NCBI GenBank assembly: GCA_010909725.1
Contig: JAACMV010000023.1
Span: 372,001 to 436,000, forward strand
Direction: 5' to 3'
From: Picochlorum sp. 'celeri'
Taxonomy: Eukaryota > Chlorophyta > Trebouxiophyceae
DNA length: 64,000 bases
Below are positions 1-64,000 of this stretch, in pieces. The notes under the pieces were generated by a model. The model saw nothing but the letters and a program-made list of their open reading frames with translations. It ran no database searches and was not told the origin of the DNA. Made by a program: the position numbers and the translations under genes. Each line of letters opens with the position of its first letter. Positions within the stretch are counted from its first letter, which is position 1.

Positions 1-62
1 TTTCATTGATGCATCCACAACAATGTGACTGAAACTGAGCTTGAACAACACATGGTGTGCAG

Positions 63-370
63 GATTTCCCGTACAGTGTAGAGTCTGGGATTGAGCATTA
101 CATTCTCTGGGCAAACGTTCCTCTTGCAGAGAAGGATGTTGAGAGACATGTGCAGCAACAGTTTCCCAACAACACAAAGGACAGTTTGCTGTGGTTTGTC
201 AATCCCATGGAGCTTCAATCAGTGCCAGAGGTGCGTTTGTTGTTTTCTGTGCTCTAGGTATATATATGCGAGTAGTACACTGACGTGTTTCATCATCATC
301 ATGACAGTTATGGCATGCCCACATCATGGCCAACATGGACAACAATGCACGTGTTTTGGATGGAGTCTGA
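63..370 (+). CDS. DUF3605-family protein, 5' end missing
   Basis: This is the 3' end of a gene that begins before the window or in an exon I cannot place. Visible exons are 63-230 and 308-370, with a GTGCGT donor at 231 and an acceptor ending ATGACAG at 307. The peptide has the PY-x(4)-GIEHYILW motif and then a WFVNP-x(2)-L-x-SVPELWHAHI motif, which match the conserved C-terminal block of DUF3605 proteins of fungi and algae. The splice restores the SVPE-LWHAH junction expected in the family, which supports the model. Family function is unknown. Family assignment is from memory of the motif pattern. Confidence 0.65.
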
Positions 371-489
371 AAAGGACTGTGGCAGCAATGTATTTATTTA
401 GTGACTATTTATATAATTGTAGTACATGTAATTCGCATCTGATCTTGAAGATCTAGAACGCAGGGCAGAACTCCTCGTCCTGTCTACCC

Positions 490-1893
490 ATGGGAGTTGG
501 GCGCAGATACAGGCAACCCGCAAGGTGTGTATCCCTATCTGAATGAAAAGATTGAAACTTTATGATAACCTATTGTTGCTTCTATGATCCGATAGTCGGT
601 CTTTGTCGAATATCGTCTCTGCAGTGTTGGGGGCCGTTGTAACGATATTGATCTTCTACATAGCAAACCTGCCCAGTATTCATGATGAGGCCCACGATTT
701 TCATAATACCAGGTATGTATTTATCTCACAGATTCGAGTAGAGCCTCTGTAGCGACGACTGATGCTTGCTTTCATGCCCTTGCAGTGATTTTCCAACTGA
801 CACAACACCCTCTATTTCTGATCATACTGTGACCAGCACGCGTTCACCAGCTGAACAAGTAGAAGGAGGAGATATAGATGGTATTCCTGCAGAATTATAT
901 AGGCCTCCAGGACCACCAAATCCTAGAGCATCGAGCAAATTTTTAGACAAGATACCCACGTGTGATTCCCTAGAGTGCCTCAAGGAGGCTCACGAGTTAC
1001 CACGCGGTGTTGCTAAATTCAACCACCCGCATTTCATTATCATAGGTTTTCAAAAGGCGGCAACCACATCATTATACTCTTATTTAGCGAGGCACAATGA
1101 GACGCTTGCCTCTTCCATCAAGGAGCCTGAATTCTTTGTCAATGGATGCAAATCTCGCATTCCAGAGGGATGTTCGAAGAATGCGACAGTCAAATATATT
1201 CACTATACTCTGAGATCCTGGATATATTTAGATTGGAATGGGACAAAGGGTAGCTTTGAGGGCAGCACGCATATTGTGAGAGCAGGGGAAGAGCTGGCAC
1301 CTAGATTGCTACACATGATGCCTTGGGTCAAGTTGATCGTATCATTGAGGGAGCCGATTTCACGGGCAGCATCCATGTTGATCCATAATGAAGATAGAAA
1401 TAATATGGGATGTCTGGCGAGGTTTAATGACATGGGCAAGTGTCTTTTGAAGAGTTCACAATTGAAAGATCCCAAAGATGGTGGACCAGATTCCTATCAC
1501 GAGGCCTTGGAGCCATGGATTTACACGTGGCCATCGACCCAGTTATTCGTTGTTCAGTACGAAGAATTGACAGATGAAGCGGACGGAGAACAGGAGCTTT
1601 TACGAGTAAAGCAGTACCTGGGCCTGGATCCAACATGGCCCAAGAATGGGGGACTTGAAATGAGGAATGCCCGTCGATTTAAGATCAAGCCAGAGGGATG
1701 GAGTATTTCTAGGCAGGACTATGAAACATTGGTAGAGATTGCAAGGGAGGATATGAGGAAAACCTTGGATGTATTGGCAATCAAGTCATTGGTACAACAT
1801 AGAAAGTCCTGGGAGAGAAGATGGGAGAGCATATGGCAAAGCAATCTGGACTCGTGCGATGATTCTGGAATGTGTAATATGGTGTTATCATAG
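490..1893 (+). CDS. Golgi-type carbohydrate sulfotransferase, tandem copy 1
   Basis: Predicted to transfer sulfate from PAPS to a glycan in the Golgi lumen. Exons are 490-526, 625-712 and 786-1893, giving 410 residues. The short basic exon 1 and the hydrophobic exon 2 (LLGAVVTILIFYIANL) form a type II signal anchor. The 5'-phosphosulfate loop GFQKAATTSL starts near residue 129 and the 3'-phosphate motif SLREPISRAASM near residue 228; both are typical of heparan-sulfate-type sulfotransferases. The C-terminus carries the W-x(3)-WESIW-x-N-L-x-SC block shared with the next two copies. The acceptor sugar cannot be told. Same strand and same exon plan as the paralogues downstream, so it arose by tandem duplication. 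The exon 1 donor was chosen because it keeps the anchor in frame. Confidence 0.85.
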
Positions 1894-2161
1894 TCACTGT
1901 AAAGTAACAATACATTCGATCATCAACCCCCGCACTGATTCGAACATTTCTGCCCTGGTTGACAGGTCCAAGAGAGACTTGCCACATCATCATATGAACC
2001 ATCCAAGAGAATTGTCCTAGAATTTGCATCCCCACAACTTATCCAATGCTCAGAAGCGAAAATCTCGCCATTGATTCATAAACTATTTGCAGTCTTCCAG
2101 CTGAATTACTCGTCTCGTCTTCGCTGCTACTATTTGCTTGTAGAACAACAACAGGATCAAT

Positions 2162-2422
2162 ATGAAGTTGTTTGCCGTCATCTGTGCTATGCTCATGATT
2201 GCATCAGCAGCATATGCCAAGGGCTTGGGAGACAAGGAGTTTTGCTATGCCAAGTCCGTTGAGTACATCTGTGACACCATCAATGTGCTCGATGCATGCA
2301 GGGAAGCCTGCCCAGGTATCACTGACTGCGAATTGATCGTGGCAGTACCAAGAAGCAAGTGCAAGGCCTTTGCCTGGAAGCCAGGACCACAGTTCGAATG
2401 CGACCCAGCCTGCGGAAAGTAA
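2162..2422 (+). CDS. small secreted cysteine-rich peptide
   Basis: An 86-residue protein with a clear signal peptide (MKLFAVICAMLMIASAAYA, cleavage after AYA predicted). The mature part of about 67 residues has eight cysteines, enough for four disulfides, including C-x(3)-C pairs CREAC and CDPAC. I do not recognise the family. It could be a defence peptide, a protease-inhibitor-like knot, a cell-wall protein or a signalling peptide; nothing here decides. It sits between two tandem sulfotransferase genes on the same strand and is intronless, so it is either an insertion into the array or part of a surface-related cluster. Confidence 0.75.
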   Translation: MKLFAVICAMLMIASAAYAKGLGDKEFCYAKSVEYICDTINVLDACREACPGITDCELIVAVPRSKCKAFAWKPGPQFECDPACGK

Positions 2423-2690
2423 ACCCGTGCCTTGTCGCTTACAAACAGAAAGAATCTGATTCACATGAGTGCGTATCAATCTGTGAACATGCAGGAGATT
2501 CTTCACCATTCCAGATGTCCTTGTTCAATGCTGACCATGATTGAATACTCCATTGACAGATCCGTGTAATCTTACCCATCTTTCACTTTTAATTTACTAT
2601 AAATCTAGTATATGGGAAGAATTCAGCATAGAAATATCCCATTTATGCTTGTTTTCTGCTTCTGAAAGCAGTTGCAGATTCAGTTTTACC

Positions 2691-4343
2691 ATGGTTGTCC
2701 CGAATCCTCTCAAGACGGGATTCCAGAGGCCTACGCCGTACGTATATGACATCCATAATATAAATAGTACATATTTTTGAGCTCAATGGACTCGTGTGTG
2801 CAGTTGGGCAATCATTTTGGGAATTGCGTTCGTTGGCGTTGTGTTGTTAAGCCCTTTGATTATGACAATGGATAGAACAGAGATTAAGGAGACAATTATA
2901 GAGTCAAAAGGGTATGGTTTTGATGATATAGATGGCCCACCACTTTCAAACCCGTCGCTGTTTTTGCTATAGAGACGCCTCTTCTCTCTCTGTGTGTGTA
3001 CATACCTGACACTGTTTCTGTTCTTGTTGTTCAGGACTGCCCTGTCCTACTTGAATGCTTGGAGTGGTGGCAGTAAAGATGATGAAGATGTGAATGGGAT
3101 GGAGATTGGTGATGATACGGTTGATTATGATGACTATGATGATGTGGAGAAGGTCCGCCAGGCACCCCCTTCTCCTAGGAAGATGGCGGTGGATGCAGAG
3201 GCTGTTGCGGAGAAATACTTTATGAAATCTCCTCCTCCTCCTCCTTCATCTTCTTCTTCTTCACAAGAAGAAGTAAAAAAGGATGAGGGGAAGAAGGTAG
3301 AAGCAGGAGATGGAAAGAAAAAGTCGAAAACCTTTTTGCAAGCCTTGGCAGTGTGCAAGGATATGGTGTGTGTCCGGGAGGCTCATCTGCTGCCTCGTGA
3401 GGAAGGTGTCACGTATAATTTCCCTCATTTTCTTATTATAGGATTCCAGAAGGCGGCTACAACCTCTCTGCATGTGTACGTATGGCGTATGTTCTCGCGT
3501 GTTCTTCTGATGCTGACACCCTATATCTGTCTCTGCAGGCATTTGGGGAAACATGATGATGCTCTGAGGCCTGCGAACAAGGAGCCCGAGTTTTTCACGA
3601 ATGATTGCAAGAATAATCCTCCTGAAGGTTGTAAGAAGGATGCCAGTGAAAAATACATTACAGAAACCTTGCGACTGGATGATTTCATAGAATCCAAGGG
3701 TTCAAAGGCCACCTATGAGTCTAGCACACATGTTGTTCGTCGGGCTGAGAAGATGGCACCGGCGCTGTACAAACTTATTCCTTGGACAAAGATTATTATA
3801 TCACTTCGTGAACCAATCTCTAGAGCCGCTTCAATGCTGATTCATATGAAGGATGTGTATAATGAAGGGTGTTTGGCAGAGAAGGACCTTGGGTATTGCC
3901 TTCATGCCAGGTCCCAGATCCGTGGATTACATGATGGTACTAATACATATTATGATGCTTTGAGTGAATGGTTTAAACATTGGCCAGCAGAACAGATTCA
4001 TATTGTTCAGTATGAGGAGCTCACGAACCCAGACACAGAGGACTCTACAATCTGGGATGTGAAGGAGTTTATTGGACTGGATCCCAATTTGCCCAAGGCT
4101 GGGTTGACCGTGATTAATGATAGACGATTTAGGATCCAACCTGACGGGTGGCCTATGGCAAAAAAGCAGTATGAGAAGGTCATCAATCTGGTAAAGCCGG
4201 ATGTGGAGGCGACATTAGATTTGATGGAACGTCATGGAAAGGTCAAGGATAGAAAGAAATGGATGGAGCGATGGGAGTCTGTGTGGGCCAAAAATTTGGA
4301 GACATGTGATACAAATGACAAGTGTACCATCAATCTTTCATAG
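2691..4343 (+). CDS. Golgi-type carbohydrate sulfotransferase, tandem copy 2
   Basis: Paralogue of the upstream gene. Exons are 2691-2737, 2804-2911, 3035-3475 and 3539-4343 (466 residues). Exon 2 encodes the signal anchor WAIILGIAFVGVVLLSPLI. A low-complexity stem follows, with acidic, proline and serine runs and a lysine-rich patch; the serine and proline runs come from CTC/TCT repeats near 3228-3260. The catalytic domain has the PAPS loop GFQKAATTSL, then SLREPISRAASML, and ends in WMERWESVW-x(5)-ETC. Intron 3 (63 bp, 3476-3538) interrupts just after the PAPS loop; this intron is absent from copies 1 and 3. Lumenal glycan sulfation is inferred from the family; the substrate is unknown. Confidence 0.85.
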
Positions 4344-4541
4344 ACTGGATCGGTTCTGTAATAATGAATACATCAGTCATTCTCCATGGAATGCCCGGCC
4401 AACTGGTAGCCACTTCGACATTGCTGTTGCTGCAACGACTTTGTCATATGTGTTCGCCGTGTTGTCTCTGCTGCGGCGTAAAGATTTTATCTTTTTTTAT
4501 TATATTGTATTATATTCATCTACTATAATGGACACATAGTG

Positions 4542-6153
4542 ATGATGCGTTCGCCGAAAACAAAGCAGAGTGCAAGGTGCGTTTTGCTGTTTCCAAGACT
4601 CCTCAGAATCTCGGGGGAATGAATGGCGTGTTATTGAGGTTGGGATGAATAACTATGTACTATGTCATGTAGATGGCTTAAGATGGCTGGATTTGCGGGT
4701 GCGGTGTGCGTGGCCCTGGTCCTCGTGTTCAGGTACGGTTGGCGTGGTTGGAGGAATGCTTTTCTCGTGGTGCTCATGTGTGGCTCTTGTTGTCTTATAC
4801 AGTAATGTGGGGGAATATTCTGATCAGGAGGCAGCTGGGTATCCCGGTATCGCGATGAGGACTATGAAAGGTCTCTCTGACGTTTTAACGTCCTTTACAA
4901 GACCAGAATCGTCTCTGCGTAGTGCTTCGGATATAGTAAAGCCAGAGGATTCCTTCAGCCTGAAGAATCAGGAATCGATCATCAGTGATGCCCAGAAACG
5001 AGTGAGATCTGCGGCCAACAGTGATAAAACGATTGAAACTATATCTCGTGCAGCAGATGAGGAAAGTGAGGAACGGGAGGCTGCTCTTGCAGCGATGATG
5101 GGAATCAACCATGGTTCGGAAGATACAAGTGCTGCTCCAATAGATAAGACAGCTGTTCGAGCGCGGCGATCTTTGGACAGGGTTGAAGCTGTACGAGGCT
5201 GTCACACACTGCAATGCTTGAGAGTGGCTCATGAAAAGCCTGCTGGGAAAGCAACCTTCAACTTTCCGCATTTCATGATTGTCGGATTTCAGAAATCTGC
5301 CACAACATCTCTTCATTATCATCTTGTCCGACATCCTAGTATAGCGAGACCTTGGGCGAAAGAGCCAGAGTTCTTTTCGGAGACATGTGGGTATGATATT
5401 GACCAATGTGATCCTGAGGATCTGAAGGACTACATCCAGAGAATTTTGAGGGTCAATAGATATGCCGCATATGATGGTCAGCTAGCTAATTATGAAGCTA
5501 GTACTCATTACTCCAGGGCGGGGCACAAATTGGCACCCATGATGGCACGAGAAATGCCTTGGTTGAAAGTCATCCTGTTGCTTAGAGAACCCATCTCTAG
5601 GGCTGCGTCCATGCTTGTTCACATCCTGGACAAAAATATGATGATAAAAAATCTCGGGCCAGGAGGATGTCTGAAACATAGAAACATGGATTTGGGAGAA
5701 TGCCTGTTGAGAACTTCTCAGATATCGGGACAGAGGAGTTTCCCAACAAACTACTCCACACCATTAGAGGCGTGGCTCACGGCATTCCCGAAAGGGCAAG
5801 TGTATGTTGGACAATACGAAGCCCTCATTGATGATAAGACGCAGAAGGAAGAATTGAGGAAAATCAAGAAATTTATCGGCATTGATCCAAACCTTCCCAC
5901 TGGAGGTGATGCAGAGTTTATGTCTCGAAATTCTAGAAAAGGAAGCATAAACCCAGAGGGGTGGCCTATGAAAAGGGATGTATATCAGCATGCAATAGAT
6001 ATTGTTTTGGAGGATAGTAAGAAGGTTGCACGATTGGTTGACAAGTACGGATTCGCGGATGCCAAGACATGGTTGTCACGGTGGGAGGATGTTTGGCAAG
6101 CAAATATGGATTCGTGTGATGCCCAAGGGAATTGCAAAATTCAACTATCATGA
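4542..6153 (+). CDS. Golgi-type carbohydrate sulfotransferase, tandem copy 3
   Basis: Third tandem copy, 481 residues from exons 4542-4576, 4673-4732 and 4803-6153. Exon 1 gives a basic N-terminus (MMRSPKTKQSAR) and exon 2 the membrane anchor GFAGAVCVALVLVF; both introns are in phase 2, as in copy 1 intron 2 and copy 2 introns 1 and 2. A long stem leads to the PAPS loop GFQKSATTSLHYHL and the 3'-phosphate motif LLREPISRAASML. The C-terminal WEDVWQANMDSC block matches the other copies. An in-frame continuous reading across the introns is also open, but it would destroy the anchor, so the spliced model is preferred. Confidence 0.85.
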
Positions 6154-6229
6154 TCTACGATATACTATTCAGCACTTATACATGTTTCATATTCATTGGA
6201 AAAACAGAATATACGTATAAATAAAATTT

Positions 6230-7792
6230 TTACTCATTCACAGTATTTTTCTTCTTTGCCAGGGCCTGCTTAACTCCTCTGATGAGAAGCTGAGGCTCAT
6301 ACATCCTTCCGAATACCCCTTTATGAATCAAATCAAGTACAACATCCTTCTCATTCCAGACGAGACGCTCTTTGAAAAAGTCCATCAGTTCGTCATCATC
6401 TTTCAGGGAGGCTTCAAGGAAGGCAATCCGATCAAAATCCAAAATGAAACACTTCTCTGCATCCTGCTTCGTTGGAGCACAATCACACCTATCTCTTCTC
6501 GACTTCAAGTCGCTAAACTTATTGTATGTATAATGCAATACAGCCGCTTGCTCTGAAGACCACTCCTTTGGCACAGATAGATAATTATGCCATCGGTGAG
6601 CACCATTTGGCCTTAAACCTTCCTTCACCCTGGCTGCACTCTTACCATTCCCATAGGTTGTAAAATAATTTGGATTTCCTCTTGCAATAACGCCATAGTT
6701 TGAAAAGTATTCCTTCTGGTTGACATGTGCGTAGCTCTTCTTGAACAAAGTCACCTCCAAAAACGGATCCTCCACATGCTCATGCTCTGCAAGCGACTCA
6801 TAGTTTGGAAAGATCAACAGATCCACCGAATCAGGTACTTCCTGAAGTACCTCAATCAATGAGTAACTCTCAGATCCACTTGGGTATATCAATTCATCAG
6901 TATCAATGTGCAAGACCCAATCTACAGAGTCTTCCTTGGCAAATTGAATCCCCACTACAATACACACACAAGATAGACGAATAAGATCACTGCTCCCATG
7001 ACTAGTCAAAGAATGGTCACTAGAATATCAACGCACTTTCCATATTCAAACTCTGTTTGACAAATAGCTCATGATTGCAGGGCTTGTTGAAAAACCCAGC
7101 CAACCATGTCTCATTCCATGCCCTACTTGTTGATTGCTTTTGCGTCAACTCTTCATCCCGAGGAATCACCTTTACCCCAGGCTCTTTTGATAACCGCTCT
7201 ATTGATTCAGGAAGCCCTGCCACACCTTCAGCAAATATATAAAACAAAGACACACCAATGGCCCTATGGTATCCCATCCAGAGAATAATCTGATCCGGAT
7301 GCTCAGATGTAGTCACCATGAAAGCAATTTTTAGTTTCTTACGCTCTTCTTCTGTTGGATCAAGATTCAAATGTATATTATTTTCAAAGGGCACTGGGAT
7401 GGGCCTTTGTCTCCTTGATCTTCTTTCAAACGTATCACCCTTCCTCCCCAAGGACTTCTTCTTTGTGAGCATGGCCTCCAATTTCGGAATACCATCAACC
7501 TCGCGCATGAAATCCTTCTCACTGCAAACATCGATTCGCAGATTCATCAGTATGGATGTAAAGGCATGCTAACATAGCAAAGGACGTACTTGATTAGACC
7601 AGTCTCTGCAAGAAAAGGCACGCTATCCGAACTTCTCTCACTCATATGCAAGATGAGAGCAAATAATGCTAACAAAAGAGGTATCAGAATAATAAATTTT
7701 ACCAATGCCATGTTTTTTGAACTTATAGTGCCATTTTGTGATTTTGAGTACGAGTTACCCACTATCACTGGAACTCCAGTCGTCCGAGCCAT
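6230..7792 (-). CDS. glycosyltransferase family 92 (DUF23-type), type II membrane protein
   Basis: Predicted Golgi glycosyltransferase. Exons read from the minus strand: 7792-7590, 7521-7037 and 6954-6230 (470 residues). The anchor is MALVKFIILIPLLLALFALIL; its own ATG at 7711 is an alternative start that would drop 27 cytosolic residues. The catalytic domain has the family pattern FMVTTSEHPDQIILWMGYHR and, across the second splice, SLNMEMGIQFAKEDSVDW followed by the metal-binding HIDTDEL. GT92 enzymes commonly add galactose, but the donor here is not determinable. It converges on the sulfotransferase array, 76 bp away, which fits a group of glycan-modifying genes. Confidence 0.8.
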
Positions 7793-8205
7793 CTCGCAGC
7801 TCGATTATATCCGCCACGAACTCGTTCAATATCCTTGAATAAATATTTATCAATAAAAGACTCAATCTTTGGTCCCTAGCGAGTGTACTGTTCCACAGAA
7901 GAGTGCTGCAACGTTTTTCTAGTACGTTGAAAAGCGCTCGTGACACATTCTGAGGACACTGTGACCAGATCTGATGCTATTCATGTACCATAAACCATTC
8001 CATTCTGCAGTAAACGCGCCTATGGTCTTGTTTAGGAGCAATGCTCGAGCATATTTTAATGTATGTATTACGGAAGGGACCGGTCCTCAATGCCAATGCC
8101 AAATCCATATGCGGACTGTCGTGTATACCATGTACCTTAATATTTATTATACCATCATTCTTGGTTCGCACAGGCATGGAATAGACGTATTCGGTTTCCA
8201 TCTCC

Positions 8206-9363
8206 ATGTCTCTGGTACAACATTTCAGAAGAAGGAAATTCTTGACAGATATTTGCAAGAAAGCTATTCAATTAGGCCATGAGTATAAAAATAGCAAAGA
8301 ATTAGTCAAGAAGAGATATTTTTCCTCGAGGTCCCAGCAAGGACAGACCGGCTCTTCTGTATTGAGACCAAGTCAAAGGCCAAAGACACTGGTGCCTCAG
8401 AATCATCATGCGTGGCATGGGTCGTATTATTATAATAGCTGGGGTCCTCGGAGAAGTGGATATGTTCGTTTTGACTCGGGTGGTAGGGCGCCGCGAGACT
8501 GGATCCAGAACAAAAGAAACCAGAGGATTGTTTTGATTGTTGGTGCTGGGTGTGTCTACATCTATGTCTCTAGTAGACAGGAGATCCCCTATACGCATCG
8601 CTATCATTCTATATTAGTGAATATAGATACGGAGAGGATGCTTGGTGAACAAGCATTTCGGCAAATCCTTGCAGAGGCAAAGATGAACAGGTCTCTCTTG
8701 CCACCTCATCATATGGCATCACAGATGGTGAGGCGGGTGGGCAAGAGAATTGCTGCTGTCGCAAGTGATGACTATGGAGGAGGATATAAAGAACAGATGA
8801 AGGGAATACAGTGGGAATTTGCTGTTATACAGTCGCCGGATGTAAATGCTTTTGTTGTCCCTGGAGGCAAGGTGGTTGTCTTTACTGGTCTATTAAATCT
8901 CATTCGATCCGAAGATGAGCTCGCCGCTGTTTTAGCACACGAAGTGGCTCACATTGTAGCACGCCATGCTGCTGAACGAATGACGCAGGGGTCAGTGATT
9001 GAATTCATTAGGATGGTTGCCTACCTTGGGTTTGGCATTCCATTGTTCAGTGGACCATTGCAGGCATTGTTCTTTTTGCCAAACTCGCGCCAAGCTGAAA
9101 CAGAAGCAGATACCATTGGAGTGCAACTAGCCGCTCGTGCTTGTTATGACGCGAGCGCTGCAGCAACAGTATTTGAAAAGCTTGGCAGGGAGGAGAAAAA
9201 GTCTGGCATGTCTTCCATCCCCGCATTTCTTAGAACACACCCTGTCACTGAGGAGCGAGTCAGGAATATCAAAGCCATGGTGCCGAAAACATCATTGCTT
9301 GCGGAAGAGAGTGGATGCAACGACATGCAGAGTTTTGCAGACTATGCTAAACGCATCTTTTAA
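8206..9363 (+). CDS. OMA1: OMA1-like mitochondrial M48 metallopeptidase
   Basis: A 385-residue intronless gene. The N-terminus is basic and serine-rich, like a mitochondrial presequence. One membrane segment follows (IVLIVGAGCVYIYVSS), then the PYTHRYHSILVNID stretch characteristic of OMA1. The zinc site HEVAH begins near residue 245 (8938), and the third ligand is in ETEAD near residue 298. OMA1 is an inner-membrane stress protease that processes dynamin-like OPA1 in animals and other substrates in fungi. All catalytic residues are present. It is divergent from the GT92 gene with about 410 bp between starts, and tail-to-tail with DnaJ, 26 bp apart. Confidence 0.85.
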   Translation: MSLVQHFRRRKFLTDICKKAIQLGHEYKNSKELVKKRYFSSRSQQGQTGSSVLRPSQRPKTLVPQNHHAWHGSYYYNSWGPRRSGYVRFDSGGRAPRDWIQNKRNQRIVLIVGAGCVYIYVSSRQEIPYTHRYHSILVNIDTERMLGEQAFRQILAEAKMNRSLLPPHHMASQMVRRVGKRIAAVASDDYGGGYKEQMKGIQWEFAVIQSPDVNAFVVPGGKVVVFTGLLNLIRSEDELAAVLAHEVAHIVARHAAERMTQGSVIEFIRMVAYLGFGIPLFSGPLQALFFLPNSRQAETEADTIGVQLAARACYDASAAATVFEKLGREEKKSGMSSIPAFLRTHPVTEERVRNIKAMVPKTSLLAEESGCNDMQSFADYAKRIF

Positions 9364-9389
9364 AGAAAAATCTAAAAAAATTCAAATCC

Positions 9390-10730
9390 TCAGCTGAACC
9401 ATCCTTTCTTCTTCTTTTTGCTGTCAGTCTCTTTCTGCATACCTTTTAATTGTTCTATCAGCTCCTTTTCCTCTGCACTGACACTCTTTGGAATCTTCAC
9501 TTTGATGTGAACCAAATGGTCACCCCGGGCTGTGGATGCCCCCAACTTTGGCACACCCCTCTTGGACATGACCAATGTCGTCCCTGGCTGCGTTCCGGCA
9601 GGAACTTTTAAATCAACATCTCCATCAACCGTCGTCACTTGCACCGTTGTCCCCAAAATGGCATCAATGTACGATATCTCCTTGTCAGAATGAATGGTTG
9701 TCCCTTCTCTTCGCAACTCTGGATGCGGTTTGACAGCAATGAATACATAAAGATCCCCATTAGGCCCTCCCTTCTTGCCTGCATCTCCCTCACCTCGTAC
9801 ACGCAGTCGACTTCCTTCGTCAACACCTGGTGGTACTCGTAATGAAATCTTCTTTGTTCCTCTCACACGCCCATCACCGCTGCATGTACCACAAGGAGTA
9901 GATGTTTCACCCACACCATTACAGGCTGGGCATGTGGAAACTTGCTGGAAAATACCAAGTGGGGTTCGCACTGCCTGAACCACCTGCCCTTGACCCTCAC
10001 ATGTTGCACATCTGCTTGGTGTCGTTCCTGGCTTCACACCAGACCCGTCACATGTGGAACATTTCTCCAACCGAGACACCTCCACTTCCTTTTGACATCC
10101 AAACACAGCTTCGGAAAAGTCCAACTTGATATCATGGCGCCGATCATCCCCGGCAACAGGCCTATTCCTTGCTCTGGCTGCTCCTCCACCACCCATACCA
10201 CCCATGCCTCCCATGCCTCCCATACCTCCCATACTCCCTCCAAAGAAACTCTCAAATATATCCATAGGATTGGTAAAATCAGATCCCATGCCACCAAATC
10301 CAGCTCCACCCATGCCTCCTCCTTTCAACCCATCCTCCCCAAATCGATCATAAATAGACTTTTTCTCTTCATCCGACAACACCTCATATGCTGCAGAAAT
10401 ATCCTTAAACTTGGCCTCAGCATCAGGCTCCTTATTCACATCGGGATGGAACTTTCTCGCCTTCTGACGATACGCAGACTTGATCGTCTTTTTATCCGCA
10501 TCCCGAGACACACCCAATATCTCATAAAAGTCTCTAGAAGCATGTGTTACCACCGACGACCCCCGGCTCCTTCTCTGACAAGAGTGCCCACCATGCAGTC
10601 TACGACCACCTGATAACAGTATTGTACTACTAGGAATAGCAACACGTGCTCTACAAACGGCCATCGACCTCCTCGTTCCACATGTGTTCCTAGCTGTCTG
10701 AGAGCAGCACAATGGCTGACGCATCATCAT
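9390..10730 (-). CDS. type I DnaJ (HSP40) co-chaperone, probably organellar
   Basis: A 446-residue protein from the first ATG at 10730. An N-terminal extension rich in Arg, Ser and Cys looks like a transit peptide. The J domain follows ([16 protein letters not shown], with the HPD triad in KFHPDVN), then a Gly/Met-rich linker built of GGM repeats. The zinc-finger domain has four C-x(2)-C-x-G-x-G units ([32 protein letters not shown]), then the substrate-binding domain. It stimulates an HSP70 ATPase. The bacterial-type architecture fits a plastid or mitochondrial member; the plastid is my guess. The GGM repeat at about 10190-10235 may vary in length. Confidence 0.85.
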
Positions 10731-11510
10731 TCCACCGCACAACCTGCATTATTATACACCATTATAGTAAAGTATTCAAATTAATGCATAAACAAGCCAT
10801 ATATGCGAATAATGCCAACGCATTCACTGATTAAAAAGACAATGCACTTGTATACCACAAACAGGCACGTACGTCATTCATACAATCGACTAGCCCAATA
10901 AAACAATGTATATTGAGTATCAGAAAAGAAATGAAGCATTCTGGTGGGCCCATTTGCTCATCTGGAGGGAGAATGCTGTTGCTGCATTGGTGGTGGTGGG
11001 CACAGTAGTGGACACGATATTCGGGAGACCTGTCTCACAGGCGTCCTTTCCATTCTGATTCGTATGAATACACAAACTCACTGCCAGCCAACCAAACACT
11101 AGTAAAAATATCATGTACGTTGTTATGATTACAGTTGTAGTAGACGGGGATGTGAGAAACACACGTGTTTACCCATTCGTCGTGGCGTGCGGCTGCGGCG
11201 AATTTTCTTTTGGGTATTTCTGCTCTGGATTTGGGATGGGATGGGGCAGATGAACAGATTATATTTGTTATCTGATATGTAATGGGTCTTTGGTTGAGAA
11301 AGAGGCAACGTGTCGGCGCGATGTTGAGCCTTTGTTGCGCAAGGCATCGCTCTTGCTTCTTCTTCTCTGCCCGATGGATCTATTGTCATGATATAGTACT
11401 ACATATGATATCATCATGATAATAATGCTAGTATTCGTTGTGGTCTGACGCAATTCTGTTCTGATGTGCAGTTCTTTGAGTAGTATTCATAGTTGCCAGA
11501 CACAATAACC
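10731..11510. other. intergenic stretch between DnaJ and RPS5, no secure gene
   Basis: 780 bp with no gene I can defend. Two competing small reading frames lie here: a 50-codon plus-strand frame at 10906-11058 with one hydrophobic segment, and an 80-codon minus-strand frame at 10920-11162, also hydrophobic. Being antisense to each other they cannot both be typical genes, and neither has a recognisable family. It should contain divergent promoters and the 5' leader of RPS5; a GCAG acceptor at about 11470 suggests a leader intron. Confidence 0.4.
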
Positions 11511-12092
11511 ATGGCTGCTGCCGAGATCAAGCTGTTTGGAAAATGGAGTTTCGATGATATCGAGGTGAATGATATCTCCCTCGAGGATTATATTGCTGTG
11601 AAGCCAAAGTATGCCAAGTTCACAGCTCATACCGCTGGTCGTTATCAGAAGAAGCGCTTCAGAAAGGCCCAGTGCCCAATTGTGGAGAGGCTCGTCAGCA
11701 GTTTGATGATGCACGGACGTAACAATGGAAAGAAATTGATGGCTGTCCGTATTGTCCAGCACACTTTCGATATCATCAACTTGCTCACAGACCAGAACCC
11801 AATTCAGGTTCTTGTTGACGCTGTCATCAACGGTGGGCCACGTGAAGATGCCACCCGTATTGGAAGTGCCGGTGTGGTTCGCCGTCAGTCTGTTGATGTG
11901 TCTCCACTCCGCCGCGTGAACCAGTCCATCTGGCTTCTGACAACTGGAGCTCGTGAGGCTGCATTCCGTAACATCAAGACTATTGCCGAGTGCTTGGCTG
12001 ATGAGTTGATCAATGCCGCCAAGGGATCTTCCAACTCTTATGCAATTAAGAAGAAGGATGAGATAGAACGTGTTGCCAAGGCTAATCGTTAA
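11511..12092 (+). CDS. RPS5: cytosolic ribosomal protein uS7 (RPS5)
   Basis: A 193-residue small-subunit protein, the usual length for eukaryotic uS7. Family motifs are clear: [12 protein letters not shown] at the N-terminus, [53 protein letters not shown] and the invariant [25 protein letters not shown] tail. uS7 binds the 3' major domain of 18S rRNA and lines the E site. The start was chosen at 11511 (ACC ATG G context) because upstream in-frame residues lack homology. No intron lies in the coding region. Confidence 0.97.
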
Positions 12093-12206
12093 GCATATTA
12101 CCCTCTACTACTGTATAGTAGTTGTCCTATTTTAAACAATGTAAGTACATACCTAGGATGCAGTTGGATCTGCAGCTATACATAAATCTCCATATGTGAT
12201 ATCGCC

Positions 12207-12215
12207 CATCAACGA
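12207..12215 (+). promoter_or_regulatory. CATCAACGA promoter motif, copy upstream of lipoyl-KGD4 gene
   Basis: The nonamer CATCAACGA, preceded by CC, lies 72 bp upstream of the next ATG. The same or a near-identical word occurs upstream of several other plus-strand genes in this window. Function is inferred from recurrence only. Confidence 0.35.
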
Positions 12216-12262
12216 GCGACTGTAGTTTAGAATCTTTCAAAATTCAACTATTATTCAGTCTG

Positions 12263-12272
12263 TATATATATA
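12263..12272 (+). promoter_or_regulatory. TATA-like run
   Basis: TATATATATA ends only 6 bp before the ATG at 12279. If it is a functional TATA box, transcription would start within the annotated coding region, so translation might begin at a later AUG. Alternatively it is just part of the leader. Confidence 0.3.
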
Positions 12273-12278
12273 CCTCGT

Positions 12279-13250
12279 ATGGCGATATCTAGGATTGCAG
12301 GAAACCATCGTTGGTGGTCTCTTGCTGTGCAACAAGGTCGTTCACATGGCATAGCTGGAATAGCCTTCTCTCTCGAAGAATCCCAATATTTCATACAGAA
12401 ATATGTATCTCATGTCGATAGTCGATGGGTTCATTCGGAAAGGACCAGTCCTGTAGCGTGGAACAGTGATCATCGGCATCATGACCAGAAACAACGACAA
12501 GGAACGAAGGGTTTGTGCTCTTTATCTGGAATATCAATGCTCGATGGTAGAATTAGTATTCAAAAAAGTCATGTAATGGGTTTTAAGACGAGTTCAGAGG
12601 CTCTGTGGGCGGATTTGCAGGTCAAGGTCCCACCGTTGGGAGAGTCTATTACAGATGGCTCAGTGGCTGCTGTGTTGAAGCAGGAGGGTGATACAGTCGA
12701 GGAAGATGATCCTCTGATTCAGATTGAGACTGATAAAGTGACTGTGGATGTTCGGTCGCCGGTGGCGGGGGTGGTCAAGTCTATTTTGGTGCAGGCTGAT
12801 GAGACTGTTCATGTGGATAATGTGGTGGCTGTGGTGAAGGAAGGTGAGGCTGCTGGGAAGGCGGAGGGGAAGGTTCCTGTGGCTGATACGGCTAAGAAAG
12901 AGACTGTTGTTTCGAATACGCCGGCTGACGCTGCTGCGCCTTCATCTCCGCCAGCTGATGCGGGAGAAGGGACAAAGACACATGCGGTTGGCCACAGGAG
13001 ACCTGTGTCTGCTGCGCCTGGAGCGTATGTCCCACGAATCTCATTCCCAACAAGGAGGACAGCAGATGGGAGAATTATTAGCGAGCTTTCTGCGGAAGAG
13101 CAGATGATTATTAGAAATGACGAGTTGGCTGCAAAGCATAGTGTCCACTTTTTCATGGCCAAACGGCAAGTGGAGAGGCCACCGTTGCCTCCTCGTCGCG
13201 AGCTTTCTGACAAAGAGATGGAAACAGTAATGCTTGGAGGTGCAGAGTAA
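12279..13250 (+). CDS. lipoyl-domain protein with KGD4/MRPS36-like C-terminus (2-oxoglutarate dehydrogenase accessory fusion)
   Basis: 323 residues. Residues 1 to about 110 look like a mitochondrial presequence plus linker. A full lipoyl domain follows (residues about 113-188; VKVPPLGESITDG, lipoyl lysine K153 in IETDKVTVDV), as in E2 of 2-oxoglutarate dehydrogenase. There is an Ala/Pro/Thr linker, but no subunit-binding domain and no succinyltransferase domain with its HxxxD motif. Instead the tail has YVPRISFPTRR near residue 250 and ends LPPRRELSDKEMETVMLGGAE. This matches the two ends of KGD4/MRPS36 (PRI-x-FP-x-R near the start; R-x-LS-x-EE/KEM-x(3)-x-GG-x-E at the end), the protein that bridges E3 to the E2 core. 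The gene next door is mitochondrial citrate synthase. Confidence 0.75.
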   Translation: MAISRIAGNHRWWSLAVQQGRSHGIAGIAFSLEESQYFIQKYVSHVDSRWVHSERTSPVAWNSDHRHHDQKQRQGTKGLCSLSGISMLDGRISIQKSHVMGFKTSSEALWADLQVKVPPLGESITDGSVAAVLKQEGDTVEEDDPLIQIETDKVTVDVRSPVAGVVKSILVQADETVHVDNVVAVVKEGEAAGKAEGKVPVADTAKKETVVSNTPADAAAPSSPPADAGEGTKTHAVGHRRPVSAAPGAYVPRISFPTRRTADGRIISELSAEEQMIIRNDELAAKHSVHFFMAKRQVERPPLPPRRELSDKEMETVMLGGAE

Positions 13251-13284
13251 CATGATGATACAGAAATAAAAGAAAGAGATATGA

Positions 13285-14864
13285 CTACATCTTTGCAGCG
13301 GCTTTCAATGCATCCAATGTAAGGGATTTTGGTCTCTCAATTGGAAGACCCAATGCTCTTGACCATACTCCTTGTGACAGGACACCAAGGGCGCGTGACA
13401 CACCAAATAAGACAGTGTAAAAGCTGTCTTCCTTTATTCCATAGTGCTGCAACAGCACTCCAGAGTGGGCATCAACATTTGGCCATGGGTTCTTCACCTT
13501 TCCAGTCTGCTTCAACACCTCTGGGACAACCTCATACAACAGGCTGACAAGCTTGAATAATTCATCGTTAGGCATATGCCTGGTGGCGAATGCTCGTTGG
13601 GCGGTATACCTTGGATCAGTCTTGCGCAACACAGCATGGCCATATCCTGGGACCACTTTGCCGCTCTTGAGTGTTGCCCACACAAAGTCTGTCAGCTGCT
13701 CCTTGGTTGGAGATGTTCCCAACTCAGACACCACACCAGAAAGCCATCGAAGAACTTCCTGATTTGCCAATCCATGCAATGGTCCAGCAAGACCAGTCAT
13801 ACCAGCAGTGAATGACAAGTATGGATCAGACAGAGCAGATCCAACCAAATGTGTTGTGTGAGCACTCACATTACCACCCTCATGATCAGCGTGGATTGTC
13901 TGATACAACCGCATCATTTCCATGGCTCCCTCAGAGTCATATCCCATCATATGAGACAGATTACCAGCCCAATCCAAATTTGGATCAGCATCAATCATCT
14001 TTCCTCCTTTATACGTGTTTCTGTAAATCAATGCAGCTATGGAAGGCAGCTTTGCAATCAAATCCAAAGAATCCTCCAGAGAATACTCCCACAACTTTGT
14101 CTTATGCACTCCCTCCCCATATGCAGCAGCGAATTTCGATCCAGGCTGAAGTGCCAAAATGGCTGTTGCAAATTGAGTCATGGGATGCGTACCCTCTGGC
14201 ATGGCTGCCAACACAGAACCCACAGAAGACGGCAACGCACTGCGCTCCCTCAGCATCTCTGTCACACTTTGAACCTGAGCCTTGGTTGGAATATCCCCGG
14301 TGAACAACAACCACAAAAGCCCCTCTGGAAGAGGCTCCCCTCCCTCCTTTGCTCCTGGCAAGCTATGCTGAAGTTCTGGGATAGAATATCCTCTGAAACG
14401 AATACCTTCATCAGCATCGAGCAGTGATGTCTCCCAATACAACCCCTACAATACCACATGCTCATGAGAACCCAATAAGAGTACATATATAGAGACATGT
14501 ATAGTCACGTACAGGAATGCCTCTCATGCCACCAATGGCCTGGTCCACCGTCACCTGACCAAGCACCGCACTCCCCATCTCCTTCTTAAATGTTTTCACT
14601 CTCTCCTACATAGCATGATATGTGACATCGGATCGATTGATCGCACCCAAACACCGAATCGCCCATGAATAGGTCTTCGCTTGATTGGTCATTTTCTCCC
14701 AGATGACGCACCTGCTCTGCTGGAATCTTTGATGACAAGACTTCTTTCAAATCATTCTGTACCGATGACATGAAACGGGCCATGGATCCCTCGATCGAGA
14801 CAGACACGCCCTGGTCCAGACCTGGGGCATGTCTCAAAAGATGCCTGGTTGAGTTGCGCAACAT
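13285..14864 (-). CDS. mitochondrial citrate synthase
   Basis: Condenses oxaloacetate and acetyl-CoA in the TCA cycle. Exons 14864-14712, 14605-14513 and 14445-13285 give 468 residues, the normal length for the mitochondrial type. Exon 1 holds the presequence ([16 protein letters not shown]). Exon 2 gives [14 protein letters not shown], exon 3 [20 protein letters not shown]. The catalytic histidines are visible in [18 protein letters not shown] and [15 protein letters not shown], and the aspartate in [10 protein letters not shown]. All junctions are in phase 0. Tail-to-tail with the lipoyl-KGD4 gene, 34 bp apart; both act in the same cycle. Confidence 0.95.
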
Positions 14865-14984
14865 GATGACTTCTGGAAACCCTTACTCAATATGAAAATG
14901 TAATACAAGAATACTATGAATTACATCGGAGGAACTCATTGTATGGCCTAGGGACATGACTGCCATGAACTAGATGATGACCCA

Positions 14985-15924
14985 TCAATCCCTTTCACTA
15001 ATCGCAACCAAGTGCGCATCTATTTGCTCTTCCGTCAACACCGTAAATCTTCCACCCTCAAACAACGCATCAGCAGTCTCCTCTCCGGTCAGAGGCACAT
15101 GTGCAACACCTACTTCAATATCACTAGCTTTGAGGTCCTCTGAAAGGACATGCTGCAGTCCACTGATGGCCATTTGAATAATATCATCGTGGGTCAGAGT
15201 TTCAAATCCATCGGACAATGCCCTGTGCTGCTTCTCCAGCCAATTAATGGACTCTTGATCCTTCACACCACATGATGTTGCCTTGTATCCCACATAATAC
15301 CCAGCAGGGTCGACTTTATACAGCTGTGGACCGTCTTCCTCATCGATACCAACAATAATAGGGATCACGCCAAGCGGTCTCATGTATGCATGCTGCGTAT
15401 ACACCTGTGCTTGGTCTGCAAGGATGCGTGCCAGCACCGCTGGCGTAATATCATACCCATACTTGAATTTGAACTCGGCAGACTCCGATCGAGCTTTCTG
15501 AACTAATGATCTAGCATCCCCATGTAATCCGATGGCAAGCATACCTATATTCTGTGTGATCCTGTGAATATTTGTGACACTGCTTGGAACCATGAGCTTG
15601 TCAGGGACTTTTTTCTGCGTCACAAAACAGACGGAATCCTTCCCGCGAATAGCTATACACGTATTACCGCTTGCTTTTACTGTTTTAAAAGCATATTCTG
15701 CGCAGTATTGGTGTGTCGTTAGAACATAGAGAACACAGAACGCCATGGTTGATTGCGATCACATCACAATGGCTTTGTTGACGTATCGATACCCATCTTC
15801 ATGGTTTATATTTGTTATGTAAGAAAATCTAATGCATTTTCAAGGACATACCGACTTGATAGAGTCTCCCTTCGGGACTAAAAATGGTAATGTGGCGATC
15901 ATACCCAGAACTTCCCCGTGACAT
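14985..15924 (-). CDS. PSMA6: 20S proteasome subunit alpha-6 (PSMA6/PAA type)
   Basis: Exons 15924-15852 and 15697-14985, 261 residues, about 15 longer than the human protein. Exon 1 encodes [19 protein letters not shown], the alpha-subunit signature that forms the gate. The splice gives [10 protein letters not shown]. Family-specific features are [48 protein letters not shown] and the C-terminal HLVAISERD. The 154-bp intron is phase 1. Without exon 1 the long ORF would start in intron sequence, so the spliced start is strongly preferred. Confidence 0.95.
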
Positions 15925-16334
15925 TGTCGATTGGCAAGGTTCTCGTCGAGGAAGAAGTTTTTTCTTTGTCTCTAATAGTACTGTGATATTTTTTTCAGAC
16001 AACTGTGCTCGATTGGCTGTGACTGCCTATGTATTCAGGGTTCATGTTGGGTGTATTTGAAACATTTTTAGATGCTCGGTCAAAGGATGGCTTCAATGGT
16101 CGACTGCATGCCTTTGCGGAAAGGATTATGAAAATGCAACGAATGGAAAGAATCTCACATCATTCGTGGTATTTTGACACAAATACGACTTCTTTATCAA
16201 TAAATGACAACAGCGTATATGCTCCATGTATGAGAAGTTTCTCTGAATAGCACCAGTAGTAGAACGACAAGGTATATATATTCTGTGTGTGATACACAGA
16301 GAGAGAGTGTGTGGTTGGCGAAAGTTTCTCTAGC
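15925..16334. other. divergent promoter region, TATA box at 16273-16280
   Basis: 410 bp between the divergent proteasome alpha-6 and aspartic protease genes. A TATATATA box lies about 55 bp before the protease ATG, followed by an alternating GT/AG-rich tract (GTGTGTG, GAGAGAGAG). A 73-codon open frame at 16029-16250 has no recognisable domain and no context; I do not call it a gene. Confidence 0.45.
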
Positions 16335-17960
16335 ATGGGTTCTGTCATCTCGTACCGGTTACTTGGGCACGTATATATCCTAATTCAGATTTTGGTGCAC
16401 GGTGCCGTGGCGGATCAGGCATCGTCGTCGTTTGAGGTACCCTTGAAGAGAAGGAAGCAGGTTGGGGTCTTTGCTCCTGTGGAAGATGCACAGGGTAATT
16501 TGATTCCCTACACAGAGTGCGTGTTGATTCTTATAGCTTTTGATAATGAATGATGGTCGTTTCATTGAGAGTGTGGGTGTAGGTATTTGACCATTACATT
16601 GTTGGCATCACCCAGTATTGATGCCAGGTACAGAATTGATGGATCCCAGACCTCTGCATTTAATGCCGCTGAAATCATTGTTGACACTGGGAGTGGATTG
16701 CTTGGTATGTATCTCAAGAATACGACTGTTCCAGAGAGCTGTAAACAATTGTATCAGAGGTATCCAAATTCGACGATTGATCAGAGGTTGTTGACACCTT
16801 TGCCAGCAAACAGTCCTGAGTGCAGATCATTCACATACTCAGTTCCAGATCCCAACGGTGATGACTGCTTGTTTCGAATAACGTATGGGGGAGGATCGAC
16901 TTCGTTGAATGGTTTTGCGGCGCAAGAAGAGTTTGCGTTTGAGAATAGTACGAGGGTGCTTGGATCAAGTGATGTGACGCTGCCCTCAACACCATCTGCG
17001 AATGCTGGGTTGGGTGGCATGATGACTATTGCTGCTGTGGAGACTGCGACGAATTGCGAGGCTTTCCCAGGATTGGGTGGTATGGATAACAATGAAAATT
17101 CCGTTGTATCTCAACTTGTGAGCCAGGAGTTGATTGGTCGCCATGCACTCAGTGTCTGCACGAGTTTAAGAGATAATGCATCGTTTATTGTATTTGGACC
17201 GGCCATCCCCCAGAGTGCAGATCTGAATGACGTGATCATGTATAATGGGACGACAATTCAATCTATTCAGACTGAGAATGATGCCTTTGAGCAGTCGATT
17301 GATCCATTGAAAGAGAGCGGGCTTTCAAGCCATTACTATGTGATTGTGAATGGCTTGCAAATTGGAGAGTCTGATGCCATCCAAGGTCCATTGAGTGCAA
17401 TTATAGATACAGGATTCCCTGCATTTGGTGTGACGAAATCCATGTTGGACCAAGTGAATGCCCAAATATCGGCCAACGCACAGAAGAATAGTCTCCCTGT
17501 TGTAGGGCCTGGATGCTTCGCAGTAGGTCCAGATGTGTCTCTGCCAGAGATTGTGTCACGCGTGATTCCAAATGTGACCATCTTTTTCACAAATGAGACA
17601 AAAGTTGTGATTCCTGGTGCAGCATTCGTTGAGGTTGTGGGGACCGAGGACTCTGGTCGAGAGGTTTGTAGCAACCTGCTGGAGTCGAGTCCACAGCAAT
17701 TGGCACTTGGCACGGCATTCTTCTTGAATAGATTTGTTCAGATGGACTCTGCCTTGGGCATTATGAGGACGAGTGAACTTGAGATCTGCCCTTCTGTACC
17801 ACCTGGAGAAGGAGGATGGACGGTGAGCGATTCAATCTCAGTCAAAGGAAGCTATACATTCCCATACGGTATTGCTGTCAGTGCTGCTGCACAGACACAT
17901 GGCTTCGTCGTGATCATGGTGGCGTCTATTTTCATCTCAATAGTGTTTACATGCAATTGA
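16335..17960 (+). CDS. secreted pepsin-like (A1) aspartic protease, possibly membrane-anchored
   Basis: 519 residues from exons 16335-16516 and 16583-17960. A hydrophobic N-terminus serves as signal peptide, followed by a short basic pro-region (PLKRRKQ). Both catalytic aspartates are present: IIVDTGSGLLGMY in the N-lobe and AIIDTGFPAFGVT in the C-lobe. Several N-glycosylation sequons (NTT, NST, NAS, NGT) fit a secretory route. The protein ends with a Ser/Ala linker and a hydrophobic stretch (GFVVIMVASIFISIVFTCN), which could be a GPI signal or a membrane anchor. The substrate is unknown. It runs tail-to-tail into a secreted cystatin gene with a similar hydrophobic end. Confidence 0.85.
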
Positions 17961-18029
17961 GTGGTAAGTCTTATTTGTACTTTTTGATAGATTACGTTGC
18001 GTATCACGCTTGTGAGTGTGCTAGTGAAT

Positions 18030-19121
18030 TTATGCAAACATCAACACCAACCCAGCCATGGCCAAACCAGTTGTTCCCAAGGCAACACCAGTGGCGCCAC
18101 TGGCCTGCTCCGCCACGTCTGCCACTGTATCTCCTACTGTATCAGCCACATTGGACATTCCATCGCCTTCCAGTACGACTCCATCAGGTGTAATCGTAGA
18201 TCCACCGAGCAAACCACCAGTGTCTTTTACAGCCTCGACTTTTGGAGCTTCGTTGCTATTTGGCAGGGGCTGGAATACCTCGGCAATGAATCCTCGTTTC
18301 AAAAGGAATCCTTCTGGAATATCCTGAGTATTTCCTGTGGGGCATGGGATCGTTGCAGCAAACTGCACACGATAGTTTGTTCCTGCCACAACTTGAGAGC
18401 AGGCTTGAGTGATCTGGACAGAGTTGACAAAGTCATTCTCAGTGGCACCGCATGCTTGGACAGCCTTCTTGAAATCGTCAGATTGATCATTTTCCCAATA
18501 AGACTGCGCTGCAAGCTTGGCAGAGGCAACCACCTGCTCATTATCTGATGGATCACTGACATCATTGAAGCCTCCTGCAAGTCCAGCCTGGCCACAGAAA
18601 TCATCTTGTGGAGACACACCCTGGACACCAGTCAACTCTGGAATCGCATTCTTTCCGTCTTCTGGAAGTGCTACGTATCCCTCCGCTCTGATAGTTCTGG
18701 TCAAATTCACTCCTGGTGGCAAAATCTTCTTGTTGGCATCGCTGCATGGAACAGTGATGGTAAATTCCACCAAATAATTTGTCCCTTGCACCACTTGTGA
18801 GCAAGCAGCAATAATATCGATGCTATCAACTAATTTCACTTTGTTTGCACCACACTGTTTCAATATTTCAGTGTCCTCAGGTGTCTGCGCTGCTGGCGTG
18901 AAGAGATAATCAATGGCTGCTACACGAGCAAGCTCTTCCACATCTGCATTGTTTTGGGGATCATCAACTGGTGCATAGCCACCAACTGGTGCATTTGGTC
19001 CCAATGATGCTGGATCAGCACAGAGGCCATTGCCCCCCACCATGGTCTCAGCCAGAGCAACCTGCCCACCTGCTGCCAAAAGGGCAGCCAAGCAGAGAGA
19101 GGTAACCTGTGCTGTTCTCAT
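18030..19121 (-). CDS. secreted two-domain cystatin (cysteine-protease inhibitor)
   Basis: 363 residues, no introns. Signal peptide MRTAQVTSLCLAALLAAGGQVALA. Two repeats each have the cystatin plan: an N-terminal Gly-Gly (VGGYAPV, AGGFNDV), a long helix (VEELARVAAIDYL, VVASAKLAAQSYW) and the first hairpin loop Q-V-V-x-G (SQVVQGTNY, SQVVAGTNY), followed by a strand ending in PC. The second hairpin Pro-Trp motif of animal cystatins is missing. The C-terminus after a Ser/Asp/Val linker is hydrophobic (GVALGTTGLAMAGLVLMF), suggesting a GPI anchor. Inhibition of papain-like proteases is inferred from family. It is convergent with the aspartic protease. Confidence 0.8.
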   Translation of the reverse strand: MRTAQVTSLCLAALLAAGGQVALAETMVGGNGLCADPASLGPNAPVGGYAPVDDPQNNADVEELARVAAIDYLFTPAAQTPEDTEILKQCGANKVKLVDSIDIIAACSQVVQGTNYLVEFTITVPCSDANKKILPPGVNLTRTIRAEGYVALPEDGKNAIPELTGVQGVSPQDDFCGQAGLAGGFNDVSDPSDNEQVVASAKLAAQSYWENDQSDDFKKAVQACGATENDFVNSVQITQACSQVVAGTNYRVQFAATIPCPTGNTQDIPEGFLLKRGFIAEVFQPLPNSNEAPKVEAVKDTGGLLGGSTITPDGVVLEGDGMSNVADTVGDTVADVAEQASGATGVALGTTGLAMAGLVLMFA

Positions 19122-19789
19122 CCTTGTGAATAGTCTTCTTCTTTACTGCAACCGAAGAAAATATCTTGAATTACAATACAACCGCGTCAGCAGTGTTCAC
19201 CGACCAAGTACCAGTGTGATGAGAGGGGATCATCCAGGACAAGCCGCGGGGGCCCAACGCCGCGTGACACGTTTCGCAAAACTTTGGGCGCTGGGAGTAT
19301 TCCTCTTCTTCTGGTTTCGACGACAATGGCATTGAAAAAATATTCAATTCCGCATGTATTGCAACACAAAGCAATCATACGCAAAACCCGAGATGGGCAA
19401 CCGTTGCAGTCCTCAGATCCCCCCCTTGGTCGTGTTCCGATAAGACGGCATTGTCCATCAACAGAACACGAGAATCACTATAACATAAATATCTCACCTT
19501 TGATGGTTGTATGATTCACACGCAAAGTATGATTTGTTTGTGTGGAGAGACACCGTGGTTTCTCCACATCAGCACAAGGAACAGCACACGATTATGAGAT
19601 CATATGGAAAGTCCCATCAACGCACATCCTGGATAGGTAGTGATATCATCCAACCATCCAACACTGCCTTGGACCGGAGAACATACGCAATCGAGGGTGA
19701 GAGGCCTTCGACGCACAGCCATGGCCACAATGTGCCATCCATACTCTGCGAACAATGCCGATAAATTCACAACATTAATTGATATAAAC
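19122..19789. other. divergent promoter region between cystatin and plastid L24
   Basis: 668 bp with no coding signal beyond short random frames. It contains a CATCAACG motif at 19615-19622 and a GGACCGGAGAA element near 19673; the same pair of words, in the same order, occurs upstream of the BET gene at about 41543-41566. I see no tRNA or other RNA gene here. Confidence 0.4.
19615..19622 (+). promoter_or_regulatory. CATCAACG promoter motif upstream of plastid L24
   Basis: CCCATCAACG lies about 175 bp before the L24 ATG, followed about 50 bp later by GGACCGGAGAA. Recurrence upstream of other genes is the only evidence of function. Confidence 0.35.
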
Positions 19790-20462
19790 ATGAATGCCCT
19801 TCAGAAGAATCAGTTCCTCAGTGGACAGGGTCTTGCCTCTGCAGCAAAGGCTTCCGCCGTCCGTGGAGGAGTCCGCCCAGCACGTTTGGTAGTCCAGGCA
19901 GGCCGCATTGTACGTGATACATTGTGATACAAGTAATTTTATGGTCTTCTTTGGTGTTTTATTGGTGGAATCGATGCCGCTAGCGTCAAATCGTCTTACG
20001 CCACAAAGACTCCAACACCGGCACTCGCAGTCTTACGGTAGCAATGCATGATATACGCATGATTGACATGTATTTCCTATTATGTAGGGCCCAGGAAAGG
20101 ATTGGGAGCAGCGTAAGCTGACGAAGAATGGCAAGCCAGTGTTGCTGGACCTCCACGTCAAGACTGGAGATATGGTCAAAGTGATTGCTGGAAGCGATAA
20201 AGGAAAGGTTGGAAAGATTACCAAGGTGGACAGGAAGAGTGGACAGGTTGTGATGGAGGGTGTGAATATTAGAACAAAGCACGTGAAGCCAATGGGAGAC
20301 GAAGAAGAGGGCCAAATCTTGCGCACAGAGTTCCCAATTCACCACTCCAACGTGCAGCATTATTCAGAGGCACAGGGAGTTGTCAGTAGAATTGGTCATA
20401 AAGTTGAGGGAGGAAAAAAGGTTAGGTATCTCAAAAAGACTGGAGAGGTGTTGGCAAATTAA
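19790..20462 (+). CDS. RPL24: plastid ribosomal protein uL24c
   Basis: 164 residues from exons 19790-19909 (transit peptide, ending QAGRI) and 20088-20462. The mature part has the KOW motif (VKTGDMVKVIAGSDKGKVGKI) and the bacterial-type signature VMEGVNIRTKHVKP, then a C-terminal extension typical of plastid forms. uL24 initiates assembly of the 50S subunit. A nuclear copy with a transit peptide is the green-lineage arrangement; in red algae this gene is usually plastid-encoded. The start was placed at the ATG that opens a Ser/Ala/Arg-rich peptide; an in-frame upstream reading is open but begins without context. Confidence 0.92.
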
Positions 20463-20730
20463 AACCATATGTTTATTCTAGATTTCTTTCTTTCTTTGTA
20501 AAAGACATCAAAAGGTGCAATTTTCATTCTTTTCGATATCACGATGGGCTTTCCATCACCTGAAACAGATGTTGCTGGCGACATTCATGAATCGTCGCTG
20601 ATTGATGATGATGAATTGCAGTGGCCTGCAGCTAGCTGAATGCAGTGTACTGCAAGGCAGATTGGGGACCTCGCACACGTTAAAATCTGTCCACTATTCG
20701 AGGGAACTGCGTTTCCAAAAGACAATAGAT

Positions 20731-21354
20731 ATGAATAGTGTTCGAGTAGCATCTCATTCTACCCGGGCTCTTGGGAATAGCTGGAACAACAAGCGCTCCG
20801 CTTCTCGACGAGCCCGTCTCTGCCACAGTCGTCATGGTGCAATTAAGACGCAATGTGCGGGATTTGGAGGGTCAACATCGGGTAAAAATAGTAAAAAAGC
20901 GCCTAAGCTGACGAGATATTTAGATATTGAAGAGAAAACGCAGACATCCGAGGGAGCTTCAGACGGGTGGTTCAAAGTGCCAGACGTCTCTTACAAGAGC
21001 ACATTTCTCAGCAAGCCCATAAAAGCAGTGATTCTCGAGTCTGGAAGGGCTATATGTCTGTATAAAGTAAATGATACGATCTACTGTACAGATGCCAACA
21101 GCACAGCGTTTAAATATCCATTAGCAGATGCATCCATCCTTCAGCTCGACAAGACTGGGCCAGCAGTGGAAGTGAAACTCGACGGTACAGTGTATGATTT
21201 GGCCACGGGAAAGGTCATGTCTTGGTGTCCCAAGAATAATCCTATCCGTTCGGTGCTGGGGTCTTTGAAAGACAAGTCAGAACCAGAAGACCTGCCAGTG
21301 TTTCCAGTACAGGTTAAGGGTGACGATATTTGGGTCAATCTCTCAGTCGTATAA
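20731..21354 (+). CDS. PSB33: PSB33/TEF5-like Rieske-fold thylakoid protein without Fe-S ligands
   Basis: 207 residues from the ATG at 20731; an in-frame ATG at 20602 would add 43. Residues 1 to about 60 form a Ser/Arg-rich transit peptide. The rest follows a Rieske fold (GRAICLYKVNDTIYC, then VEVKLDGTVYDLATGKVMSW), but the two Cys-x-His cluster-binding motifs are absent: TDANSTAF stands where the first should be, and the single Cys in SWCPKNNP has no partner. The lineage-specific PSB33 of plants also lacks the cluster ligands and supports photosystem II organisation. Assignment rests on fold pattern and memory, so a different Rieske-like protein is possible. Confidence 0.6.
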   Translation: MNSVRVASHSTRALGNSWNNKRSASRRARLCHSRHGAIKTQCAGFGGSTSGKNSKKAPKLTRYLDIEEKTQTSEGASDGWFKVPDVSYKSTFLSKPIKAVILESGRAICLYKVNDTIYCTDANSTAFKYPLADASILQLDKTGPAVEVKLDGTVYDLATGKVMSWCPKNNPIRSVLGSLKDKSEPEDLPVFPVQVKGDDIWVNLSVV

Positions 21355-21382
21355 CATCATCATTCATGTAAATAGAAGAAAA

Positions 21383-21828
21383 TTATTGCATAAACGCTTC
21401 TGGTGGAGGAGGCTGCAGCTCCCCTCCTCTCATATCCATGACTTGCACAAGAGCCAAATACGCCAGACCAAACACAATTGAAATAACTCCCGTGACAATG
21501 GCAGTTCCTTGCCCTTTGGCCAATCCTTTCTTCTGCTGAGCCTCGGGGATTTCTGTCTCTTCCTGAGGACGTGCATCCGGTTGGTCACCAGAGTCACTCA
21601 TCTGAACAACTGTAGAAGGCAACAGTCTTTTCCCTCCTTGGCTACTACTGCTACGCAGTCCTGTGTTCATTCTGCATATGTATTGACATCCATGGTATCA
21701 AATACCACAATGTGGTTGTACACGAATGAATACACGTACCTGGAAGCAAGAAGAGCAGGACCAACAGTTCCTGCCTTGTGGTGCCTGTGAACCACAGACT
21801 GCAGCCTTGCCTGTACCACAACATTCAT
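21383..21828 (-). CDS. small conserved plastid single-pass membrane protein
   Basis: 125 residues from exons 21828-21740 and 21671-21383. Exon 1 plus the start of exon 2 form a Ser/Arg/Gly-rich transit peptide. A charged Gln/Glu segment leads to KKGLAKGQGTAIVTG, then one hydrophobic helix (ISIVFGLAYLALVQV), ending with MDMRGGELQPPPPEAF. The G-Q-G-T-A-I-V-T-G and P-P-P-P-E-A-F motifs resemble an uncharacterised green-plant plastid protein family, which I recall but cannot name. Convergent with the PSB33-like gene, 28 bp apart. Confidence 0.7.
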
Positions 21829-22011
21829 TGCGACTATGTATTTAAGATGGATGAAAATTATTCAAAAATTATTGGCATGCCGTCAGTCGCCCATTCTATG
21901 CATGTCTCATGGGCATGTGGAGACCGTAAAAAGAACATTTAAAAGCACGGGGACATCACGCCCATGATACATGGTGGTGGAACCGTAGCATATCTATGAA
22001 TGCAATAGAAA

Positions 22012-22875
22012 ATGGATACTTCAGGACCTCCCGCGGATGAGCCACGTGGTTTGGCCAAGTCTTTGGATGATTTAATCTCAGAGCAACGGAAAAACCAACG
22101 CCAGAATAAAGGGAAGAAGAAGAAGCAGACCTATAACGACAGACAACATCGAAACAATAAAAATTATCAGGAGGGACGGGATGGGAAAAGACGGGAGGAC
22201 GTAGAAAAGATTTTGCACGAAAAGGTGTTTCGAGTGAAGCAATTACCTTCTCATAAAAGACGATATACGCCTCGACATGAGCAGTATGGAGGCAGAAATC
22301 AGCACAGATATAGGGATGAAGATCACGGGCGTAGAGAACCTCGATACTCTCGCGGGCGTGGAAGAGGAAGGGGGAGAGGCAGAGGCAGAGGGAGAGGAAG
22401 GCAGCAACATGACGGGTCCATGAATCCCGAATATGCTGAACATACTAATCCCGCAGCTGAACAGGAGAAAGCGGCTTTGGCTGGTTTACAGGTGTGTGCG
22501 GATGTTTTTAACAGCAGTCATGTATAGTGTGCAAATGATGGTGTCTGAATACTCTAGTATCCTCTGCAGAGACAAAATTGTTATTTGAATAATGAGGGCA
22601 ATGTTGCGATAGGATTTGATGGAACCGATGTTGTACAAATTGCTCAGAATGGAGATGTAAAAATCCACCTCAACGGGAAGAGAGATGATGAACTTGTCGA
22701 GTCACTGAATTACACATTGGCTCCCATAGGCATCAAGTTGACAAAGAAGGGAGAGGAAATGAGTGTTTCTGATGGACGTGCGTTGGTAAGATACCATGAT
22801 GGAATAGTGTTGGCAGGAAAGGGGAATATGTTTCGAGGATCCATGGTCATGAGTGCTTTCCATGGGCAGCAATGA
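22012..22875 (+). CDS. RGG-box protein with UAP56-binding motif (mRNA-export adaptor-like)
   Basis: 261 residues from exons 22012-22491 and 22570-22875. The N-terminus has LAKSLDDLISEQRK, close to the UAP56-binding motif (SLDDIIK) of TREX adaptors such as UIF, ALYREF and CHTOP. A basic Lys/Gln/Asn-rich region follows, then a run of alternating Arg-Gly (encoded near 22350-22400). The C-terminal domain (NNEGNVAIGFDGTDVVQI-type, about 100 residues) is predicted beta-rich and is not one I recognise. Role in packaging or exporting mRNA is inferred from motif and RGG box. The next gene, SAC3, also acts in mRNA export. Confidence 0.6.
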
Positions 22876-23031
22876 CATTGGTAGAGCAGAATAGATTTTC
22901 GCTGGATACCCCTCGCTGTTGTCACATATAATTTATAAAATACTTGTTACATGTAAGGGATGACATTATGGTCACAAAGAGCTTGTAGTGCGTCGTAACT
23001 GCCGAAAGTCGAGAAATTTATACCACTCAGT

Positions 23032-26000
23032 ATGTGGCCTCAGCCATCGCAAGATGGGAATCAGAGTGCATTTTTTAATAATAATGGTACCATGAATAAT
23101 TCTACCCAGCCCCCTGAGGCTAGTGGTTTCGGTGCTGGTTCGACATTTCAGAGTGGCCCGACGCAGAATGCTGTGTTCGGGCAGCCTGCAGGTTTTGGAG
23201 CTCCTCCGCAGGGTCCGGTACAAAGGATGAAATTCGGATCGCAGGCTACTGGCTCTACGGGCGGCGATGGGGGCGGTCAATCTCAACCAACGACACAAGG
23301 CTTTGGGGGAATTGGCATGGATGCGGATGAGATGAAGAAAAAGGAACGCGCAGCTCGTTTTTTGACGGTATCGACATCTGCTATTGATGCCAGGAGAGCA
23401 GAGGGGCAGCAGCAACAGCAGGAACAGCAACGGGATGCTGGAGAGGACACCATGCTTGCCAAAAAGGCCATTGTGGGGACGTGTGAGGACATGTGTCCTG
23501 CGGCAGAGCGAGAGCGGCGACAAAATATGTCTGATATTCAGATATTCGAAAGAGTATATCCTGATAATATGAACGTGACGTCTGCCGAATTGGCAGTGAA
23601 AAGGTTTGCGAGAACAGTTGATGATCCTCACCCATCTGATTTTAGGACACGGGGTGCTTTGCAGAGGACTATGATATACCTGCGGAGTCTTTTGGACAGA
23701 GAAGGTATGATTGATTGTATCCATGTCACGTACGATGCGAATCGTCATGAGCCACATGCTTTGTATCGATGCAGATGTGAGATTTGGACTGGTTCATAAG
23801 TTTTTGTGGGACAGATACCGTTCCATTCGGCAAGATTTATACATTCAGGGTATCACAGATCAGTTTGCTATTTCAATATTTGAAGAGATTGTGAGATTTC
23901 ATGTCCTGTGTGAACATGAACTGAGTGGAGATGACCAGAATGGTATGTCTATATGTGAATCAAAAATGGAAACATGAGCCTCATGATGCATATGTGCCCA
24001 TCTTGCATGCAGTAACCGACATGGAGGGATTCAATTCTCATTTGAATATGGAGCAAATGAATAAGGCTTTAATATCTCTGAATGATATGTACGAGAAGGC
24101 AGCAGAAAAAGGAGAACATTGCCCTAATGGTTCGTTGGCTGTGCTTCCTTCCATGTGTGTGAGAAATACGACTTTGTTGACATCTTGATCATTATGCAAT
24201 GCAGAATCTGAATTTAGATCGTACCACTTGCTTTCGCTCATGTCACAGCATGGTAAATTCAAAGGTGATCAGCAAGCATTTTTATCAACAATACAGTCGC
24301 TCCGCCAGGAAGTTAGGGATAGTGCAAATATACAATGGGTTTTACAACTACGATCAGCCTTTGTCTTTGGTAACTTTGCCAGATTCTTTTCTTTGATCAA
24401 GAAAGCTCCTTATTTATTAGCTTGCCTTAGTCACGTGTATTTTCCACAGATGCGATCAAAGTGCTTTAGGGTCATGTCAGAGAGTATTGTGCCTGGTAGA
24501 CCAGCCATGTTGGAAGCATCGTGGCTGATGAAAACGCTCTTATTGGACTCGGAAGAGGAGGCATTGCAGTTGGGAAAGCAGCACGGCTTTGAGTCTTCGT
24601 TGGACGATCGTGGAGCACCTGCAGTGGTCCTCGTAAAGGGTGATTTTGTGCCGTTGCCCACCCCAGTTGTCCGGTACCCTTCAAAATTCATCTCTCGTAT
24701 GGCCCCTGGAAAGCGAAGCACAGTCGTGACATCTTCTGATAACTCAATAGTTGCCAATCAGCCGGTGAGTGAAGAAGAAGAACAGAGGCGCATGCAGGAG
24801 ATGCAAAGGCAGCAGGAGCAACAAATGCTGCTGTTGCAAGAGGAAAGAAAAAGGCAGCAACGAGTTCGAGAGGAAGCAGAGCGACAGAGGAAGATGCAAG
24901 AGGAAGAAAATTCCAAGATAGAAGCGGAAAGGAGAAGGATTGCATTGGAAGAAGAAGCTCGTAAGGAGAGATTGTTGGAGGAGAAACGGCAGGAAGAAAG
25001 GAGGAAGCAAGAAGCACGAATTGCTGCAGAGGAGGAAGCCAGGCGTCTGGCAGCCATTGAGGCTGAGAAACAAAGAAAAATAGCAGAAGCTGAGGAAGCA
25101 CGACGGCGTGCTGCGGAAGCAGAGGCGAGAAGACTTGCAGAATTAGAGAGACAGCGTAGGGAGGAGGAAGAACGGCGACGAAAAGAGGAAGAAGAGAGGA
25201 GGAGAAGGCTCATGGAGAAATTAAAAGAAGCCATTATATCTAAAAAGTACTGGGATATGTGGCTAGAAGAAACTCGATATAGAATGAAAGAGAGAGAGAG
25301 AGCTAGGCTTGCAGCGATCAACCTGAAGTCCTGCAGAGTTGGAATTGTGAGTAGGAGTAACAAGCGATCACGGGTATGTGCTGCATTTCTGGGTTTTTTT
25401 TGTTTTGAATGAACTATAGAAACCAGACTATTATTCGCAAATATCGTAATATATTTATTTGGTCTGCAGAACACCATGGCTGAGATGGAATGGGAGGATG
25501 ATATTGACAATAGTCCATCTAAAAAGCAGTGCTGTGACGAAATGCTGCTGAAATTGTCCGAGCTGATACATCCAATCCTGGCTGAGAAAGATGGCAATGC
25601 AGCTGAAATTCATTGGAAAGCTACGGTTCTTTCATTCCATGATAACTTTGTGAATGATCCTTTGGCTCGTTATGTGCACAAATTCGCTGCTCTTGATGCA
25701 TGCAAAACAAGGGTCACAGAGCAGGAGAATGACGAGATTGTGTACCAAGACTCACAACTGGAAAACTCTCATCTGAACGCCTGCCTCCATTTCAGATCCA
25801 AATGCGAACTTAATATAGATACTTTGAAGGGATCTTCTGCTATTATTATGACAGTTGAGGATTACTCGTCCAGGGAAGCAGAAATCAAGTCATTCCTGAA
25901 CTTGAGCTCAAAATGGAAAGGGCCTTCCATACCAATCTTGATCCTCTCAAGAGGGATTGATCCTTGTGAATTTTCTAAAGAGAATATGATGGCACGGATA

Positions 26001-26867
26001 ATTTCCATAGAGTCGCTTGCTGGATCACCCAATGATAGATTACTTCTCGAGGATGGACTCAGATGGAGTGCAAGGTACTCCCCAGAGGAACCGTCTTTTA
26101 CAGTCGTTCCTCTCAAGCAAACAATCTCGCAAGGGATTCGATCATTCTTAAGAGAAGAAGAAGTCTCAAAAGGTCTCCAAATCGTGGGTCATATGGCGCA
26201 TGATAAGGCCATTGAGCTGGTTCTAGAGGCAATCGATGCAGCATTCAAGTCAACAGAGGCATCATGGGCATGGCCCCCACAGGAATTTGATCTGGATGCT
26301 CTTTCTGATTGGTACACGGTAGAGAAGTATTCATCTTTAGTACATGCAGTCAAGGAAATCTACACTGAGATGAATCAGGCAGGCAGAGAGTATCTCTCGC
26401 TGTTATCAATGAATGCACTGATGGACAGGGCGTGCCCCAAGGACATTCAGCTCGTCATACCAGACAAGATTTCGTCCCCATTCAGTCGTATCTTATTCTT
26501 GCAGAACATACCATCACTAAATAAAATGCTGTTAGAGGATAGATCACGAAGACCTCAGACACAGCAGCAGCCCCTTGCCCCCATACACAGCAATAGCGAT
26601 TCGGTTGCAAGGAATGCAAAGTTGCGTCACCAAATCCATGGTTTGGAAGAAGAATTGAATTTACAACGAATGTTAGATAAAGATATGGTGAGAGAATCAT
26701 CTCGGTATTCGCTTTGGAAGCCCATGGACCGACCAGATCTCAAGAAGAACACTCGTCAGTCAGTGGCAGGTGATGATGATTTGAATAGTCGAGTCAATGA
26801 TGAGAAGGAGGCATCAAGCTCATTTGTGAATAGGCTCCGGAAACTCCGCGATATGATGTTCTTTTAG
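23032..26867 (+). CDS. SAC3: SAC3/GANP-family mRNA export factor (TREX-2 scaffold)
   Basis: 1174 residues from exons 23032-23704, 23775-23942, 24013-24129, 24205-25373 and 25470-26867. The N-terminus is FG-rich (GFGAGSTF, VFGQPAGFGAP), like nucleoporins and GANP. The SAC3 domain begins at GTCEDMCPAAERERR and continues through DFRTRGALQRTMIYLRSLLDRE, DVRFGLVHKFLWDRYRSIRQDL and FRSYHLLSLMSQHGKF. A long Glu/Arg/Gln coiled coil follows, then a C-terminal region that I take as the GANP-like tail. First three junctions are phase 1, the last phase 0. The last exon could be a separate gene, since it has an ATG six bases in, but the phase fits and no promoter is evident in 60 bp. Confidence 0.85.
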
Positions 26868-26871
26868 TGTA

Positions 26872-27357
26872 TCAAACTGTAAACAAATCCAGGGTCTCCA
26901 ACAACGTATCATCTCCATCAGTCACGGGCATTCCTTCAATCAACACAGCACCAGATGGATCATACAGTGTCACCTGTGAGACGGTCCTCGCAGCGTGCTC
27001 ACAGTACTGAAAATTCATGCTCGACTTGCTCGCGTTCACCACCGCCACTGTGAATCTATTATCCAGTTTTTCCAAAGCAGATTCTATAGAAATACGCGAC
27101 TCATACCCATCCATCGTCAGGTATACGACCAAATACGTGCCCCTGCTGCAGCTGGCCTTTCTCACCTCTTCCAACTCCAACGCACCCTCCTGAATATGAA
27201 TAACCATATTATACAAATCAATATTAATTTAATGCAATATTAATGCCAAAGATTGCACCTTTCTCTCACATGTGTGCCCAGGCCAGCAATTGTCCAATTT
27301 GGTGGTACATGGCATCCTCACTTGATGCATCAGAATGTCACGAACAGTATCTCCCAT
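26872..27357 (-). CDS. hypothetical protein, 138 residues
   Basis: Exons 27357-27259 and 27189-26872. No family recognised. Predicted alternation of helices and strands (RGTYLVVYLTMDGY, RFTVAVVNASKSS, VSQVTLYDPSGAVLIEG) suggests one compact alpha/beta domain; there is no signal peptide or membrane segment. The phase 0 splice gives CERK-EGALELEEV. Its stop is only 4 bp from the SAC3 stop on the other strand. Confidence 0.6.
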
Positions 27358-27776
27358 CCAGCAAACTCTGTAACCGGACCTTTATATTGACTTTTGTTCT
27401 CATGGGTATTTCTCCAAAACAAACAAGAGATATCCACATAATACAGACAAAAACAGTAGATAGTGTCGTATAGAAATTGTAGGTGCAGATTGTGTCCGCG
27501 CGAACCGTGAAAATGACAATCCTGCGCACAACTGCCATGACACCTGGCACAACCAGAAACACCATGGTACTCCCGTTCCCAGGCTCTCTTGGACCGTTCG
27601 AGAGGGACGCGCCCAAGTGTCGTCCAGGTGTCAAATGCTACACAATTTACACTGGATCTGTCTGCTCAACACGTTGCATCAGTTGTGGCATCGCATGTAT
27701 AATGATGGCGGTGAGTACATGGAGCACCAATCATAATATCAAATAAGTATTTCTGACAAGCATACAATTGCAAAAC
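27358..27776. other. divergent promoter region
   Basis: 419 bp between a minus-strand hypothetical gene and the secreted Ala-rich gene. Short open frames on both strands (for example 27483-27746 plus) have no start context or recognisable domain. No RNA gene seen. Confidence 0.4.
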
Positions 27777-28529
27777 ATGAAGGCCTATATCATCGCAATA
27801 GTGTGTGGTTTACTTGCCACATGCAATGGTCATCGCAACCTCTTGCAATGCTCCAGTTCAGCAGTAAGCTCTGCAAACTCCTTCGCGAAGAATGCTATTT
27901 CTGAAGCAGTATCAGATGCATTTGCCCAATGTACATCATGTCCTTGTGAAAATCAGGCTCAGACCGCTGCAGAATCAGTGGCTTTTGCTATTGCTCGAGC
28001 TCTTGCAGACACACAGTTGACTGTGATTGGCACCCCAGGGTGCCAGGGCACAGCTTCAGGAAGTGCCAGTGCCAAGAGTGTCGCACAAGCATCTGCTACT
28101 GCCTTTGCCAATGCTTTGGCTGATGCATGCGGAACAAAAGCGTCCAGTCAAAACAAAGCTGTTCAAAAGGCCCTGGCAGAAGCTGCTGCCTCTGTCAGCG
28201 CAGAGATTGTTGGGAATGGAGGGAATGCTGCAGCTGCAGCACAGGCTGCTTCGGAGAATATCAAGCCTGCCATTGCCAAGGCTACATCCCAGGCATTGGC
28301 AAGATGCTCTTGTTCAGGAGAGAATGCCAACCAAGCCGGAGCAGGAACATCAGCCGAGGCCAGCACCAACAACCCTGGTGGTGCCATGCCCAATGTGGGT
28401 GGGGCTGGGACCTCCTCCAACACCTTTGTGCCCCCTCAGCGACCTGACTTTGGTGACATTCTGGACTTTGATGATGCAGAATTCCCTAGCTTTTCGTCAT
28501 CAGGATCATCTGGATCATCGTTCTGGTAG
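27777..28529 (+). CDS. secreted alanine/serine-rich protein with cysteine pairs
   Basis: 250 residues, no introns. Signal peptide MKAYIIAIVCGLLATCNG. The body is made of predicted amphipathic helices rich in Ala and Ser (for example AKNAISEAVSDAFAQC, AESVAFAIARALADT, ASATAFANALADAC, ATSQALARCSC), each ending at or near cysteines (CTSCPC, CSC). This suggests a loose helical repeat of about 60 residues stapled by disulfides. The C-terminal 70 residues are disordered, Gly/Asn/Pro-rich, then acidic and Ser/Gly-rich. Composition recalls structural secreted proteins such as silk-like or wall proteins, but that may be convergence. Function unknown. Confidence 0.7.
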   Translation: MKAYIIAIVCGLLATCNGHRNLLQCSSSAVSSANSFAKNAISEAVSDAFAQCTSCPCENQAQTAAESVAFAIARALADTQLTVIGTPGCQGTASGSASAKSVAQASATAFANALADACGTKASSQNKAVQKALAEAAASVSAEIVGNGGNAAAAAQAASENIKPAIAKATSQALARCSCSGENANQAGAGTSAEASTNNPGGAMPNVGGAGTSSNTFVPPQRPDFGDILDFDDAEFPSFSSSGSSGSSFW

Positions 28530-28758
28530 ACATGTGGTCCTGTCGTGACTCTTTTTACAATCAGAAGCATCCATTCCATATGTTCTTTTTAATAACGTGC
28601 ATTCTTCCATTGATCCCTCTATTGATCCTTCCATCGATACTACAACACAATTAGATTGTAACTATATATCTATAAATCGATCGAATATGAAAATGAATCG
28701 ATAGCTGAGACAAGAAGAAGAAGTAGGAGACTATAATTTACATTAATTAATCCCGCCC

Positions 28759-29175
28759 ATGTCGACACGTCAGAGAGCGTTGCGGGGAGAAGGGGTAACA
28801 GAATTCACTGGCATAGTTAGAAAATGGAAGAGAGTGGAGCAATATCATGATTTCAGGTCGAATGGTTCTTCAAAACCGTTTGGGTATCGCTGGGAGTCCC
28901 CCAAAGAAGACGCTCATAGTAAAGGTATACTGCGTCTATACATTTAGATAGTATGTACAAAGCCTTGAAATCATAATATAAATACTCATAATGCAGATGA
29001 ATCGATAGAAAAAGAGTCTGCTCCAAAGCGGCGACGTCTCGTCCATGTCTCAGCACTGTCACGACAGCAAGAGCCTCCTAATAATCATCCTGGAGGAGCA
29101 GAGCAGAAGCCAGCGACAACGATACAGACCTCTTCGAAGAAACTAAAGCTAAAGATTTTGTCTAAGCCACTTTGA
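28759..29175 (+). CDS. small basic nuclear protein, weak BCL7-like N-terminus
   Basis: 114 residues from exons 28759-28924 and 28997-29175 (phase 1). The N-terminus reads FTGIVRKWKRVEQYHDF then PFGYRWESPKED, which has the spacing of the BCL7 N-terminal motif (VRKWEKKW-x(n)-YKWVP) found in SWI/SNF-associated proteins of animals and plants. The similarity is weak and could be chance. The C-terminal half has a KRRR cluster and a Lys-rich end, fitting a nuclear protein. Its last 14 bases overlap the minus-strand gene that follows, tail-to-tail. Confidence 0.5.
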
Positions 29176-29751
29176 TGAGCCTCCATCGCTGCAAATCAGA
29201 GTCAGGATCTGGTTTTGCCAATCCTACACGGAGATCATTGCAATCCTGGGATGCTGCAAAGACGCGATTCTCGTGAACGATATTGACGCAGTCATATTCA
29301 TCTGCGAGGCGAAGGCTGAATGCCTCACGATCCTTTTGTGAGAGGTACAACTCTGACTTGGCAGGTGTGATGTATGCATCCTCACATTGAGGCTGAGGCT
29401 TTTTTGGATAGTGCATTTGGATTGTCACTTGGGCTGAGGATTGTGTTTTGTTGGAAAATTCCAGTTTCCAGGACTTCCAATTTCTAGAATCGCTGAAATC
29501 TCTGAGAATGGGGCCATATTTCTTTGAACAGGTCTTGTTCCTAAACCCAATATACTCTGCACGATAACGCAGGCATTTTTGTATACGAAACCATGATTTG
29601 TACCTATAATGTACTTTTATCCACCAGTAAGACGCGTACCTTCGAAATCGAGACACCGAGGCCAAATAGCACAGAGCCTCAGCCTATATACCCCGTTCTT
29701 CAACGTTCGAAAGTCCAACTTCTCGGGAGCAGTCCCAACCCCTACGCACAT
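29162..29751 (-). CDS. hypothetical protein, 168 residues, possible beta-trefoil motif
   Basis: Exons 29751-29640 and 29556-29162, phase 1. The unspliced frame is open but has no ATG; splicing the 83-bp GTACGC intron joins ATG CPE-type exon 1 (EKLDFRTLKNGVYRLRLC) to EYIGFRNKTCSKKYG, which makes a coherent start. The C-terminus has NRVFAASQDCNDLRVGLA and LQRWRLIKV; the Q-x-W pattern is seen in ricin-type beta-trefoil repeats, but one repeat is not enough to claim it. No signal peptide. Unknown function. Confidence 0.55.
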
Positions 29752-30215
29752 GAATAAATATCAAATCTTTTCTTCTTTTGACAGGTCATCCGCGGCTACC
29801 TCAGTACAGTACCTTGTCGTGTCGCCAAAGAGAGGGTACTACGGACGAGCAGGCATATGAGAACTACGGCAGCGCGTAGCATTGGGTGATATTATTTTGC
29901 TCCTCTCAAATGAATGATTTTTTGTTACAAAGAATTTTTCTTTTTAAAATACAAAGGAATGCTTCCTTTCCTTTCTGTGACGGAACTAGATCATATTTGT
30001 CGAGGTGATTTGGCTCCTCCAGCTGCTGCAAGGCAATGAACCCACTCTCTCGTAGTATTCTACTCTCCAGCCCCACCCTATATTATTAGGATATCCTACC
30101 ATGCATAGTTTTACGCCATTCCATCGTTCAAACGCTTCCAGATTGCGCCACCAGGCAGGTCCACATTTTACTATACCGTCGGAAATTCGAAAAGTAACGC
30201 TATCTGTGTCGAATG
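29752..30215. other. intergenic leader of the permuted tRNA-Arg
   Basis: 464 bp upstream of the permuted tRNA gene. AT-rich, with a TATATTATTAGGATATCC block near 30080. No supported protein gene. The last 15 bases matter: 30203-30215 take part in the predicted bulge-helix-bulge with the sequence after the 5' half. Confidence 0.4.
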
Positions 30216-30308
30216 AGGAAAAGGTCGCGCGTTCGAGCCGCGTAGCGGGTGGTCAAACAACTTTACAGTCAGCCCGCTTAGCTCAGCTGGAAGAGCGTTT
30301 CCTTCCTA
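30216..30308 (+). tRNA. circularly permuted tRNA-Arg(CCU)
   Basis: The 3' half (30216-30251, positions 38-73) lies before the 5' half (30272-30308, positions 1-37), separated by 20 nt. Joined 37-to-38 they form a 73-nt tRNA. Acceptor stem GCCCGCU with AGCGGGU (first pair G-U); D stem GCUC/GAGC; anticodon stem UUUCC/GGAAA; loop UUCCUAA, anticodon CCU; T stem GCGCG/CGCGU with loop UUCGAGC; discriminator G. All pairs are present apart from two terminal G-U wobbles. The leader ends in ...UG before A38, and the trailer begins G after A37. UG|A and UA|G can form 3-nt bulges flanking UUC paired with GAA, a near-canonical splice fold. The T5 run at 30321 ends the transcript. Confidence 0.92.
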
Positions 30309-30320
30309 GATCAGAGTTTC

Positions 30321-30325
30321 TTTTT
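30321..30325 (+). terminator. Pol III terminator of permuted tRNA-Arg
   Basis: TTTTT begins 13 nt after the 5' half of the permuted tRNA, in the position expected for Pol III termination of a transcript that starts before the 3' half. Confidence 0.6.
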
Positions 30326-30602
30326 GCTCTCCTCTTCTTCTATTGATAGACATACACACACCTGTCCAGAAAACATAAGAAGGGGTTGCCAAGGCATCAC
30401 AGATTTCTCGTCCCATCAATGCTATCCGATGATGGGCTGCATGTGCGTTCCATCCCTGAAGAGGGCAGATTGGGTGGTGCCATCATCTGGATAGTTCATG
30501 TATCCATAGACCGCTATAGTAGGATATATCAATCTTTTACTTCAAGAAAACGTAACCAATTCGGATAGCAATACCAAGAGAGGAGTATTCAGCGCACCGT
30601 TC

Positions 30603-31003
30603 ATGGTAAACACCACGCTATTCTGTCCCACGTGCGCGAATCTCTTACAGGGTACGTCGGTTTACAGATTTGGGTGATTACTATTGCAGATGAACTAATA
30701 CAACGAACGTTTGTTGCAGTTGAAAAGGTACAAGGGCTGCATTATCAAAAGTGTTCGTCCTGTCCCTACGTGTTTGAAATCAGCAGCACCATTTCAAAGC
30801 AGGTGGCGTTGGAAAGAAAAGAGGTTGACGACGTATTAGGCGGCGAAGACGCGTGGAAGAACGTCCAGAAGGCATCTGCTGTGTGCGAATCCTGTGGAAA
30901 CAAGGAAGCTTACTTTAGGGAAATTCAGACAAGGTCTGCAGATGAGCCAGCAACACTGTTTTTCCGGTGTACAAAGTGCGCCAAAGTTTGGAAAGAGAAC
31001 TAG
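30603..31003 (+). CDS. RPC11: RNA polymerase III subunit C11 (RPC10/POLR3K)
   Basis: 110 residues from exons 30603-30651 and 30720-31003; the human protein has 108. The N-terminal zinc ribbon is LFCPTCANLL with CSSCPYVF across the phase 1 intron; the hallmark KEVDDVLGG leads to the C-terminal TFIIS-like ribbon (CESCGNKEAYF, then CTKCAKVW). The catalytic hairpin motif QTRSADEPAT is complete. C11 gives Pol III its RNA-cleavage activity and helps termination and reinitiation on tRNA genes. Its stop is followed, after one base, by the ATG of the next gene. Confidence 0.95.
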
Positions 31004-31004
31004 T

Positions 31005-32044
31005 ATGCTAATGATGCGTTCGGCTCTGTCATTGCAAAAGGGCTGTGGCGTTTTCCGTGTCCGAACGAGCAACAAAAAGCAGCATGTGTGCCGCTCGTCT
31101 CAGACAGAAACAGCCGGAGATGTCGCTCAGTTGAGGGAGGAGGTGGCTGCTCGGACGGCAGCCATGGCTAATTTGGAGAAGCAGCTTCTTCATGTAGAAA
31201 ATCTGAGGGCAGAGGAGTTGAGGACTGCCATATCGAGGTTTGAGGAACTCGAGGAGGCCCTGCTGATGGCTGAAAAGAGTATTTTAAAGGAAGAAGAATC
31301 AGTAGCTCATCTGACGAAGCAACTGGAGGCGAAAGATAAGGAGATTTCTGAAGGATTGAAAAAGCTTGAGGTTGCGATGAAGCAAATGCATGCATTCAAA
31401 AGGAAGCAGAGGATGCTAAAGCTCGGGAAGAGGAGGTCCGTGATGCTGCCAAGGCAGAGCTGGAGGCTTCTCAGAATCTTGTGGCGAAAGCGTATGCCCT
31501 CCTGACGGAATGGAAGGAGGATCAAAAGGTAATTGTGACAACGGACAAGGATAACAGCAGCAGCAATGGGAGTGTCCTCAAGGAGGATGAGCTGGAGACT
31601 GTTCTTGCAGAGCTAGATTTGCTGAGGGGAGAGCTTGAAGCAGAGTTAGAGACAAACGAGGATGCCATTGCACGAGCCGAGGCAGCCGAGGCTGAACTGG
31701 AAGAGATCCGAAAGGGAGCACTCAAGCCTTCCAAAGCTCTTGATCCTGCAGAGATGGAACAGATTGCAAAGAAGCTGGCAGCATCCCAACAGGAGTTGAC
31801 TGCATCCAAAACAGAGGAGGCTCGCTTGAGAATTCTTGTTGAAAAGCTGGAAGCTGAAAAGGCAGAGATGGAGCAACAGAAATTAAGCTTAGAAAGCGTA
31901 AATAACAAGGTTTCCATGTCCAAGTATACAAAAGAACTCGAGGAACGCAATAGAGAGCTTGTTGGGGATCTCTCAAAGAGCAAAACAGCCTTGGAGCAAG
32001 CCAAGAATCTCCTTGTCTCATCCTCTTCGTCCATCTTATCCTAA
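31005..32044 (+). CDS. plastid-targeted coiled-coil protein, interrupted by a 1-nt frameshift
   Basis: The ATG at 31005 begins 1 bp after the C11 stop. The N-terminus (MMRSALSLQKGCGVFRVRTS) resembles a plastid transit peptide. The rest is a Glu/Lys/Ala heptad-rich coiled coil in two frames: the first runs to MKQMHAFK, the second resumes at EAEDAKAREEEV and continues to 32044. The break falls at a run of four A at 31398-31401; one more A would make a single frame of 346 residues. A 32-nt GT...AG excision also restores frame but is much shorter than any other intron here. I infer an assembly error or a young frameshift. Function unknown. Confidence 0.65.
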
Positions 32045-32124
32045 TCTTGTAAATTCACGTATAAAAGAGTTGACACATTGTTCGTGTGGTCACATGGTAG
32101 ATTGGCGTCCTCAATGGCAAAAGC

Positions 32125-32128
32125 AAAA
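32125..32128 (-). terminator. Pol III terminator of permuted tRNA-Ser
   Basis: On the minus strand a T4 run lies about 15 nt after the 5' half of the permuted tRNA-Ser, consistent with Pol III termination. A second T4 follows within 10 nt. Confidence 0.5.
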
Positions 32129-32143
32129 GTAAGAATTGAAACA

Positions 32144-32242
32144 TTCTAATCAAGCCCCATGGACCGGACTCGGGCACGACCGCATTGCATGTGTGCATCG
32201 CGGTCGACAGGATTTGAACCTGCGCAGCTTGCGCTACTTGAT
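32144..32242 (-). tRNA. circularly permuted tRNA-Ser(AGA)
   Basis: Minus strand, 3' half first (32242-32199, positions 38-73), then 15 nt, then 5' half (32183-32144, positions 1-37). Joined it is 84 nt. Acceptor GCGGUCG with CGACCGC, seven Watson-Crick pairs; U8, G9; D stem CCC/GGG; anticodon stem CUUGA/UCAAG; loop UUAGAAA, anticodon AGA; long variable arm with AGC/GCU stem, as serine tRNAs require; T stem GCAGG/CCUGU, loop UUCAAAU; discriminator G, the serine identity base. The flanks form a canonical bulge-helix-bulge: bulge UG|A, four-pair helix CUAA with UUAG, bulge AA|U, with both cuts after the second bulge base. TATA-like runs lie upstream of the 3' half. Confidence 0.95.
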
Positions 32243-32507
32243 CATTAGATATATGCAAACGGGGAAATATTCACGACATATAAAATATCGAGTTCCACCG
32301 GCGGACCCATCTTCGCCTATATACAGCGTCCGTGATACAATAATAACCCACTAGGAATATGCGCCAACGTATAGATATGCTGTCCAAGCATAATGCACAC
32401 CATATACGGGTGTGGTCCCAACACGAATGCGTTCCTTACTGTCTCCTGTCTGGAGACTTTTTCTATACAAAGAATTTTGTTCTCAAAAGGATATCTTTAC
32501 AAATAAT

Positions 32508-33566
32508 TTATTTAGAAGTCAATTCTTTCTCCAATTCCTCCAACGCATACACCACCTCATTATCCTGCTCAGAGTATCCCTGAAGCCTTGCTATCTTGGC
32601 ACCCTGTGTCGCAGCCTCAGCAGCACTTTCCAATTCTCCCCCAGCTTTATACGCCACCGCTAACAAGAGCCACACATCTGGAACAGCATCATTCTCCTCC
32701 AAAAGACCCTCCAAAATATCCGCCGCAGTTGCTGTCGAGTCATCCAATTCCAACAACAGCTTGGCCGTCTCAAAACGAAATTCATACGATGGCAGCATAC
32801 GTTCACCCTTCTTCTCATCGCCATTGCCATTGTCATCTTCTTCTTCTTCTTCTTCATCATCATCCCACCATAACTGCAATGATTCCTTCAACAGCCCCAA
32901 TGCCTCGTCCTCTCTCCCTTGAAGCACCCGCAAACTACAAAGAGCCTGCAACGGCTCTGGATTCTTACTCGTTCCACTTCCAGCTTCATGTAAAAGAGAT
33001 TCAACCTCAATATAAAGACGAGACACCTCCTCTTCAGAATCATCCTCTGCCTCATCCAGTGCATCATGAATCAAACCCATCAACAGCTCGGCCAGCGAGC
33101 ACAATGCCGACGTCAGATACTCCTCACTATTCTCATCATCCATATTCCTCAAAATCCCAACCCCCTGCCGCATCGCAGCCTCTGCCTCCTCCGTCCTCCC
33201 ACAGGCATCCAACACCTGTCCCAAATACATGAACTTTTCAAACCCAGTCATGGGAGCCAAATCACAAGCCTTCTGAAGCACCTTTATCGCCTCATCCTTT
33301 CTATCATTCGCAAACTCGGCCAGAAAAGATCCATACCCATCCAAAAACTCGACATTCTCGGGCTCCCGGAGCACACACTCCTTGTACAGGGCCTCTGCCT
33401 GAGCCAAATCTTCACTCATCAGCGCAATCTCTGCTTGCATGAATAATTCCTCACAAGATTTTCTAGTACCATGCTGTTCATTTTTATTCTTTCGTCGCTG
33501 CGTTTGACCCTTACTATTGCTCCCATGCTGTTGCTGTGCATGGCGATGTTGGTGGTGATACCCCAT
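32508..33566 (-). CDS. ACL4: TPR protein similar to ribosomal L4 chaperone ACL4
   Basis: 352 residues from the first ATG at 33566. Basic Gln/His/Lys-rich N-terminus, then TPR-like helices (CEELFMQAEIALMSEDLAQAEALYKE is the first, continuing through EAIKVLQKACDLAP and ALGLLKESLQLW). A strongly acidic insert (poly-Glu/Asp near 32830-32860) and the C-terminal QGYSEQDNEVVYALEELEKEL resemble the Acl4 family of dedicated chaperones for newly made uL4. TPR identity is firm; the Acl4 name is a moderate inference. Confidence 0.65.
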   Translation of the reverse strand: MGYHHQHRHAQQQHGSNSKGQTQRRKNKNEQHGTRKSCEELFMQAEIALMSEDLAQAEALYKECVLREPENVEFLDGYGSFLAEFANDRKDEAIKVLQKACDLAPMTGFEKFMYLGQVLDACGRTEEAEAAMRQGVGILRNMDDENSEEYLTSALCSLAELLMGLIHDALDEAEDDSEEEVSRLYIEVESLLHEAGSGTSKNPEPLQALCSLRVLQGREDEALGLLKESLQLWWDDDEEEEEEDDNGNGDEKKGERMLPSYEFRFETAKLLLELDDSTATAADILEGLLEENDAVPDVWLLLAVAYKAGGELESAAEAATQGAKIARLQGYSEQDNEVVYALEELEKELTSK

Positions 33567-34077
33567 CGTATTCTCCACTCCTCACATACGACACGCCACG
33601 AAATCACAACTTTTACTATGATTCAAAAATTTTGGAATATTGGAAGCAGATAAAACATGTCACGACAGACAGAACACAGAGGGTTCAAAGATCGATACCA
33701 ATGCTCCCCATCAACCGATTGATTCAATCGGATTTTTTACATTCCACTACTAGTAGGATGTGGATGATGAAAGCAACTTGCTGGGGGCAAAATTGCACAC
33801 AATGAAAAATGTGCCATGACATTCCACTCGAATACACACCCTCCTCCTCTCTTCCTACTAATCCTACTAGCGATAGAAGGAGTCTGATGTGATGGCTACT
33901 GGGTCTTACCCGTGCATCTCATTTTGAGGTGATTTTTTTTACCCCCTCACATGTACATGTGAGAGGAGAGAGCATGTCAATGTGCCCTGGCAATTCTTGT
34001 TGGGCCCATTCATTTTTAAATGAAATGTTGGTATACACACAATCACATTCATAGATTATATTACAAAAAACATAAAC
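33567..34077. other. divergent promoter region with possible structured RNA
   Basis: 511 bp between ACL4 and the first ABC1 kinase. It has a CATCAACCGA word near 33709 and, at 33901-33963, two adjacent hairpins, a T8 run and an 18-bp palindrome, listed separately. No protein gene. Confidence 0.4.
33901..33963 (+). ncRNA. candidate structured small RNA (3' part): two hairpins, U-rich run, terminal palindrome
   Basis: Hairpin 1 (33901-33911) pairs GGGU with ACCC. Hairpin 2 (33915-33931) pairs CAUCUCA with UGAGGUG (one G-U). A U8 run at 33933-33940 follows, then a perfect 18-nt palindrome at 33946-33963 (CTCACATGT/ACATGTGAG). Stem-loop, AU(n)A, stem-loop is the layout of an Sm site in an snRNA, while hairpins before U8 also fit a Pol III transcript end. 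I recognise no snRNA core sequence, so this is speculative and the 5' end is unknown. Confidence 0.25.
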
Positions 34078-35943
34078 ATGCGGGTTATATCCCAGCATAA
34101 CGGACATGGCGTGGCCACGAGGAAACACGTGGTCAGCAGAACAACTCTTGGGCGACGTCGTGTTCTTTCAGTTTCAGCAGCTGTGGCGAGTCCTACTACT
34201 TCTGGTAAAACCATGAATGCTATAACGACAAAGGAGCAGGAGCAATTGCAGATGGAGATGGGTTTTTGTCGAATTAATCAACCATATTCTCCAGACTTGC
34301 TTCAGCAGCAGGTTTTTTCGGATGCTTCTTCGATTCTTTCGACAGTATCTAGATCAATATACATGTTTTCAAATATATTTGGATTTGCATTCAATTTATA
34401 CATGGATAGAGGGAATGATACGCCGAGTCTGGTCAAGCGCCGTGCGACGGAACTGAGGGATATGTTGACAAAGCTTGGTCCGACCTTTATTAAAGCCGGT
34501 CAGGTCCTGGCCAATCGGCCAGATATTCTGAGGGAGGATTATATGAATGAGTTGATTGTGTTGCAAGATGATGTTCCGCCTTTTTCTGATGAAGAGGCTT
34601 TTAAGATTTTAGAATTGCAGCTTGGGAGACCATTGGGGGAGGTGTTTTCATCAATCTCAGAGCAGCCTGTGGCTGCTGCGTCTCTGGGGCAGGTGTACAA
34701 AGGGGTGCTTCGCGATACAGGAGAAGCTGTTGCTGTCAAGATACAGAGGCCTGGAGTGGAGCCTATTATTTATAGAGATTTGTTTATTTTCAGGGCAATT
34801 GCCAAGATGCTTAATCCGTTTGCTTTGGCTCGGTTGGGATGCAATGCAGAGTTGATTGTGGATGAGTTTGGAGAAAAGCTGTTGGAGGAATTAGATTATG
34901 TTCAAGAGGCGAGAAATTTGGAGGATTTTAGGAGTAATTTTATGAATGATGATTACGTGAAGATTCCGTGGGTGCGACGGGATTTGAGTGGTCCAAAAGT
35001 GTTGGTGATGGAATGGATTGATGGGATTCGTTGTACTGATGTGGCACAGCTCAAGTCGTCCGGGATTAATTTAGATGAGTTTATTAGAGTGGGTGTGGTG
35101 TCTGGCCTTCGACAGTTGTTGGAGTTTGGACTGTTTCATGGAGATCCCCACCCAGGAAATATCTTTGCCATGAGGGATGGGAGGATTGCATATGTGGATT
35201 TTGGAAACGTGGCAGAACTTTCACAAACGAATAAAGAAGTACTCATAGATGCAGTTGTACATGCTGTGAATAAGGATTATCAGGCTATGGCTCAGGATTT
35301 CATCAAGCTGGGATTCTTGGCTCCAGGGACGGATGTGAGGCCCATTGTGCCAGCCTTGGAGAAGATTTGGGCGGATTCTATGGGTCGCTCGCTTGCAGAT
35401 TTTAACTTTAGAACGGTCACGAGCAAGTTTAACGAGCTTGTGTATGAATATCCTATTCGGATTCCTGAAAGGTATTCGCTCGTGATTCGATCCTTGTTGA
35501 CTCAGGAAGGAATTTGTTTGACGCTCAAGGCAGATTTTCACTTTTTAGAAGTTGCATATCCCTACGTTGCTCGAAGGCTGTTGACCGATGAAGACCCCGC
35601 GTTGCGGCAGCGATTGTTCCAAGTGCTTTTCCAAGATGGTAAATTTAGATGGGATCGATTGGAGAATCTCCTCACCCTGGCAAACCAGTCGAGCGGCTCT
35701 GTTGATTTATCATCCACCGTTGCAGATGGTGCTAGACTGGTTCTTCTGGATGAAGAGCTCAGGCAGCAGCTGCTTATAGCGTTCACCGAAGACGATCGCC
35801 TGCATTTTGAGGAGTTGCAGCGGATACTCAATTTGTTGCCCTCGAACAGAGGAAGTGACATCCTGAGGTCCAGTGCAAGAAACTTTCCAAAGATTGCCCG
35901 TGATTTGGCCATTCAATGGTCTGATAGAATCCTAGAAAATTAA
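34078..35943 (+). CDS. ABC1K/UbiB-family atypical kinase, plastid type
   Basis: 621 residues, no introns. N-terminal Arg/Ser/Val-rich transit peptide. ABC1 motifs appear in order: KLGPTFIKAGQVLANRPD (the K-x-G-Q motif), AAASLGQVYKG (the Ala-rich loop replacing the glycine loop), VAVKIQRPGVEP, EKLLEELDYVQEARN, HGDPHPGN and YVDFGNVAEL. The family phosphorylates or regulates prenylquinone and carotenoid metabolism in plastoglobules. The DFG-equivalent and catalytic Asp are intact. Which plant ABC1K subfamily it matches needs a tree. Confidence 0.88.
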   Translation: MRVISQHNGHGVATRKHVVSRTTLGRRRVLSVSAAVASPTTSGKTMNAITTKEQEQLQMEMGFCRINQPYSPDLLQQQVFSDASSILSTVSRSIYMFSNIFGFAFNLYMDRGNDTPSLVKRRATELRDMLTKLGPTFIKAGQVLANRPDILREDYMNELIVLQDDVPPFSDEEAFKILELQLGRPLGEVFSSISEQPVAAASLGQVYKGVLRDTGEAVAVKIQRPGVEPIIYRDLFIFRAIAKMLNPFALARLGCNAELIVDEFGEKLLEELDYVQEARNLEDFRSNFMNDDYVKIPWVRRDLSGPKVLVMEWIDGIRCTDVAQLKSSGINLDEFIRVGVVSGLRQLLEFGLFHGDPHPGNIFAMRDGRIAYVDFGNVAELSQTNKEVLIDAVVHAVNKDYQAMAQDFIKLGFLAPGTDVRPIVPALEKIWADSMGRSLADFNFRTVTSKFNELVYEYPIRIPERYSLVIRSLLTQEGICLTLKADFHFLEVAYPYVARRLLTDEDPALRQRLFQVLFQDGKFRWDRLENLLTLANQSSGSVDLSSTVADGARLVLLDEELRQQLLIAFTEDDRLHFEELQRILNLLPSNRGSDILRSSARNFPKIARDLAIQWSDRILEN

Positions 35944-35944
35944 C

Positions 35945-36451
35945 TTACACTTTCCTCATTAACAAGTAAATATTATTATCAACATCCAAATCTTCTAATC
36001 TCTTGGGATCTCCCGAAAGCTGCATCAATAACCCACCAAAAGACACAAAAACATCTGCCTTGACATGACCACTCGCCATGGCATCCTTGTACTTGAACAC
36101 CTTGCCGAACATCACGTAGTCGTACTTGTCCGCCAGACTCTCTCGCGTGCCTATACTTGTGTCATAAATCTGCTGCCCAGGATCTCCTGTAGGCATGGGA
36201 CTCCCATCCTTGTTCAACGTTGGGGACAGACAGACAGTCACCTTTTCTCCACTCTTGACAGGGTACACATCCACATTGATGTCCAATATCAGGTCCATCT
36301 CGTACAAATCGCTCCTCGCTTTTATTCTACTAACTTTATCAAACTTTTTTCCATCAGGATCTACCTCTAGAATCTCAAATGTATCCTCTAGAAAGGTAGA
36401 ACCGCTTCCAGTGTTGATACCCGTCGTTGCATGGTGTTCTGCAGAGGCCAT
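35945..36451 (-). CDS. RPB8: RNA polymerase I/II/III shared subunit RPB8 (RPABC3)
   Basis: 168 residues from the ATG at 36451. Family motifs: FEILEVDPDGKKFDKVSRI, DLYEMDLILDINVDVYPV, YDYVMFGKVFKYKD, ADVFVSFGGLLMQLSGDP and the closing LDVDNNIYLLMRKV. RPB8 is an OB-fold-like subunit common to all three nuclear RNA polymerases. Slightly longer than human (150) because of an N-terminal extension. Its stop is 1 bp from the ABC1K stop, tail-to-tail. Confidence 0.95.
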   Translation of the reverse strand: MASAEHHATTGINTGSGSTFLEDTFEILEVDPDGKKFDKVSRIKARSDLYEMDLILDINVDVYPVKSGEKVTVCLSPTLNKDGSPMPTGDPGQQIYDTSIGTRESLADKYDYVMFGKVFKYKDAMASGHVKADVFVSFGGLLMQLSGDPKRLEDLDVDNNIYLLMRKV

Positions 36452-36620
36452 TTTTCTCTTACTTTCCAATCGTATTACGAATTAATGGTTCAATATAAAT
36501 ATAGAAATTATTTTCATAGCTCGTTGGGTGTTTTGTGAGACGTACATTGCATAAAACGGTGTTGCGCTGTTGCCTTATTAAGGAATTTTCCTGCCACCAT
36601 CGCATCTTGCTCTTGTGACA

Positions 36621-37724
36621 ATGTACCGCAGCTCGTTCGGCATTAAATTGTGTTTATCATATGATATGGTGGTGATGGTGGTTGGAATGTCTCATCAACG
36701 GTGTTGTGGTCGTCTTCACGCTGCTACTTGCATACCAAGGACCAAGAATTGCATCCTGCTCAGGGATTCATCGACACATTTTTCGACTCGCATTAGACAG
36801 AAACGTACTAGAAGAAATATTTCTGACTTTGTTGTTCGAGTTCATGCGTTGGATGCCGCAATGTCGTTTGATAAAGAAACGAAACTGCGGGAGGAGATCT
36901 CAAACAAGTCCAAATTGAAAATTGGGATTGTAGGATTTGGTAATTTTGGACAGTTTTTGGCCAAGAGATTTGTGATGGCTGGACACGACGTGATTGGGAC
37001 CTCTCGAGGAGATTATGTGGACGTTGCAAAGGACATGGGTGCAACGTTTTACAAGGATGTGGATGACTTTTGTGAACAGCATCCTGATGTGGTGGTGCTG
37101 GCGTCTTCTATTTTATCATTTGACAATGTTGTCAGGAAGATTCCTGTTCAAAGATTGAAGCGATCGACCTTATTTGTCGACGTATTGTCTGTCAAGGTAT
37201 TTCCAAAGAATTTGTTGTTGGGAGTCTTGCCAGAGGAGGTTGATATTCTGTGCACTCATCCCATGTTTGGTCCGGATTCTGGAAAGGGATCATGGGAGGG
37301 ATTGAACTTTATGTATGAGAAAGTGCGTATCGGGGAAGAGAAGGATAGGCAGGAAAGGGTGGACTCGTTTTTGAGCATCTTTAGGGACGAGGGGTGCAGG
37401 ATGGTGGAGATGACGTGTGAGGAGCATGATAGGGATGCTGCATCTACACAATTCATTACACATTCGGTGGGAAGGACTTTGGGTGCCATGAAACTACAGA
37501 AAACTGATATTGATACAAAGGGATACGAATCGCTTCTGTCTTTGGTTGAGAATACGGCAAATGATTCATTTGACCTCTATTATGGCTTGTTCTTGTACAA
37601 TCCAAATGCAACAGAGGAACTGGAGAGGTTGGAACAAGCATTTGACAAGGTGAAGAGGAGGTTATTTAGCCAGTTACATGAGAAATTACGAGAGCAACTA
37701 AATGTCAATGAATCGAATAAATGA
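36621..37724 (+). CDS. arogenate/prephenate dehydrogenase (TyrA type), plastid
   Basis: 367 residues, no introns. Plastid transit peptide of about 80 residues (rich in Arg, Ser, Thr). The NAD(P)-binding fold starts KIGIVGFGNFGQFLAKRF; then VFVDVLSVK-type catalytic segment, THPMFGPDSGKGSWEGL and the substrate histidine in ATQFITHSVGRTL. This is the plant-type arogenate dehydrogenase pattern, the last step to tyrosine, which also feeds tocopherol and plastoquinone synthesis. Whether it prefers arogenate or prephenate is not shown by motifs I can read. Confidence 0.88.
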   Translation: MYRSSFGIKLCLSYDMVVMVVGMSHQRCCGRLHAATCIPRTKNCILLRDSSTHFSTRIRQKRTRRNISDFVVRVHALDAAMSFDKETKLREEISNKSKLKIGIVGFGNFGQFLAKRFVMAGHDVIGTSRGDYVDVAKDMGATFYKDVDDFCEQHPDVVVLASSILSFDNVVRKIPVQRLKRSTLFVDVLSVKVFPKNLLLGVLPEEVDILCTHPMFGPDSGKGSWEGLNFMYEKVRIGEEKDRQERVDSFLSIFRDEGCRMVEMTCEEHDRDAASTQFITHSVGRTLGAMKLQKTDIDTKGYESLLSLVENTANDSFDLYYGLFLYNPNATEELERLEQAFDKVKRRLFSQLHEKLREQLNVNESNK

Positions 37725-37738
37725 ATGTAATGGAAAAA

Positions 37739-40141
37739 TCAAGCACCAGTGAGCTGTGCCTCTTTATTCTCTGCTGCCTTCACTTTGATCAGGTTGATCA
37801 TGGCAAACACACCAAAGAGGCCAGCTCCTGTAAAGGATGCCGATGCTGCAATGCCCATGGCGCTCACTGATAGGACGGTTCCAATGTTGACGAGCATGGA
37901 TGCCATGATGGTGGACATGGTGGCCTTTTGCATCATGGCGACACGACTCAATGCTCTTTCTGCCTCCAAGGAGCGAACTCTCAGTTTCAAATCTCCACGT
38001 TCAAGCTGTCTCATAATTGTATACACGTCTTCAATCATGTTGGGTCCCTTGAATAGGTTCACGACGGCCCTATTCTGGAGCTCAAGTCGCTTGCCCCATT
38101 CCTCCTGAAGTTTTGCATACTGAGGTGATCCTTCCAGAAGAAGTTCTCTTGCATATGGAGCTGAAATCTCTGAAATATCAAAACGATTGTCCAATGCCTT
38201 TCCAATTCCATCGAGAACGGTGAATGACCGGACAACAAAGGTGAAGGTTGCTGGGAATCTGAATGGTTTATCGGCAGATGCCACCAAAAGATCTTCCCCA
38301 ATGGATGCAAGTATCTGCTTCCTTCGTTGCTTTGCTTCTTCCTTTGATCTTTGTGGTTTGAAAGAATCAGAATACGTCTCATCTTTCTGACGCTGCTCTC
38401 TCTGCTCTTTCAGCCTCTCCTCGAAGGAATTCAGGAAGAACTCTCCTGTTCGCCTCACAGCAGTTCTGTCACCTCCCTCAACAAGCACACCCATTTTCAC
38501 CAACGCATCCAAACATCCATCCACATTCTTCTTATACACTCCGTAAAAGAGTTCCAAAAGTCCACTCCTAACATCATTTGGAATCGTTCCCATCATACCA
38601 AAGTCATAATAAATCAAACGGCCGCCTTCCTCGGCATCAACAGCAATATTCCCTGGGTGCGGATCCGCATGGAAGAAACCATACGTCAACAATTGCTGAA
38701 GATACGACTCGACAGTACGGCGCGCAAGAAGTTGGCGATCGACGCCCATCGCATCCAATTCACTGGCCCTGTTAATCTTTGTGCCTGGTACATACTCCAG
38801 AGTCAACACCTCTGATGTTGTGTAATCCCACAATACCTTTGGCACCTTGATCCACGGTGTGTCTTTAAAGTTTTCTCTGAATCGATCCGCATTCTTCCCT
38901 TCGAGGGTATAATCAATTTCCTGGTACAGAATTCTGGAGCACTCGTCATAAATAGCCACCCAATCACGTGCTGCACCATCAGATTTGGGGTCAACCTTTT
39001 GCAACCACTCTGCAAGCACTCTCACATTCTTCAAATCGATATCAAACAAATCCTTTAATCCGGGGCGTTGCACCTTCACCACCACCCGCTCTCCATTCAA
39101 CTTGGCAACATGAACTTGTCCGAGCGATGCTGCTGCAATCGGCTCTGGATCAAACTCTTCAAACACCTCATTCACTGGCTTCCCCAACCCTCTCTCCACA
39201 ATCTCGATCGCTTTCTGTGAAGAGAATGGAGGCACATTATCCTGAAGCTTTTCCAACTCTTTAATAAACTCTGGTGACAACACATCCACCCTGGTGGAGA
39301 ACTGCTGTCCAATCTTGATAAACGTCGGACCAAGCTTCACAAGCCCTTCCCTCAACCACACAGCTAGCTCCTTCTTTCTCTCCGTCACAGCAGCTTCCGT
39401 CATACCATTCTTCTTGTACGTGAACTTTTGATTCACAAGCCACAACTTGAAGAAAAAGGTGAATGCAAAACTCCAAATCTCCCACGTCCTTTGGAACGTA
39501 GAGTACGATTTGAAACGACCCCACCTTCCTCCAGGCTCTCGATAGGGCGTCTGAGCCTTGCTAGACGCAGGTGATGTCGAAGGAGCAGCAGCGGTCGCAG
39601 CCCCACCATTCACACTTTCTCTATCCTTTTTTGCCATTGCCTCCTGAGCAGCTGTTTCCAAATGTCCAGCATCATCCGCAGACAAGTACCCATCAATCTC
39701 ATTGCTCAAACTGGCCCCATTACTTTCCACAACAACAACAGCACTGCCGTTCCCGTTGACAGAAGCGCCATTCACAGAAGCGCCATTCCCATTCGCTGAA
39801 GACGACGTGGAAGAAGCAGTCTCTTGTTCCGCACTCGCAGCCTTCAAAAACACCAAAAATAAATTAATGTGCCATATAATCACGCCATTAAACCTCATAA
39901 TCGTAGAAACAGGGATAAGATAACGTACTTCTCGAAGCTGCAAACGCTTCGCATTTCCGAGTACAGGAACCGTATTTCCACCCAAAAATCCATGATTATT
40001 TCTTCTTAATACATGGAAAGGTGATACAGTGCCAGTGATTGGGCTCTTGGAAACAGACAGGGCAATCTGTCGCCTGTGTCCAGGCAGGACGACATGCCGT
40101 GGATTTCCCAAACCAACTCTCTGCATTACATATACTTGCAT
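37739..40141 (-). CDS. ABC1K/UbiB-family atypical kinase, second plastid copy
   Basis: 771 residues from exons 40141-39929 and 39841-37739. Exon 1 encodes an Arg/Val-rich transit peptide; a low-complexity Ser/Asn/Gly/Val region follows. ABC1 motifs: KLGPTFIKIGQQFSTRVD, AAASLGQVHVAKL, VVVKVQRPGLKD, ADPHPGN and YYDFGMMGTI; a C-terminal hydrophobic region (SAMGIAASASFTGAGLFG). The 87-bp intron is a multiple of three with no stop, so unspliced mRNA would encode 800 residues. It differs from the first copy in the transit region and the C-terminus and is not a recent duplicate. Confidence 0.88.
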   Translation of the reverse strand: MQVYVMQRVGLGNPRHVVLPGHRRQIALSVSKSPITGTVSPFHVLRRNNHGFLGGNTVPVLGNAKRLQLREVRYLIPVSTIMRFNGVIIWHINLFLVFLKAASAEQETASSTSSSANGNGASVNGASVNGNGSAVVVVESNGASLSNEIDGYLSADDAGHLETAAQEAMAKKDRESVNGGAATAAAPSTSPASSKAQTPYREPGGRWGRFKSYSTFQRTWEIWSFAFTFFFKLWLVNQKFTYKKNGMTEAAVTERKKELAVWLREGLVKLGPTFIKIGQQFSTRVDVLSPEFIKELEKLQDNVPPFSSQKAIEIVERGLGKPVNEVFEEFDPEPIAAASLGQVHVAKLNGERVVVKVQRPGLKDLFDIDLKNVRVLAEWLQKVDPKSDGAARDWVAIYDECSRILYQEIDYTLEGKNADRFRENFKDTPWIKVPKVLWDYTTSEVLTLEYVPGTKINRASELDAMGVDRQLLARRTVESYLQQLLTYGFFHADPHPGNIAVDAEEGGRLIYYDFGMMGTIPNDVRSGLLELFYGVYKKNVDGCLDALVKMGVLVEGGDRTAVRRTGEFFLNSFEERLKEQREQRQKDETYSDSFKPQRSKEEAKQRRKQILASIGEDLLVASADKPFRFPATFTFVVRSFTVLDGIGKALDNRFDISEISAPYARELLLEGSPQYAKLQEEWGKRLELQNRAVVNLFKGPNMIEDVYTIMRQLERGDLKLRVRSLEAERALSRVAMMQKATMSTIMASMLVNIGTVLSVSAMGIAASASFTGAGLFGVFAMINLIKVKAAENKEAQLTGA

Positions 40142-40267
40142 ACTATGTAATAAAAATGGTATGGTCCCGTGGAATGCGTATCATTTTATATTCACCCCCC
40201 CGCATGCATCCAACAACAGACTGGATGATGGCATCATCATGGGATTATTCTCTCTTTGAATTTCTTC

Positions 40268-41407
40268 TCATTCATCTTCTTTAACGAATCGATCCTTTCG
40301 AAGACCGGTCAAAAACCTCATCAGAATCTGAGAATATGCCTTGACTGGCGTCAAAAATTTTATATATTGACCATTAAACATATTGGGCAGCATGGATCCT
40401 TCCACCTTTCCAGGAACCTCTCGGATAGCTGGCACCAGAAAGTTTGCCATGGTCTCTGGCGTCTCAGCCAAACAATTAATCATTAATCTAGAGATTTTAG
40501 AGTCTGCCCCCGCCATGAGAAGATCCGTGGTGACCATGCCTGGACTGATGGCATGCACACACACATTTGGAATCTTGGCTATACTGAGCTCAGCACGCAT
40601 GCTTTTATTAAACTGATCCAAAGATCTTTTCGTCGCACCATACGCTGCGAATCGAGGGGTCGCATTCCCATCGGCGCCGGCGCCATCCATGTTGAATATA
40701 TGCCCCCCATTGGGCTGATTCTTCATACAATTAATAGCAGCCTTGGTCCCATACATGACTCCCAAAACATTCGTCGACACCACTGATTGAATATCTTCAT
40801 CACTTTGTTCAAAAAATGGCTTGAATGAATACCCATTCGTCCCAGCATTGTTCACCCAGATATCCACAGATCCAAATGACTCGGAGGCAAAGGCAGCCAC
40901 AGCAGTCATATCTGACGCATTCGTCACATCCGCCCGCATCCCCAAGACTTTATTGGAGTCACCTGTGTATTGCTGCAGCTCTTCTACAGTAGCCCGGACT
41001 CTCTCCTCATTACGTGAACACACCACAACATTGTCTCCACACTCTAAAAACTTTTGAGCAAGTGCCTTGCCAGCACCCTTGGTTGCCCCGGTAATGACAA
41101 CATTAAATCGTCTATCACTCCCTTGTTCATGCAGTATACTCGTGCTCGGAGGAGATTCTTGCTGCTCCTGTCGATCAGACACGGCTCGAGTTGTTGTAGT
41201 ACCAAGGGTTGTTCTTGATACTATGTGCACCCCACGTCTGCTTCCTACCACAGACACCCCATGATGCCCGTTCTTCCCGTATATGCATGTATCTGCCCTA
41301 GATGTATTGCAATAGGTATAGATTGAAGGATGAGAATGAATATAATGCCTCGCCATGGGGCAAGAGTGCAACGCAACATGGCAATGCCGTGATACTCCCT
41401 GCTGCAT
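40268..41407 (-). CDS. NOL: chlorophyll(ide) b reductase, NOL/NYC1 type
   Basis: 379 residues, no introns. Plastid transit peptide of about 95 residues, then a short-chain dehydrogenase: VVITGATKGAGKALA (nucleotide loop), DIWVNNAGTNGYSFKP, GGHIFNMDGAGADGNATPRF and the catalytic YGATK. The NMDGAGADG motif and the NAGTNGY motif are specific to chlorophyll b reductases, which start chlorophyll b breakdown and light-harvesting complex turnover. No extra membrane helices, so it resembles NOL more than NYC1. It indicates an organism with chlorophyll b. Confidence 0.85.
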   Translation of the reverse strand: MQQGVSRHCHVALHSCPMARHYIHSHPSIYTYCNTSRADTCIYGKNGHHGVSVVGSRRGVHIVSRTTLGTTTTRAVSDRQEQQESPPSTSILHEQGSDRRFNVVITGATKGAGKALAQKFLECGDNVVVCSRNEERVRATVEELQQYTGDSNKVLGMRADVTNASDMTAVAAFASESFGSVDIWVNNAGTNGYSFKPFFEQSDEDIQSVVSTNVLGVMYGTKAAINCMKNQPNGGHIFNMDGAGADGNATPRFAAYGATKRSLDQFNKSMRAELSIAKIPNVCVHAISPGMVTTDLLMAGADSKISRLMINCLAETPETMANFLVPAIREVPGKVEGSMLPNMFNGQYIKFLTPVKAYSQILMRFLTGLRKDRFVKEDE

Positions 41408-41819
41408 TCTGCTACTTTTTACCTGTGAATCAAATATATGGTTACAAGAATTACTTTATGTGGTTTCTTTTAGGAAACTATTGAGGCTGGACATCAAAAA
41501 CGGTTTGTATTTGTAGAGAAACAGGAATGAAACATAATCTCCCATCAACGATTGTCTAGGACCGGAGAAGAATATCAGCGTCAATTTCATAACAACACGC
41601 AGAAAACATGGTGGACAACCACCTCTGCCTGCTTTCTCTGTTCAGGACTTTGTGAGAAAAATTCCGTTGATATTTCTGCAGCACTGGGTGGTCAAGTGCA
41701 AGACAGAATCCTCTGTGGAGCGCAAAACGAGGGGTTCTCAATCATTCCTGGTTCAGCTGTCCTCTGATTGTGTGGTGACTCTCTTTCGACTGTAGTTGAT
41801 TGTATTCTTGATACCAGGT
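41408..41819. other. divergent promoter region of NOL and BET genes
   Basis: 412 bp without a supported gene. Holds a CATCAACGA motif at 41543-41551 followed by GGACCGGAGAA at about 41560, the same pair found upstream of plastid L24. Short open frames here have no start context. Confidence 0.4.
41543..41551 (+). promoter_or_regulatory. CATCAACGA promoter motif upstream of BET gene
   Basis: CCCATCAACGA lies about 270 bp before the BET ATG, followed by GGACCGGAGAA. Shared with other promoters in the window; function inferred. Confidence 0.35.
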
Positions 41820-43739
41820 ATGGCTGCTGGAGCGACGACCCCTGGCGGTGCAGCTGTGAACGCCGGTCAGCAACCTTCCCCCGCTGCAGCTGTGGCCATG
41901 TTGGGAGCGACCCAGGAGGAGCGTCAGAGGCGGAAACAAGCCTTGGAATCTGAATTAGAGGTGGTGAGAAACCAGAAGGCCAAGGTGCTTCGATCAATCC
42001 AACAGATTGCAAAGAAGCAGAAACTCGGAGGAGGGGAGGCGGCGATGCAGAATACTGTCGAGGCGAAAATTGACGCTGAGAAACGGCATCATGCTGAAGT
42101 GCAGAAGAAATTATGGCAGGGGTGTACGCGGATTGTGGCAGAGTTGTTGAAGAACCAGAACACAAAGGTGTACTTTGGGGAACCTGTGCGTGCAGACTTG
42201 TATCCAAATTACTACGAGATGATTAAAAATCCTAGGGATTTGGGAACGATAAAAAAGAATTTGGATACTCCTGGGTATTATAAGAATGTGTATGAGTTTA
42301 GAGATGATGTTCGGTTGTGCTTTGAGAATTGTCGAACGTTCAATCCTGTGAATAATCATGTGAGAAAGGTTGGAGATGGGGCATCGAGTTCGTTTGAGAA
42401 GAAGTGGGCTGCAAAGCGTATTGAAGAAGAGTGGGAGGGTGAATTGAAGAGGCATGAACTATCGATGACGAGATTGGAGGCTGAGGCTAAATCATTGCCG
42501 GATAAGATTAAAGAGGTAGATGAAGAGTTGCAGTCTCTGGCGTCAAAGGCTGCCGAGCGACATGCGCCGAAAGTGCCAGGCCCTGATAGAGCGATGACAT
42601 TCGAAGAGAAGAGAAAGCTGAGTCACTCTATTGCGCAGCATGTGGATGGGGATCAAATGGGAAGGATTTTAGAGCTCATCATGGCCAGTCCAAATGCACC
42701 AAAGAGTGAAGGTGATGAGGAGGTGGAAGTAGATATTGATGCGTTGGATGATGATACATTGTGGAAGATCCAGGCGTATGTGGATACTATTATTGCAGAG
42801 GCTGCGGCAAAGCAGCCTCCACGTCCAGATGCGCAGCAGGCGGTAACAGCAACTGGGGAGACGCCAACAGTTGATAGCAACCATGAGCGCACTGGGGAGG
42901 CTCATGGAGAAGGAGTAGGAAGTGGTTCAGAAGGTATGGCATCAAACCCCAAGAAAGACTCGACAGCTGATCCACAGGCCACTGTGACTGAAGAAAATGC
43001 AAATACTGATGACAAAACTGCTGACAATAATGACATGACTGCACCCATGCAAACTGACGACCAATAATCCGTTTTCTTCACCTGTGGCTTCGAGTTCTCT
43101 TGGTAGGAGTTGCGCATTGGTGTGTATGATTCTCCTCAATCCCAATGTCCTACTGGTTGTGATGCAGGAGGCGGAGCAAAAGCGCATGATTTGACAACTT
43201 TTGTTTCTGCAACTGGACCAGGAACGCAGCCACAGATAATAAAATCCTCGGGACAGAAGAAGGATGTACAAATTCAGGATGCCAAAGGCTGGGCGGATTT
43301 GTCAAAGGAGGCTGGAAAGGATACAGAAAAGCCTGCGGGGGAAGAAAATGACACCTTGTGGACTGAATTCAAAGGAAAAGAGGAGGAGCAAAAACTGTTG
43401 ACGGAACAAAGAAAAGCGCTAGAAGAGGAAGAGCAAAGAAAAAAGAAGGAGGCTGCTAGATTGGCAGAGGAAGAGGCTGCGAGAAAGGCAGAAGAGGAGA
43501 AGAGGCGTGCCGAGGAGCAAGCTGCAGAAGCCAAGAAAAAGGAGGAAGAAATGCGAAGGAAAGAAGCAGAAGAGCTCGAGGTGATGAATACACAGGCAGA
43601 GGAAGATGCCGAACTCGATATGATGAGGCAAGCTGGGCATGAAGACGGCAATGACCACCTGAATGACATGGACATTGTAGATGATGTAGACGATGGAGAC
43701 GATGACGACGCTTCAGAAGAAGAACCCATGGACATTTAA
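41820..43739 (+). CDS. BET-family bromodomain/NET protein (GTE-like)
   Basis: 561 residues from exons 41820-42933 and 43168-43739 (phase 1). An N-terminal coiled segment leads to one bromodomain (KVYFGEPVRADLYPNYYEMI, with the acetyl-lysine Asn in TFNPVNNHV). The NET domain follows (MTFEEKRKLSHSIAQHVDGD through VDIDALDDDTLWKIQAYVD). Exon 2 adds a Glu/Arg/Ala coiled coil and an acidic tail. One bromodomain plus NET is the plant GTE plan. If the 234-bp intron is kept, the frame continues 44 codons to a stop at 43067, giving a 415-residue short form. Exon 2 has no ATG of its own near its start, which supports the splice. Confidence 0.8.
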
Positions 43740-44311
43740 CTGCATGTTTGTATTGATGTAAGACGTACCTTACGAATATCGCACAGGGCATTGTCATGAT
43801 GCACGTGTCCCGAAGGGTGCGTGGCGCCCGGACCTGATGAGTCAGCAGGGCGCAACCATAATGATGCAGGATTTGCTACATGGCCTCAGCATCCCACAGG
43901 CACAGGTCACTTTTAATTCTCATATTATCGTGTTCCATTAGGTACATCAAAGCCATTTAGGTAGTATATATACACTAGGTAGAAAAGCGCTCTATACATT
44001 CTTGTGTCACACGTTTACAGATCTTTTGCAATCGAGCACCATCTCAGGTACGTTTCGTTCACGCGCTATTATACGCTTCCTGAGGTTCTTCTACCTGAAT
44101 CTTTTATCTGCAAGTCACTGTTGATGCGAAATCGCGGTGTTTCTCTTGAGTGACGACAAAGATCTGTGACTGCTGTTGGTAGATCTCAACGGCCATTGTC
44201 ACGGGCGTCGAGTCATTTCTCGAAAACACACATCGCTGCCTTCTATTGACATGAAATAACCCTCTAATACCATTATATGCGCAGATATTCAGTCAGATCG
44301 TGCGAATTCCA
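43740..44311 (+). promoter_or_regulatory. promoter (TATA at 43965-43972) and 5' leader with intron
   Basis: Intergenic 572 bp before the secreted YG-repeat gene. TATATATA at 43965 is followed about 75 bp later by CAG|GTACGT at 44048, and TGCGCAG at 44284 is a plausible acceptor, so the leader probably has a 237-bp intron. A GC-rich block at 43800-43850 resembles a folded element but lacks a complete known ribozyme core. Confidence 0.45.
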
Positions 44312-45277
44312 ATGATGTTGAGTTTCAATATGTTCAAGGCAGGCGTGCTGTTCCTGCTTGCTTCAGGGACTGTCTCTTCTGTCGATGCAATATATCCTCA
44401 CACAAGGAAGCTCAAGGGAGATGTTTGCCGTGGTGAAGAAGTGTGTTTGAATCAAGTGTGTGACCCAACGTCATATCAGTACAATATTGACACGTCAGGG
44501 GACGAGTTTCCATTTGAAATTTCTCACAAGGTCTCTGATGGATTCATTACATTTACCGTTTGTCCATCGAAAGACGCAAAGTCATCATGCTCGTATGGGT
44601 CTGATGGCTGCTCGCCTTTGAGAAGCGTAAAGATTAGAATGAGAAATGACATGTTGTCTCTCGGAAGAGATTTGGTCACAGAGCCTCAGGGCCAGATGTG
44701 GGCTTCTTGCACACCTCATGGTCCAGGGCATGTTTGGAACTTTGAAGATTTGGGAACATTATCTTCTCAAACCCCAGACAAGGCATCTTGCACAGATTTG
44801 ACGGTGGTGGTCAATTCAGATGTTGATAGGAAGGCAAGGCTCAAGGACATTTGCCAACAGGATATCAAGATTGTGGAAAACACTGGATGGACAGTATTTG
44901 ATCAGAAAGCAAAGCCAGATTCATGCATGTTTGTCCTGGAGACAGCAAAAGGAAGAATTGGGTATGCTGCAGTTGGAGGCAAGACTGTCAAACCAGAAAA
45001 AGAAGAAGAAGAAAAAGAAGAAGAAAAGAAAACAGACAAGGAAGAGGAGAAAGCAGATGCCATGGAGACCAGCGATGATGGCGATGATGACTCCACACCA
45101 GTCCCAGAGAGTTCATCCAAGTCTCCCTCTGTTTATGGAGGTAGAGTTGGTGTGAATTCGTATGGAATGAGGGCCGCTGCCATGAATGTGTATGGGCAGA
45201 GGGCTAGTGTGAGTGCATATGGCCAGCGCAGAAGAGTCCTCAACAGACAGCGCTACAGAGGTCGAAGAATGATGTAA
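44312..45277 (+). CDS. secreted protein with acidic linker and Tyr-Gly/Arg-rich repeat tail
   Basis: 321 residues. Signal peptide FKAGVLFLLASGTVSSVDA. The N-terminal domain of about 200 residues has around ten cysteines (CRGEEVCLNQVC, FTVCPSKDAKSSC, ASCTPHGPGHVW, DICQQD) and looks like a globular extracellular domain I do not recognise. A Glu/Lys-only linker and an Asp/Ser linker follow. The tail has repeats of the form V-x-S/N-x-Y-G-x-R (VYGGRVGV, NSYGMRAA, NVYGQRASV, SAYGQRRR) and ends RRMM. A basic, Tyr-rich tail on a secreted protein could bind sulfated glycans or cross-link in the wall; that is speculation prompted by the sulfotransferase array. Confidence 0.7.
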   Translation: MMLSFNMFKAGVLFLLASGTVSSVDAIYPHTRKLKGDVCRGEEVCLNQVCDPTSYQYNIDTSGDEFPFEISHKVSDGFITFTVCPSKDAKSSCSYGSDGCSPLRSVKIRMRNDMLSLGRDLVTEPQGQMWASCTPHGPGHVWNFEDLGTLSSQTPDKASCTDLTVVVNSDVDRKARLKDICQQDIKIVENTGWTVFDQKAKPDSCMFVLETAKGRIGYAAVGGKTVKPEKEEEEKEEEKKTDKEEEKADAMETSDDGDDDSTPVPESSSKSPSVYGGRVGVNSYGMRAAAMNVYGQRASVSAYGQRRRVLNRQRYRGRRMM

Positions 45278-45385
45278 TTCAAGAGGTATATTTTTGTTGA
45301 TATCTACTTTTGAGTCGTCTTGAAATTAAGGACTTTTTCTTTGTTTCTTTGTTTTTTCACACGTGTAAAGCAAGATTTATTATTA

Positions 45386-46714
45386 TTACTGTTTTTTTCC
45401 TCCACCCATCTTGGCCAACGCAGCGCCAATGGCATCATGATACTCATCTGGAAGAATATCAAAAAGCTGGGACGATGTTTTCGTATCATCATTGGCATGT
45501 GCTACTCTCTTGCCAGGCCGCTGCTCTTCATCAAGGAGCTGCATACTGTTGCTATCAAAGCTAAATGGATACACGTGGTGCTTGGAACTCTCCTTCGCCT
45601 CTGCATGCTGAACGACTATATTCGAGTGTATTTTGCTCATACTATCCTTTATTGTATCGCATATTTTACTCAGAGAGAATTCAACATGCCAGCCACAGGA
45701 CTCTGTGCATTCTCGTGATGGAGCATTCAGGCTCTTGGTCAGACGATCTTGTACCTCCCCATGCTCTACATCTATCACATGAATATGCACCGGGAACTTC
45801 TCTATAGGATGCTTCAGCGTCGATATGGACCTGTAGTCCTGTTCTAATACGTCATCGTCTTCGTCATGATCATCTTCATCCTCCCCAGAACTCTGGTGTT
45901 GCTGTTTATCAGTCAGAGTGATGACATGATACACGGATGACTGTCTCTCATGTCGAGGATCGTACCCTTTCCGAACCCATGAATACCTCCATGGTCCAGA
46001 CGAAAACCGATAACATAATGCTGCCAGCTGTTCATTCACATCTTCATCTGTAAACACCTGGCCTTGAGATTCCTCCAACAGCACGGGCGCTAAAGCAGAG
46101 TTCATATACACGGGCCTTTTTTTGAAAATCTTTCTCAAAACATGCCCCGCAGTAGACAACCTTGGATCAGAATCATCCACGTCATCGTGAAAATACCCAG
46201 CAGCATCCTTTGGAGCAGAAGGAGCACCATACTCGAGGAGCACTACACCACTCCTCATCGTGGAATACATCCGAGACCGCACCGCATCTCGACCAGAACC
46301 ATACGCATCCACAGCATACTCTACGCTATCCTCCACCTGAAACACTGGCGGAATGCACTGCAACGTGCCTTTCGTCTCCTCCACCTGCATATCTGCAGGA
46401 GACTCAAACGCATAACACTGCGTCACAGGTATCGTATGAGCCGTCTCTTCCTCTATGTTCAACCTCAGCAACATCATATTTGGCTTTCGGACATCATTAC
46501 TCACGACAGCATGACAAAACTCGTCTTCAGGACGAAGTTTGACACTGATATTCCGAGAGTGACTTTTACGCTGTTTCTGCAACCCTTCCAGGCCCCCAAA
46601 AGTCTCCAAAGCCTTTTCTGGATTAGATAAATCCTCTAGATAGCCAGGAAACTCGACTGCAAAATACGACGTGTCAGCTGTTGCCTCTGGAACAGTGACT
46701 GGAATGTCCTTCAT
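45386..46714 (-). CDS. GTF3C5: transcription factor IIIC subunit 5 (GTF3C5/tau95 family)
   Basis: 442 residues, no introns. The family pattern is clear: YFAVEFPGYLEDLSNPEKAL-type start, ETFGGLEGL, ISVKLRPEDEFCHAV, MMLLRL, then the central PWRYSWVRKGYDPRHE motif. A poly-acidic stretch lies near 45850-45890. In yeast and human this subunit helps bind the A box of tRNA genes. That is of interest because the two tRNA genes in this window have A and B boxes in reversed order. A 47-codon upstream ORF overlaps the start codon. Confidence 0.88.
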   Translation of the reverse strand: MKDIPVTVPEATADTSYFAVEFPGYLEDLSNPEKALETFGGLEGLQKQRKSHSRNISVKLRPEDEFCHAVVSNDVRKPNMMLLRLNIEEETAHTIPVTQCYAFESPADMQVEETKGTLQCIPPVFQVEDSVEYAVDAYGSGRDAVRSRMYSTMRSGVVLLEYGAPSAPKDAAGYFHDDVDDSDPRLSTAGHVLRKIFKKRPVYMNSALAPVLLEESQGQVFTDEDVNEQLAALCYRFSSGPWRYSWVRKGYDPRHERQSSVYHVITLTDKQQHQSSGEDEDDHDEDDDVLEQDYRSISTLKHPIEKFPVHIHVIDVEHGEVQDRLTKSLNAPSRECTESCGWHVEFSLSKICDTIKDSMSKIHSNIVVQHAEAKESSKHHVYPFSFDSNSMQLLDEEQRPGKRVAHANDDTKTSSQLFDILPDEYHDAIGAALAKMGGGKKQ

Positions 46715-46854
46715 TCTTTCAAACCATTGATCGAACCAATGGATGCTCTGATTATTCCTGTCGTTTCGTATATATTGAATACCAATCTGCCAGGCATCAG
46801 CCAGGCATCGGGTTTGTACACAGTCGTTCCTGTGTCAAAAAATTTGAATGGCAT
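46711..46854 (-). CDS. upstream ORF (47 codons) overlapping the GTF3C5 start
   Basis: An ATG at 46854 opens a 47-codon frame whose TGA overlaps the GTF3C5 ATG as ATGA. The peptide begins MPFKFFDTGTTVYKPDAW and is rich in beta-favouring residues; I do not recognise it. The ATGA overlap is the arrangement seen in termination-reinitiation and in dicistronic messages. Whether it is translated is unknown. Confidence 0.4.
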   Translation of the reverse strand: MPFKFFDTGTTVYKPDAWLMPGRLVFNIYETTGIIRASIGSINGLKE

Positions 46855-46871
46855 ATTGTCCACATGAGAAA

Positions 46872-46899
46872 GACCGGTCAATCAATCAATTGACCGGTC
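46872..46899. repeat. inverted repeat in the GTF3C5 / small-gene promoter
   Basis: Two 11-bp arms (GACCGGTCAAT and ATTGACCGGTC) separated by 6 bp. Each arm holds the 8-bp palindrome GACCGGTC. It lies between two divergently transcribed genes, so it could be a binding site for a dimeric factor acting on both. Confidence 0.5.
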
Positions 46900-47023
46900 A
46901 GTCTGGAAAATAGACGCAGAGACCTGATTCCGTCTTGTTTTTTGTCACAAAAGGGCAGATTTTTAATTTGTTTCTTGATAATTTTTCATCATCTTTGTTT
47001 CTAGAGACGTGATACGATAAAAC

Positions 47024-47290
47024 ATGTCTGTTTTATGGCGTGCTCGAGTGTCTTCCTTCTTGGCTGGAGTTGGTGTAGCAACCCTTGCCTGTATGTATCA
47101 GCTCAAGAGTGATATTGACGAGAGTTATTCTCTCGTTCTGGATGCGGTATGTTCCATGTAGACTTGGAGATTGTACGTGCATGTCGTCATGGCCATGCAT
47201 GTGATGCAGATGAAGGTAGAGACACAGGGTCTGGAGAAGAGGGTACAGGCTCTTGAAAAGGCCCTTGAGAGTGGCAAGACAGTGGGATAA
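47024..47290 (+). CDS. small single-pass membrane protein, 67 residues
   Basis: Exons 47024-47146 and 47210-47290, phase 0. The N-terminus is basic followed by a hydrophobic helix (VSSFLAGVGVATLACMYQL), then a charged segment and a short coiled coil (GLEKRVQALEKALES). The layout fits a small mitochondrial or plastid inner-membrane protein, but no family is recognised. It would be missed by length-limited gene finders. The coherent coil after splicing supports the model. Confidence 0.6.
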
Positions 47291-47323
47291 CTGTTTGTAT
47301 TTAATCTTTGCATGTAAAAAGCT

Positions 47324-49198
47324 TTATTTTGGAGGAACATTTCCAATGATGAGTTGGTTCAGTTCAGGAGCGCCCTGAACGACGAGACCGTGCTCATTTG
47401 CCAAGTGAAGGACGCAGATGAAGCACAAGTGCACTGATAAATCTTCAAGCCTTCCAGCGTGGTTGTCTTCTGGGACAGTTGATAGCACGCGTGAAAATTC
47501 AATGCCATTGTATGGGTCAGGTACTCCTTCTTCTTGTCGTTGTTGCACTGTATGTTGGATTCCAGCCCACATGAGCTCCTTGAGTGCCTTGACGTCAACC
47601 TGCTTGGCAGCTTTGCAATACGACACTTCAACCTGTTCGACTTTATGGGATGCTTGAGCGAGCTCCAGATCCGTGTCTGGATTATCACCTCCCCAGTCTG
47701 CGTCATCCCCAAACGAGTCTCCGGCAAACATGCCATCATCATGGTGGAAATCCCCCCCATCCCCTTGGTACCCCGACACATGTCTGCTTCGCAGGAGGGA
47801 TATAAAGCCAGGACGCAGGCAGTATCGACCCAGCATGCTTGCAGAGTACTTGTAGTCTTCTGGAAGAAGCGTCTTGGATTCTTTCAAAGAGTCGTCTTTC
47901 TTGTGTGATGAAGCCTTTTTCCTCCTCTTTGATCTGTCCATTGCAATTGTTGGAGCTTCAACCTCCAACAGGACGGTGAAATCAAGAGGCTCTGGAGCGT
48001 TCCTTTGTCTCGACGAGGCGCGTGTGGAGGAGGAAGTAGCAGAGGTTGTTTCAGGGGCCGATCTGTATTTCCAATGAGACGCCCCTGTCCATGATGTATT
48101 CTTTTGAGTCTCCAAGGTACCAGATCCAGCTTCAACCAACCATTGTATGGCTTCTTCTTCCAACCCGATGGGGTTTTCGCTCCCAACATGGTGCTGATAA
48201 TAATCATCTCCACCGTCATACTGATCGTCAAGGTCTCCGCCATCGTAGATGGCACTGTCTATAATGTCATGCTCTGGTACATCTTGGGACACTTCCCGTG
48301 TACCAAAGACATTCATGTCGTCCAGCATGACGTGCGCACTTGATTCGGCTGCATCCTGTGCTTTCTTTATAATACCTTCAATCGGAGGGCCAGTCATAGT
48401 ACCGGATGCAGACGCGATGTTGGTAATATCGTCCAAGACTGGTGCAATCCGTGCACCAACCAACTCATCCAAGCATGACACCATAGCATCCACCTCCCCA
48501 CGAATGCACGCAGATGACTCCTCTCTGCATACGACATCATGTTTTGCATCCACTGCTTCATCAGGAATATCCATCGAATCAAACACAATAGAACATCCAT
48601 GATACACTGACAGGTTGTTCAACAACAATCCATGAGCTCCACCTTCATCAAACTGAGCAGACGTCTTGTGAAACAATGGATCCACAGCAAACGCCAGGTC
48701 AAACTTCTTCACATTCAATGCGTCCAACGTAGGCTCCAACGTAGACTCTGGGTTCAGTTCTCCCCCACGCCTCTTTCTCTTTGACGGGCTTGCTTGTCCA
48801 ACACCCCCATCACCAAGCTCTCCCTCTTGCTGACCATCCTCCTCTGGCCCCGAAGCTCTCCCTAAACCACCGAGCATTTTAAAAGTCTCAGTATGAACAG
48901 AATCCACACGATATGAATAAATCTTCACCCCCGCATCCAACGTCACAGATGCCTTTTGAAAATTAGTATTCCTCCCAGCATGCCCTTCCTCCTGAATCAA
49001 ATCATCCAAATGCTCAATAAGAGGCAACCCCCATGTATTATGAGCAGTAATCTTATTCTCTGATGCCATCTTCAGGCACTGCCCCAGCATCATTTTCAGT
49101 TCTCCACGACTCAACAGGGCATCCTGACCTGCAGCATTCCCCTTCCCCCCTGCAGCAACGCGCTGCTGCATATTTTCTTTATCATCAACTGTTGTCAT
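47324..49198 (-). CDS. NCAPH: condensin subunit CAP-H (kleisin, Barren)
   Basis: 624 residues, no introns. The N-terminal CAP-H block is highly conserved: CLKMASENKITAHNTWGLPL, IEHLDDLI, then TNFQKASVTLDAGVKIYSYR and VDSVH. The mid-protein Phe/Asp segment (DFTVLLEVEAPT-like) and the C-terminal winged-helix region (KEVEVSYCKAAKQVDVKALK-like, then FSRVLSTVPED) are present. CAP-H bridges the SMC2 and SMC4 heads in condensin I. Length is somewhat shorter than animal (about 740) and similar to other algae. Confidence 0.93.
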   Translation of the reverse strand: MTTVDDKENMQQRVAAGGKGNAAGQDALLSRGELKMMLGQCLKMASENKITAHNTWGLPLIEHLDDLIQEEGHAGRNTNFQKASVTLDAGVKIYSYRVDSVHTETFKMLGGLGRASGPEEDGQQEGELGDGGVGQASPSKRKRRGGELNPESTLEPTLDALNVKKFDLAFAVDPLFHKTSAQFDEGGAHGLLLNNLSVYHGCSIVFDSMDIPDEAVDAKHDVVCREESSACIRGEVDAMVSCLDELVGARIAPVLDDITNIASASGTMTGPPIEGIIKKAQDAAESSAHVMLDDMNVFGTREVSQDVPEHDIIDSAIYDGGDLDDQYDGGDDYYQHHVGSENPIGLEEEAIQWLVEAGSGTLETQKNTSWTGASHWKYRSAPETTSATSSSTRASSRQRNAPEPLDFTVLLEVEAPTIAMDRSKRRKKASSHKKDDSLKESKTLLPEDYKYSASMLGRYCLRPGFISLLRSRHVSGYQGDGGDFHHDDGMFAGDSFGDDADWGGDNPDTDLELAQASHKVEQVEVSYCKAAKQVDVKALKELMWAGIQHTVQQRQEEGVPDPYNGIEFSRVLSTVPEDNHAGRLEDLSVHLCFICVLHLANEHGLVVQGAPELNQLIIGNVPPK

Positions 49199-49570
49199 GG
49201 CTCAGTCAAGAATGGATGAATAGCGTGGCTGTATGAAGAATACGTCCATGTATCAGATTCCTCTCCTGAGACCGACAGATGATCCTTCCCTCGGGTATTT
49301 CTCAGATCCCGTTCTCTGATATTTACGTGTACTATAAATTGGGGGAGAATATGACACAGCCAGGTCTATATGGCACGAATGCTCATCAACGACCATCGAC
49401 GGTTGGACAGGCCACGAAAGAGGCGCCACCCATAATCGCAGTACCATTGTTGCCTATTTCACAGTACCTACCAATCTTCCTCCGACAACGCCTACAGTCC
49501 ACCAATCGTCCCTTCGATTGACACTAAAATTACGCACATTCTACTGCATTTAATAGTATTAGTAATAAAA
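49199..49570. other. divergent promoter region of CAP-H and plastid L27
   Basis: 372 bp with a CATCAACGA motif at 49384-49392, about 180 bp before the L27 ATG. A plus-strand open frame at 49279-49521 has no recognisable content. Confidence 0.4.
49384..49392 (+). promoter_or_regulatory. CATCAACGA promoter motif upstream of plastid L27
   Basis: Same nonamer as upstream of the lipoyl-KGD4 and BET genes. A plastid ribosomal L24 gene also has it, so it may be a general core-promoter word. Confidence 0.35.
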
Positions 49571-50041
49571 ATGTCTCAGTTTATGGGAATGTCACTCAGC
49601 TCTGCCTCTCAGGTGAGAGGTGGAGAGTGCCGGCTGCTGGCACCACGCACGCAGGGTAGTAGAGGTATTGCACAGAGAATGGGCATGGAGAAATTGACAA
49701 TCGAAGCTGCTCATAAAAAAGGAGCTGGATCAACCAAGAATGGTAGAGATTCCAACAGTAAGAGGAGAGGTGTCAAGGTGTATGGTGGACAGCCAGTGCC
49801 TGCTGGTGGAATCATCATTAGACAGCTGGGAACCAAGGTGCACCCAGGAAAGAATGTTGGATTGGGAAAGGATTATACATTGTTCTCATTGATCGATGGT
49901 GTGGTCAAGTTTGAGAAGAATTCCAAGTTGAAGAAGGTGAATGTGGTGCCATTTGAGGAGTATGAGATTCCAGAGGGACAGAGGCTCCAGGAGGGTAGCA
50001 GAAAGCACAAGAGGAGAACTGCTGCGACTGCTTCACAGTAA
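49571..50041 (+). CDS. RPL27: plastid ribosomal protein bL27c
   Basis: 156 residues. A short transit peptide ([20 protein letters not shown]) is followed by the bL27 core: [40 protein letters not shown] and [18 protein letters not shown]. bL27 reaches the peptidyl-transferase centre. The C-terminal extension is basic. Nuclear coding with a transit peptide is the green arrangement. Very strong family match. Confidence 0.95.
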
Positions 50042-50103
50042 TAATGTATATAGAAAAGAATATTAGTTTACAACATAGTCATGTAACAAGGAAAAATGAG
50101 GTA

Positions 50104-51451
50104 TCAAAATGTATTTGCTGCGAGACAGCTGCCTGAGGCATCTCTCCATTGAATCATAATGGAGCATGCCTTGTAATGAACCATGGCTGCGATAACAACT
50201 GCGACGTGGAAAAGCTGGTGTGAGTGAAATGCGACGTCAAAAGCACCAGGTCTCCAGCGTTCTGGTATTTTAAATGTGTAAAAGGCTGCGCCGATGAGGT
50301 ATATGATGCCCATGATAATGTCTAGGACAAGTGCTTGGTGAACTTCTGCTATAGAGCTGTGCATTCTCCATCCATGAACGAGGGGAACTATTCCAAAAAG
50401 TCCCAAGGATGTAAAGACTCCAGCACGCCACGCATGGTAGGAGGGATGCTGGAACTTTGGGTGCAGAGTAATGGCAATCGTTCCAATCCCCAACACAGTG
50501 ATCAAGCTCAAATATAATACTGCGTATACGGGTCTGCAGAGGAATCCGTAGTAGACTGGTGGATAAAATGAAGCCACGATGAGCACAGCAATGCCAGCGT
50601 AATCAAACTGCCACATAATCATGGCAATGTGCGCAGAACAGCAACCGAATAAATGGCATACGGACGACGTCAGTAAACAAATCATCGCTCCAGAAGTAAA
50701 GACATACATGGGCCATCTGTGCACTGGCCATGTCACGTCTACCATGGATGCAAGAGCCCGATAGACTGCCATTTCTGCATCATGAAATGCCTTCTGACTG
50801 TAATTTGACAATGCTTCTTCTGCATGCATGATCTCTTCCACCCCACTTGCCTTGTACTCTGCTAGTTTTTCCTTCACATTTGAAAAGGCTTGGGCAATAT
50901 CGCTAATGTTGTGTCGACTGATGGATCGAAGGACATACTCTACCCCAGGAAGATGGTGGTCAGCAGAAAAGGCACCAGCACCCTTCACAACATCATATAA
51001 ATTATCCGATCCGAACTGAGACCACTTCTCCTCCAACATTGATGCATATTCTCTCCCTATCGCCAGTGGATGTGGAGGTCTGTAGTATATTGCAGCGGTC
51101 AGAAGCACAAAAATAATGAAACCTGTACAGCAACAGTGTCGTTGTTGTTCAAACCATCGGTACTCGTATGAATTCTCAATACAATACCACCATACCAACT
51201 AGATGACTCCATATATTTCCAGTCTCATTATGAAGCTTCAATGCTGATATCAGGGCAGCTTTGAAGTCATGCCCGACTCTGTATCCTTTCAGAATGAATT
51301 TATTGTCTCTCAGATGCGAGGGGGCTTGCTCGAATGTGGTATAAAATGCCGATCCAGTCTTATTTTTCTTCCTCCTAGGAACATTCTTAATGCTATCCAC
51401 AAGACTTGTTGCAGTCTGACGTCGACGTTGTGTCAGTTGGTTCGCAGGCAT
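50104..51451 (-). CDS. adiponectin receptor / heptahelical (HHP, PAQR) protein
   Basis: 424 residues from exons 51451-51196 and 51122-50104 (phase 1). Cytosolic N-terminus, with the PAQR signature ILKGYRVGHDFKAALISALKLHNETGNIWSHLVG spanning the region before the first helix. Seven helices follow, with zinc-ligand histidines in SSVCHLFGC and FHSHQLFHV. A lumenal insert of about 100 residues between helices 1 and 2 is longer than in animals and has NIS and NYS sequons. Plant HHPs are linked to sterol and stress responses; ceramidase activity is known for animal members. Ligand unknown. Confidence 0.85.
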
Positions 51452-51540
51452 GGCCAACAGAGACTTTATTTGATGCTATAGTGCCATACTATGCTTCCAA
51501 ATAAATAATTATTACATATTAATGCCATCGATGTGGAATA

Positions 51541-53175
51541 CTAGCGGAATTGTTGATTGAAGGACTGAAATTGCTGACCTGCGATCTGAAGGTTTTCTTT
51601 CCATAGGCATGCGCGGGATTTCAACAGACCCGTGAGGGAATGGTACTCAGTGCAGTTGGATACTGGATCCCTGGTGTACTCTCGACTCAGAGTATCTGAT
51701 AGAATGTCCTTGTAATCGTCAAAAACTGTGTTGAATGGTTCAGAGTCTAGCACATCCTGTGGTTTAATCACAAGAAACTCTTGAGCATTTGATGCCATCA
51801 ACACAAAATTTGAGATTCTGTCTTCTTCTGGCTCCTCTCTATATATACGGAGTCCTCGGAAGTTATCTTTTATTATGGTATGGAGCCTCGCAAGCTGGTA
51901 TCCCTCCCTGCCAAAATAGTTGACCACAAGGATTGAATCTTGTGACTGAATCATTGCCAATGAGATTGACCTGAAGAATGCTTCCTGCTGCAAAAGACCC
52001 ATATGAACATCTCCAGAGAAAATATCAACGATGATGATATCATAAGATCCGAGAGGCATGCGTTGAATAATCTCTCCGGCATCACCAATTTGGCATGCAC
52101 AGTTGTTCAGCTCAAAGAATTGTTTGGCTGCCTGGACCACCTCTGGATGAATTTCGACACAATCCGTCGTATATCCTAATTGTTGTAATACCTGAACAGA
52201 TCCTCCGCTACCCAGACCGATGTGAAGAGATCTTTTATCCTTTTTTTGTGGGTGTTTGAAAAAGAGCGCTCCTGAGGCTTGTAGATGAAATGCTGAAAAT
52301 ATTGGCACACCACGGATTGACTCGGGCTCAATCCAAGATCCACCAATCATTGAATTTCCTAAACGCATGGCACGTAGACTATACTCTAGATTCTCAACAT
52401 GCGGCGTGCCTTGAACAATTTCTAAAACTCCACCCAATGCCAGTGGACATTTCCATACAACATGTAGCAGTCCTTTTGCTGTAGTTTCAGCAGCAGTCAT
52501 GTGCCCGCAATATGTGCACAATATATACGTATTTATAGTATATGATACTCCAGAGGCGACTACCACGGATGCAATCAATCTCAACTGCTTTGGGGTCTCG
52601 ATCAGAAAACTCATGCTGGAGGCAACAACTCCCCCAAGTGGTAGCGTGCAATCTGGATGGCGCAGGAAACTAGGCTGAACCCCAATCGAAGACGATATAG
52701 AAATTATGACTAATACTATTGACCATATGAATGCATCACGCTTGCGTGAGGCAAAGCTGGTGCAATAGGAGCCTATCACATAGCCAAGGCACACCCCAGG
52801 GGCCCATGATGAGGCACATGTGACAAAAGAACATCTCCAGAGAATCTCAACGTCCGTGGAATCTGCTCGGCTATACAATGAATGATCTGACACTACTTGA
52901 TTGATATACTTGACATCAGAGAACCCCACACCGACAACCACCCATGAGACACTTTGTAACAACCAGCTGCCAGAACGATTCAATGTGACACCTAGAACAA
53001 CCCCAGCAGTCACTGGGAATGACACGAGCAGTATTGAATTTCTAGCATACCAGTCTCCAAATATTTCTGTGAGTGATCGGTACTCCAACTGAGAGAACAA
53101 ATACACGCATACAAGAGACAGCAAGAGCAGAAAAGCCCTTTTGCTGTTTCTGCTGACCAGTGTCGGAAGTGGCAT
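51541..53175 (-). CDS. membrane protein with spermidine-synthase-like domain
   Basis: 544 residues, no introns. The first half has five or six hydrophobic helices. The second half is a Rossmann methyltransferase-type domain of the spermidine synthase superfamily: SLHIGLGSGGSVQVLQQLGY, then CVEIHPEVVQAAKQFF, GDAGEIIQRM and YDIIIVDIFSGD. The GxGxG loop and the acidic residue after strand 2 are kept; the aminopropyl-transferase pair of Asp in the D-x-x-D region is not clearly present, so polyamine synthesis is not certain. Fused polytopic-plus-SpeE proteins are known in bacteria and animals (METTL13-like and unnamed). Function not assigned. Confidence 0.7.
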   Translation of the reverse strand: MPLPTLVSRNSKRAFLLLLSLVCVYLFSQLEYRSLTEIFGDWYARNSILLVSFPVTAGVVLGVTLNRSGSWLLQSVSWVVVGVGFSDVKYINQVVSDHSLYSRADSTDVEILWRCSFVTCASSWAPGVCLGYVIGSYCTSFASRKRDAFIWSIVLVIISISSSIGVQPSFLRHPDCTLPLGGVVASSMSFLIETPKQLRLIASVVVASGVSYTINTYILCTYCGHMTAAETTAKGLLHVVWKCPLALGGVLEIVQGTPHVENLEYSLRAMRLGNSMIGGSWIEPESIRGVPIFSAFHLQASGALFFKHPQKKDKRSLHIGLGSGGSVQVLQQLGYTTDCVEIHPEVVQAAKQFFELNNCACQIGDAGEIIQRMPLGSYDIIIVDIFSGDVHMGLLQQEAFFRSISLAMIQSQDSILVVNYFGREGYQLARLHTIIKDNFRGLRIYREEPEEDRISNFVLMASNAQEFLVIKPQDVLDSEPFNTVFDDYKDILSDTLSREYTRDPVSNCTEYHSLTGLLKSRACLWKENLQIAGQQFQSFNQQFR

Positions 53176-53458
53176 ATCTCACCTACATGGATCAATCATC
53201 CCCCTCTTGTAAAATTTATGGGATTTTCTGAACATGGAATGGGGTATTTCGGGGACAGATGATATCCAGTCGATTGGAGGGATCGGTTGCACAGTAGGCC
53301 CAAGGAGCATGGCATGCATGCATGGGTTGAACAATGCTTTTTTGACATGTTCTGGCCCAGATACGACAAAAAAGGTATTTTAAAATAGATACTTTATAGT
53401 ATTTTAGTCTCATGCATTGCAATTTGCATCGTTTGTGATTTGCTCTCTGCATGTAGAC

Positions 53459-56128
53459 ATGGGAAAGAAGAAGGAGAACGGAGCTCCTCCTCGTGAGCCG
53501 AAACCAGGGAAACAGGAGGATCCAACACTATTAGATGATATTAAAAAGTATGCTGCCGAATTGGGATTCCCTTCAGCACATGGTCAGGAGTCTGACTTTG
53601 GTGACTTTGCACCTAGCAAAGCCAAGAAGAAGGTGAAAGATGCGTCCCGTTCTGGCGATGCGGGGGATACTAATAATAATACAGAAAAAGAGCATAAGAA
53701 GGAAAAGAAACAGCGTCATCAGATGGATGAGAAGAAGATGAAGAAGAACAAGGAGAATGCAAAGAAGAATGAACCATTGTCTTTTCTTCCATCCATTCCA
53801 AAGGATGCAGGCAACATGAAGAGTGTCTTTTCCCTGAAAGATGAGGGCGCGTGGTATGAGCTGATGCCAGATATACCTCGAGATTCTCCTGATTCTACGT
53901 ATGACGAGGCATACCTGTCCAAGCTGAGGGCGAGGGCAGCCAGGTTGCTTGAGGTTGAGTCAATAGTGGCTGCAAAGCAGGATGCGCTGTCAAAGAATTC
54001 TAGTTTATCTTGGCTGCAGCAAGCAAAGCAAGGGGGTACTACCTCGGATAAAGTAGCCGCGATGGCTGTGCTTGTGCAGGAATTTCCTATTGCCCATCTT
54101 GCAAGCTTGGATGGGTTGGTGTCCATGGCAGGGAAGAGAGGAGGAGCCAGGGCTGTGGTTGGGGTGGCCTTGGATGCTCTTCTAGAGTTATGGAAAGATG
54201 TGCTTTTGCCATCAGATAGAAAATTAAAATATTTTATTCAGCAGCCACTCTCTAAACTCCCATCTGGAAAGGCTGCTGACAAGTGCCTCATCCTTTGGGA
54301 ATTTGAAGATAGACTCAAGGCAAAATATGCCACGTTCGTGGAACAGCTCGCGGTACTCTCCACAGATAATTTAGATTTCATCAAAGAGAAAGCGACAAAG
54401 ATTGCGTTTGAGCTCTTGCTGAATATTCCAGAGCAGGAGGGACAGTTGTTGCGAATTGTAGTGAACAAGTTGGGGGACCCAGATAGAAAGATTGCATCGA
54501 ATGCCGGGTATTTGATCACAAAATTGTTAGCTCATCACGATGGTATGAAACATGTCGTCGTTCGAGAGATTGAAAATTTTATATACAGGCCAGGCCTTCA
54601 GGACAGAGCGAGATATTATGCTGTTGTGTACCTGAACCAAATTGTCCTCTCAAACAGGGACAAGCCCATGTCATTACCCAATAAAAAGTCCATCACGTTG
54701 GGGAAAAGACTCGTTGATATATATTTCACACTTTTCAAACTCATCATTGATGGCGTTCTAGGCACATCTGCATCAATAGCACAAGCAAAGCAGGAGAAGA
54801 AGGAAAAGCGGCAACAAGAAAAGGCCTTGAAGCGGGGAAAGAAGAAAGCAAACGCAAAAGAAGAGGAAAAGACCGTCACTGGTATTCGAAAGGGTGTCAT
54901 GGACTCGAGAATGCTTTCTGCTCTCATTACAGGCATTCGACGAGCATTTCCATACGTTTCTACAGATGAAGTGGAGCCTTTGATTGATGCTCATGCAGAT
55001 GCGCTCTTCAAACTCATCCACACGGGTTCATTTGGCGTCGCAACTCAGGCACTGCTTCTCTTATATCAGCTCATGTCCTCTCAGTCATCGATATCTGATC
55101 GATTTTACAGGGCTTTGTACTCTGTGTTGCTGTCCCGGGAGCTCCCAACATCCACAAAAGCACCTCTGTTCTTGTCCCTCTTCCTCAAGGCCATCAAGGA
55201 TGATGTTAGCAATAAAAGAGTCATAGGCTTCTTAAAGCGGCTGTTACAAGTCTCGCTAGCTGCTCCTGCAAATTTCGCGTGTGGATGTCTCATCGTTGTC
55301 TCTCAGATATGCAAAGACAGTCCAGGACTGTGGAACACAATATCAGATCCTGAAGAGTTACTGGATGACGCTGTCCCGGCTGAAGAGCACGACAAAGATC
55401 AGATATATGATCCAAGCAAAAGAGACCCAAAATACGCGAATGCTGAGAAGTCGTGCTTATGGGAACTCGTTCCACTTTCCAAACATGCACATCCATCGGT
55501 GGCAGCCATGGCAAAAACACTTCTCGCTGGAGTTCCGATTCAATACAATGGGGATCCACTCAAGGACTTTATACTCGCGGAGTTCTTGGATAAATTCATT
55601 TCGAAGAAGTCAAAGCCACGCACGACAACCGGAGGTGACTCCATGATGCAGCCAACAAGAGGAAGGCAGTCCACGCACACACCAGTGTTGGATGCATTCG
55701 AAAGCAAACAGGTTGCTCCAGATGAGGCATTCTTCCACCAGTTCTTCAAAATTGCTCAGGAACGTGGAAAGCCAGTCAAAAGAAAGGCAAAGCATCAAGA
55801 CGTTCACAGCGATGATGATTCCTCGCTTGCAGAGGATGACTTCTTGGCAGGTGAAGAGGGCGACGATGCAGCTTATGGAGATGTGGATGACACATTTGAC
55901 TATTCTCAACTCGCCGAGGCAATGGAAGAGGATCGAGGAACCCTCGCTCAGCCAGATAAATCTGACGACGATGATTCCATGTCTTCCCTTGAAGGAGAAG
56001 AATTCCCTTCAGAGAGCGATGAGGATGACATTGATGGACCAGTCCATGGTGAAGATGAAGATGATGACAATGTCTTTGCAAGCTTAGAAGACTACTCTGA
56101 TATGATTGCAAAAGATATGGATACATAA
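53459..56128 (+). CDS. CEBPZ: ribosome-biogenesis factor NOC1/CEBPZ/MAK21
   Basis: 889 residues, no coding introns. Lys/Glu-rich basic N-terminus; the CBF/Mak21 HEAT-repeat domain with WYELMPDIPRDSPDSTYDEA, KYFIQQPLSKLPSGKAADKCL, NKLGDPDRKIASNAGYLI, the signature LSALITGIRRAFPYVSTDE and FFHQFFKIAQERGKP near the end; then a poly-acidic tail with DxD runs. The protein works with NOC2 in export of early 60S particles. Length and order of domains match the family. Confidence 0.95.
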   Translation: MGKKKENGAPPREPKPGKQEDPTLLDDIKKYAAELGFPSAHGQESDFGDFAPSKAKKKVKDASRSGDAGDTNNNTEKEHKKEKKQRHQMDEKKMKKNKENAKKNEPLSFLPSIPKDAGNMKSVFSLKDEGAWYELMPDIPRDSPDSTYDEAYLSKLRARAARLLEVESIVAAKQDALSKNSSLSWLQQAKQGGTTSDKVAAMAVLVQEFPIAHLASLDGLVSMAGKRGGARAVVGVALDALLELWKDVLLPSDRKLKYFIQQPLSKLPSGKAADKCLILWEFEDRLKAKYATFVEQLAVLSTDNLDFIKEKATKIAFELLLNIPEQEGQLLRIVVNKLGDPDRKIASNAGYLITKLLAHHDGMKHVVVREIENFIYRPGLQDRARYYAVVYLNQIVLSNRDKPMSLPNKKSITLGKRLVDIYFTLFKLIIDGVLGTSASIAQAKQEKKEKRQQEKALKRGKKKANAKEEEKTVTGIRKGVMDSRMLSALITGIRRAFPYVSTDEVEPLIDAHADALFKLIHTGSFGVATQALLLLYQLMSSQSSISDRFYRALYSVLLSRELPTSTKAPLFLSLFLKAIKDDVSNKRVIGFLKRLLQVSLAAPANFACGCLIVVSQICKDSPGLWNTISDPEELLDDAVPAEEHDKDQIYDPSKRDPKYANAEKSCLWELVPLSKHAHPSVAAMAKTLLAGVPIQYNGDPLKDFILAEFLDKFISKKSKPRTTTGGDSMMQPTRGRQSTHTPVLDAFESKQVAPDEAFFHQFFKIAQERGKPVKRKAKHQDVHSDDDSSLAEDDFLAGEEGDDAAYGDVDDTFDYSQLAEAMEEDRGTLAQPDKSDDDDSMSSLEGEEFPSESDEDDIDGPVHGEDEDDDNVFASLEDYSDMIAKDMDT

Positions 56129-56176
56129 TACAAATCGTTCAATTGTAACAACATTCATTCGTTCGTATTCCCTCCA

Positions 56177-56967
56177 TCACGTGTAACGCATCATAACCTG
56201 CTCTGCCTTGTCTCGCTCGTTAGCCTCCCGTGCCAACCTCTCCTGCCGCAATGACTCATATACCTGCATCTTGCTTTTCTTCTTCTTTCTCCTCTTCTTC
56301 GTCTCTTCAGTCATTCTTGTCTCATGCCGTGCATCCACTACCTTGACATACCCCAAACATGACCTTGACGCCACATGCTTCCCTTTTTCTTCTTCTTCTT
56401 CTTTTTCTTGCTCTACTTTCCATGGAATGCCATCGTCACCCCGCGAATCCAGTCCAGATCCTCTCCCTCCATCATCACCATGGTTCCCACACCACCAAGG
56501 CCTCTCCTGCATCCCCTTTGCAAACCGAAAACTCTGATCAAACGCCGCATCACTCGTCCTCGTCAATGGATCTCCTCTCCTTTCTTCTTCCTCTTGTTCT
56601 CGCTCTCGCTTCCATCTGTCCCCTCCTCGTCTCTCCACGCCTGCTTCTTCCTCAGTCCTCGTCTCCCGAACCACGTCTGTTCCCTCAACCCCCATCCCAT
56701 CCAACACAACCACATTCTTCGACCCCTTGGCACATAATGCCCTATACCGAGCCTCCCGCTCCCGCTCCTGCCTCTCAGCCCGCTCCTTTTCCTTCTTCTC
56801 TGCATCCTCCTTCTCGTCCCTTGCCACCCGCAACCTATTTTCCCTCCCATACACTACACAGAACAATAGTAATAAATATATTGAAATATTAATGACCTAT
56901 TTCAATACAGCAACCTACCATTCCATTTCTTTTGAGGTAAAATGTTCAAACCTCCATGTCCACCCAT
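56177..56967 (-). CDS. LENG1-like CIR_N-domain protein
   Basis: 241 residues from exons 56967-56919 and 56853-56177 (phase 1). Exon 1 supplies the CIR N-terminal motif GGLNILPQKKWNV, continued in exon 2 by YGRENRLRVARDE, the start of leukocyte-receptor-cluster member 1 homologues. The rest is Arg/Glu-rich and low complexity, as in spliceosome-associated proteins of this type. Without exon 1 the frame begins in the intron, so splicing is well supported. Role in splicing is inferred from the family. Confidence 0.75.
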
Positions 56968-57086
56968 TGTTCTTCTTTATTTCTTCATATGATTCTTCTT
57001 CTTCTTCTTCTTTGACGAATATCTAATCTAAATATTACAATAATAATGTATTACTATAAAAGCACCTGACCGGCGATTCGTCCGTA

Positions 57087-58009
57087 TCACTGCTCCTCCT
57101 CCATCGGACGAACACCCTCCTCCTCTGCCTGCTCCTCCTGGTCATCAGCCTCTTGCAGTATCTCCTCAATCCACCCACGCAATGCCTCCCCTTCCAACAA
57201 AGTAAATGGCTGATCCTCACCCACCACTGCCACAGAGCAATTACGCACATTCAAATCCCCATCCTGCAGCGTCGAATGCAGTGACCTCAACGCATGCCCT
57301 ATCAACTCCTCCTTGCTCATCTCCTCCCTCCCCTCAGACACACGCCGCTCCAAATACGTCCGCGCTGCTTGCGACCGAGACCCCATCGCAAACGCTTTAT
57401 ACTCATAATAATTCCCAGAAGGACAGTTATAGTACACATGAGCCCCATTCTCATCGTACCCAGCACTCATCAACCCCACACCATAGGGCCTCTTCCAACT
57501 CCGCTGTGTCCCCACCTGAGCCTTATCAGCCACCTGACGCACCAACCGACCCACAGACATGGCAGAATCAAACACATATCTATGGGTCAGGCATTCATTC
57601 CTCATGTATCGACACAAGATACGCCCATCCGCAGTCAGCCCAGAGATTGCAATCCCCAAGTGATCATCTATTTTAAAAATCTTCCTCTGATAACTCGAAA
57701 GCTCCGAAGGAGACCGTTTAATCGTCCCAATAACAGCATATTTTGAATTTTTAATCCCAACTGCCACAGAGCCCTGTTTCACTGCCTCCATCGCGTATTC
57801 CACTTGGAAAATACGCCCCTGTGGGCTCCATGTCACCACATCCGTGTCATACTGCATTCATATTTGCATATTATTACATTACCTGTCTTTATGACATCAC
57901 ATAAAGGTCCACACAAACGCATTCAGAGGACAAGAATACAATCGATCAATCACATCAGTCAGACAGTCCATGGTGTGGATGGATATCGGCGTACCTGATT
58001 CCTAAACAT
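57087..58009 (-). CDS. PSMA1: 20S proteasome subunit alpha-1 (PSMA1/PAF type)
   Basis: 259 residues from exons 58009-57995 (only five codons, MFRNQ) and 57851-57087. The splice yields [20 protein letters not shown], the exact family start. Further motifs: [47 protein letters not shown] and [15 protein letters not shown]. The C-terminus is acidic. The 143-bp intron is phase 0. A second alpha subunit (alpha-6) lies 41 kb away in the same window. Confidence 0.95.
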
Positions 58010-58238
58010 TGTATTTGACTAGGTAATAAATATACAAGGAGGTATCAGCAGAGCAGCAGGTGTGATATACCTACACACGAGAAATTACCTGCTTTTTGTC
58101 GTAATACGAGAGAATAAAAACAACAATTCCGTGTTTCGATAGAATAAAAATCTAGGGAAAAAAGCCATGCAGCCAGCGTTCAAAAGAATTGCATGTAATT
58201 GATTAATTATCTCTCTTGAACGATAAAGCAATATCAGC

Positions 58239-59603
58239 ATGGTACAGTATTTAGCAACGGCAACAGGAGGAAGAATGTATGCGGGACCTTGGTCCATGGG
58301 CCAACGTCGGAACAGTGGAGGTCGAGCACACGGCATAGTACCGTGTCGACAGAGATATGATGGTACAAACCCATATTCTATGAGGTATGTGAAACAAAAT
58401 CCAAGGGTTTGGACGGGAGTGCGTGCGACAGAGGTGGAGGAAGATTACTTGCCACCGTCGAATCGAGGATCGAATTCCGAATTGGAGGCATTGGAGAGGT
58501 TTAGTGTGGTTATACCTGACACTCAATTGTCTCTTGGGACGGATATGGTTACTGCTGGGGATAAAAAGAAGGGGCAGTGTGCTCCAAAGTCTGGGGTGGT
58601 GTCTCGGAGAATTTTGGCGGGGGTGATGGCCAATCCGACGTGCTTTGGTCGAATGAAGTTCAGTATCGAGCAGGCTCGTTTATATAAAAATGAAGAGCTG
58701 GAGCGTTCAAGTGGGAGAAGTAGGAGTCAGTTGCAGGTGGATAAAGCTCTGGTGAATGTGGCTGGGTTGCTGGTGGATGAGATTCTTGACGAATCGACCA
58801 AGGGTCGAGTGTCGATTGAGGTGGATCCGCGGCTTGCGTATGATGTGGATGGGCTTGTGAGGCAGGGAGGGGAGGTTATTTGGTCCATGTGCGCGGAGAT
58901 TGGGATTCCAATGGATAGAATACTGATTCAAATGCCTGCAACGTGGGAGGCCATGGAGGCTGCCAAGAGGCTCGAGTTGCAAGGGTTGGAGACGCATTTG
59001 GTTGGGATTTATAGCTATGAGCAAGCAGTGGCTGCGTCGGATCATGATGTATCTGTTATTCAGGTGAACGTGGGTCGTATTAATGATTGGTTTGATAAAA
59101 ACCCAGGGGCTGTTCGTGACCCAAATGGGCCACGGGAGGTGCAGGCCATGGCGATTGCTGGGTATGGGGGTCCTTTGGAGAATCCTGGATTGCCAATGGT
59201 AAAGAAGATTTATACATATATGCATCATGCCGGGGGTAAGACCAAGGTGGTGGCATCTGGGATGAGGACCAAGAAGGAGACGCTGGCCCTGGCTGGATGC
59301 GACTATTTGGTGGTTGGTGAGCACATTTTGAAGAGCTTGAAGTCGACGAGTACGCTGGATGGGTATAATGATGGGCTGCGTGCTGCACAGGATACGGACT
59401 ACAGAGGATCTCTTCAGCCTGCAATGAGCCCAGAGCTGGCAGCAGAGGCTGAGATTGACAAGGTGTCTGTGTACAGTGGTAATTTCAGCGAAGCTCTTGG
59501 CTTGATTGGAAGAGATTTATTGTCGAGTGATATTCAGAGGGCTGTAGAGGATGCGACTCGATTGGAACCAATCTTTTTAAACAGGGCGACGGGTCAGGAA
59601 TGA
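58239..59603 (+). CDS. transaldolase-like protein with catalytic lysine replaced (probable pseudoenzyme)
   Basis: 454 residues, no introns. N-terminal 90 residues could be a transit peptide plus linker. The TIM-barrel core is transaldolase-like: GRVSIEVDPRLAYD, DRILIQMPATWEAMEAAKRL, FSYEQAVAA-type YSYEQAVAASDHDV and NVGRINDWFDKN. The Schiff-base lysine of the family sits in I-L-I-K-x-x-x-TWEG; here that residue is Gln231 (CAA at 58929). The glutamate and aspartate of the proton relay region seem present. With no lysine it should not form the covalent intermediate. It may have a structural or regulatory role, or a changed reaction. Confidence 0.8.
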   Translation: MVQYLATATGGRMYAGPWSMGQRRNSGGRAHGIVPCRQRYDGTNPYSMRYVKQNPRVWTGVRATEVEEDYLPPSNRGSNSELEALERFSVVIPDTQLSLGTDMVTAGDKKKGQCAPKSGVVSRRILAGVMANPTCFGRMKFSIEQARLYKNEELERSSGRSRSQLQVDKALVNVAGLLVDEILDESTKGRVSIEVDPRLAYDVDGLVRQGGEVIWSMCAEIGIPMDRILIQMPATWEAMEAAKRLELQGLETHLVGIYSYEQAVAASDHDVSVIQVNVGRINDWFDKNPGAVRDPNGPREVQAMAIAGYGGPLENPGLPMVKKIYTYMHHAGGKTKVVASGMRTKKETLALAGCDYLVVGEHILKSLKSTSTLDGYNDGLRAAQDTDYRGSLQPAMSPELAAEAEIDKVSVYSGNFSEALGLIGRDLLSSDIQRAVEDATRLEPIFLNRATGQE

Positions 59604-59717
59604 TGGAATTTTTTTCCAGTACTGGACTAGGTGGCGAGGGATTACCCTAATCGGCGACGTAATTAGGGTTTTGGATATGACTCCTATCGTGTAGAATCAA
59701 ATACTTTAAAACGTTTC

Positions 59718-61333
59718 ATGGGTAAAGTTAAAAAAGTTGTCCGAATTCAGGACGTGGGAAAGAAGGATCTCGATCTGAGTTCCGCAATGGCGTCGTCGGA
59801 CGACGATACGCTGCATGGCGCAAGCAACGTGGGTCAGTCTCTTCACGGCGATACGGTACGCTCATCTGAATTCAAAATATATATTTGTAATATCGACGCT
59901 GTACCCATCATTCATCCTGGATGGATTCGTGCAGGCTGCGAAACGAAGGGCAATTACAGAATTGCTGTTTTTTGCGAGCGTCGGAGATTTGAAACGATGT
60001 CAAAGGATTGTTAGACTATGGCATTTGGATATCAAAGATCAGACCTGCTGTGATTATGATCGACGGACGCCATTGTATGTTGTGTTGTATTCCCCTTCCC
60101 AGGTCAAGAGTGACCTCACGAGTGAGGATGTTGTCTTGCAGGCATTTAGCGGCGAGCGAGGGTGCGTATAAAGTAACAGAGTGGTTGATTTCAGAAGGTG
60201 TAAACATCAATTCGTTGGATCGATTTGGGAGGACACCCTTGGAGGATGCTGTGAGGGGAGAGTATCGCGAAGTGATTAAATTGCTTGTAGATAATGGAGG
60301 AAAGGTTCTGGAGGATAAGAAGCTGGTAGATTTGACAGACAGTGCTCTTGCTGGTACTCTTGGTGTTCCTCCACAGAAACTCGCGGATATCGATCCGGAA
60401 TGGGAATTGGATCCTGGAAACTTGGTGGTGATGGAAAAGTTGGGTGAGGGTGAGTTTGGTATTGTGCACAAAGCTCGTTGGTTTGGGACGAATGTGGCTG
60501 CCAAGATACTGAAAGGTTCTTCTGATATCGCCCTTGGTGATTTTAGAGGAGAGATTGATATTCTCAGGCGGGTGCATCATCCAAATGCAGTACAATTCTT
60601 GGGAGCGTGTTCCAAGAGGGAACCATACATTCTTGTGACAGAGCTCATGTGTGGTGGGTCCCTTGCGGATGCCTTCCGCAGACCAGAAGCATTTCCTATG
60701 AAACGTGCGGTTGAGGTTGCTTTGGATGCCGCCCGTGGTTTGGCGTATTTGCATAACCGAAGACCATCGCCCATCATCCACAGAGACTTGAAGCCAGGAA
60801 ATCTCATGTTTTCTGGGAGTCCGTACCAGACGCAGAAACAGATCATATATCAGACAGGTATCGTAAAACTTGCTGATTTCGGTCTGTCCAAGACGTTGCC
60901 CGTGAATAAGCATGCAGACTTTGGATACCTTGATTCCAAGTTCAGAATGACTGGAGAGACTGGCTCATACAGATACATGGCCCCAGAGGTCTTCCGACAC
61001 GAGCCTTACAACTCATCCGTCGATGTATACTCCTATTCAATGATTATATACCAGCTTTTTGAGACGAATCCGCCATTCTCTGGAATGGACCCTGTCAGTG
61101 CTGCAAAGAATGCTGCCATGTATGATCTCAGACCACAGTTTGTGCAACTCAGTGGAGACACTGCATCAAAAAGAGAAATCAAGGAATTGATAGAGTCGTG
61201 CTGGAGACCAAATGCAGAGATGCGACCTTCTTTTGAATCAATCGTTGTATCCCTGGAAACAATACTGTCAAAGCTTCCTGGAAGCAAAAGCAGTGGCTCT
61301 GCCGAGGGAGGTGGATGCTGCTCCATTGCCTAG
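59718..61333 (+). CDS. ankyrin-repeat RAF-like (ILK-type) protein kinase
   Basis: 489 residues from exons 59718-59855, 59935-60074 and 60142-61333. Ankyrin repeats near residues 55-130 (AITELLFFASVGDLKRC, DYDRRTPLHLAASEGAYKV, DRFGRTPLEDAVRGEYREV). The kinase domain begins near residue 190 (LGEGEFGIVHKARW); catalytic lysine in AAKILK, HRDLKPGN, ADFGLSK and MAPEVFRHEPY are all intact, with T-x-E-T-GSYRYM activation segment. This is the plant group C MAPKKK / integrin-linked-kinase plan. The C-terminus GGGCCSIA ends in a CaaX-like CSIA, suggesting prenylation and membrane attachment. Confidence 0.88.
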
Positions 61334-61467
61334 TGCTCTGTTTTGATACCGTATTCATTTTGGTGATTTAATACACACTTGAATCATCATTGGTTATTAG
61401 TAGAATTGTGTCCTACATTGATCGCTCATGGCATGATTATACCATGTGTCATCAAACATGTGGAAAA

Positions 61468-61492
61468 TATATATATACACTGCATGCAGTGT
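61468..61492 (+). promoter_or_regulatory. TATA run joined to a 16-bp palindrome
   Basis: TATATATATA (61468-61477) runs directly into ACACTGCATGCAGTGT, a perfect 16-bp palindrome at 61477-61492. It lies about 110-130 bp before the ATG of the CPP1-like gene, in the right place for a core promoter. Confidence 0.45.
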
Positions 61493-61599
61493 GATCCATC
61501 ATCATCCTGATATCATGGTGGGTGGGAGGATTTCCCAATCTTCTTCTTCATCATGGCTGATCACGCACTGCCATTAATTCATTGAATATTTATTTCAGG

Positions 61600-62517
61600 A
61601 TGCAAATGCGATCAATCAGAATAGCTCAGCCGCAGCCTTTAAAGGCTACTCTGGGTAGAAGGTTGCCAATCCGACGCATCTGCCATGTCCACGCAGCCTC
61701 TTCGCCAGGATCTTCTGGAGAGAATGCATACCAGGTATGACAATAAATATGACATGGTGATTCAGATGACGATGAAAGCAGAGATGGTACTGATATCCTT
61801 GCTCTCCTACAGGTACTCGGCCTCCCAGAGAATGCAGACTACAATGCGATTCAGAGAGCCTACAAGAAGAAACTGAGCGAATGTAGGGGAGATGAGGAGG
61901 CTGCAAGCAGGATTGAGCAGGCTCATTCCAGCCTCATGATGAATGCTCTCACCTCTAGGCTCCAGGGGAATGCTCAGGTGGATAAGAATGTCTTGTACGC
62001 GGATCGCGCTCGATATTTCCCATGGAGACCTAAATTATGGTTGGCAGAGCAAAAGGTCATCATGTTCTCTGCGATTGCACAGTGTGCATTCCTTGCTTGG
62101 GCTCTCTTGTCTCCAATGACTGCAGGAACCCAGCCAGTGGTGTGGTGTACGTCTCTTGTGTACAGGAAACCGTGTCTATTCTGAGCACATGTCTGATTCT
62201 TTTTTTTTCTATATGCAGCTGCCACCGCTGGAGCCATTGCTAACATTTATAAACAGAACAGAATCAACCCTCCACCAATCAGAGGTGCAGAGGTGAGTGA
62301 TGAAGAGAAGAAGCAGGGAGGAAGGAACATTTTGAGAGGTGCATTCCTCGCATTCATGGCCACATTCAGCGGTTGTCTTTTGTTATACACCGCCCCAGAT
62401 GCCATTGCTGCTCAATTGAATACAGTGTTGCCACTGTGGTTTTATGAAGGACAAACAATCTTGCTCACCCTTGGAAGCACACTCATGAATCTCATCTTCA
62501 CTTCACTCTTTAGATAA
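61600..62517 (+). CDS. CPP1: CPP1-like plastid J-like membrane protein (chaperone-like protein of POR)
   Basis: 255 residues from exons 61600-61734, 61813-62146 and 62219-62517. Arg/Ile/Ser-rich transit peptide; a J-like domain without HPD (YQVLGLPENADYNAIQRAYKKK); then four predicted helices (IMFSAIAQCAFLAWALL, ATAGAIANIY, GAFLAFMATFSGCLLLY, TILLTLGSTLMNLIF). The J-like plus membrane plan is that of CPP1/CDF1, which stabilises protochlorophyllide oxidoreductase in plants. Introns are phase 0 and 1. Part of the exon 3 upstream region is an in-frame ATG at 62293 that would give only the last helices. Confidence 0.8.
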
Positions 62518-62679
62518 ATACATTGACAAAATAATATTATAAACGTCTGTAACAGTAATTAATAGTACTGAGTACCCAAAAGATAGCGCAAATATCGCTG
62601 GTTTTGTGATTTGCATGCCAGAGCACAGCATTTCCTAGAATATCAGCCTATACCGTGTGTTCGATAGTTTCAGGCAATA

Positions 62680-64000
62680 ATGGGTAAACATAATGGTAAA
62701 GCACGTCGAACAGGAAAGTCTGTGGGCTCTGCTTTGGTGAACAAGGCCCGAAAGGAGGGAAAGTTTGGAGCTGCAGACTCATACTTGTATACGACGGAGA
62801 ATCCTGGTAGAGACAGTGGGATAGGGATACAGAGTATCATCCATGAGAATGACTTGGATAATTTAATGAGTATGGTGCGTGTGGTGTTTCTTTTGATGAT
62901 GGGGGTGGTGGTCTTACAACGAGCTGTGTTTGTGGAACATGCAGGCTGAGTTGGCTGATAGGGATTTCTCGGCGGATCGAGGACAGGCAGTTGTGATCAA
63001 AGCTTCTGGTAGCACGAGTGTAACTGCTCAAGAAGCGGCACGGACTGAGGAGGAGAGGGTGAAGGCTGAAGAGGAGAATGCTCACAAGTTGTGTGTTCCA
63101 CGGAGACCTCCTTGGAACAGTCAGATGACTGTGGATGAGTTGGATGCACAAGAGCGGGCGTACTTTTTAGAATGGCGAAGGAGTCTTGCTGAACTTGAAA
63201 CGAGTGATTATTTGGTGTTGACGCCGTTTGAGAAGAATTTGAATGTATGGAGGCAGCTTTGGAGGGTGATAGAGCGATCTGATGTGGTTGTGCAGGTGGT
63301 GGATGCACGTGATCCTTTGACGTATTGGAACGAGGATTTGAAGAGATATTGTTTAGAACTGAATCCTACAAAAACGAGTATTCTGTTGATGAATAAATCG
63401 GACATGGTTCCAGAAAAGCTGCGATCGGCATGGGCCGATTACTTTGACTCAAAGGGTATGGATTACATCTTTTGGTCTGCAAAAGCTGCTTCAGAGGAAG
63501 AAGCGTCCGATGTAGAGGGTTCAGATCCTCGAGTTAGATTATATATGGTTGATGAATTAGTTGATGTTCTCAAAGAAAAGGCAGCAAAGGCTGTGAAGGA
63601 GCAGAAGCTGCTTGGGTTGCCACGGATAGAGAGTTCACGATACATGGTTGGGTTGATTGGATATCCAAATGTCGGGAAATCGTCCACAATAAATGCAGTA
63701 TTTGGGTCAAAAAAGACAGCAGTCGCTGCAACGCCGGGAAAAACGAAGCATTTTCAGACGCTCTTTGTGTCGGATGAGTTGTGCTTGTGTGATTGTCCTG
63801 GATTGGTAATGCCTCGGTTTGCAAAGAGCAAGGCAGATATGGTCGCTGCTGGGGTTATACCGATTGATCGTTTGACAGATGTTATTGAGCCTGTTGATGT
63901 TATTGCTTCTAGAATAAAGAAAGAGCAGTTGGAGGCTGTGTATGGTATGAAAATAAAGCAGCCTGCAGCACAAGTGACCCATCCTCTGGCACGGTCTCTC
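62680..64000 (+). CDS. LSG1: LSG1 GTPase (60S ribosome export/maturation), 3' end beyond window
   Basis: Exons 62680-62874 and 62945 to at least 64000; open to the window edge. N-terminus MGKHNGKARRTGKSVGSAL is family-typical. The GTPase motifs come in circularly permuted order: NKSD (G4) near 63388, then GYPNVGKSS (G1) near 63658, TPGKTKHF (G2) and DCPGL (G3). LSG1 releases NMD3 from pre-60S particles in the cytoplasm. The phase 0 intron has a GTGCGT donor and ATGCAG acceptor. Confidence 0.95.

Follow-up and report, generated by a model that had tools for sequence, protein, structure and literature searches.

Layout of the tRNA-Ser(AGA) locus

The window, the whole 64,000-nucleotide stretch of the Picochlorum celeri genome analysed here, carries on its minus strand a tRNA-Ser(AGA) gene whose two halves stand in swapped order. 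Read from 32242 to 32144, the gene consists of a 44-nt 3' half, a 15-nt linker and a 40-nt 5' half; the order of an ordinary gene, with the 5' half ahead of the 3' half, is not found at this locus. Joining the halves between positions 37 and 38 yields an 84-nt tRNA that ARAGORN labels tRNA-Ser(aga), with a 7-bp acceptor stem, T and anticodon stems of 5 bp each, a long variable region and discriminator G. tRNA-Ser(AGA) decodes the serine codons UCU and UCC. The features of the locus, in the direction of transcription, are listed below.

32282..32291, minus strand: TCGATATTTT, AT-rich, 49 nt ahead of position 38 of tRNA-Ser(AGA), a weak match to the CAGGAAATTC element described below (motif search)
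32243..32248, minus strand: leader CUAAUG; CUAA pairs with loop positions 32-35 (UUAG), with UG as the bulge on the 5' side of the predicted cut before A38 (sequence and register test)
32199..32242, minus strand: 3' half of tRNA-Ser(AGA), positions 38-73 with the long variable arm and discriminator G, 44 nt, first in the order of transcription (sequence, ARAGORN, scanner, R2)
32184..32198, minus strand: linker of 15 nt from the discriminator to position 1, expected to be removed from the circle at both acceptor ends (scanner)
32144..32183, minus strand: 5' half of tRNA-Ser(AGA), positions 1-37, ending in ..UUAGAA, 40 nt (sequence, ARAGORN, scanner, R2)
32125..32128, minus strand: TTTT run starting 16 nt past position 37, the presumed Pol III terminator of tRNA-Ser(AGA) (downstream T-run listing and control)

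The permuted order, the 15-nt spacing and the coordinates are as claimed in the initial annotation, made from the sequence alone (sequence, scanner, ARAGORN), and the seven Watson-Crick acceptor pairs, the serine-type long variable arm, the discriminator G and the anticodon AGA that it described are all present. The gene sits between convergent open frames at 31370-32044 (+) and 32508-33581 (-), in a window with a G+C content of 42-49% per 2 kb. A 131-base query covering the Ser gene has two matches in the assembly at E up to 0.001, which are the two identical haplotype copies; no ordinary gene with identical halves appeared in this genome check. Over 3131 bases around the gene the two haplotypes are 99.97% identical, with the same order of halves in both. 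The host is a trebouxiophyte (Picochlorum celeri, placed by NCBI in the Trebouxiophyceae), not a prasinophyte.

Detection of permuted genes in the window

Standard tRNA searches were predicted to miss the gene, and on unjoined sequence both programs used here are blank. ARAGORN in its bacterial setting without introns reports no tRNA in the window, ARAGORN with introns allowed reports none in either 3131-base stretch surrounding the Ser gene, and Rfam at the gathering threshold finds none in the whole window. Since the two programs are blind to both permuted genes of the window, standard annotation probably misses genes of this kind.

We used a scanner that demands four elements in permuted order: T arm, acceptor, D arm and anticodon stem. 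It returns two matches in the real window, Ser(AGA) and Arg(CCT), each with a score of 51, compared with one match, scoring 40, in 100 dinucleotide shuffles. A class-I permuted covariance model (R1) gives Ser(AGA) 24.4 bits. This lies within the background of ordinary tRNA loci, which reach 26.5 bits, so R1 alone is no proof of the Ser gene. Because R1 was insufficient, we built a class-II permuted model (R2) from seven further tRNAs for Ser and Leu, of which four are permuted and three are ordinary tRNAs rearranged into permuted order, excluding Ser(AGA) itself and omitting the anticodon-stem pairs because that stem was misaligned. R2 scores Ser(AGA) at 62.6 bits with the exact ends 32144-32242; its best other match in 113,180 bases, ordinary Ser and Leu loci included, is 34 bits. 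A dedicated search for permuted tRNAs, run with the scanner and R2, thus recovers the locus.

The second permuted gene, tRNA-Arg(CCT), occupies 30216-30308 on the plus strand, about 1.8 kb from Ser(AGA) on the opposite strand, and scores 60.7 bits with R1. Its features are as follows.

30179..30188, plus strand: TCGGAAATTC, an upstream element of the CAGGAAATTC type beginning 37 nt before position 38 of tRNA-Arg(CCT) (motif search)
30216..30251, plus strand: 3' half of tRNA-Arg(CCT) (R1, scanner)
30252..30271, plus strand: linker of tRNA-Arg(CCT), 20 nt (scanner)
30272..30308, plus strand: 5' half of tRNA-Arg(CCT) (R1, scanner)
30321..30325, plus strand: TTTTT run, the presumed terminator of tRNA-Arg(CCT) (downstream T-run listing)

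Permuted and ordinary tRNA genes in the genome

The assembly surveyed comprises 27,412,692 bases in 30 contigs, and the count of permuted genes covers one contig set (C1-C15) plus the window. Candidates were located by T-arm patterns and the stretches then scanned; the scanner, R1 and R2 detect 37/38 junctions only. The pattern GGTTCRANYCC occurs at 187 places; among 100 listed, 94 lie on C1-C15 and all 94 were taken in, places found only on the other haplotype being left out. AGTTCRANYCT occurs at 166 places (86 of 100 listed on C1-C15) and CGTTCRANYCG at 105 (53 on C1-C15). From each of these two, 26 places with G57 were taken in, the latter including Arg(CCT) of the window. TGTTCRANYCA, with 404 places, was left out of the survey. 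An Rfam tRNA search, in which 63 of 866 candidates were scored, gave at least 34 matches, and 32 of these 34 pair by position on two contigs, as in a phased diploid. Several ARAGORN labels were changed by hand after reading the 32-37 loop: L027 to Arg(CCG), L031 and L032 to Leu(CAA), L040 to Ser(TGA), L086 to Arg(ACG) and L115 to Pro(TGG). The ARAGORN calls of Val at L042 and Cys at L054 were rejected as false.

This partial survey contains at least 18 permuted loci with 17 anticodons, all joined at 37/38, the sole junction type visible to these searches. They are Ser (AGA, GCT), Arg (CCT, TCT, and TCG at two loci), Ala (AGC, TGC, CGC), Leu (AAG, CAG, TAA), Thr (AGT, CGT), Gly(GCC), Cys(GCA), Tyr(GTA) and one Met (CAT). 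In this genome, then, permutation is common and not the rare gene form that had been supposed. Every permuted locus except Ser(AGA) scores at least 29.6 bits with R1, and the linkers of the 17 distinct genes measure 11-128 nt. The two near-identical copies of Arg(TCG) (L080, L083) lie on one chromosome, with a linker of 128 nt. Eight further stretches were scanned and contain no permuted gene.

Ordinary tRNA genes were found for at least 22 species, some with hand-corrected anticodons: Lys CTT/TTT, Ile AAT/TAT, Asn, Val TAC, Glu TTC/CTC, initiator Met, Asp, Pro AGG/TGG/CGG, Phe, Trp, Leu CAA, Arg ACG/CCG, Gly TCC, Gln CTG and Ser CGA/TGA. The only anticodon on both lists is CAT. The ordinary Met gene resembles plant initiators and we take it to be the initiator, for which reason the permuted Met is taken as the elongator. 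Permuted genes thus make up 17 of the 39 recovered tRNA species, about 44%. Neither form was found in the partial survey for Gln(TTG), Gly(CCC), Thr(TGT), Val(AAC), Val(CAC), Leu(TAG), His or Sec.

Locus L099 is a tRNA-like sequence at about 636-737 (-), on C14 near 382,340, with a T6 run downstream and the T-arm pattern also at the corresponding place on C18. ARAGORN labels it Ser(aga), a reading that requires a 12-nt intron. The best frame, with an Rfam score of 40 bits, is a different 69-nt frame in which we read the anticodon loop as too short, and L099 was rejected as an ordinary Ser(AGA).

The splice motif and the folding of the precursor

The Ser gene has the 4-bp helix (CUAA/UUAG) and the pair of 3-nt bulges first described, with predicted cuts at UG^A and AA^U (sequence, register test). 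The description of the bulge-helix-bulge as canonical does not hold. By inspection, a good outer helix h' is lacking in the Ser gene, which makes its motif relaxed (hBH) rather than strict. The hBH motif is also the form reported for green-algal permuted genes (PMC3978253).

The pairing of leader bases -6 to -3 with loop bases 32-35 was analysed in the 17 distinct genes; the near-identical Arg(TCG) copy L083 was left out, as were the duplicate Ser loci L001, L002 and L048, and all four were also excluded from the motif tests below. Pairs form in 56 of 68 cells, compared with 22-35 in 12 neighbouring registers. When loops were reassigned to leaders at random 20,000 times, 56 was never reached (mean 40, maximum 52). 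The splice helix played no part in selection by the scanner. Ser(AGA) itself has four of four pairs; the helix is poor in Ser(GCT) (1/4) and Cys(GCA) (2/4).

Folded as naked RNA, the Ser precursor has a minimum free energy (MFE) with a z-score of -3.99, and 0 of 200 shuffles fold as low. Folding of the minus-strand transcript had been proposed as a check. The predicted structure keeps the leader/loop helix together with three arms (acceptor, T and variable); the D arm and anticodon stem are replaced by another hairpin. Of the intended pairs, the MFE structure for Ser contains 16 out of 25 and that for Arg(CCT) seven out of 24, the 18 loci ranging from 0/24 to 21/23, and six of 200 shuffles fold as well as Arg(CCT). 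Naked-RNA folds are a poor witness for permuted precursors and decide nothing on mechanism.

The genome is predicted to encode a tRNA splicing endonuclease: two frames carry the tRNA endonuclease domain (PF01974), and their best solved relatives are the Sen2 and Sen34 chains. The Sen2-like frame, of 112 aa, occurs with equal score at seven places (C10:613187, C16:614070, C21:81237, C25:30222, C9:1564, C12:1564 and C26:1564). Its copies on C10 and on C12, a contig of 25 kb, are identical over 635 bases. The seven places are either assembly duplicates or a repeated segment.

Transcription signals

A run of four or more T lies within 40 nt downstream of all 18 permuted loci and of 21 of the 22 ordinary genes, compared with 15.7% of random stretches of the window. 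Upstream motifs were searched in the 17 distinct permuted genes and the 22 ordinary genes. The motif of the permuted genes is CAGGAAATTC, with a total score of 183 versus 141-154 for eight random sets of 17; the motif found separately for the ordinary genes is CAGAAAATTC. A matrix trained on permuted genes places 11 of the 22 ordinary genes above 95% of the background and six above 99% (binomial p about 2e-9). Conversely, the matrix trained on ordinary genes places seven of the 17 permuted genes above 95%, all seven also above 99% (p about 1e-5). The remaining ten permuted and 11 ordinary genes fall below 95% in these tests. Roughly one gene in two, among ordinary and permuted genes alike, thus has a clear upstream element, and the copy at Ser(AGA) is weak. 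The CAGGAAATTC-type element resembles a Pol III promoter of the external kind, shared by ordinary and permuted genes. Together, the splice-helix register, the T-runs and the shared upstream element support the predicted function of the permuted genes.

A TFIIIC subunit with a Tau95 domain (Tfc1-like) is encoded at 45386-46834 (-); none of 14 prokaryote controls matches the domain. This gene shares the window with two genes whose A and B boxes are reversed. A B-block domain match in a 1597-aa frame on C7 is weaker evidence because the model also matches eight of the 14 prokaryote controls.

Two further sequences recur near ordinary genes. AGAGGTCCCGGGTTCAAA lies directly 5' of the Asn and Phe genes (L007, L023), about 20 bases before position 1. 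It looks like a tRNA variable loop and T arm cut near position 59, and might represent an external B box or a tRNA duplicated in part. A stretch like TAAGGAACTT recurs at or just past the T-run of L003, L011, L013, L019, L116 and L128.

Proposed processing of tRNA-Ser(AGA) through a circle

A circularly permuted tRNA-Ser(AGA) is supported as the reading that fits the cloverleaf, the splice-helix register, the T-run and the arrangement in both haplotypes. From the sequence evidence we consider it highly probable that the locus is a working nuclear gene whose product is processed via an RNA circle. RNA polymerase III would be recruited from upstream, not through the internal box order, and would make one linear precursor consisting of the 3' half, linker and 5' half and ending at the T-run. 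Judging from the pairing and its register, this precursor would take a cloverleaf closed by the relaxed bulge-helix-bulge. The tRNA splicing endonuclease would cleave at UG^A38 and A37^U. Joining of position 37 to position 38 by ligation would then produce a circle, and opening at the acceptor stem would remove the 15-nt linker. Opening of such circles is the work of RNase P and RNase Z; addition of CCA follows. Cleavage, ligation and opening are modelled on Cyanidioschyzon merolae, in which a linear transcript is cut at the bulge-helix-bulge, ligated to a circle and opened at the acceptor stem (PMC3978253).

Could the locus instead be a permuted pseudogene or relic, real in layout but silent, with UCU and UCC read by another gene outside the survey? 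The weak upstream element of Ser would suit such a relic, as would the ARAGORN label of L099, and the survey of T-arm variants is partial, such that it could miss an ordinary Ser(AGA) whose T arm is unusual. However, all stems are intact, the loop helix is complete and the T-run is present. Beyond the two haplotype copies, the 131 bases match nothing at E up to 0.001, the best frame of L099 is not a Ser(AGA), and the 17 permuted anticodons, CAT excepted, are absent from the 22 ordinary species found. We therefore regard a silent relic as improbable.

Split tRNA genes, in which two half genes are transcribed apart and joined in trans with no circle, are known from Nanoarchaeum equitans (PMC3978253). 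At the Ser locus the 15-nt linker contains neither a T-run nor an upstream element (score -3.8, p about 0.3). The linkers of all 17 genes span 11-128 nt, and in the predicted fold of the Ser precursor the two acceptor strands pair with each other over the linker; joining in trans is accordingly very unlikely. An assembly error or a chance pairing of tRNA-like fragments is the least credible reading: although the published assembly is described as polished with long reads only (PMC7225527), the order is identical in both haplotypes, 17 distinct genes share one layout, and 100 shuffles gave a single weaker match.

Extent and origin of permutation

If Ser(AGA) and its fellows are working genes processed through circles, much of the decoding in P. 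celeri would fall to them. Among 5,953 codons of 11 open reading frames in the window, 34.6% are assigned first to permuted tRNAs under wobble rules; codons for Ala, Cys, Tyr or Met, counting starts, account for 14.4%. With CAT excepted, no ordinary copy of a permuted anticodon was found in the partial survey, so the circle pathway is probably essential, and protein synthesis in this alga probably depends on RNA circles.

We also put forward a broader proposal, which we hold to be evenly poised. P. celeri would have the most permuted tRNA set of any known genome (the 44% given above), and its Ala, Cys, Tyr and internal Met codons would be read only via permuted genes, which would make RNA circularisation obligatory for translation. 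Permutation would have been made possible by the external CAGGAAATTC element on ordinary and permuted genes alike, which would render the order of A and B boxes irrelevant, with TFIIIC retained. The 18 or more permuted loci exceed the 11 of C. merolae in the 2014 count; that they form the largest set is conjecture. The points of interest are the extent of permutation and the shared upstream element, the gene kind itself being already known. A fast-growing alga in a transformable genus, as Picochlorum is described, that depends on permuted tRNAs would allow their persistence, their transcription and the need for the circle to be tested.

Permuted genes have been proposed to originate from an intron-containing gene that was tandemly duplicated and then lost its outer halves (PMC3978253). 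In flanks of up to 200 nt we found no fossils of outer halves; a gene's own halves score no better there than those of others. Linkers resemble promoters in three of 17 genes at p up to 0.05, with Thr(AGT) alone convincing, as judged by a matrix of ten hand-picked ordinary sites. These results leave the tandem-duplication origin neither supported nor excluded.

Comparison with known permuted tRNA systems

As the initial annotation had noted, the class is not new: permuted tRNAs are known in Cyanidioschyzon, Mamiellophyceae, nucleomorphs, Thermofilum and Auxenochlorella. In the literature searched we found no report of them in Picochlorum, and the word "permuted" is absent from the main text of the SENEW3 genome paper. 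A 2014 review counts 34 permuted tRNA genes in seven species, with a maximum of 11 per species (PMC3978253).

The type II genes of Ostreococcus and Micromonas, as tabulated there, resemble those of P. celeri (Picochlorum in the comparisons below) in the 37/38 junction, the hBH motif and the short linker, and Ser, Leu, Cys and Arg(TCT) are permuted in both groups (PMC3978253). The Ser(AGA) linker is 64 bp in Micromonas pusilla and 15 nt in Picochlorum. Ostreococcus and Micromonas have 3-6 permuted genes per genome, in contrast to at least 18 loci and 17 anticodons in Picochlorum. Ala, Thr, Gly, Tyr and the presumed elongator Met, permuted in Picochlorum, are absent from the green-algal rows of the review, and the 128-nt linker of Picochlorum Arg(TCG) exceeds the maximum of 74 in its table (PMC3978253).

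C. merolae, in which 11 of 43 tRNA genes are permuted, shares with Picochlorum the order of the halves, the expected circular intermediate and the logic of an upstream promoter (PMC3978253). Its junctions are of types I-IV, whereas those of Picochlorum are at 37/38 only, in searches limited to 37/38. According to the review, the permuted box order is ill-suited to TFIIIC binding, and homologues of TFC1 and TFC3 were not identified in C. merolae (PMC3978253); Picochlorum, in contrast, encodes Tau95 (Tfc1-like) and the weaker B-block match. Within the same class, Trebouxiophyceae, permuted tRNA genes were reported in 2025 for Auxenochlorella UTEX 250-A, where they were found because the tRNAscan-SE set was incomplete (PMC12636532). 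The nucleomorph of Bigelowiella natans carries a permuted Ser(AGA) with the same 37/38 junction as in Picochlorum and a linker of 5 bp compared with 15 (PMC3978253). Permuted Ser(AGA) and Ser(CGA) are known from the nucleomorphs of B. natans (PMC3978253) and Amorphochlora (PMC4494063), whereas Ser(CGA) of Picochlorum is an ordinary intron-containing gene.
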